From: a virus
Virus record (IMG/VR): IMGVR_UViG_3300013094_000239
Coordinates: 1-26,207 of that record
DNA: 26,207 nucleotides
Strand: one strand, 5' to 3'
Shown: in pieces, positions 1 through 26,207 of the stretch
Numbering within the stretch: position 1 is the stretch's first letter
How the letters are laid out: each line of letters starts with the position of its first letter
Made by a program: the position numbers and the translations under genes
Notes under the pieces: generated by a model
Told to the model about the DNA's origin: nothing
Database searches by the model: none
The model's input: the letters and a program-made list of their open reading frames with translations, nothing else

Positions 1-23
1 ATATTTTTCCTTTTAAAGTTTGT

Positions 24-38
24 GAGTCATATAGACTC
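24..38 (-). other. small hairpin between late-type promoter and next gene
   Basis: A 5-bp inverted repeat (GAGTC / GACTC, 5-nt loop) lies in the leader of a gene that starts beyond the window edge. It is followed on the minus strand by AAAGGAAAAA, a plausible ribosome binding site for that unseen gene. The hairpin is short and could be chance. Confidence 0.3.
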
Positions 39-44
39 TACTTT

Positions 45-52
45 TATTTATT
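45..52 (-). promoter_or_regulatory. putative late promoter (AATAAATA)
   Basis: NATAAATA on the minus strand, just after the stop of the 252-aa gene and upstream of an RBS-like AAGGAAAAA near the window edge. It matches the T4-type late -10 element (TATAAATA; NATAAATA in T4-like cyanophages). The genome is AT-rich and the same 8-mer occurs inside genes, so the intergenic position is the main support. Confidence 0.4.
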
Positions 53-58
53 CCTGTT

Positions 59-817
59 TCAGATTTTTCTGGTTTTACGGATAGATTCGTTAGTACCTGT
101 AGCAAGACGATCATGGTCAGCATCTAATTCAGCGGTTCCTGGTTTAGTAGCAGCAGTCTGTGCTTTTTTACCAGTAAGAATCTCTTGTCTCAATTCAGCA
201 TACTCTGATTTGCTCAATTTATAGAGTTTTTGCATGGCTGCTTTAGCGATTTCTTCTAGTCCAGCTTCATCAGTTTCACTAGACATTCTAGTGATAGCAG
301 ATATAATCTGTTTTACAGAAGAAGACATAGCCGGTGCACCCATTGTAGGTTCATTTGAATGTGATATGCCGCCACCTGCTGCACCTTGACCCATTGTAGG
401 TTCAACTCTACGTTGCTGAACTTGACCATTTTTATTACGTTTTTGACGCATACCAATCATATACATTGCGTTGGCAACTTTATTAATATCGTTACCACTA
501 GATGATGTAATTTTATCAATGGTTGGTTCGTCAGCAGACCAACCTTGCTGTTCTAAATAATCAGTAACGTAAGTCTTCATGTCGGGCATTTGCATCCCAC
601 TAGCTTTTGCAGACTTTGCAATGGTATTATATTCTTGCACAAAATTCTTTAGAAAGATATTCTGAGTTCCAGTGGTTCCCATAGGAACTGCACCAAACTT
701 TTGCATTTGTGTACCTAACCAATCATTAGCCTGTCCCGTGCCGGTCAGTGCTTTTCCGGCGGCATTAACCAAAGAACCTAGAACGCCCTCATTCAGAATC
801 ACTTCGTTGATCTTCAT
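59..817 (-). CDS. hypothetical phage protein, 252 aa
   Basis: Function not recognised. The start at 817 (residues MKINEVILNEG) is chosen because AGGAAAAACG sits directly before this ATG; an upstream in-frame start at 871 would add 18 residues and overlap the previous gene by 83 nt. The N-terminal third is Gly/Ala/Thr-rich (VLGSLVNAAGKAL) and the middle is helical. A low-complexity linker holds two copies of EPTMG about 17 residues apart, and the C-terminus is Lys/Arg-rich. There is no signal peptide or membrane segment. It overlaps the end of the 87-aa gene upstream by 29 nt. It is the last complete gene of the primase-helicase run and may be expressed late from the element near 1073, which would fit a virion-associated or assembly protein; this is inference. 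Confidence 0.75.
   Translation of the reverse strand: MKINEVILNEGVLGSLVNAAGKALTGTGQANDWLGTQMQKFGAVPMGTTGTQNIFLKNFVQEYNTIAKSAKASGMQMPDMKTYVTDYLEQQGWSADEPTIDKITSSSGNDINKVANAMYMIGMRQKRNKNGQVQQRRVEPTMGQGAAGGGISHSNEPTMGAPAMSSSVKQIISAITRMSSETDEAGLEEIAKAAMQKLYKLSKSEYAELRQEILTGKKAQTAATKPGTAELDADHDRLATGTNESIRKTRKI
339..404 (-). repeat. in-frame direct repeat encoding EPTMG
   Basis: The 15-mer cccattgtaggttca occurs at 339-353 and again at 390-404, offset by 51 bases (17 codons). It gives two copies of a (V/N)EPTMG peptide in the flexible middle of the 252-aa protein. Confidence 0.85.
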
Positions 818-1052
818 CGTTTTTCCTAATACTTTTTGAAAATCTACCAGTATCTCTGGCTTTAATTGCATTCAACAACTTACGCTCTAATATAGCCGCT
901 TTTTCAGTATCATAATGCTTATTAATCATTTCTAACAAATTAATTGCGCTGGTAATGATATTATTAGCTCGGCTCTCAATGATGTGCTTAGTGTCACGGT
1001 TTTGTCCAATAGACTCTAATTCCTCCAAGAGGCTGCGGGTTTTCTTTTGCAT
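789..1052 (-). CDS. hypothetical small phage protein, 87 aa
   Basis: Not assigned a function. I start it at ATG 1052 (MQKKTRSLLEELESI) because AGGAAA lies 11 nt upstream. The longer reading begins with a GTG at 1082 that overlaps the helicase stop but has no ribosome binding site. The protein is almost all helix (LLEELESI, ESRANNIITSAINLLEMI) and charged, ending in a Lys/Arg/Asp-rich tail. It lies directly after the gp41 helicase gene with a GATAAATA late-type promoter in the gap, so it may be expressed late even though its upstream neighbour is a replication gene. Confidence 0.7.
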   Translation of the reverse strand: MQKKTRSLLEELESIGQNRDTKHIIESRANNIITSAINLLEMINKHYDTEKAAILERKLLNAIKARDTGRFSKSIRKNDEDQRSDSE

Positions 1053-1072
1053 AAAAATAGATTTCCTATTAT

Positions 1073-1080
1073 TATTTATC
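1073..1080 (-). promoter_or_regulatory. putative late promoter (GATAAATA)
   Basis: GATAAATA straddles the helicase stop codon (1079-1081) on the minus strand. The expected start point lies a few bases before the AGGAAA ribosome binding site of the 87-aa gene at 1052, a good geometry for a short-leader late transcript. Confidence 0.45.
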
Positions 1081-2536
1081 ACTTTTTAAGTTGTTTCAAC
1101 ATTGCTTGCAATTTTGAACCCTGCACATCCGCAACTACTTTTTTCTGAATAGGTTCTAGTATTTCCCCTGTGTCATTGTCAATTACAGGGGTTGTGCTTA
1201 CCAACGTAGCATGTGGTTTTAATTGATTCATAATATCATTTGGGCTAGGACTTGGTTTATATTTTGCTTGCTGTTCAGCATACCCATCAGGATCCTCGTC
1301 AGTAATTCGCATAGTTTCAATATTATAGTCCAAATCAATCTTTTGACCAACCCCTGTACTACTACGACTTTTCATACATTGCATTTGATATTTACCACGC
1401 TCACGCAAACTACGACTTGTAAGGATACCAAACACGTTATCCGCTGTGTTAATTTTACTGATACCACCTGAAATGTGACTATGGTCGAATTCTATTTCAT
1501 CAACCGCTGAACGATTTAACTGACTCGCAGTAACTAACAAGATACCTAACTCTTTTGCTAAGTTACGCAATTCTTCTGAAACATACTTGTCTTTAATGAA
1601 CTGGTCGTTAGGGTTAACTTTAACACTCACCGGCATAACTAAATCAAGATAGTCAACCATTACAAAGTCAATTTTGATACCTGTTTGAATTTGTACTTCC
1701 TTCAAATATGCTCTGATATCGTTAACGTTGCTTTGTGCAGGCAGTGCTTTAACCCGATATTGACCTGCATTTCTACCAACAGCCTTAACTTTCAAATGAG
1801 TTGTATCAATATCCCTACGAATATCTTTTGTGCCCATGCTAGTCAACATGGCATCTGTACGTAAGCTAGTTAGTTCTTCTGACAGTTCTAATGTGATATA
1901 GACACCGCTCATTCCCTGTTGTAGCCAGTTCAATGCTAAGTTCATCATGACTAACGATTTACCTGAACCACTACCACCTGCAAAGATATTCAATTCCCCG
2001 CGACTCATACCACCATAAAGAATCTTATCCATTTGTGGCCAGCCTGTACTTACCTGTCCACCTGCGTTAAAGTATTTGTTGATACGAGTTTTAGGATCAT
2101 AAAAGTAATCAGTACCCATGTCTTTTTGTAAACTGATTTGTACTGCATCTTTGATTAGTTTCTCAACCGGACTAAAGTCACCCTTTTCCAACAAATCGGC
2201 TGCTTTAAGAATTGCTCGTTCTAATTCTTGTCGTTTTGTGAATGCCTCAAACGCATCAAAGAACCACTCGTGATGACCATCACTTAATTCTTCAATAGGA
2301 TCAATATCTACACCAGTGATTGCCTTGATTTGACTATTGTCCGGAAGTACTTTATACTTGTCTGTGTGTTCCTTAAACATTTCTGCTACTGGTCGTAGAC
2401 TTTTATCAAAGTTCTCACTGTTCATAATGTTCATAACACGAGTATATAAACCCGCGTCGGTTAACATCATTCGCAAAAATAATTTCTGTACGTCTGGTGT
2501 ATATTCTAATTGTTTAGAATCCGTTTTGTTTGCCAA
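1079..2536 (-). CDS. 41: replicative DNA helicase, T4 gp41 / DnaB family
   Basis: Hexameric 5'-3' helicase that unwinds the replication fork and works with the gp61 primase encoded directly upstream. RecA-like core: Walker A GGSGSGKS at about residues 187-194, the glutamate-bearing strand TLELSEE at 215-221, Walker B DFVMVDYLDL at 290-299, and the TASQLNR sensor motif at 336-342. The N-terminal 140 residues are the helical DnaB-type collar domain. Length (485 aa) matches T4 gp41. The start codon is TTG: AGAGGA lies 6 nt before it, and no ATG occurs before residue 23. It overlaps the primase gene by 23 nt, so translation of the two is probably coupled. Confidence 0.95.
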   Translation of the reverse strand: MANKTDSKQLEYTPDVQKLFLRMMLTDAGLYTRVMNIMNSENFDKSLRPVAEMFKEHTDKYKVLPDNSQIKAITGVDIDPIEELSDGHHEWFFDAFEAFTKRQELERAILKAADLLEKGDFSPVEKLIKDAVQISLQKDMGTDYFYDPKTRINKYFNAGGQVSTGWPQMDKILYGGMSRGELNIFAGGSGSGKSLVMMNLALNWLQQGMSGVYITLELSEELTSLRTDAMLTSMGTKDIRRDIDTTHLKVKAVGRNAGQYRVKALPAQSNVNDIRAYLKEVQIQTGIKIDFVMVDYLDLVMPVSVKVNPNDQFIKDKYVSEELRNLAKELGILLVTASQLNRSAVDEIEFDHSHISGGISKINTADNVFGILTSRSLRERGKYQMQCMKSRSSTGVGQKIDLDYNIETMRITDEDPDGYAEQQAKYKPSPSPNDIMNQLKPHATLVSTTPVIDNDTGEILEPIQKKVVADVQGSKLQAMLKQLKK

Positions 2537-3497
2537 TTTTCTTCCTCTGCATTTCTAATTTTATTTTGCTCATTGTAGCACTTTGTAGTATCGCTAGTAA
2601 AGTAGGTAATTTTCCGTACTTGACTACAGCATCATTCACATCTTTTACGTTTGGGCCCCAGTTAGGTAAACTAACATGGTATCCTAATTCTAATGCTCTA
2701 TCAATTAGTTTGAGACCTGTCTTGTCAAAGTCTGGAACTACGATTATTCTTTTGTTTAATTGTGCTATCAGTTGAGCCTGATCTATATTGATATCATCAT
2801 GCATGACTGCGACACCGTCAATAGCTAGTGCATCAAAGATACCTTCGGTTACGATGCAATATTGCCAATCATATTTCTGCTGGTCAATATTGAAAACGTA
2901 ACCTGGTTGTTGTTCGTTTATGTACTTGGGGATTCTTCCATCAATGTACCTACTAGTAAAGCCTACAAGTTTGTTCTTGTAGTTATAGGGCACGATAATG
3001 CGTTGCTGATTTCGGATGTTATCCTTATCATATGGTGTGACATAGAATGTATATTTACTTAGGTCAATACTACGATTATCTAAGTAGTTAATGAACAATT
3101 GATGATTTTGGTTATTCTTGTCTAATCGTTCACTATTTTCAGGTAGTTCCTTGTTTTGAAACTTAAGTGCTTTTTTGTGTTGTGGTTGTATCAAGTCTAA
3201 CGCATCTTTGTGTTGTAGACTTTCTAAGCTCCAACGTTGTATCTGTGTCTCGTCACACCCACACCATTTTAAAAATTGTTTTGTTTTAGGGCCGATTTGT
3301 TTACCAAGTGTGAAGTTACAACTATAACTACAATTGAAGCAATGCATGACCCAATTGTTACCTTCAAGTTTAAGTCCACCACGACTTCTACGATCAGGTT
3401 TATGTCCTCTATGACCACAACAGATAGCGTTGAAACTGATCCAACCACTTTGGGTCTGTTTCTTTCTACCGGGAATCAAAGAGGTAATATCAAACAT
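2514..3497 (-). CDS. 61: DNA primase, T4 gp61 family
   Basis: Makes RNA primers for lagging-strand synthesis in a primosome with gp41. The N-terminal zinc-binding domain shows C26/C27, H29 and C53-x2-C56 (HCFNCSYSC). The TOPRIM catalytic core shows the glutamate at E218 (IVTEGIFDALA) and the aspartate pair D256-x-D258 (VVPDFDKTG). Length 327 aa is close to T4 gp61 (342). The ATG at 3497 has no Shine-Dalgarno but lies exactly 6 nt after a TATAAT box with a -35-like TTGCAT 17 nt further up, which predicts a leaderless transcript. The 3' end overlaps the helicase start. Confidence 0.93.
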   Translation of the reverse strand: MFDITSLIPGRKKQTQSGWISFNAICCGHRGHKPDRRSRGGLKLEGNNWVMHCFNCSYSCNFTLGKQIGPKTKQFLKWCGCDETQIQRWSLESLQHKDALDLIQPQHKKALKFQNKELPENSERLDKNNQNHQLFINYLDNRSIDLSKYTFYVTPYDKDNIRNQQRIIVPYNYKNKLVGFTSRYIDGRIPKYINEQQPGYVFNIDQQKYDWQYCIVTEGIFDALAIDGVAVMHDDINIDQAQLIAQLNKRIIVVPDFDKTGLKLIDRALELGYHVSLPNWGPNVKDVNDAVVKYGKLPTLLAILQSATMSKIKLEMQRKKIGKQNGF

Positions 3498-3503
3498 ACT
3501 ACA

Positions 3504-3532
3504 ATTATATTACAGTATGTATCAGAATGCAA
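3504..3532 (-). promoter_or_regulatory. sigma70-type promoter giving a leaderless primase mRNA
   Basis: On the minus strand TTGCAT (3527-3532), a 17-nt spacer and TATAAT (3504-3509) are followed by only 6 nt before the primase ATG. The expected start point is the A of the ATG. The same layout occurs before the genes starting at 12503 and 15028. Confidence 0.7.
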
Positions 3533-3545
3533 GAGTCTTGGGACT

Positions 3546-4292
3546 TTATCTTGCCAATATGTCAGTCACATCGCCCTGAGTGCAATTGAATTGTACCCTG
3601 ATATATGGATGAAATCCTTCTATCTGGTAGTAATCAGTGTTTGCTTGATTAATGTAAGTGATTGGATCATTGATGTTATACCAGTCATTGTCTGGTATAG
3701 TTGATCCTTGTACCTGAACGGTACCTGAAAAGTTATTGTAGTATGCTTGCAAAGTTAGTTTTGGATTGTATGATGTACTAACTGTGCTACTTGTAAATGT
3801 TACTGTGTTGTTTTGTGGAACAGGGTGTGAAGGAATAGTAACATCCATGCTAGGCATATGTTTTGGTAATACGCTATCCTCAATCCAAATAATACCACGT
3901 GCTGAACTGTCATTGTCTAAGAACACAGGCACGTTGAAACTGTTTGTTGGGATTTCTAATGAGTAGTATCCTTTTTGTGATTCAACACTATCTAGTTCTG
4001 ATGATAACAATTGAAGTTCAGCTAGCCCGGTTAATGCATAAACAATAGTTAATGTTTTCTGTATTAGTACCTGAGTTCCATCATTGTTAAGGATACGCAT
4101 GGTAATCTCAGCATCGGTGATATCTACTGGTTTTTGTTCTTGGTTAATGAATTTGAACTGGATTCTGTTATCCACGCCCTTATGCAATCTTAAATTTTTT
4201 GCGTACACGATACTGTAACTCCTAGGTGAGTTGCCATAGATCATCACTACGATTTGTCTTGGTATATATGAATAAACACTTGTTGAATACAC
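3546..4292 (-). CDS. putative virion/tail protein with BppU-like N-terminal region
   Basis: Probable structural protein. After about 30 residues it has a beta-rich domain with a pattern like baseplate-upper-protein N-terminal domains (LRLHKGVDNRIQFKF, then PVDITDAEITMRIL and ALTGLAELQL). A second beta domain ends in YYQIEGFHPYIRVQF, a carbohydrate-binding-module-like pattern. There are no membrane segments. The start is a GTG at 4292 with AGGAG 7 nt upstream. A late-type element sharing TAAATACACTAT with the one at 23863 lies just before it. It sits between replication genes rather than in a structural cluster. The fold assignment rests on pattern only. Confidence 0.6.
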   Translation of the reverse strand: MYSTSVYSYIPRQIVVMIYGNSPRSYSIVYAKNLRLHKGVDNRIQFKFINQEQKPVDITDAEITMRILNNDGTQVLIQKTLTIVYALTGLAELQLLSSELDSVESQKGYYSLEIPTNSFNVPVFLDNDSSARGIIWIEDSVLPKHMPSMDVTIPSHPVPQNNTVTFTSSTVSTSYNPKLTLQAYYNNFSGTVQVQGSTIPDNDWYNINDPITYINQANTDYYQIEGFHPYIRVQFNCTQGDVTDILAR

Positions 4293-4310
4293 GATCTGGC
4301 TCCTATAGTG

Positions 4311-4318
4311 TATTTAGT
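4311..4318 (-). promoter_or_regulatory. putative late promoter (ACTAAATA)
   Basis: TAAATACACTAT on the minus strand is identical over 12 nt to the late-type element at 23859-23868 and shares TAAATACACT with the one near 22207. It ends just upstream of the AGGAG of the BppU-like structural gene, fitting late expression. The first two bases of the 8-mer deviate from NATAAATA. Confidence 0.45.
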
Positions 4319-4349
4319 AAGAAATTAAATATAATGGTAAATTTGCCCA

Positions 4350-4357
4350 GATAAATA
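4350..4357 (+). promoter_or_regulatory. putative late promoter (GATAAATA), plus strand
   Basis: GATAAATA lies 21 nt upstream of the only plus-strand gene, within an 86-nt divergent intergenic region that also holds the minus-strand late-type element at 4311. No sigma70 pair was found here: a TATAAT at 4330-4335 has no matching -35. Confidence 0.4.
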
Positions 4358-4378
4358 ATCCTAGAGTCACTTTATTTG

Positions 4379-4756
4379 ATGCACAGCGAATTCTTTCAAA
4401 AACTATCAGAAAATCATCCATTTATCACCGTTTGCTCCTATGCAGGTCAAGACTATGTAGGAATCGTACAAAATCGTGATGATGTTGTTACCACTATATA
4501 TGATTACGGTGCGATAGTAGATCAAATACTACGTCAAAAATTTCTAGACCTCGGAGATCAATGGTGGTGGGAATCAAATAGATTGATCCCCATTAATATG
4601 TTCTTAAAGAATGAATGGGCCGAGTTTAGACCCTATTTACGAACGTTCAATAACAAAAGTCTAACTGTTATTCACGGACCCACATGTAGCATGTTAGAAC
4701 TTGGTAAACGCAAGAGTAAGCGTAAATCAATTACTCTGGTAAAACGGCTTCCTTAA
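4379..4756 (+). CDS. hypothetical protein, 125 aa, the only plus-strand gene
   Basis: Unknown function, but the composition is that of a real soluble protein: an N-terminal helix (SEFFQKLSENHPF), a beta-like stretch (TVCSYAGQDYVGIVQN), a tryptophan cluster (QWWWESNRLIPINMF) and a basic C-terminus (KRKSKRKSITLVKRLP). The ATG at 4379 follows a TTG codon. There is no clear Shine-Dalgarno (TAGAG is the nearest). A GATAAATA late-type element precedes it, and its last 26 bases overlap the 3' end of the convergent HNH gene. The opposite orientation in an otherwise one-way region suggests it and the HNH gene arrived as a separate insertion; this is inference. Confidence 0.7.
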   Translation: MHSEFFQKLSENHPFITVCSYAGQDYVGIVQNRDDVVTTIYDYGAIVDQILRQKFLDLGDQWWWESNRLIPINMFLKNEWAEFRPYLRTFNNKSLTVIHGPTCSMLELGKRKSKRKSITLVKRLP

Positions 4757-5396
4757 TTAAGTTATTCAATTCTTCAAGGGTAATGCTACTCTTTCTTCCC
4801 TTGCTAGTATTTTCTTTTGCTTCAATTATTTGTAAATTCGCAGGATGATTTACAATTTCAGCTGGTAGATTTGCATGCCAAGAATCAAGTATACTAAACT
4901 TATGATCCACGTGATAGGTTTGTTGTCCTAATAGAAAACCCTGTTCTTTAGCCCATATCTGTGCCCGCTGTCTTATTGCTCTTGCGTAATGTCTATAGTT
5001 TTTAGCATCTTCGGGTGTTAACAGACCTGATTTTTTTCTCTTAGTCTCTTTCATTTTATTGACTGCTTCAGGGGTACATGCAGTTTTTAATAAAGTATGT
5101 GTTGCTTTAATTTTTCTTTCCACTGATTCAGGTCTTTTCCACTGCTCTTTGATTCGGTCGGAATGAATCTTTGTGTATGCTTCACAATGTTGTGTTACTT
5201 TACAACATGTATATCTTCCGCCGGTGTTTTTAAACATAGCGGGCTTACCGCACCCTTGTTCACACAACTGTCCTTGTTTTATAACTTCGTGTGTTTGTTT
5301 ATGATAATGCCACATTTGCGGATTATTAGACATATAATCACAATGTTCGCATTTTCTGGGATATTGAATTTTATTATAATTTTTTGACGCAGGCAT
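4731..5396 (-). CDS. HNH endonuclease (free-standing homing-type) with zinc finger
   Basis: Probable DNA endonuclease. The N-terminus carries a C2H2-like finger (CEHCDYMSNN, then HYHKQTH) and a second cysteine cluster (CEQGCGKPA, then CCKVTQHC), probably for DNA recognition. The C-terminal HNH nuclease is seen as YHVDHKFSILD at about residues 161-171, then NHPANLQIIEAKENTSKG with the conserved asparagines and lysine. A basic KRPESVERKIKATH stretch resembles the NUMOD-type linkers of homing enzymes. The ATG at 5396 has no Shine-Dalgarno and lies 5 nt after CATAAATA. It is convergent with and overlaps the plus-strand gene. No intron or split gene is visible around it, so it is free-standing. 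Confidence 0.85.
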   Translation of the reverse strand: MPASKNYNKIQYPRKCEHCDYMSNNPQMWHYHKQTHEVIKQGQLCEQGCGKPAMFKNTGGRYTCCKVTQHCEAYTKIHSDRIKEQWKRPESVERKIKATHTLLKTACTPEAVNKMKETKRKKSGLLTPEDAKNYRHYARAIRQRAQIWAKEQGFLLGQQTYHVDHKFSILDSWHANLPAEIVNHPANLQIIEAKENTSKGRKSSITLEELNNLIKEAVLPE

Positions 5397-5401
5397 AATA
5401 A

Positions 5402-5409
5402 TATTTATG
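5402..5409 (-). promoter_or_regulatory. putative late promoter (CATAAATA) abutting the HNH start
   Basis: CATAAATA on the minus strand ends 5 nt before the HNH ATG. If used like a T4 late promoter, transcription would begin at or next to the start codon and give a leaderless message. A T6 run just upstream at 5418-5423 follows the stop of the DnaE-like gene, without a convincing stem. Confidence 0.4.
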
Positions 5410-5423
5410 CCTATTTTAAAAAA

Positions 5424-6008
5424 TCACAAGCCGTTGAGTTCCTGTTCGCATAATAGATTCATATGCACAACAACTAATAATGCGTAAGCACAGGAATGAG
5501 AACGTTTGAATGCATACCCATCAATATCTTTATCCCATACAGTTTTCGCTACTTCACGCCAAGGTAATCCAATCAAGTGTTTCTTACCTGGACGAATGAT
5601 AGCAAGAAACATTGCTAGTCTAGGAATACTATCAATTGGTTCAGGCATTCGTTGAATAGAGTTATAGTGATTGCTTAAATGAATCAACTTCTCAACAAAT
5701 GTTTTGTCATTTAGTTTACTCCAGAATGGATTCTGCATTAGTCGTTCTAAATGTTGTTCATCCTTAACATGATTATAGATATGAACATTCAATAAGTCTA
5801 GTTTAAAGTATCCACGTTTCTCTGCATCACTATAATCAATGTTAGCCATGTCATTGATTGCATCATATGGAACATCTGTGATATGTACCCCTGTTGAATG
5901 TTTACGCATAGGTTGAATCTTACGCATTGCAGCAGGGATATATTTGATGTGTTGTAAGATTTTATCTCTATCACCAAAATCAATATCAATATCTGATTGA
6001 AATTTCAT
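5424..6008 (-). CDS. miniature DnaE-like protein (C-family DNA polymerase core motifs)
   Basis: 194 aa, yet it keeps in order the signatures of bacterial DNA polymerase III alpha: SDIDIDF at residues 5-11 (PDIDLDF, catalytic aspartates at D6 and D8); KHSTGVHI at 36-43 (KHAGGVVI); SDAEKRGYFKLDLLNV at 60-75 (the KFDFLGL strand, third aspartate at D71); LAMFLAIIRPGKKH near 132-145 (ALYRPGP); and DGYAFKRSHSCAYALL near 164-179 (FNKSHAAAYAL). Full DnaE proteins exceed 1000 aa with PHP, tau-binding and OB domains, all absent here. The ATG overlaps the stop of the DexA-type exonuclease gene (ATGA). Whether it polymerises DNA is unknown; a regulatory or priming role is equally possible. T4-like phages replicate with a family-B enzyme, not seen in this window. 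Confidence 0.75.
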   Translation of the reverse strand: MKFQSDIDIDFGDRDKILQHIKYIPAAMRKIQPMRKHSTGVHITDVPYDAINDMANIDYSDAEKRGYFKLDLLNVHIYNHVKDEQHLERLMQNPFWSKLNDKTFVEKLIHLSNHYNSIQRMPEPIDSIPRLAMFLAIIRPGKKHLIGLPWREVAKTVWDKDIDGYAFKRSHSCAYALLVVVHMNLLCEQELNGL

Positions 6009-6553
6009 CGTGTCATTAATCCTGCTTTAATCATTTTCATATATGCTTGTTGAACAACAATGGCTTGTCGTTCCGCATCTTCTACTGCTTTGTGAGAAGT
6101 AACATGCCCGCCGTCTCTGAGTTTGACCCCAGCCACTTCGTAAAGAGTACGGGTATCTCGCACACTCCAGAATGGCCAGGGGATTCGCATGTCAAGTTGC
6201 TTCCATGCTGTTTCCATAACCACACAGTCAAAAGCAGCACCGTTACTCCACACAGCACGGCGATTCCAGCAGAAGCTATATAACTTTTCCATGCATTCTT
6301 TAAATGAGATTCTATCTCTGTCCCCCAATGCTTCTTCTTGGGCTGCTGCTGACTGCTCACCCCACCAACGTAATGTATCATCATCAATTATCCTATTGTA
6401 TGTGTCTGTCTGTTCTTCGATTGTTGGTCTGAGTTCCAATCTCTCAGCGATGCCAGTACCTTTTGGATCAAAGCGCACTGCACCAATTGTAAGTATAACA
6501 CAATAAGGGTCTGTTGACAAACTCTCAATGTCAATCATAATGTCCGCTGCCAT
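6005..6553 (-). CDS. dexA: 3'-5' exonuclease, T4 DexA-like (DEDD superfamily)
   Basis: Exonuclease acting on single-stranded DNA 3' ends. ExoI motif MIDIESLST (D8, E10), ExoII region AVWSNGAAFDCVVMETAW and ExoIII HKAVEDAERQ with the His-x4-Asp signature of the DEDDh class. 182 aa, slightly shorter than T4 DexA (227 aa). GGAAG precedes the ATG by 6 nt and lies inside the last codons of the upstream array gene. It is coupled by a 4-nt ATGA overlap to the miniature DnaE-like gene, echoing the polymerase-plus-proofreader pairing of DnaE and DnaQ; that link is inference. Confidence 0.88.
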   Translation of the reverse strand: MAADIMIDIESLSTDPYCVILTIGAVRFDPKGTGIAERLELRPTIEEQTDTYNRIIDDDTLRWWGEQSAAAQEEALGDRDRISFKECMEKLYSFCWNRRAVWSNGAAFDCVVMETAWKQLDMRIPWPFWSVRDTRTLYEVAGVKLRDGGHVTSHKAVEDAERQAIVVQQAYMKMIKAGLMTR

Positions 6554-6835
6554 TTAGTTCTTCCACATTTCGTAAATAAACTTTGCCTTGTCGTCCCAGA
6601 TTTCAATATATAACACGTTTCCGGCTAACCAGAAGTCCCAAGCAATACCGCGCTCACCTAAATTTCTACGACACCATTTGATATAATCATTTGGATCAAC
6701 CTTTTGATAATTCAAATCAATCTTATGAGTAATACGACCACGACTAGTTGTTTCGTAAGAGGTGCGATCAGGTTGAGTTACATGTTGCAATGGTGCAAAT
6801 GTACCTGTACTATTACCAATTCCTGCTATTGCCAT
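6554..6835 (-). CDS. array gene 1 (last in operon), 93 aa, diverged family member
   Basis: Keeps the family middle (YIKWCRRNLGERGIAWDFW) and a C-terminal strand (VLYIEIWDDKAKFIYEMW), but the L-R-W tail has become EMWKN. The N-terminal 30 residues are a polar Gly/Thr-rich extension not seen in the others. The start shares the A of the upstream TAA (TAATG at 6835), and AAGG of the upstream L-R-Y codons lies 9 nt before it. Its own last codons (ATG TGG AAG AAC) supply GGAAG as the ribosome binding site for the DexA gene. Confidence 0.8.
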   Translation of the reverse strand: MAIAGIGNSTGTFAPLQHVTQPDRTSYETTSRGRITHKIDLNYQKVDPNDYIKWCRRNLGERGIAWDFWLAGNVLYIEIWDDKAKFIYEMWKN

Positions 6836-7053
6836 TATTCATACCTTAGACTAAACCATGTTGCTAATTCTTCTTTGTAGAATGTAAACACAGTATGTCT
6901 ATTATACACTGCATCATGGCTCAAGTCATCATATTTGGGTTTATTGTACGCAAAATCAAAATCAGTACCTTGAGTATACCCCTGTTGTCTAAGTTCTCTA
7001 ACAATGTCCATAATCTCATTGGGCATCTTGTCTATCAATCTAACTTGTAACAT
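6835..7053 (-). CDS. array gene 2, 72 aa, F-x-L-R-Y tail
   Basis: Ends TWFSLRYE, encoded CTA AGG TAT GAA TAA, which supplies AAGG for the next gene. The N-terminal half (PNEIMDIVRELRQQGYTQGTDFDF) is a helix-turn different from most members. It starts at ATG 7053 sharing an A with the upstream TAA; a longer in-frame reading to 7077 is possible but would overlap more. No Shine-Dalgarno is visible, so it probably relies on reinitiation. Confidence 0.75.
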   Translation of the reverse strand: MLQVRLIDKMPNEIMDIVRELRQQGYTQGTDFDFAYNKPKYDDLSHDAVYNRHTVFTFYKEELATWFSLRYE

Positions 7054-7295
7054 TATGAAAACATAATTGTGAACCAAGTTGCCATCTTGTCATCTTGGAA
7101 AGTTAAATCCCATTGAACTACAGAACTGTGAGTTCCTACATCCTCATTCTGAACTATAACCTTTTGTTTTTTTGCGATCCAACCTTGTCCACCTATTGAG
7201 TTGTGCATGTAATGGAGTCTCGGGCCTATATTCTTAATAAGCCACTGTTCTTGTTTTGGTTCTAATCCTTTTGGTAATTTTATAGTTACAGCCAT
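7053..7295 (-). CDS. array gene 3, 80 aa, diverged tail
   Basis: Resembles array gene 4 (EQWLIKNIGPRLHYMH against HWTTKTVGPFLRKMH), so the two are probably a more recent duplicate pair. The end, FQDDKMATWFTIMFS, keeps the F-x-D/E-x-x-x-W-F spacing but has lost L-R-W. The ATG at 7295 lies inside the upstream AGATGG codons, giving a 10-nt overlap, with only TTAAG before it as a weak binding site. Confidence 0.75.
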   Translation of the reverse strand: MAVTIKLPKGLEPKQEQWLIKNIGPRLHYMHNSIGGQGWIAKKQKVIVQNEDVGTHSSVVQWDLTFQDDKMATWFTIMFS

Positions 7296-7480
7296 CTTAA
7301 AGCAAACATTTCCGCATGCTTTTTATATTTGAAAGAATAATGGTATCCGTCGCTGCAATAGTTATTGTTGCCCAAATAGATATCGCACCACCTCTCAACT
7401 TTATCATGCATTTTTCTCAAAAAAGGACCAACGGTTTTGGTCGTCCAGTGTGCGTTATTGTGGCATTCAGAATAAGTCAT
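7286..7480 (-). CDS. array gene 4, 64 aa, F-x-L-R-W tail
   Basis: The smallest member: GPFLRKMHDKVERWCDIYLG, then YHYSFKYKKHAEMFALRWL, with the tail encoded TTA AGA TGG CTG TAA. Unlike its neighbours it is separated from the upstream gene by 32 nt and has its own canonical AGGAGT (7485-7490) 4 nt before the ATG. The upstream gene is the one array gene that does not end in the family motif. Paralogue of gene 3. Confidence 0.8.
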   Translation of the reverse strand: MTYSECHNNAHWTTKTVGPFLRKMHDKVERWCDIYLGNNNYCSDGYHYSFKYKKHAEMFALRWL

Positions 7481-7484
7481 ATCT

Positions 7485-7490
7485 ACTCCT
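7485..7490 (-). promoter_or_regulatory. stand-alone Shine-Dalgarno AGGAGT in the array
   Basis: This is the clear intergenic canonical ribosome binding site inside the 4.2-kb array. It occurs where the upstream gene (7513-7788) lacks the L-R-W codons that otherwise provide GAGG, so it acts as a natural control for the dual-use tail. Confidence 0.75.
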
Positions 7491-7512
7491 GTATACTAAT
7501 AACGCACAAACC

Positions 7513-7788
7513 TTATGGGGCGTTGACACAGGGATGTGTCAAAACATCAAACAGTGTCCCGTATTCAACTTCAGGTTCCATATGAAACCCCGTACCCCAC
7601 ACTGCCCAGAACTTACGCTTATATGCTTTTTGCCAAAATATCAGTTTACCTGATACAGTGCGTCTAGGAATGATAGCAAAGTATTCAGTCCAATTATAAC
7701 AACCAGTACCACCGTAAATTCTTTGTGTGATAATCATCTTAGCTCTATCTAAGTTCCATCCTATACTTCTATTGAGATTATATTTCAT
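7513..7788 (-). CDS. array-embedded gene 5, 91 aa, not an evident family member
   Basis: Aromatic- and basic-rich (NWTEYFAIIPRRTVSG, KLIFWQKAYKRKFWAVWG), ending FDVLTHPCVNAP with no F-x-L-R-W tail. It looks unrelated to its neighbours and may be an insertion into the array. It starts at ATG 7788 in an ATGA overlap with the upstream stop. The upstream tail uses CGC for Arg, so no Shine-Dalgarno is formed and coupling is the likely route of expression. Confidence 0.7.
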   Translation of the reverse strand: MKYNLNRSIGWNLDRAKMIITQRIYGGTGCYNWTEYFAIIPRRTVSGKLIFWQKAYKRKFWAVWGTGFHMEPEVEYGTLFDVLTHPCVNAP

Positions 7789-8174
7789 GACCAGCGTAAT
7801 ACAAACCAAGCATAATCTTTTTCGTCACGGAATCGAATTTTATCAATGTGAATATCAGCCCATCGTGTCCAAGCATCAGGGTATCGAGGGCGCGGACCAA
7901 AGTGTTCAGTACACCATGCTATGACTTCTTCATAATCTTCATAGCGATGGTCTGCTTCGTACCACTTGGCACGACTGAATTTGTATTTGGATTGTGGTTT
8001 GTAGCTGGCTCCTATGGAAAAGATTTGACCAACAGACCCAGTCATAGGTTGTACGCCCAAGATACTATGTGCCATTGCCAGTAATGTGGGTGTAAATTTT
8101 TTAATCATGGGCATGAGTATCTGCTGTGCCGTAGCCGTTACATTAGCGGCTGTGTTAGGATCGTATTGTGTCAT
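7785..8174 (-). CDS. array gene 6, 129 aa, F-x-L-R-W tail
   Basis: The largest member. A 55-residue N-terminal extension (ATAQQILMPMIKKFTPTLLAM and on) with mild hydrophobic character precedes the family module EVIAWCTEHFGPRPRYPDAW, then IRFRDEKDYAWFVLRWS. The tail codons are TTA CGC TGG TCA TGA. It starts at ATG 8174 in an ATGA overlap, with the upstream GAGG 8 nt before the ATG. Confidence 0.8.
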   Translation of the reverse strand: MTQYDPNTAANVTATAQQILMPMIKKFTPTLLAMAHSILGVQPMTGSVGQIFSIGASYKPQSKYKFSRAKWYEADHRYEDYEEVIAWCTEHFGPRPRYPDAWTRWADIHIDKIRFRDEKDYAWFVLRWS

Positions 8175-8437
8175 GTCCACCTCAATAGAAACATAGTAAG
8201 AAACTCATCTTTGCACAACATGATTTCACCAACTTCGGTATTGTCTACCCAGTAACTATCTTCAATGTCTTCACGGTAGCCACTCTTACCAAATGTCTTC
8301 TTACACCATTTACGAATTTCATTAGTGTCAACTTCACCCTTACCCTTCCAACTGATAGTGGTAATGTTGCGTTTGCTTCCGTAGTAATGTTCAGTCCAAT
8401 AGGTAAATGATCCTAGTTCTTGTGTCTTAGCCTTCAT
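8171..8437 (-). CDS. array gene 7, 88 aa, F-x-L-R-W tail
   Basis: Family module IRKWCKKTFGKSGYREDIED, then IMLCKDEFLTMFLLRWT, tail TTG AGG TGG ACA TGA. An ATG at 8437 with GGTGA 5 nt upstream is preferred. An earlier ATG at 8449 would add MVKY. It overlaps the 3' end of gene 8, which has lost the family tail, by 11 nt. Confidence 0.75.
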   Translation of the reverse strand: MKAKTQELGSFTYWTEHYYGSKRNITTISWKGKGEVDTNEIRKWCKKTFGKSGYREDIEDSYWVDNTEVGEIMLCKDEFLTMFLLRWT

Positions 8438-8672
8438 GTACTTCACCATATGTTAATAAGAAATTAATGTATTTGTCTTCATCAATTACTTCTGCACCAA
8501 ACACTGCTACCATGTTATCACATAATTGAAAGTCAACTATGATGCCAAAAAAGTCTTCGGCATACAAATCAAAGTGATGATATTTTTCGTCTAATTGGGT
8601 TTTTCTAGCACGCCATTCCCTAGCAGACTTGTCAATCATCTGTACAAATTCTTTTGTTGCTTCTACTGTCAT
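8427..8672 (-). CDS. array gene 8, 81 aa, tail lost
   Basis: Mostly helical N-terminus (TKEFVQMIDKSAREWRARKTQLDEKY) and a C-terminus VIDEDKYINFLLTYGEVHEG, in which F-L-L is kept but R-W is replaced and extended. It starts by TAATG sharing at 8672, and the upstream GAGG lies 11 nt before the ATG. Diverged member or independent gene; uncertain. Confidence 0.72.
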   Translation of the reverse strand: MTVEATKEFVQMIDKSAREWRARKTQLDEKYHHFDLYAEDFFGIIVDFQLCDNMVAVFGAEVIDEDKYINFLLTYGEVHEG

Positions 8673-8920
8673 TATTCCCACCTCAATAAAAACCAGTCTC
8701 GGTCTGCTTTGTTCTTAAACCAAAACTTTGCATTGTTAGCGTACCAGCGACCGCCAGGTTCGACGACATCTTCTTTTAGTGATGGACCGAATGTCTCAAC
8801 ATTCCACTGTATCATGTCGAGCCATGTCTGTTGGATTTGATGATACATTTCAGGCACTACTGGTTTTACCGTATAGTATTTTGCACCATATACTTTACCT
8901 TCAGCAAGTTCAAAATCCAT
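8672..8920 (-). CDS. array gene 9, 82 aa, F-x-L-R-W tail
   Basis: Family module MIQWNVETFGPSLKEDVVEP, then FWFKNKADRDWFLLRWE, tail TTG AGG TGG GAA TAA. The start at 8920 shares the A of the upstream TGA (TGATG), with GGAG 9 nt before it inside the upstream R-W codons. Several in-frame upstream starts exist, but the TGATG junction fits the rest of the array. Confidence 0.8.
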   Translation of the reverse strand: MDFELAEGKVYGAKYYTVKPVVPEMYHQIQQTWLDMIQWNVETFGPSLKEDVVEPGGRWYANNAKFWFKNKADRDWFLLRWE

Positions 8921-9147
8921 CACACCCATCTCCATAGGAACCATTGATAGTCTTTTTCTTCTTTGAAGTAATACATCATACCGGTACTATCTTCAAGGAT
9001 AAAGATTCTGTTGCGAATGTTCTCATTAAGATTTTCACGAATCCAATCAAGTCGTTCAGTGTTGGTAGTATCATTGTCATCCCAATTATCTTTATCTTTA
9101 AAATAGATATTATAGGGCCAAACACTTTTGTTTAATTTTCTTGTCAT
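8920..9147 (-). CDS. array gene 10, 75 aa, tail L-W-R-W
   Basis: Family module RLDWIRENLNENIRNRIFIL, then YYFKEEKDYQWFLWRWV, tail CTA TGG AGA TGG GTG TGA. It starts at ATG 9147 in an ATGA overlap with the upstream gene; an ATG two codons earlier is also possible. Only a weak AAGATGG binding site is available. Confidence 0.78.
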   Translation of the reverse strand: MTRKLNKSVWPYNIYFKDKDNWDDNDTTNTERLDWIRENLNENIRNRIFILEDSTGMMYYFKEEKDYQWFLWRWV

Positions 9148-9353
9148 ATCCATCTTAGTGAATAAAAAGTTGCATCACGCTCATCTGTAAAGTATACATC
9201 AAGTCTAAACCAACAATCTCTTTCTTGTTTTTCTTCCCATTCAAGTTCAACTATCATAAACTTTTCAAAACTAGGACAATTGTTAATAGCCCATTCTACT
9301 GCTTCATCCGAGTTGTAGTCTCCGTAAATGTATTTGCTAACAATCACAGCCAT
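9144..9353 (-). CDS. array gene 11, 69 aa, F-x-L-R-W tail
   Basis: Compact member that shows the minimal module well: DEAVEWAINNCPSFEKF, an acidic strand (VELEWEEKQERDCWFRLDVYF), then FTDERDATFYSLRWI with tail CTA AGA TGG ATA TGA. The ATG at 9353 is inside the upstream CGATGG codons (10-nt overlap); GTG 9347 is an alternative. No Shine-Dalgarno, since the upstream tail uses CGA for Arg. Confidence 0.78.
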   Translation of the reverse strand: MAVIVSKYIYGDYNSDEAVEWAINNCPSFEKFMIVELEWEEKQERDCWFRLDVYFTDERDATFYSLRWI

Positions 9354-9646
9354 CGTAAAATGAACCACTCGGCATGTTTTTGTTCTTTAAACGTATACGT
9401 ACTACCAAACTTGTTCCACTTACCTGCACCTACATTAACTACACACCAATCATTAACGTCAACCGCATGCCTCATGTCTTTAAATCTAGGAAGCGCAACA
9501 ACAGTCCAACCTTGTGTCTTGTGAATATCAACCATTGTTTCATTGTTAATTGCTTCTTGTATTTCTCTACTGAAAGCCAAAGACATAATAGTATCAGTAT
9601 CAGTGTAACTATCTTCTGTCGTCCAATTTGCAGTAAATGTTTTCAT
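9344..9646 (-). CDS. array gene 12, 100 aa, F-x-L-R-W tail
   Basis: An N-terminal extension (TANWTTEDSYTDTDTIMSL and on) precedes the module VNDWCVVNVGAGKWNKFGSTYTF, then KEQKHAEWFILRWL, tail TTA CGA TGG CTG TGA. Start chosen at ATG 9646, in an ATGA overlap with the stop of the frameshifted copy and with GAG 6 nt upstream. ATG 9652 would add two residues. Confidence 0.8.
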   Translation of the reverse strand: MKTFTANWTTEDSYTDTDTIMSLAFSREIQEAINNETMVDIHKTQGWTVVALPRFKDMRHAVDVNDWCVVNVGAGKWNKFGSTYTFKEQKHAEWFILRWL

Positions 9647-9857
9647 TTCCATCTCAACTTAAACCATGTTAAATCTTTTTCGTTTTTGAAGGCAAAGAAC
9701 AACACATCACGACCACCTACATCATTCATAGAAAAATCTTCTGTGTCTCTCCATAACCTTCTTCATCGTCACCTAAACTTGACTTTTTGTATGCCAAATA
9801 GTAACCGTCTTTTTTTGGACAGTTATCACCAACATGATACCAAATACTTGTATACAT
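9643..9857 (-). pseudogene. array gene 13, frameshifted family member
   Basis: From ATG 9857 (TAATG junction, GAGG 8 nt upstream) the frame reads MYTSIWYHVGDN to KSSLGDDEEG, then shifts and stops after 43 codons. The adjacent frame continues LWRDTEDFSMNDVGG to FKNEKDLTWFKLRWK and ends at the expected ATGA junction. The whole interval is 215 nt, one short of 72 codons. One missing T in GGTTATGG (about 9751-9758) would explain it. Both ends keep the family junctions, so this is either a recent lesion or a sequencing/assembly error. No typical slippery heptamer is present. Confidence 0.82.
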
Positions 9858-10078
9858 TATAGCCACCTCAACAAGAACCATTCATAATCTTGTTTGCGTT
9901 TGAATCCAAAGTATCTTCCACGATTACGCCAGTTAGAACTTTTGAAATTACTATAGCAAAATCTTTCAACCATGTAGATATGCTGCCAGTCTTTGAGTTC
10001 ATACTGATAGGGCCAGTACTTATCATTGAGTTCTTGTTCTTCAAACCATTGTTTCATTAAACTATCTATCTTATTCAT
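9857..10078 (-). CDS. array gene 14, 73 aa, F-x-L-R-W tail
   Basis: MNKIDSLMKQWFEEQ, a tyrosine/tryptophan-rich middle (YWPYQYELKDWQHIYMVERF), then FGFKRKQDYEWFLLRWL with tail TTG AGG TGG CTA TAA. I prefer ATG 10078, just after the upstream stop at 10084. A TTG at 10105 would add nine residues. No strong ribosome binding site, since the upstream tail has diverged to LLLKI. Confidence 0.75.
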   Translation of the reverse strand: MNKIDSLMKQWFEEQELNDKYWPYQYELKDWQHIYMVERFCYSNFKSSNWRNRGRYFGFKRKQDYEWFLLRWL

Positions 10079-10083
10079 CGGTT

Positions 10084-10296
10084 TCAAATCTTTAACAATA
10101 GCCAAGCATACTTCTTTTCATCTAAGACAGTAATCCTACGCCAGTCACCTTCAAACTTACTAATCTTAACACCGTACTTGTATTCGGCAATCACACGCAT
10201 ACCTTCACTGTTGCCACAGTTTGATTCTTTTGCTTCACGCTCAATCAGTTCCATTATTGGATTGAATGCGGGTTCGTACCATTTAATTACTTTCAT
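10084..10296 (-). CDS. array gene 15, 70 aa, diverged tail (LLLKI)
   Basis: Helical N-terminus (NPIMELIEREAKESN), a strand VIAEYKYGVKISKF, then ITVLDEKKYAWLLLKI, where the family tail is altered. It starts at ATG 10296 in an ATGA overlap, with GAGG of the upstream TTG AGG TGG TTA codons 8 nt before it: a textbook example of the tail-as-binding-site arrangement. Confidence 0.78.
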   Translation of the reverse strand: MKVIKWYEPAFNPIMELIEREAKESNCGNSEGMRVIAEYKYGVKISKFEGDWRRITVLDEKKYAWLLLKI

Positions 10297-10553
10297 AACC
10301 ACCTCAACAAAAACCAAGTCCACTGCTGCTCAGTAAATTCAAATGTCATAGATTGATTTTCATCACGATAGATACGATTGATTCCGTAGTACTCTAATAT
10401 CCACTCGTCAGCTAGTCCTTCATACCCATCCTTCATCCATCTTTCACTGATTTCAGGAGTCATGTTTTTTTGAATGACACTATTTACTTTCGTCCAGTTC
10501 TCAAAATTCTCTTTTCCTGTACTAAGTCTAGCATTGTATCTCAGTAGTTTCAT
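10293..10553 (-). CDS. array gene 16, 86 aa, F-x-L-R-W tail
   Basis: MKLLRYNARLSTGKENF, a helical middle (ERWMKDGYEGLADEWILEYYG), then MTFEFTEQQWTWFLLRWL, tail TTG AGG TGG TTA TGA. It starts at ATG 10553 in an ATGA overlap, with GAGG of the upstream TTG AGG TGG CTA codons 8 nt before it. Confidence 0.8.
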   Translation of the reverse strand: MKLLRYNARLSTGKENFENWTKVNSVIQKNMTPEISERWMKDGYEGLADEWILEYYGINRIYRDENQSMTFEFTEQQWTWFLLRWL

Positions 10554-10786
10554 AGCCACCTCAAACTAAAATGAATGGCATCACATTCATTTTGAAAGTA
10601 GAAGTCCATATAATCTTCTGTTGGGTGTGTAGTAAACTTATCACCAGGTAAGCCAAACTGTTCTATTGCCCAAGCACAGGTTTCATTCCAATCACTAATA
10701 GTATCACCATTCTTCCAGAATATGCGTACTCTAGTACCCTGCTGACATGAGGGTGTCTCTGATTTGTTGTTTAAGTTTTGAGTCAC
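10550..10786 (-). CDS. array gene 17 (first in array), 78 aa, F-x-L-R-W tail
   Basis: Family module NETCAWAIEQFGLPGDKF, then MDFYFQNECDAIHFSLRWL, tail TTG AGG TGG CTA TGA. The start is uncertain: the open frame begins with GTG 10786, which overlaps the zinc-finger gene by 56 nt and lacks a Shine-Dalgarno, and no ATG is in frame before the module. As the first gene of the array, it has no family tail upstream to provide a binding site. Confidence 0.7.
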   Translation of the reverse strand: MTQNLNNKSETPSCQQGTRVRIFWKNGDTISDWNETCAWAIEQFGLPGDKFTTHPTEDYMDFYFQNECDAIHFSLRWL

Positions 10787-11429
10787 GGTGAAACTTCAAT
10801 GCCCATTGTTCTGGATTTATATAATCATTAATCATTTTAACTTGAGTCTCATTTAAAGTCTCTAGTAAATGGATACCGCTGTCGCTACAATACAACATCC
10901 ATGGACTTATCTTACCCGAACATATACCGTGACATATACGATTTGGGTTACTATACCTAAATACATCATTGGGTTGAATTTCGTCTAGTTCAGCCAATGT
11001 AGTACAATACTCTACACTGCGATATATTGCATCAAATGCATCTTCCACTCGCAAATACTCGCACAAGAATTTGTTGTAAACACTATCATTATTCCAGTTA
11101 TCTAGTTTGATTTGATTTTGCAACAACCAATCAACGTAACGAGGTATGTGAATTACTTTACTTTCAACACAATATGTACCAAACTTAACGAATGCAATGT
11201 AATATGGACTACGAATGAATTCTTCAACTGTTTTGTTCTTAGTTTTACTCATGCTATGCTTTTCGTAAAACCTAACCCAGCATTGAAACCCAATCCTATT
11301 GCTAGGATGATCCTTGTTTAACCAACGAGATTTTCTTTCACATATATGGCTGAGTAAGGTACGATCTCTAGTAAAATTCTTATTACAGAATTCACAGGTG
11401 TACTTACTCGTTGCCAAGTTCTCTTTCAT
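10731..11429 (-). CDS. zinc-finger hypothetical protein, 232 aa
   Basis: An N-terminal C2H2-like finger (YTCEFCNKNFTRDRTLLSHICE) is followed by basic KSRWLNKD and a conserved-looking alpha-rich body with AFVKFGTYC and RYVDWLLQNQIKLDNW. I recall closely similar proteins of unknown function in T4-like cyanophages. Probably a nucleic-acid-binding phage protein. Start: ATG 11429 preferred; TTG 11417 (preceded by AAAGAG) is a realistic alternative, and the longest frame reaches 11447. It overlaps the end of the gp62-like gene by 26 nt. Confidence 0.7.
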   Translation of the reverse strand: MKENLATSKYTCEFCNKNFTRDRTLLSHICERKSRWLNKDHPSNRIGFQCWVRFYEKHSMSKTKNKTVEEFIRSPYYIAFVKFGTYCVESKVIHIPRYVDWLLQNQIKLDNWNNDSVYNKFLCEYLRVEDAFDAIYRSVEYCTTLAELDEIQPNDVFRYSNPNRICHGICSGKISPWMLYCSDSGIHLLETLNETQVKMINDYINPEQWALKFHRDSKLKQQIRDTLMSAGY

Positions 11430-12000
11430 ACGATCTAATGTCTTCATCAGTTACCAATTGTGCAAGGGTTTCAATGTCATCAAGTTTCAAATCAGGGAAT
11501 CTTTTAGCAAGATACACCTTCTTTTTATGTTCTTCAACGAAGGCTTCGCTGATTGCATTAATAGAATCATCATCTGCTTTAGTGTATATTTTAGCATAGT
11601 ATTCTCTAATATCCTTCAGTTTAGGTGATTCTTTCAGTGTTGCAACTTTACTTGAAAGATGAGGTATCCATTGATGGAACTGTTTCCCTAAACCAGGGCT
11701 ACTGGCACACAACATCATCCATTGTAGTTTAGGGTGCTTTTGTACATGCTCGTTGAACAAATATTTATTAGCGTTATACTCAGTACTCATTACATAATAA
11801 CCTTGCACGTCACCGCTACCTTTAATAGCACTCATCCAATGAGTCATCATGTAAGGAACAAACTTACGTTGTTGTTCTTCTGTAAGTTTGTCCATATAGT
11901 TGTAATCTTTACGATCCAACGCCGCAAGTGCCTCAAACAAATCAAAGTCTTGCTTTTCTAATTTTTCGTCTTTGGGAGTTGCTGGTTTCTTAGTTGCCAT
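11404..12000 (-). CDS. 62: probable clamp-loader small subunit, T4 gp62-like
   Basis: In T4, gp62 joins gp44 to load the gp45 sliding clamp. The match here is by layout and pattern: an N-terminal DLFEALAALDRKDYNYMDKL, then KFVPYMMTHWMSAI, and HPKLQWMMLCASSPGLGKQFHQWI, which resembles the small-and-basic G-K-x-x-x-K/Q-W block of gp62 proteins. 198 aa against 187 for T4 gp62. No P-loop. gp44 and gp45 are not next to it, which weakens the call. The ATG shares an A with the upstream TAA (TAATG at 12000), with CAGG 8 nt before it. Confidence 0.55.
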   Translation of the reverse strand: MATKKPATPKDEKLEKQDFDLFEALAALDRKDYNYMDKLTEEQQRKFVPYMMTHWMSAIKGSGDVQGYYVMSTEYNANKYLFNEHVQKHPKLQWMMLCASSPGLGKQFHQWIPHLSSKVATLKESPKLKDIREYYAKIYTKADDDSINAISEAFVEEHKKKVYLAKRFPDLKLDDIETLAQLVTDEDIRSYERELGNE

Positions 12001-12503
12001 TAGAATGCCTGATTGTAATCAATAATCTCACAGTTACGACTAATCTCTTTTACAAAGTAAACACAACGAGGTTTCACTTCATCATCAATGGGTACACATA
12101 AGAATTGTCCGTTCTTCAATCGCGGTGCATACCAAGTTACATCGTGATAGATATCAATAATTTCAATATCTTGAAAGCTAGGTCTAAATGCACTTAGTGG
12201 ATTAAATTCAAATGCTTTGAAACCTCTATCATTGATACTTGTTAATGGTAGTGTTTCTAAATCACCCATCTCTGGTTCACCGATCAGTATCTGCCAATCT
12301 ACTGGCATCTTAATTGTCTTGTCACCTACTCGTAACACAAGAGCGGGACTGTTGAAACTCTCTAAGAAGATTAGTGGTATATAATGATAGTCTACATTAC
12401 TTGGATTGCTATTATCAAGTATTGCAAAACGTAAATCATCTACTTCTTCGGGTAATGTCTCTAAGTTATAGTATTTGTTATTATCTAAATTTAATATTCT
12501 CAT
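12000..12503 (-). CDS. conserved hypothetical phage protein, 167 aa
   Basis: Function not recognised; I recall similar sequences in uncultured T4-like phages. Soluble, acidic and beta-rich, with blocks MPVDWQILIGEPEMGDLETLPLTS, FKAFEFNPLSAFRP and DVTWYAPRLKNGQFLCVP. Its position between uvsW and the gp62-like gene suggests a replication or expression role. It has no Shine-Dalgarno; the ATG lies exactly 6 nt after TATAAT, so the message is probably leaderless. It is joined to the next gene by a TAATG overlap. Confidence 0.8.
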   Translation of the reverse strand: MRILNLDNNKYYNLETLPEEVDDLRFAILDNSNPSNVDYHYIPLIFLESFNSPALVLRVGDKTIKMPVDWQILIGEPEMGDLETLPLTSINDRGFKAFEFNPLSAFRPSFQDIEIIDIYHDVTWYAPRLKNGQFLCVPIDDEVKPRCVYFVKEISRNCEIIDYNQAF

Positions 12504-12509
12504 AGTATT

Positions 12510-12538
12510 ATTATATCACTTATATGTTAGTTTCTCAA
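12510..12538 (-). promoter_or_regulatory. sigma70-type promoter, leaderless start at 12503
   Basis: TTGAGA (12533-12538), a 17-nt spacer and TATAAT (12510-12515) precede the ATG by 6 nt. The -35 lies inside the last codons of uvsW. Same geometry as the primase and HARP-like gene promoters. Confidence 0.7.
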
Positions 12539-14003
12539 TCGAGAACGGGTATGCCGCCTCTTTATAAAAGGCTTTTCTTTGTGTAAGATGCCTCTTTGCA
12601 AATTTGCAGGAACTTGTGATATCCCATATCATCACGTGATCTTTATCCTCCGCTTTTCTAATGCCGCGTCCAATTGACTGGATAACTCTGACAAAGCTCT
12701 TTCCGGGTTCCACAAGAACCAGATTGAAAATCCTAGGAATATTAATACCCACAGCGGCCACACCATAAGTCGCCACAATAACCTTGTTAGTAGCTGTAGC
12801 CACTTCATCATACTGTTCCTTTCTGTCATTCATGTCAGTCCCGCCTGAAACGAAACTAACTTCATAATCCAAACGTTCTTTAGTAAATGCTTCACTAAGT
12901 CTAGTTTGTATTGCTTTGCCGGCAGCAACACGGTCTACTAATATTAATGTGTTGCCACCGTCTTTAATCTTTTCAAGTAATTGACAAATCATAGTCAATC
13001 GTTGGTCATCTTCTAATAAGAATTTCAATTCACTTTGATAGTTAGTGAATTCTTTCTGGTCTTGCAATTGAACAATGTTAACGTGACACTGTGCAAGCAC
13101 ACCCATTTCTTGAAGTGTACTTGCTGCAAGTTTATTAGTCACATTACCTAATGACACATATAATGCCTGTGCTTCAAAGATTGCTTTGGGAATAGTTCCA
13201 GTCAATCCCCAGCGAATTGGTATGTGACTCATCACCCCAGTTAATAATTCTTTCAGTACATCAGCCTTAGCCATGTGCACTTCATCAACCATAACGCACA
13301 CAACATCTTCTAAGAACTCACCTATTGGTATTTCTGCTTCGTCTGCTTTTGTTTTCTTAAGCATATTACCTAAACTTTGCCATGTGCAAATCGTATGTTT
13401 TTTACCATACTCTTTTCTGTCACCATAGTATACACCAACATCAAGACCTAAGTTAATATAGTCTGCTTCTGTTTGTGTTACTAGACTTTTGTTAGGTACA
13501 ATAACAATACTACGTCCATAGTTTTCTATGCTATATGATAGTGCGGCGGTGATTAATGTTTTACCTGCGCCAGTTGCAATCTCTTGTATTGATTGTGGAT
13601 TAACTAAAAACTGATTTATAATCTCAATCTGATAGTCACGCAATACAACAGGCTGTCCTGCCATTGGGTGTTTTGCAGGCCATACTTTATGTGCAAAAGT
13701 TTTTTCAGTGACTTGTCCAAACTGAAATGTTGTTGTGTATGTGCGTAAGTCTTCTAACTCAATATCGTATCCGGCACTGTCAAGTAACGGTAGAATCTTT
13801 GGCAATAGATTTACATAAGTCGTGCCACCCAAGCTAAAGAAGCTGATCTTGCCATTCCAACGACCTAATCGGACACTTGGCAAATATCTTGCACCCGGCT
13901 TCTCATACTCAAACATCTTCATCAATGTTTTGCGATCACCTAACTCTAATCCTTCTATTTTTACATTGACTTCATCTTTGATGATTAATTTACATTGTTT
14001 CAT
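12516..14003 (-). CDS. uvsW: UvsW helicase (superfamily 2)
   Basis: T4-type recombination helicase that unwinds branched DNA and R-loops and drives branch migration, helping switch from origin- to recombination-dependent replication. N-terminal substrate-binding domain (residues 1-100), Walker A ATGAGKT at 143-149, DEVH box at 240-243, LTGTIP motif III near 268-273, and motif VI QSIGRGIRKAED close to the C-terminus. 495 aa, matching T4 UvsW (about 500). The ATG overlaps the stop of the HARP-like gene, indicating coupling and perhaps a shared pathway. Confidence 0.95.
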   Translation of the reverse strand: MKQCKLIIKDEVNVKIEGLELGDRKTLMKMFEYEKPGARYLPSVRLGRWNGKISFFSLGGTTYVNLLPKILPLLDSAGYDIELEDLRTYTTTFQFGQVTEKTFAHKVWPAKHPMAGQPVVLRDYQIEIINQFLVNPQSIQEIATGAGKTLITAALSYSIENYGRSIVIVPNKSLVTQTEADYINLGLDVGVYYGDRKEYGKKHTICTWQSLGNMLKKTKADEAEIPIGEFLEDVVCVMVDEVHMAKADVLKELLTGVMSHIPIRWGLTGTIPKAIFEAQALYVSLGNVTNKLAASTLQEMGVLAQCHVNIVQLQDQKEFTNYQSELKFLLEDDQRLTMICQLLEKIKDGGNTLILVDRVAAGKAIQTRLSEAFTKERLDYEVSFVSGGTDMNDRKEQYDEVATATNKVIVATYGVAAVGINIPRIFNLVLVEPGKSFVRVIQSIGRGIRKAEDKDHVMIWDITSSCKFAKRHLTQRKAFYKEAAYPFSIEKLTYK

Positions 14004-15028
14004 TTAATATTAATTGGTTTATCGTTTGCAAGGTTAACGACCTTAGCTGCGTAAATACTTCCTCTACTCAAATTAGACCATAAACCTGTGTTAATGATTA
14101 CTGGATATTTGAATTTTTTTGTGTCTTCTGTTAAACGTGCATTTTTTGATTTTAGAAAATAAGGTATGTCGTGTCGGACACATTCTTCAATCAAGTTAGG
14201 AATAACTTTAGCGCCATTCAAGTGAGTTTCTGATATGACAATTAAATCGCAACCTAATGACTTTAATTCACTCACAATGTTTGCAATCTCATTGTATTTT
14301 CTTACTGTGCTAGTTTCTGTCGCAAACTTAAACAATGGATCATCGTTTATCAAATCATTATCAATTTTAACACCGTGCATTGATAGTTTTGCAAATGTCT
14401 CGGGAGAAATTGTTAGTGGTATATCTTTAGTTGCTTCGTTCAATGCATTGTTGATCCCTGCTATCAATAGATTACCATTGATAATTTTCAATGTTGGATC
14501 CCAACATGTTGCTTCTTCGTATTCTGCGAAACTATTTATAATCTCAACTGTCTTGTCGCAATATCTTATAACCTGAAAGTGTTTGTCTAAGCAATCAATG
14601 AAGTGCTTCAAAATATGTTCACAATAGACACCGCTCCATATTCTATTATCCTTATTCCAGTCTAAGTGTAGATCGGTTTTCTTCAAGTCAGTGATAAACT
14701 CTTTTTTGTAGGGTGTGCGTAACTCAATCGTATCATCCTTGATTGTACAAAAAGCATCAGTGTATTCTGGGATGCTATCAATTGGTTCTATGCTCCAAGG
14801 TAGTTTAACCATTTCGTTTGCGTCAATCTCTTTGCGTTTAAGTTGTTTGAAATATCGTAATGTAATCTTGTCCAACAACTCTGCTTGATTGCTGGTCGCA
14901 GGTCTTCGTTGTACAAATTGGATTTGTTGTAGGTTGGAAAGGAACCGTCTATCATAAGTTCCTAAACTTATGTTTTGCAGTAAATAATGTACCAGTTGTT
15001 CTTTTGTAGTTGGCTTCACTTTTGACAT
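14000..15028 (-). CDS. hypothetical protein with HARP-like region, coupled to UvsW
   Basis: 342 aa. Residues around 105-160 (IELRTPYKKEFITDLKK, then DWNKDNRIWSGVYCEHILKHF) fit the pattern of HARP domains: a strand-helix, W-D/N-x-x-x-R-x-W, helix. HARP domains accompany SMARCAL1-type annealing helicases. The C-terminal 110 residues look like a Rossmann-type segment (ELKSLGCDLIVISETHL, then VIINTGLW). As UvsW lacks a HARP domain, this product may act as a detached substrate-binding partner; inference from overlap and pattern. The ATG lies 6 nt after TATAAT and has no Shine-Dalgarno. Confidence 0.65.
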   Translation of the reverse strand: MSKVKPTTKEQLVHYLLQNISLGTYDRRFLSNLQQIQFVQRRPATSNQAELLDKITLRYFKQLKRKEIDANEMVKLPWSIEPIDSIPEYTDAFCTIKDDTIELRTPYKKEFITDLKKTDLHLDWNKDNRIWSGVYCEHILKHFIDCLDKHFQVIRYCDKTVEIINSFAEYEEATCWDPTLKIINGNLLIAGINNALNEATKDIPLTISPETFAKLSMHGVKIDNDLINDDPLFKFATETSTVRKYNEIANIVSELKSLGCDLIVISETHLNGAKVIPNLIEECVRHDIPYFLKSKNARLTEDTKKFKYPVIINTGLWSNLSRGSIYAAKVVNLANDKPINIK

Positions 15029-15034
15029 TCAAGT

Positions 15035-15063
15035 ATTATAGTACTTATGATTAAGAAAAGCAA
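15035..15063 (-). promoter_or_regulatory. sigma70-type promoter, leaderless start at 15028
   Basis: TTGCTT (15058-15063), a 17-nt spacer and TATAAT (15035-15040) precede the ATG by exactly 6 nt. It lies just downstream of the terminator at 15074, so it restarts transcription for the HARP-like/uvsW operon. Confidence 0.7.
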
Positions 15064-15073
15064 TAGTAAAGGC

Positions 15074-15097
15074 AAAAAAAGGGGACCTAAGTCCCCT
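15074..15097 (-). terminator. strong intrinsic terminator of the early operon
   Basis: A minus-strand stem GGGGAC / GTCCCC with a 4-nt loop, extended by one A-T pair, is followed by a run of seven T. This is a classic rho-independent terminator ending the operon that begins at the promoter near 17184. Confidence 0.9.
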
Positions 15098-15117
15098 AAA
15101 CCTTGAGAGAAAACCAA

Positions 15118-15222
15118 TCACACGATTCGCACTACTGTGAAGCCTTGCTCGTGTAACAAGTCAGCCTCATCCTCGTCATAGCAATCAAACAAAAACAAAT
15201 CACCATCAAATACTTCGTACAT
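15118..15222 (-). CDS. 34-aa acidic micro-protein
   Basis: A short open frame (MYEVFDGDLFLF, then DCYDEDEADLLHEQGF, ending TVVRIV) with a strong AAGGAG 7 nt before the ATG. It is the last gene before the terminator. Ten of its 34 residues are Asp or Glu. No homology recognised. Its perfect ribosome binding site and position make it likely to be translated. Confidence 0.65.
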   Translation of the reverse strand: MYEVFDGDLFLFDCYDEDEADLLHEQGFTVVRIV

Positions 15223-15234
15223 AAAGTTCTCCTT

Positions 15235-15570
15235 TTAACGTTTCAGTTCATCAAACACTCGTTCACGCTCTTCCAAAAAACACTCAAATGCTGCCTTGAT
15301 TACATTGTAAAAGAATGTAAACAATACTAGCCAGAAACAACCTGTTGTAATCATAGTCACTGTTGCTTTATCTTCAACCAACCATAATGAAGTTAGAATG
15401 ATTACCATCATAAAAACTATAGAAAGGATAACATAGCCGGCAGTAGCAAAGATGCGTTCCGCTGTATGCTTCTTTAACTCATTGCGAAAATTTTCTGCGG
15501 CAACAAAACAACCACCAAAAATCTTCATAAAACACCAACCGAAAAATGCTAGATACATACGCCAATTCAT
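15235..15570 (-). CDS. predicted two-TM membrane protein, 111 aa
   Basis: Unknown function. Two membrane helices at about residues 41-63 (FATAGYVILSIVFMMVIILT) and 71-92 (VTMITTGCFWLVLFTFF), plus a weakly hydrophobic N-terminal helix and a charged cytoplasmic-looking tail FLEERERVFDELKR. AAGGA lies 6-7 nt before the ATG. The upstream gene has the same architecture and tail (FIEDYEKTFTILKE), so the two are probably paralogues. Early expression and membrane location would suit superinfection exclusion or host-envelope modulation; inference only. Confidence 0.78.
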   Translation of the reverse strand: MNWRMYLAFFGWCFMKIFGGCFVAAENFRNELKKHTAERIFATAGYVILSIVFMMVIILTSLWLVEDKATVTMITTGCFWLVLFTFFYNVIKAAFECFLEERERVFDELKR

Positions 15571-15572
15571 GT

Positions 15573-15929
15573 TTATTCCTTAAGAATCGTAAAAGTCTTT
15601 TCGTAGTCTTCAATGAACATATCATACCACGATGCAATTAGGGCACTCAAGTAGAACAATGTTACTGGTGTCACAGCAGCAATTAAACTAGTTATTGTTG
15701 AATCTAAATCTTTGTTCATACACAAAACAGACGCTAAAACACAGTATACTGTAACCGAAAAACATGAAGCCAAAACATAACTAACCAGTGTCATTGAAAG
15801 ACTAGTCCGTGCAAGTTTTTTTGCTTCAATGAATGCTTCAACAAATGACATTGCAGGTCGTTTGAAAACAATTTTTACAAACTTGCCAATCAACCAAACG
15901 ATAAACTTACCTAGCATTTTGATTTTCAT
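15573..15929 (-). CDS. predicted two-TM membrane protein, 118 aa, paralogue of next gene
   Basis: An amphipathic basic N-terminus (KIKMLGKFIVWLIGKFVKIVFKR), two membrane helices at about 44-68 and 80-103, and an acidic/basic tail IEDYEKTFTILKE. The ATG overlaps the upstream stop (ATGA at 15926-15929), with GGAG about 9 nt before it. Paralogous in layout to the 111-aa protein that follows. Function unknown. Confidence 0.78.
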   Translation of the reverse strand: MKIKMLGKFIVWLIGKFVKIVFKRPAMSFVEAFIEAKKLARTSLSMTLVSYVLASCFSVTVYCVLASVLCMNKDLDSTITSLIAAVTPVTLFYLSALIASWYDMFIEDYEKTFTILKE

Positions 15930-16138
15930 TCTTCAACTCCGAAATGTTGCTTAATCTGAGAAACTATTGTAGGGACTACTTTCATAGCAGGAGTAATGTG
16001 ATGGTCGAACTGCTCAATGTTTTCAATACATTCCCCAACAATCAACTCGGCGAACTTTTCTGCATCAATCAACGGCCATGGCTTTGTCATTGTTTGATCC
16101 GTGCATTGGTCCAATAGTTCTTTAATTCGTTTGTTCAT
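15926..16138 (-). CDS. small phage protein with FAELIVxEC motif, 70 aa
   Basis: MNKRIKELLDQCTDQ, then PWPLIDAEKFAELIVGECIENI. This NERIKELAEQ to FAELIVREC pattern recurs in small proteins of many proteobacterial phages; their function is unknown. Start at 16138, with GAGG 9 nt upstream overlapping the ATPase stop (TGAGG). A longer reading to 16165 lacks a binding site and overlaps the ATPase. It ends in an ATGA overlap with the membrane protein gene. Confidence 0.82.
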   Translation of the reverse strand: MNKRIKELLDQCTDQTMTKPWPLIDAEKFAELIVGECIENIEQFDHHITPAMKVVPTIVSQIKQHFGVEE

Positions 16139-16149
16139 TTCAACAATCC

Positions 16150-17154
16150 TCAATTCTTCATGCAAGTTGCCTTAGCCAACTCACGCCAGTTACCACTGAT
16201 CTTCACGAGGTCAGCAATCTTCAAACACATACGCAAGGACACTTCACGCAATTTGCTGTGGTTCTCATTAACAAAGTGCATAATCTCGTCTGTTTGTTCT
16301 TGAGTAAAGTCATAGTCAGCAAACAAACCACCATCAGCATCACGGTGAACTTGTTTGATACGCAACATTTTGTCACGCTCACTATTCACTGTCAAGTCCA
16401 AAAAGTGACAACGACTTTGCAATGCATCCAAGTGAGGCTGAATTTTGCTTGCTTTTTTGCTGTCAAAAGTTTTGTTAGTAATGAAGATGATGGAACCTTC
16501 AAAGTTGAAAGTATTGGGCACTCCCTCATCACGCAACAAACGACTGTCTTTATTCCAACTGATGCGGCGAGTCTTACCACTATCCAATGCACCTTTCAAT
16601 ACGTTGATAGCATCTTGATCTTCCCAAATATCACAGTCATCAAACACTAGCACATTCTTCTTGTCACTGAATTTGTACAACTTAGCGAACAAGCCGATGC
16701 CTGACATTGCACCTTTGACAATCTCAAAGCGAGGGCGTTTGCCTGCAATCTTGTCAAACATACTTGCCTTTTCCATTTGCAATGTGACACCATGACTCTT
16801 ACCAATACCCGCAGGGCCTGTCACAATCATAGCACGAATGTCACCTGCGATACAGGCTTTACTCATTTCATCAAGCACACCGAAACGACTAGCAATGCGA
16901 TCCATTGCTTCTGTTTCAGATTCAATCACTTTTTCTTCAACAACAGGTGTATCACCTGACACAAATTCAATACAATCATGTGTATCAACGTTTACACGAA
17001 TTTCTGAACTACGACCTGGGAACTGACCCTCATTCTTAACAGTAACAAAACCACCTTTGGAACCAAGTTGATAGCCTTTGACAAGTGTAAAGACTTGATT
17101 GGACACTGGGCTGTTGCGATATGTACCTGAAATGATGCGAACTGTGCTAGTCAT
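16150..17154 (-). CDS. AAA+ ATPase, 334 aa
   Basis: P-loop ATPase: Walker A VTGPAGIGKSHG at about residues 110-121, Walker B VLVFDDCDIW near 168-177, sensor-1 IIFITNKTFD near 226-235, and an arginine-finger-like LQSRCHFLDL near 246-255. An N-terminal beta-rich domain of about 75 residues (YRNSPVSNQVFTLVKG, GGFVTVKNEGQFPG) precedes a linker. It is not a gp44 clamp loader: gp44-type motifs and a neighbouring gp45 are absent. AGGAA lies 7-8 nt before the ATG. First gene of an early-type operon with two membrane proteins. The remodelled target is unknown. Confidence 0.85.
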   Translation of the reverse strand: MTSTVRIISGTYRNSPVSNQVFTLVKGYQLGSKGGFVTVKNEGQFPGRSSEIRVNVDTHDCIEFVSGDTPVVEEKVIESETEAMDRIASRFGVLDEMSKACIAGDIRAMIVTGPAGIGKSHGVTLQMEKASMFDKIAGKRPRFEIVKGAMSGIGLFAKLYKFSDKKNVLVFDDCDIWEDQDAINVLKGALDSGKTRRISWNKDSRLLRDEGVPNTFNFEGSIIFITNKTFDSKKASKIQPHLDALQSRCHFLDLTVNSERDKMLRIKQVHRDADGGLFADYDFTQEQTDEIMHFVNENHSKLREVSLRMCLKIADLVKISGNWRELAKATCMKN

Positions 17155-17183
17155 GTGTGTTCCTGTGTTGTGTTAAAGATGTT

Positions 17184-17212
17184 ATTATAAACCCGAAATG
17201 ATTTATTGTCAA
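17184..17212 (-). promoter_or_regulatory. early-type promoter copy 1 (AAA+ ATPase operon)
   Basis: TTGACA (17207-17212), 17-nt spacer, TATAAT (17184-17189), perfect sigma70 consensus. The spacer ATAAATCATTTCGGGTT is nearly identical to those of three other copies. The -35 contains the TGA stop (17209-17211) of the upstream 111-aa gene. Confidence 0.9.
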
Positions 17213-17544
17213 ATTTGATTCAATGCTGAAACACGAATCTCGTCATTGTCTACTTTAATGCTACGACTAAAGCTAGGGTTGTTTTTCATTTTTTGACGCA
17301 AACCCAATTTCTGATATTTGTCAAGGGCCAAGCGTTTGCCTTTAGTACCAATGCCACCACGGCCCATTGAAACCAAACACATCATTTGTTTACAAAAGTA
17401 GTAATTACTGTCTGTCAAATCAATACCAATGCCATTAGCAACAATGCGCTTGAGTTTGTATAGTGATGTTGGACCCGTAACACCCTCAACTAGTTTGTAC
17501 TCAGCAGTTTTTGAGAATTCAGCGTAGTCTGTTAAAATGCTCAT
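17209..17544 (-). CDS. hypothetical basic protein, 111 aa
   Basis: Not recognised. Soluble and basic, with a glycine-rich basic stretch GRGGIGTKGKRLALDKYQKLG (about residues 61-81) and a KMKNNPSFSRSIK segment, which could bind nucleic acid. AGGAGC lies about 6-7 nt before the ATG. It has its own promoter (copy 2), and its stop codon lies inside the -35 of the next promoter. Early monocistronic-style expression suggests a host-takeover or regulatory protein; inference. Confidence 0.75.
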   Translation of the reverse strand: MSILTDYAEFSKTAEYKLVEGVTGPTSLYKLKRIVANGIGIDLTDSNYYFCKQMMCLVSMGRGGIGTKGKRLALDKYQKLGLRQKMKNNPSFSRSIKVDNDEIRVSALNQI

Positions 17545-17578
17545 GTTTAGCTCCTGTTTGTTGACTGTTTAAGATTCT

Positions 17579-17607
17579 ATTATATACCCAAAATGATTTA
17601 TTGTCAA
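17579..17607 (-). promoter_or_regulatory. early-type promoter copy 2
   Basis: TTGACA (17602-17607), 17-nt spacer, TATAAT (17579-17584). The spacer reads ATAAATCATTTTGGGTA. The -35 contains the TGA stop (17604-17606) of the 57-aa gene. It drives the 111-aa gene at 17209-17544. Confidence 0.9.
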
Positions 17608-17777
17608 ATTTTAAAGGTATAAAAGATGCCAAATTCATTCAGTAATTCTTGAATGGTCCTAGAATCTAATGTGAAAAATTTACCTTTGTTGACTTGAATG
17701 ATGTCAAAATACTTTACATTGTCCGAAGTAACATTCCACTTTGACATTTGTTTCATGTTTATTGAAATAGTTCCCAT
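17604..17777 (-). CDS. hypothetical small protein, 57 aa
   Basis: A short open frame (MGTISINMKQMSKW, then NVKYFDIIQVNKGKFF and TIQELLNEFGIFYTFKI) preceded by AAAGGAGT with a good spacing to the ATG at 17777. It lies exactly between promoter copies 3 and 2, and its TGA is part of the next -35 box. No homology recognised. Context and the strong binding site argue that it is a real early gene. Confidence 0.75.
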   Translation of the reverse strand: MGTISINMKQMSKWNVTSDNVKYFDIIQVNKGKFFTLDSRTIQELLNEFGIFYTFKI

Positions 17778-17807
17778 GTGCGACTCCTTTAATCAATCAA
17801 TACATGT

Positions 17808-17836
17808 ATTATATGCCCAAACTGATTTATTGTCAA
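17808..17836 (-). promoter_or_regulatory. early-type promoter copy 3, embedded in a hairpin
   Basis: TTGACA (17831-17836), 17-nt spacer ATAAATCAGTTTGGGCA, TATAAT (17808-17813). It drives the 57-aa gene. The 3' part of the spacer is one arm of a perfect inverted repeat described separately. Here the -35 lies 17 nt past the upstream TAA instead of overlapping it. Confidence 0.9.
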
Positions 17837-17845
17837 GTTTGGGCA
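17814..17845 (-). repeat. 10-bp inverted repeat around promoter copy 3
   Basis: Arms at 17814-17823 and 17836-17845 (TGCCCAAACT / AGTTTGGGCA) are perfectly complementary, with a 12-nt loop holding most of the -35 box. As RNA it may end transcription of the upstream 73-aa gene. As DNA it places the promoter spacer in a cruciform arm or operator-like palindrome. It lacks a clear T-run, so termination would be weak. Confidence 0.8.
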
Positions 17846-17853
17846 TACATTGT

Positions 17854-18075
17854 TTACGATTGATAACCCAAAAACTGTTCAGTGTCGTACCAAGCTACTG
17901 CTTTAGTATTCAATTCGTACACTAGTACTGGGTACGCATTCTCGTTGATTGTGTCAAAAGTAATGTCTTTTTCAAAAGTTTGAGTCATCAGGTCCTCGTC
18001 ATAATCAAACAACTCGCCATCAAACTCAACATTAAATTTGTTAGTGTTCACAAACTCATCAATATCATAAGACAT
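17854..18075 (-). CDS. hypothetical acidic protein, 73 aa
   Basis: MSYDIDEFVNTNKF, then EFDGELFDYDEDLM and DITFDTINENAYPVLVY: strongly acidic, with no recognised domain. Start at ATG 18075, with AAGGG 8 nt upstream; a reading to 18090 would swallow that binding site. It is driven by promoter copy 4. Small acidic early proteins in T4-type phages are often host-enzyme modulators; this one's target is unknown. Confidence 0.75.
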   Translation of the reverse strand: MSYDIDEFVNTNKFNVEFDGELFDYDEDLMTQTFEKDITFDTINENAYPVLVYELNTKAVAWYDTEQFLGYQS

Positions 18076-18104
18076 AACAGGCCCTTTCAAGTGATTAAGA
18101 GTCT

Positions 18105-18133
18105 ATTATATGCCCAAACTGATTTATTGTCAA
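18105..18133 (-). promoter_or_regulatory. early-type promoter copy 4
   Basis: TTGACA (18128-18133), 17-nt spacer identical to copy 3, TATAAT (18105-18110). The -35 contains the TGA stop (18130-18132) of the 287-aa gene. It drives the acidic 73-aa gene. Confidence 0.9.
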
Positions 18134-18993
18134 CTTCTATCTAGTTCCCAATTGGTAACATTAAAGTATTCAAAATCATCAAGTTTACGTCTTACATAAC
18201 TACCCTTGATTTTTAATGACTTCTCATTGTCATACATGTAGTCCCATAGATGTTGAAGTTGGTTCTTATCTTCTATTGTGACAACTACACCTGCATCTAA
18301 ATTTGAATCTTTAAACCAATATTCAGTTTTTTTGCTTCTCTTAGAAATTCTATATGTCTTACTGATAGGGGTTAACTCACATGATAGTTTTAAAACTTTA
18401 GGCTTACCCTCTTTGTCTAGTTTCTCAAATCCTTGATTTGTATTCAGTTGAGTTTTGATTAGATCCATCTCAGTGTCGTATTCATAGAACTTGGGCAACC
18501 AATATGCAATACCAATCATTGATTCTTTGAATGTTTTGCCATCACTGTGCACCAGCTTATTCATGTCTTCACGGAATGGTGATAGCTTACTGGTGCCCTT
18601 CAATTTCCACATCATTATTTTTTTGCTGTAGTAATCTTTTACCTTGAGTGCATATTCACGGTCAGGTTGAGTAACTCGTTCAAACAATTCATGGTCGGTT
18701 AATTTATGATAAATTTTATGCTCAGTTGATATTCTATGTGCAGTTGTACTTAATGCAACAATATCTTCAGTTGTTTCAACTACCTCATACTTTTTAATAT
18801 TAGGTGAGGATACAATATTCATTGGATCTAACCAATTTTGACCTGTTACAACGTTGCTACTAAAACCAAAATTACTGTTGCCATTAAGTGTGATGTTAGT
18901 ACCGACTGAGGTTAAATTGGGTGCTGATCTCAAACCCATCATTGCTTGCATTTGTGTTGCTGTTAATTGTGGCATAGATATTGATGTTGTCAT
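18130..18993 (-). CDS. hypothetical protein, 287 aa
   Basis: Not recognised. The N-terminal 55 residues are polar and low-complexity (LTATQMQAMMGLRSAP, TLNGNSNFGFSSN). The rest is a folded-looking charged domain with HELFERVTQPDREYALKV, MIGIAYWLPKFYEYD and a beta/alpha C-terminus. No Shine-Dalgarno is visible before ATG 18993. The promoter at 19019-19048 gives a leader of roughly 18-20 nt. It lies directly after uvsY but is separated from it by a terminator, so it is an independent early-type unit. Confidence 0.75.
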   Translation of the reverse strand: MTTSISMPQLTATQMQAMMGLRSAPNLTSVGTNITLNGNSNFGFSSNVVTGQNWLDPMNIVSSPNIKKYEVVETTEDIVALSTTAHRISTEHKIYHKLTDHELFERVTQPDREYALKVKDYYSKKIMMWKLKGTSKLSPFREDMNKLVHSDGKTFKESMIGIAYWLPKFYEYDTEMDLIKTQLNTNQGFEKLDKEGKPKVLKLSCELTPISKTYRISKRSKKTEYWFKDSNLDAGVVVTIEDKNQLQHLWDYMYDNEKSLKIKGSYVRRKLDDFEYFNVTNWELDRS

Positions 18994-19018
18994 TTTATAT
19001 TCGTGATTTTAATGTTGT

Positions 19019-19048
19019 ATGATAGCAAAAACCTCGTACTGTTGTCAA
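19019..19048 (-). promoter_or_regulatory. sigma70-type promoter nested in the uvsY terminator
   Basis: TTGACA (19043-19048), 18-nt spacer, TATCAT (19019-19024). The -35 occupies the loop of the hairpin at 19029-19058, and the spacer is its 3' arm. It drives the 287-aa gene. Confidence 0.8.
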
Positions 19049-19058
19049 TACGAGGTTT
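19029..19058 (-). terminator. intrinsic terminator after uvsY, overlapping a promoter
   Basis: A perfect 10-bp stem (AAACCTCGTA / TACGAGGTTT) with a 10-nt loop, followed on the minus strand by a short T-run continuing the arm (five T in all), begins 6 nt after the uvsY stop. The loop contains the TTGACA of the next promoter. Confidence 0.82.
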
Positions 19059-19063
19059 GCCGA

Positions 19064-19522
19064 TTATAGAGAAATATCTTCCATTCCCGCTGCCCTGAGC
19101 CGAACTACGTGCCCTAACATAAAGTTTTTACTCTCTAAGCCCTTCATAACACCTAACCATTTGTTTCGCAATAATGCGACTTCATTGATTAGTGTTTCAT
19201 AGTCAATTACTTCTTGTTCACCCTCAGCATATTTTTCAGCATCACGACTGGTTAATGCACGATTGTATGCCTCAAGATACTTTTGGAAATGCTTTCTACG
19301 AATCTTCCTAAGCTGGATGTTTAAATGATTTAGCACTGCTTCAACTTCTTGTAATTGGTTGAAGCGATGTTCAGTGACGCCAGGTAGTGAAGAAATATTC
19401 TTCTCTAAATTTCCATAGATTTTTACATCATTTTTTGCACTAAGCAATTCATTGTTGTAATAGTCTACTAAATCTGGCAATACTGAAATATCTGCACTAA
19501 CTCTTGCTAGCCAATTTGACAT
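19064..19522 (-). CDS. uvsY: UvsY recombination mediator
   Basis: Loads UvsX onto gp32-coated single-stranded DNA. The C-terminal half fits UvsY proteins: KYAEGEQEVIDYETLINEVALLRNKWLGVMKGLESKNFMLGHVVRLRAAGMED (about residues 97-149, spaced pattern Y-x-x-G-E, LLR-x-K, KGLE, L-R-x-A-G-M-E-D). 152 aa against 137 in T4. A GGGG 4 nt before the ATG overlaps the upstream gene end. It sits two genes after uvsX and close to gp32, its two partners. Confidence 0.85.
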   Translation of the reverse strand: MSNWLARVSADISVLPDLVDYYNNELLSAKNDVKIYGNLEKNISSLPGVTEHRFNQLQEVEAVLNHLNIQLRKIRRKHFQKYLEAYNRALTSRDAEKYAEGEQEVIDYETLINEVALLRNKWLGVMKGLESKNFMLGHVVRLRAAGMEDISL

Positions 19523-19768
19523 TTAACCCCAATCTTCATCTTCGTTATCGTCATCGTCTTCATATTCTTCTTCTTGAAAGTGTTGTTCAGCATAACCCTT
19601 CAATGCTCTAGTAATATCTTTATCACTAAATTCATTTTTGATATCATCAACTTCATAGTTGTTGTCCATCAAATAATTTACCAAAGCATCTGCTGCTTCT
19701 GCGCGGTCATTAAAGTCAATATGCTCACGCAATACATCCCAAACTTCCGTAATAGTACTTAAACTCAT
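19523..19768 (-). CDS. acidic-tailed small protein between UvsX and UvsY, 81 aa
   Basis: A helical N-terminal domain (ITEVWDVLREHIDFNDRAEAADALVNYLMDN) ends in an almost purely acidic tail (QEEEYEDDDDNEDEDWG). Related-looking small proteins occur in other T4-like phages, function unknown. It is coupled to uvsX by an ATGA overlap, with AAGGAG about 9-11 nt before the ATG, and is followed immediately by uvsY. The tail resembles the acidic C-terminus of SSBs and DNA mimics, so a role in handling gp32, UvsX or UvsY is plausible; inference. Confidence 0.8.
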   Translation of the reverse strand: MSLSTITEVWDVLREHIDFNDRAEAADALVNYLMDNNYEVDDIKNEFSDKDITRALKGYAEQHFQEEEYEDDDDNEDEDWG

Positions 19769-20838
19769 TCTGTAGTGTCTCCTTCTGAGGTATCAACACT
19801 ACTTATGCTTTGTTTTGCCATTCTTGCTGGATATTCTAACATGACTGTATCTAAACAACCGTCAGTATTTGCTTCCCATGCTTTACGAAACTTCTTAATG
19901 ATTTCACCATCAAGTGTAGTGTAGACAAGACTGTTACCTTCTTTTTTAAGTAACTCAGCTTTTTCAATCATATCTACCATACCACTATATGGACTCATGC
20001 CTGTGTCGTATGGAATCTTTACTTGCACACCCTCAAAAGGTTTTGCATAACGAGTTTTCATAATCTTACATGCACTACGAATACCACGAACATCAGTAAC
20101 CTTGTTACCATCTTCGTCTTCTTTTAGTTTGAGTTTTTTCATAGCAACAACAATACTACTTGCATAGATAAAGCCTTGACCACCACTGATTTTATCATCA
20201 GGGTCAAACATATCTTGACTTGCGTATGTGTGATTAGTTGCGACTAAGCCAATGCCTAAACTACCAAACATGTTAACAGTATTGCGAACAAGAGAAGTAA
20301 GTGCTTTGGGTTTACGACCCATATCACCCTTCATGTCACCTGCTTCAAACTGATTAACGTCTGTGGGAGTCAATAGCATACCAAGACTGTCAACAATAAA
20401 CAATACCTTTGGTCTATCTTCTTCTGCTAATGCTCTATAATCAGTAACAAATTTACTGATTGTCTTGGCCACATCATCAATCATAGCCATATTCAATTTT
20501 AATAATTTTGATTCGTCAGTATCAACACCGAGGTTATGCAGCCATTGCTCATCTAATGCGTTCTCGCTATCAATTAGAACAACGAAAATACCTTGTTCCT
20601 GAGCGTGACGCACCAAGTTGCCAGAACAGATATAACTCTTGCCTGATCCACTTTCGCCAGCGAATACAGTAACTTTACCAAGGGGTACACCTTTATTAAA
20701 GTCACCACTAATAAGATAGTTAAGAGCGTAATTTCCTGTACTGACCCAATCAGTAGGGTCGTTAAATCCAATGCTTAATCCTTCAATGCTTTTTGTAATG
20801 TCCTTGCGGAACTTACTTATGTCAAATGGTTTTCCCAA
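19765..20838 (-). CDS. uvsX: UvsX recombinase (RecA family)
   Basis: Strand-exchange protein for recombination-dependent replication and repair. Walker A GESGSGKS at about residues 61-68, catalytic strand VVLIDSENALDEQW, Walker B KVLFIVDSLGML at 144-155, and the DNA-binding loops around FEAGDMKGDMGRK and DPDDKISGGQGF. About 357 aa, close to T4 UvsX (391). Start: TTG 20838, with GGAGAG 4 nt upstream; a second TTG at 20850 would add four residues but has no binding site, and no early ATG exists. It overlaps the BPSL0761 gene by 17 nt. Confidence 0.95.
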   Translation of the reverse strand: MGKPFDISKFRKDITKSIEGLSIGFNDPTDWVSTGNYALNYLISGDFNKGVPLGKVTVFAGESGSGKSYICSGNLVRHAQEQGIFVVLIDSENALDEQWLHNLGVDTDESKLLKLNMAMIDDVAKTISKFVTDYRALAEEDRPKVLFIVDSLGMLLTPTDVNQFEAGDMKGDMGRKPKALTSLVRNTVNMFGSLGIGLVATNHTYASQDMFDPDDKISGGQGFIYASSIVVAMKKLKLKEDEDGNKVTDVRGIRSACKIMKTRYAKPFEGVQVKIPYDTGMSPYSGMVDMIEKAELLKKEGNSLVYTTLDGEIIKKFRKAWEANTDGCLDTVMLEYPARMAKQSISSVDTSEGDTTE

Positions 20839-21049
20839 TTTTCTCTCCAATTAATTGTTTGTCTAATAGTTGAGGGTGTTCATTCGCCATTGTGTCAATT
20901 TCATAGTCTGACGGGAAATGGCGTAATGCACCCCTCGCACGGTCGCGAACTATACTAGGGACCCTAGGTGTTTTGCCAGGGTCACACAGTTCTTCCAATA
21001 GTTTTTTACCTTGCTTTAGGGCGCGGTATCTTTCGTCAGGTAGTGTCAT
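20822..21049 (-). CDS. BPSL0761 family protein, 75 aa
   Basis: MTLPDERYRALKQGKKLLEELCDPGKTPRVPSIVRDRARGALRHFPSDYEID fits the BPSL0761 family: P-D-E-R near the start, then TPRVP-x-x-V-R-x-x-A-R-x-x-L-R-H-x-P. These small proteins occur in beta- and gamma-proteobacteria and their phages; function unknown. AAGGAG lies 6 nt before the ATG, right after a UUCG hairpin. The 3' end overlaps uvsX. It is a useful hint to a proteobacterial host. Confidence 0.85.
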   Translation of the reverse strand: MTLPDERYRALKQGKKLLEELCDPGKTPRVPSIVRDRARGALRHFPSDYEIDTMANEHPQLLDKQLIGEKIGKTI

Positions 21050-21063
21050 GTGTACTCCTTAGA

Positions 21064-21079
21064 AGGGGCCGAAGCCCCT
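21064..21079 (-). terminator. UUCG-capped hairpin between gp32 and BPSL0761
   Basis: A minus-strand stem AGGGGC / GCCCCT closes the very stable UUCG tetraloop, followed by TTCTAAGGAG. The T-tract is weak, so it is probably a leaky terminator or 3' mRNA stabiliser for gp32 that lets some transcription continue into uvsX. T4 uses UUCG hairpins in similar places. Confidence 0.75.
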
Positions 21080-21086
21080 ATTTCTA

Positions 21087-22091
21087 TTAGGCAGTTTTAC
21101 CTTGACGAGCACGAATCATTGCTAGAATGTCGTTTGCTTTGTCACTACTTGGAGCTGCATTTGGTACTTGAACAGGTTGAGTTGCTGCTTGTGGTTCATC
21201 TTCCCATGGTGTTGATGTTTCTGCTACGGGTTGAGTTGCGGGTGCAGCCACGGTCGGTGCTGCTGATGTTGTGTCCGCTGTTGAACCTGCAGGAGCTTCA
21301 AGACCATATGGTTTGTAGTAATTGCCCCAACGTGCTAAGTCATATGGTTGACCTTCTACTGAAGCCTCAAACATTTCCTTGATGATACGCAATTCTGCAT
21401 CTGTTGGTTGTTTTGGTAAGAATGATTTCAAATCAAACAAACCGTGTGCTTCAATTGCTGCCAATTCTGCATCAGTTAATGCAGATTCACGGCGTGCCCA
21501 GTTACTGGTTGAGTAATCTGCATAACCACCTTTACTTGTTTTCTTGATGTTGAAGTCAAGACCATGTTGGTAGTCAGTTGGCAATTCCATGATTTCAGGA
21601 TCCATCAAACCTGCTTTGATAACAGGAATGATTTGTGGGCTAACGATGAATCGGCGAATCGGGTTCGCTGGAGTTGTATCGTTACCTAGTGGGTTTTGAC
21701 GAACAAAACCTTGGAAGATGTATGTACGTTTCTTCCAATATTTGTTTGCCATTTCTTTCAAACTTTCGTCCTTGTACCATGGGCGAACTTCTGCCAAGAT
21801 TGGGCAGCTATTTGGTACATACATATCGTTACATGGAACTTGTACGACCAATTGTTTGAAGTTGCTGTCACCTTTAACTCCGTTGAATGGGAGTTTAATC
21901 ATTGCTTTTTCTACCCAGAAGTATGTGTTACTTGTGTCGCCATCAGGTAGGAAACGTACGGTAGCTGTTGTACCTTCGTCAATGTTCCAATGGGGGTATA
22001 CTGAGTTGTCAGACTGAGTGTTAGAACCTTTGTTCTGACCTTTGTTTTCTTGCGCTGCTAAACGAGCGCGGATTTCTGCTAATGATGCCAT
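21087..22091 (-). CDS. 32: single-stranded DNA-binding protein, T4 gp32 family
   Basis: Coats single-stranded DNA and organises replication and recombination partners. An N-terminal oligomerisation helix (SLAEIRARLAAQE), then the OB core with TTATVRFLPDGD, TYFWVEKAMIKLPFNG, and a partial zinc site (VPCNDMYVPNSCPILAEVRPW, only two Cys visible instead of the H/C-C-C set of T4 gp32). A Pro/Ala/Thr-rich linker from about residue 265 leads to the tail STPWEDEPQ and the conserved-looking end NDILAMIRARQ. 334 aa against 301 in T4. AAGGAAAAAA precedes the ATG. Confidence 0.94.
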   Translation of the reverse strand: MASLAEIRARLAAQENKGQNKGSNTQSDNSVYPHWNIDEGTTATVRFLPDGDTSNTYFWVEKAMIKLPFNGVKGDSNFKQLVVQVPCNDMYVPNSCPILAEVRPWYKDESLKEMANKYWKKRTYIFQGFVRQNPLGNDTTPANPIRRFIVSPQIIPVIKAGLMDPEIMELPTDYQHGLDFNIKKTSKGGYADYSTSNWARRESALTDAELAAIEAHGLFDLKSFLPKQPTDAELRIIKEMFEASVEGQPYDLARWGNYYKPYGLEAPAGSTADTTSAAPTVAAPATQPVAETSTPWEDEPQAATQPVQVPNAAPSSDKANDILAMIRARQGKTA

Positions 22092-22167
22092 GATTTTTTT
22101 CCTTAATAAATTGAGATGGTCTCTGTTTAATATTCGATACTACCTATTAGTATCTAACGTAGAAGAT
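22092..22167 (-). promoter_or_regulatory. gp32 mRNA leader with hairpin and AU-rich segment
   Basis: A leader of about 70 nt: a 7-bp hairpin GATACTA / TAGTATC with a 5-nt loop near 22135-22153, then a mostly A/U stretch of about 40 nt with a tiny GAGA / TCTC stem, then the binding site. T4 gp32 represses its own translation by nucleating at a 5' structure and spreading over an unstructured A/U-rich leader; this layout would allow the same. Autoregulation is inferred. Confidence 0.55.
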
Positions 22168-22196
22168 AGTATAGCAAAACTATTCATCAACGTCAA
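22168..22196 (-). promoter_or_regulatory. sigma70-type promoter of gp32
   Basis: TTGACG (22191-22196), 17-nt spacer, TATACT (22168-22173). The spacer differs from the repeated early copies. A late-type GATAAATA lies just upstream. Confidence 0.8.
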
Positions 22197-22199
22197 GTG

Positions 22200-22207
22200 T
22201 ATTTATC
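22200..22207 (-). promoter_or_regulatory. putative late promoter (GATAAATA) of gp32
   Basis: GATAAATA followed by CACTTG shares TAAATACACT with the elements at 23863 and 4311. Tandem early and late promoters would keep gp32 expressed throughout infection, as in T4. Confidence 0.5.
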
Positions 22208-22230
22208 CCTCTTTAGGGTAAACACATTTT

Positions 22231-22485
22231 TTAGTTAGGTTTTTTCAATAATCGGACAATACGTTTAATTTGTGATTCAACTTTTTCTTCTTCATGTTTA
22301 GTATGATTAATTTTTTTGGTTTGCGTTGTATCACCGTTGTCCACACGTTGTTCTTTTTCTGTAACTACTGAATCAGGCCAGTCACCCAATTCTTTCATTG
22401 GATCACCGATACCACGATGTGACTTAAAATAGCTACCTTCAATAACACTATCAGCCCAAGACTCTAATAGGTTAAGTTGTTTCAT
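22231..22485 (-). CDS. hypothetical protein, 84 aa
   Basis: MKQLNLLESWADSVIEGSYF, then a short linker and a strongly charged helix ending KRIVRLLKKPN. Not recognised. The ATG overlaps the stop of the 453-aa gene (ATGA), and there is no clear binding site, so translation is probably coupled. The N-terminal LLESWADSVIEG echoes a segment of the 453-aa protein (NNYFESWTPPLMEDE), which may or may not be meaningful. Confidence 0.75.
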   Translation of the reverse strand: MKQLNLLESWADSVIEGSYFKSHRGIGDPMKELGDWPDSVVTEKEQRVDNGDTTQTKKINHTKHEEEKVESQIKRIVRLLKKPN

Positions 22486-23843
22486 AGACCAGAAAGTTTC
22501 TTTAAGTTTTTGATTGAATGGTCTACGCTTTCAGCGCCAACTAGTCTACCTCGTAAACCTTTTTCGCTTTTCTCCGGTGCACCTAATATAGGACCTGTGC
22601 TAAACTTTTCAGCGGGGCCAACTTGTCCTGCTGCTTTTTGTTGTTTGTTTAATCCTTTGTGACCAGTTGGTACAGGAGTTATCTCACCTTCACTAACATC
22701 TTTTTGTTTAGTACCAATAGCATGTAGTCGTCTAGCCAAATCTTTAATATCAACAGGTTTACGTTTTTCTTGTTCTTTTGCTTTTTTACCCACACGACTT
22801 ACCATATCTTGGTATTTGTCGCCATAGTCAACCTCATCTTGATCGGTCGTGACTTCATTAACCCAATCTTCTAATGCAACTACCTCTGCCATTGGGGATT
22901 CAGTTAGATTCTTATTCAATTTAGATAAGATTGGCATTACACTTTCAATGCGCGGATCAAGTGAACTACTCATAAACATTTCACTCAAGTCACCTGATAC
23001 TTCATCTTCCATTAATGGAGGAGTCCAAGATTCAAAGTAATTGTTGTAGCCTTTTTTGCCACGCATCTTGCTCAATGATTCACGCAAACTAACATAATGA
23101 TTTAAACCACTTTCAACTAGTTTTTGTGCAGACTCATTAAATTGCTTACCGCGAGTTGCACGAACAAATCCTGCCATCTTACTGTATTCTTCACACAATC
23201 CCTTGATGTGGTTCCAACGTTCATCATGTGGTAGTCCACCTTCAGCAATATGACGAGCATACACTTGTGCAATACCTGGTTTAGTAGTTGGTGCTAATAT
23301 TCTTTCACCAACTGCATTTTCAATAAAGATACGTTCAACGTTACGATAACGTTGTTCACCTTCTTCAATGTTTCTACTGTGCTTAATAATAATCTTTGTT
23401 TCCGGGATTACATCATTATAACTTTGTTTCTTACCCATACTATGATAGCCTTCACGTAGACCCTCACGTTTGTTATAATCTCTTTTAGCCATATCGTATT
23501 TTAAATCGTCAATATCTTTACTATTAGGTCTTAGATTGTTACCAATAGCAAAACGCTTTAGATGGTTGAGTAAATGCGACCATGACAAGTCATCCTCATC
23601 ACCTGCACTTGGGCTGTTCGCTACATCGTCACCAAAGTAAATGTTCATTTTGTTTGAACCATCAATACCGATAGTTACAGGACCATAATCCTTACCATCT
23701 TTCTTAAATTCAAACTGAACTAGTTCAGCTTCTTGTGGTACTGGAGCACTTTTACCAGAACTGTCAAACATTTCTGGGCTATATCCACGTGTCTTTAATA
23801 GACCACGTAGTTCTTCTTTGATGGAATCTTGGTTCTTTGGCAT
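22482..23843 (-). CDS. large hypothetical phage protein, 453 aa
   Basis: Function not recognised. Hydrophilic, with a beta-containing N-terminal part (LVQFEFKKDGKDYGPVTIGIDGSNKMNIYFGDD), a helical central domain (LNHLKRFAIGNNLRPNSKDIDDL, GLPHDERWNHIKGLCEEY) and a long charged disordered-looking C-terminus (QEKRKPVDIKDLARRL, TPVPTGHKGLNKQQKAAGQ). It follows terL directly and has its own late-type promoter overlapping the terL stop, so a virion or packaging-associated role is likely by context. Only a weak TTGAGA precedes the ATG. Confidence 0.78.
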   Translation of the reverse strand: MPKNQDSIKEELRGLLKTRGYSPEMFDSSGKSAPVPQEAELVQFEFKKDGKDYGPVTIGIDGSNKMNIYFGDDVANSPSAGDEDDLSWSHLLNHLKRFAIGNNLRPNSKDIDDLKYDMAKRDYNKREGLREGYHSMGKKQSYNDVIPETKIIIKHSRNIEEGEQRYRNVERIFIENAVGERILAPTTKPGIAQVYARHIAEGGLPHDERWNHIKGLCEEYSKMAGFVRATRGKQFNESAQKLVESGLNHYVSLRESLSKMRGKKGYNNYFESWTPPLMEDEVSGDLSEMFMSSSLDPRIESVMPILSKLNKNLTESPMAEVVALEDWVNEVTTDQDEVDYGDKYQDMVSRVGKKAKEQEKRKPVDIKDLARRLHAIGTKQKDVSEGEITPVPTGHKGLNKQQKAAGQVGPAEKFSTGPILGAPEKSEKGLRGRLVGAESVDHSIKNLKKLSGL

Positions 23844-23862
23844 AGTTTAAATCTCAATAGTG

Positions 23863-23870
23863 TATTTATG
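23863..23870 (-). promoter_or_regulatory. putative late promoter (CATAAATA) overlapping the terL stop
   Basis: CATAAATACACTATT on the minus strand is close to the extended T4 late consensus (TATAAATACTATT). Its TAA is the terL stop codon (23866-23868). It lies 20 nt before the ATG of the 453-aa gene. Confidence 0.6.
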
Positions 23871-25413
23871 CAAATACAGCAAAGAAGGGTAGCGGTGTAA
23901 TAATTTCATCATGGTCACGCATTTGTTCTTCCAAATCATAATGATAGTCACTAAGTTGCTGCAACATACGTACAACTAACAGTGCAGCCATCACTAAGTC
24001 ATCATTTTCGCCAATTTTGGCTTTAAAACTGCCACCTACAGCTACAAAACTCTTTAATTCACCTATCAGTGCTTGACTGTTTATCTTCATTTTTCTAGTT
24101 TCTACTAATGTTTTAAACTTAGCACAAGCAGCAAGTTTAGTAGGTTTGCTAGTGTTAAATCCTCTGCGAGTTTTTCCACCTTCACTCATTAATGTACCAG
24201 GAATGTTTGCTTCACCAAACTCATCCAATGACACTAATGCAGCTTCACCTATACTATTATTCTCAATTGAATAATATAAGTTGTTTGGTTCGTTTGTACA
24301 GTCAACAATATACTTGTTGATAACTGCTAACAGTTTGATTTGTTCTGGTATAGGAGTTTTATTGTGTTTCCATTCACCAATTTGTGTTGTTGTATTTGCT
24401 TCGTAAATTTGTATAGCTGCAGGATCACCGCCGGTGCCAAGACTCGGATCTAATCCTACACAATAGATATTACCCTTTGTGGGTTTCTTAAACCAACGAA
24501 CTTGTCCTTGACGAAAAATAGGGTCAATTCCTTCTAAATCAATTAATGTAGTAGGAGCAATCAATGTTTCATCAGCGATAATGAACTCGCAACCAATTTC
24601 TCGACGGAATCTATCTTCCCCGAGTTTAGCCTTCATATCTTCTGCCCATGCTTCGTCACGTTCTGGATGCTCTTGCCAGTATGCACGATATGCTTTGTAC
24701 CCATTCACTCCAACTTCAGTTACGTTACCATATTCGTCAATACATTTATTGGCTTGTTTCCAAATCATAGAAAAAGTATCTTCGTCACTATTGGGCGTAC
24801 TTGTAATAATAGCTTTACCACCAGTTGCTAGTGTGGGTGTGATAGATGTCCAAAACTCTTGTGCGATACTAGGACGAACAAATGCAAACTCGTCAAGATA
24901 TAATAGTGTGATAGACATACCACGACCAGTGTTTTCAGTAGTTGTTGCTGAAACAATACGTGATCCGTTATCAAACGTTAAACTACCTTTGTTGTAGTCA
25001 ACTGCACCTGCTTTAATATGATCGGGGCAGTTTTCATAAGCGTAACGAATACGCTGCATAATTTCTTGAGCACCGGTGTATTTGTGTGCTGCGATAAGAA
25101 TAGTGCTATCTGGTACAAACATTGCATACCAAAGTAGATAGCCAGCAGCACTCGTTGACTTACCTGTTTGTCGTGGCATCAAACTAATACTAAAACGATA
25201 TTTGTGATAATTTTCAATCAATCGTTTTTGAAATTCCCATGGATGATAATTCATGCTACCCCTAGTTGGGTGCTGAATCATAAAAAAGTTATCCATGAAA
25301 TACATATGACCTGTGTCCGGATCACAACACTTGATATAGTCATCAAGTTCTTTTTGTGTGTGAAATTTTGTTTTCACATACGGTGTTTTAACTAAGGTAG
25401 GTGTCCCGCTCAT
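23866..25413 (-). CDS. 17: large terminase subunit, T4 gp17 (TerL)
   Basis: DNA-packaging motor ATPase and nuclease. ATPase: Walker A SLMPRQTGKS at residues 77-86, Walker B LLYLDEFA at 170-177, coupling motif TSTPNS at 204-209. RNase-H-like nuclease: D322 in VGLDPSLGTGG, E384 in YSIENNSIGE, D471-D472 in ENDDLVMA. 515 aa from ATG 25413 (MSGTPTLVKTPY), shorter than T4 gp17 (610). The open frame runs on upstream to 25668, but those 85 residues belong to a different, broken gene. No Shine-Dalgarno; TAAATAAA lies a few bases before the ATG. Confidence 0.95.
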   Translation of the reverse strand: MSGTPTLVKTPYVKTKFHTQKELDDYIKCCDPDTGHMYFMDNFFMIQHPTRGSMNYHPWEFQKRLIENYHKYRFSISLMPRQTGKSTSAAGYLLWYAMFVPDSTILIAAHKYTGAQEIMQRIRYAYENCPDHIKAGAVDYNKGSLTFDNGSRIVSATTTENTGRGMSITLLYLDEFAFVRPSIAQEFWTSITPTLATGGKAIITSTPNSDEDTFSMIWKQANKCIDEYGNVTEVGVNGYKAYRAYWQEHPERDEAWAEDMKAKLGEDRFRREIGCEFIIADETLIAPTTLIDLEGIDPIFRQGQVRWFKKPTKGNIYCVGLDPSLGTGGDPAAIQIYEANTTTQIGEWKHNKTPIPEQIKLLAVINKYIVDCTNEPNNLYYSIENNSIGEAALVSLDEFGEANIPGTLMSEGGKTRRGFNTSKPTKLAACAKFKTLVETRKMKINSQALIGELKSFVAVGGSFKAKIGENDDLVMAALLVVRMLQQLSDYHYDLEEQMRDHDEIITPLPFFAVFA

Positions 25414-25438
25414 AATTTTATTTAGCAAAAAACTGCTA

Positions 25439-25716
25439 CTATTTTGAAAAAGGGTTTTCACCTGTAATATGGGGCTGTGCGAACCACAGTTTGAACCACT
25501 CTTTGTCACCCGGACGAATATTGTTTTCACGCATGTATTCTGCTTTTTAGTTGCTAGAGCAGAATTAGGAGTTACATTTGTCTCTCCTGTTATCTTGCCG
25601 TTTCCTCTTAAACGCTTTAGTTCTTCTAACGACATGTCTTTTTCAGGAGCAGGTTTATACTCCTTCATGGACTTGTATGCATTTTGTAACTTAGCTTACT
25701 TAAATGCGTCAAACAT
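25439..25716 (-). pseudogene. disrupted small gene upstream of terL
   Basis: The ATG at 25716 shares the A of the upstream TAA (TAATG). The frame reads MFDAFK, stop, then without shift AKLQNAYKSMKEYKPAPEKD and DMSLEELKRLRGNGKI up to ALATKK. At a run of five A (about 25544) the coding sense moves to another frame: AEYMRENNIRPGDKEWFKLWF to AQPHITGENPFSK, stop. The interval (278 nt) is one short of 93 codons. One nonsense change and one lost A would explain it. The position just before terL is that of the small terminase in T4, but nothing here identifies it as gp16. Mutation or assembly error are both possible. Confidence 0.8.
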
Positions 25717-26207
25717 TAATATTCGCCTGTTAATGGACTACGCTTCCAAGTATTTGTGGCTGTGCATACATAGATATAGTTTGCATCCCAACAGATTTGT
25801 CCAGGTGTTCCTGTAGCATTAGATGCTTTAGTTGTTTGTGGTGCTTTCAATAAGCCAGTTATTGTGATGTTGTTGGCACCGATGTTGCCTGAATAATCTT
25901 TTAGTTGAGGTCCGTACTTAAACTCACCGCTGTCGTAAGTTACTATATTGCCTTGACCGTCTGTTGATCCAACTGAACTAACAAAGAATCCGCCATTTAC
26001 CGATAATGTGGAACTACCATTAAATGCGATATTGCCATCAGTTCTTAATTCAATGATATCATTTTGATTGCTGTCCTGTACGAGGACATTGCCGGGTGTA
26101 GTAAATTTATTGGTGTCATCAAACGTCCAACTGTTGTCTGAGCCAGCTACAGTTATAGTAACATTAGCATTACTGTCTAATGTTAGTGTACTATTACCAG
26201 AAACCAA
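25716..26207 (-). CDS. tail-fibre-like structural protein, C-terminal 163 aa (partial)
   Basis: The 5' part lies beyond the window. Beta-rich repeats with Asn, Ser, Thr and Gly (NSTLTLDSNANVTITVAGSDNSW, NIAFNGSSTLSVNGGFF), then a C-terminal cap with GTPGQICWDANYIYVCTATNTWKRSPL. This G-x-x-G-x-I-C-W-D-x-x-Y-I-Y-V-C-x-A-x-N-x-W-K-R motif is common at the ends of phage fibre and appendage proteins in environmental phages. Likely a host-recognition or baseplate-attached fibre. Its TAA overlaps the start of the broken gene. Confidence 0.8.
   Translation of the reverse strand: MVSGNSTLTLDSNANVTITVAGSDNSWTFDDTNKFTTPGNVLVQDSNQNDIIELRTDGNIAFNGSSTLSVNGGFFVSSVGSTDGQGNIVTYDSGEFKYGPQLKDYSGNIGANNITITGLLKAPQTTKASNATGTPGQICWDANYIYVCTATNTWKRSPLTGEY

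What the first reader, a model, noticed from the sequence alone, without database searches (positions are those of the whole stretch)
6554..10786. Tandem family of tiny F-x-L-R-W proteins whose conserved tail codons are the next gene's ribosome binding site
Twelve of seventeen consecutive genes end in L-R-W/Y. At six of those ends the codons are (T/C)T(G/A) AGG T(G/A)(G/T), putting (G/A)AGG 5-11 nt before the next ATG; four more use AGA. Protein motif and translation signal are thus the same bases, making each gene a self-contained cassette that drops into an operon and drives whatever follows. I know of no description of such an array. Families and copy number seen directly; the cassette idea is inference.
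Basis: partly seen in the sequence, partly recalled or inferred. Interest (0 to 1): 0.88.

Follow-up and report, generated by a model that had tools for sequence, protein, structure and literature searches.

The report
Phage mini-gene array with ribosome-site tails
Uncultured giant phages carry long rows of tiny related genes in which the last few codons of each gene (a conserved Leu-Arg-Trp tail) also form the ribosome-landing site or start codon of the next gene, and the genes are shuffled between phages at exactly that joint, so one short stretch of DNA serves as protein tail, translation signal and apparent swapping point.

Summary
All 17 genes are there. Twelve end in [L/W]-R-W/Y: six with AGG, four with AGA, one CGA, one CGC. 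Relatives turned this into a large test: 962 distinct LRW-tail ORFs in 186 loci, arrays up to 28 genes.

Where the next ATG overlaps the stop, tail Arg is AGG in 437/469 cases (93%). AGG is 7.4% of other Arg in the same proteins, and 3/131 at internal [LIVM]RW sites. AGA/CGA tails are a second mode: AGA-TGG or CGA-TGG contains the next gene's ATG. One orthogroup switches codon with its neighbour. With no start nearby, AGG drops to 9/24.

Profiles show the subfamilies tested are homologous. The predicted fold is b-a-b-b-a with LRW ending the last helix, matching no named family. Near-identical genes swap neighbours at the TTGAGGTGG joint: one downstream ORF follows at least seven different genes. 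So the cassette idea holds, but the signal also travels with the downstream gene.

Protein function is unknown. Window gene 7785-8174 is fused to a piece of capsid protein gp23. Relatives carry gp23, NrdA and helicase pieces on at least four LRW subfamilies. A remote five-gene relative exists in cultured Sinorhizobium phage Phosso.

The parts
10550..10786 (-). g01, head gene of the array, 78 aa, tail FSLRWL; start overlaps the end of the upstream gene
   Evidence: orthologues in at least 18 relatives at the same place; almost never found downstream of another LRW gene (OG4)
10550..10564 (-). joint g01/g02 TTGAGGTGGCTATGA: LRWL + stop; GAGGTG site; ATG of g02 overlaps the stop by 4 nt
10293..10553 (-). 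g02, 86 aa, tail FLLRWL
10293..10307 (-). joint g02/g03 TTGAGGTGGTTATGA
10084..10296 (-). g03, 70 aa, no LRW tail (LLLKI)
9857..10078 (-). g04, 73 aa from ATG (TTG at 10087 also possible), tail FLLRWL
9857..9871 (-). joint g04/g05 TTGAGGTGGCTATAATG
9643..9857 (-). g05, frameshifted: starts MYTSIW in one frame, ends FKLRWK (TTG AGA TGG AAA TGA) in another
9344..9646 (-). g06, 100 aa, tail FILRWL; N-terminal helix distantly resembles a gp23 segment (weak)
9344..9358 (-). joint g06/g07 TTACGATGGCTGTGA: mode B, CGATGG contains the ATG of g07 (9353)
9144..9353 (-). g07, 69 aa, tail YSLRWI (AGA; next ATG at -10 or -4)
8920..9147 (-). g08, 75 aa, tail FLWRWV (AGA)
8672..8920 (-). g09, 82 aa, tail FLLRWE; largest orthogroup (OG0, 85 members)
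8672..8686 (-). joint g09/g10 TTGAGGTGGGAATAATG
8427..8672 (-). g10, 81 aa, tail eroded (LLTYGEVHEG); orthologues end LLRFG
8171..8437 (-). g11, 88 aa, tail FLLRWT
8171..8185 (-). joint g11/g12 TTGAGGTGGACATGA
7785..8174 (-). g12, 129 aa: N-terminal piece of major capsid protein gp23 fused to an LRW domain (tail FVLRWS, CGC)
   Evidence: Pfam Gp23 35.1 bits, cut-off 24.4; phrog_138 E 1.2e-8; LRW domain pLDDT above 90
7513..7788 (-). g13, 91 aa, no LRW tail
7286..7480 (-). g14, 64 aa, tail FALRWL
7286..7300 (-). joint g14/g15 TTAAGATGGCTGTAA: mode B, AGATGG contains the ATG of g15 (7295)
7053..7295 (-). g15, 80 aa, tail TIMFS (relatives end LKFL)
6835..7053 (-). g16, 72 aa, tail FSLRYE
   Evidence: orthogroup OG1
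6835..6849 (-). joint g16/g17 CTAAGGTATGAATAATG
6554..6835 (-). g17, 93 aa, last gene before the exonuclease; no LRW tail (EMWKN)

Best explanation
This is a hypervariable gene-cassette array in a large group of uncultured T4-related jumbo phages. Each cassette encodes a 60-130 aa protein built on a b-a-b-b-a domain whose last helix ends in F-x-L-R/K-W. In the common mode (A), L-R-W is written TTG AGG TGG. The mRNA then carries GAGGUG, complementary to the 16S rRNA 3' end, five nt (after GAGG) before an ATG that overlaps the stop codon (NNATGA or TAATG). A ribosome finishing one small protein can therefore restart on the next, so the array is read as one coupled operon. In the second mode (B), AGA-TGG, CGA-TGG or AAA-TGG supplies the next ATG itself and restart relies on coupling alone. 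Because every cassette ends in nearly the same 9-15 nt, recombination can exchange cassettes at this joint without breaking the upstream protein or the downstream start. Shown: codon bias, its dependence on the downstream start, homology, array variability, swaps at the joint. Inferred: translation by coupling, recombination by short homology, and a host-takeover or counter-defence role for the proteins.
For: Codon test: mode A tails AGG 437/469; background 7.4% of 3,821 Arg in the same proteins; Leu TTG 376/577 against 20%. LRW-to-LRW mode A junctions: AGG 302 of 314 Arg. Internal [LIVM]RW AGG 3/131; all Arg in 1,486 long ORFs AGG 5.8%. GAGGTG before overlapping ATGs: LRW genes 307/600, other genes 16/974. 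Arg is favoured over Lys where the site is needed, 469:108 against 24:23. Codon switching inside one orthogroup: OG0 as upstream gene uses mode A 20 times, B 8 times. In L057 and L054, 32 identical nt lead into TTAAGATGGACGTAATG in one and TTGAGGTGGGCATGA in the other. Swaps: OG3 has 22 different upstream orthogroups in 26 junctions. One downstream ORF (ATGATGGATTTAGA) follows at least seven different genes, sharing only the joint with them. Homology by profiles. Structure. Clustering of the joint 11-mer in 6 of 8 large phage contigs, 55 hits against 3 for the reversed pattern.
Against: No expression data. Tails with no nearby start still use AGG in 9/24, above background, so either history or unseen starts contribute. 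Breakpoints at the joint and at ordinary gene borders cannot be told apart cleanly, because the genes overlap. Loci were gathered by similarity to window proteins, so counts are not independent events, although 307 orthogroups are represented. Some swaps could be assembly chimaeras. Mode B has no visible Shine-Dalgarno site. The host is unknown.
Confidence: 0.85

Rival explanations
1. Ordinary compact-operon coupling: any overlapping gene carries the next gene's Shine-Dalgarno site in its last codons, and the L-R-W tail is simply a conserved protein feature with no special role as a joint.
For: Overlapping ATGA genes outside the family also show some SD-like bases. L-x-W persists without AGG in Phosso (LTWL coded TTG ACC TGG) and as LKW with AAA/AAG, so the tail is a protein motif in its own right.
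Against: GAGGTG precedes 51% of overlapping LRW starts but 1.6% of other overlapping starts. The joint is shared by unrelated neighbours while flanking sequence is not.
Confidence: 0.3
2. The conserved joint is primarily a recombination sequence (site-specific or short-homology) and its match to the ribosome binding site is secondary.
For: 18-nt direct repeats at seven tails in the window. Breakpoints at the joint. Promiscuous neighbours.
Against: Codon choice tracks the position of the next ATG (mode A against mode B) within the same orthogroup, which a fixed recombination site would not require. No inverted-repeat recombination site was found at the joints.
Confidence: 0.12
3. Function: the LRW proteins are fast-turnover host-takeover or counter-defence factors, and the gp23, NrdA and helicase pieces fused to some are decoys for bacterial sensors of conserved phage proteins.
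For: A variable array of tiny genes at a fixed locus. gp23 pieces over Pfam's cut-off in window g12 and several relatives. The piece matches T4 gp23 residues 77-131, which from my own knowledge includes the Gol region; Gol is a gp23 peptide that activates the Lit protease (PMC9712102, PMC12926258). The same pieces occur on at least four LRW subfamilies.
Against: No defence-related or other known family matches. Own-genome gp23 identity is only about 42%. RNR and helicase pieces are short, with modest scores. Conserved pieces are simply the ones that can be recognised.
Confidence: 0.2
4. The gp23/NrdA/helicase N-terminal pieces are passive captures by illegitimate recombination and mean nothing for function.
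For: Pieces are short, mosaic and variable in order. The gp23-derived part of g12 is predicted with low confidence, while the LRW domain is well predicted.
Against: The same few segments recur in frame across at least four subfamilies and many contigs, and are almost absent from 9,961 other short ORFs.
Confidence: 0.4

Closest known systems
T4-type PeSL mobile regulatory cassettes (Arbiol et al. 2010, Comeau et al. 2014, as cited in PMC4503421)
   Same: Small genes of T4-like phages shuffled by recombination between repeated expression signals at gene borders.
   Different: PeSLs are intergenic promoter plus stem-loop elements. Here there is no intergenic space, the repeated signal is translational, and it lies inside the coding end of the upstream gene.
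S-PM2 cyanophage ORFanage region (PMC4503421)
   Same: About 33 consecutive small orphan genes, many overlapping as ATGA, rarely syntenic, common in freshwater metagenomes.
   Different: None of the S-PM2 ORFanage proteins translated here carries the F-x-L-R-W tail or the GAGGTGG joint.
Integron gene cassettes
   Same: Promoterless small genes in tandem, exchangeable as units.
   Different: No attC-like inverted repeat at the joints; no integrase gene seen among the window ORFs or searched for; the joint is coding sequence.
Translational coupling through overlapping ATGA/TAATG starts (general knowledge)
   Same: Stop and start overlap, with the SD in the end of the upstream gene.
   Different: Here one protein tail motif supplies the SD or start codon at hundreds of junctions among swappable neighbours.
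Uncharacterised uncultured-Caudovirales proteins in BFVD (for example A0A6J5TB89)
   Same: Same predicted fold, 34-50% identity to g01 over the domain in the top hits.
   Different: No function or array context described in the database.

Membership tests
LRW-tail family (defined here) | C-terminal F-x-[LIVM]-[RK]-[WYF]-x tail | tested here: met
   12 of 17 window genes; 962 distinct ORFs in 186 loci
LRW-tail family (defined here) | Members homologous, not merely similar at the tail | tested here: met
   hhalign A1-A2, A1-A6, A4-A6 E 6e-7 to 5e-10; aligned region spans the domain. Not every orthogroup was tested.
LRW-tail family (defined here) | b-a-b-b-a domain ending in the LRW helix | tested here: met
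   two AlphaFold2 models, g01 mean pLDDT 77, g12 domain above 90
Overlapping-gene translational coupling | Start of the next gene overlaps or abuts the stop | tested here: met
   577 tails with ATG at -4/-1 and 84 with ATG at -10, of 947 classified
Overlapping-gene translational coupling | Downstream translation depends on upstream translation | not testable with these tools
   needs a reporter or ribosome profiling
T4 PeSL cassettes | Early promoter plus stem-loop terminator between genes | tested here: not met
   no intergenic space at the overlapping joints; promoter-like 19 (shuffles 18.7) and terminator-like 2 (shuffles 2.7) in 6000-11500; consensus scan is only a rough test
Integron cassette array | attC-type inverted-repeat sites at cassette ends | tested here: not met
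   no inverted repeats of that kind at the joints
Integron cassette array | Integrase gene | not tested
   not searched in the partial contigs
S-PM2 ORFanage | Same proteins as S-PM2p017-p050 | tested here: not met
   no LRW tails among the 35 S-PM2 small proteins translated; compared by eye at the tail only
Known fold superfamily (ferredoxin-like) | Significant structural match to a named family | tested here: inconclusive
   best Z 6.7 (g01) and 4.8 (g12 domain); best Foldseek E 0.46
Major capsid protein Gp23 (window g12) | Pfam PF07068 over its cut-off | tested here: met
   35.1 bits against 24.4, but only profile positions 2-59 of 376: a fragment, not a capsid protein

The most novel reading that the evidence does not exclude
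A cassette system of a new kind: every cassette's conserved protein tail is at once the C-terminal helix, the next cassette's ribosome binding site or start codon, and the homology used for exchange. Phages thereby assemble arrays of small effectors whose N-termini are recombined pieces of capsid, helicase and ribonucleotide reductase, acting as decoys or baits against bacterial sensors or rival phages.
Probability: 0.15. Interest if true: 0.93.

Novelty: new variant of a known kind. Interest (0 to 1): 0.8.

Why it matters
It is an unusually clean, countable case of protein sequence and translation signal being one and the same, with a built-in control: the same residue in the same protein family changes codon when the neighbour changes. 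It shows how phages can keep long operons of tiny genes expressible while constantly reshuffling them. It also opens a large unannotated protein family, with a small remote set in a cultured Sinorhizobium phage, to experiment. The recurring fusions with pieces of gp23, NrdA and helicase are unexplained and may point to a function.

Tried and rejected
PHROGs, Pfam and PADLOC name none of the LRW domains; hits were chance-level except the gp23 pieces and isolated weak ones.

Megablast of the window against named phages found nothing.

The idea that AGG before TGG is a codon-context effect was rejected: internal [LIVM]RW uses AGG in 3/131.

The idea that AGA tails are weak SD sites was dropped: they form the next ATG.

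The idea that the S-PM2 ORFanage is the same family was dropped.

OG2 and window g06 N-termini as a gp23 helix: best scores 40-46, with shuffle maxima 40-51 of 500, so only a hint.

The P-loop piece: I first thought terminase; the replicative helicase fits better (single-template hhalign E 1.1e-7 against 1.8e-4).

A genome-contig scan with A2 found no confirmed relatives in cellular genomes, so no host was assigned. tblastn of g09 and of a Phosso tail gene against named phages found no further relatives.

The fold searches gave only common ferredoxin-like arrangements.
Full report
WHAT IS THERE. The window is an IMG/VR virus record of 26,207 bases, probably a fragment. Its genes run on the minus strand and are those of a T4-related jumbo phage. 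The gene upstream of the array (10731-11447) belongs to phrog_11058, and its homologues are in jumbo phages such as PA5oct, Atu_ph07 and PBECO4. Downstream come an exonuclease (6005-6553) and a polymerase fragment (5424-6008). Between them lie 17 small genes. The joint TTGAGGTGGNNATGA occurs three times in the window and never in shuffles. One gene, g05, is interrupted by a frameshift.

THE FAMILY. A search with the upstream gene gave 34 relatives, nearly all with an array of LRW-tail genes right after it but with different contents. Adding searches with two array members gave 186 loci (window included) with 962 distinct LRW-tail ORFs in 307 orthogroups, and arrays of up to 28 genes. Profile-profile comparisons relate the subfamilies tested across the whole domain, E 6e-7 to 5e-10. 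AlphaFold2 gives b-a-b-b-a for g01 (pLDDT 77) and, with over 90 in the domain, for g12; LRW is the end of the last helix. Closest models are unnamed proteins of uncultured phages; solved structures show only common ferredoxin-like arrangements. No curated family covers it.

CODONS. I classified tails by where the next ATG lies. With the ATG overlapping the stop (-4 or -1; mode A), Arg is AGG in 437/469 and Leu is TTG in 376/577. In the same proteins away from the tail, AGG is 7.4% and TTG 20%. Internal [LIVM]RW triplets in long ORFs use AGG in 3/131, so context does not explain it. GAGGTG, which pairs with the 16S 3' end (established knowledge), precedes 51% of overlapping LRW starts and 1.6% of other overlapping starts. 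With AGA, CGA or AAA before TGG, the triplet pair contains an ATG that opens the next gene at -10 (mode B). In 84 tails that is the only ATG at -10, -4 or -1; in 114 more both exist. With no start near, AGG falls to 9/24. Arg also gives way to Lys more often when no site is needed. Phosso keeps L-T-W coded TTG ACC TGG. So the tail is a protein motif first, and its codons are tuned to the neighbour. The strongest control is internal: orthogroup 0 uses mode A at 20 junctions and mode B at 8 as upstream gene.

CASSETTES. Neighbours are promiscuous: orthogroup 3 has 22 different upstream partners in 26 junctions. Near-identical genes with different neighbours show where sequence changes. In L057 and L054, 32 identical bases lead into TTAAGATGGACGTAATG in one and TTGAGGTGGGCATGA in the other. 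The ORF beginning ATGATGGATTTAGA follows at least seven different genes, all sharing only the joint with each other. For 79 pairs with the same downstream gene and different upstream genes, the Arg/Lys codon agrees in 72%; for 182 pairs with the same upstream gene, 68%; random 35%. The signal is therefore a shared joint rather than the property of one gene. The 18-nt tail DNA appears as direct repeats inside the window itself. In eight large contigs the joint 11-mer is concentrated in one to three places per genome, 55 hits in six contigs against 3 for the reversed pattern.

FUSED PIECES. Window g12 begins with a piece of gp23: Pfam Gp23 35.1 bits, cut-off 24.4, profile positions 2-59. It aligns to T4 gp23 residues 77-131. 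In relatives, the same gp23 piece, a second gp23 piece (YYAPYIP), a ribonucleotide reductase active-site piece (SNLCxEI; phrog_3987 E 0.002, hhalign 4e-5) and a P-loop piece (helicase, hhalign 1e-7) occur singly or strung together. They are fused to at least four LRW subfamilies and are almost absent from 9,961 other short ORFs. In one phage, own-gene gp23 identity is 42%, so these are old. Their meaning is open: passive capture, or decoys for sensors of conserved phage proteins. A gp23 peptide, Gol, activates the Lit protease, and capsid proteins trigger CapRel (PMC9712102, PMC12926258); that the Gol region falls inside this piece is my own knowledge.

COMPARISON WITH THE KNOWN. T4 PeSL cassettes also shuffle small genes at repeated expression signals (cited in PMC4503421; the original papers were not held), but those are intergenic promoters and stem-loops; the window shows no excess of either. 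The S-PM2 ORFanage is similar in layout, not in sequence. Integron-like sites are absent from the joints. I found no description of an array in which a conserved protein tail serves as the next gene's translation signal, within the limits of the open-access library searched.

LIMITS. No expression data; counts are not independent events; loci were gathered by similarity to window proteins; assembly chimaeras cannot be excluded; the host is unknown; protein function is unproven.

Noticed in passing
window 7785-8174; L123 5998-6408; L137 6132-6572; L117 5784-6170; L157 and L166 (array genes): LRW proteins with N-terminal pieces of major capsid protein gp23 (GVQPM region), above Pfam's cut-off in several, fused to at least three different LRW subfamilies.
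   Followed up: yes
L146 3833-4309; L116 9663-10136; L163 5761-6219; L141 5785-6213; L139 5716-6201: LRW proteins whose N-termini string together a DLET motif, a helicase-like P-loop (GRQTGKS) and the ribonucleotide reductase motif SNLCKEI.
   Followed up: partly
L137 6132-6572; L118 5615-5956; L004 5060-5386: A second capsid piece, (Y/F)YAPYIP, as in the C-terminal part of gp23 (T4 GIYYAPYVAL), joined to the GVQPM piece or to the SNLCKEI piece.
   Followed up: partly
L243 2507-3993 (PV764938 369506-370992): Cultured Sinorhizobium phage Phosso has a five-gene tandem with tails KLRWL, RLTYS, KLTWL, RLTWL and KLAIL and ATGA overlaps: a handle for experiments.
   Followed up: partly
window 9643-9881: Gene g05 is split by a frameshift; a joint-like TTTAGGTGACGATGA lies at 9763-9777, close to the break, possibly a decayed or recombined cassette.
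   Followed up: no
window 9344-9646 and orthologues (alignment A4): The N-terminal helix (EIAESIAKEIDEGIM) resembles a gp23 segment (EIMAALAQEITVEIDQEIL); not significant on its own.
   Followed up: partly
L242 2562-3233 (T4 segD): In T4 a homing endonuclease gene lies just after gp23; the fused pieces come from conserved motifs of the kind often hit by homing endonucleases and inteins (own knowledge), an untested origin for the fusions.
   Followed up: no
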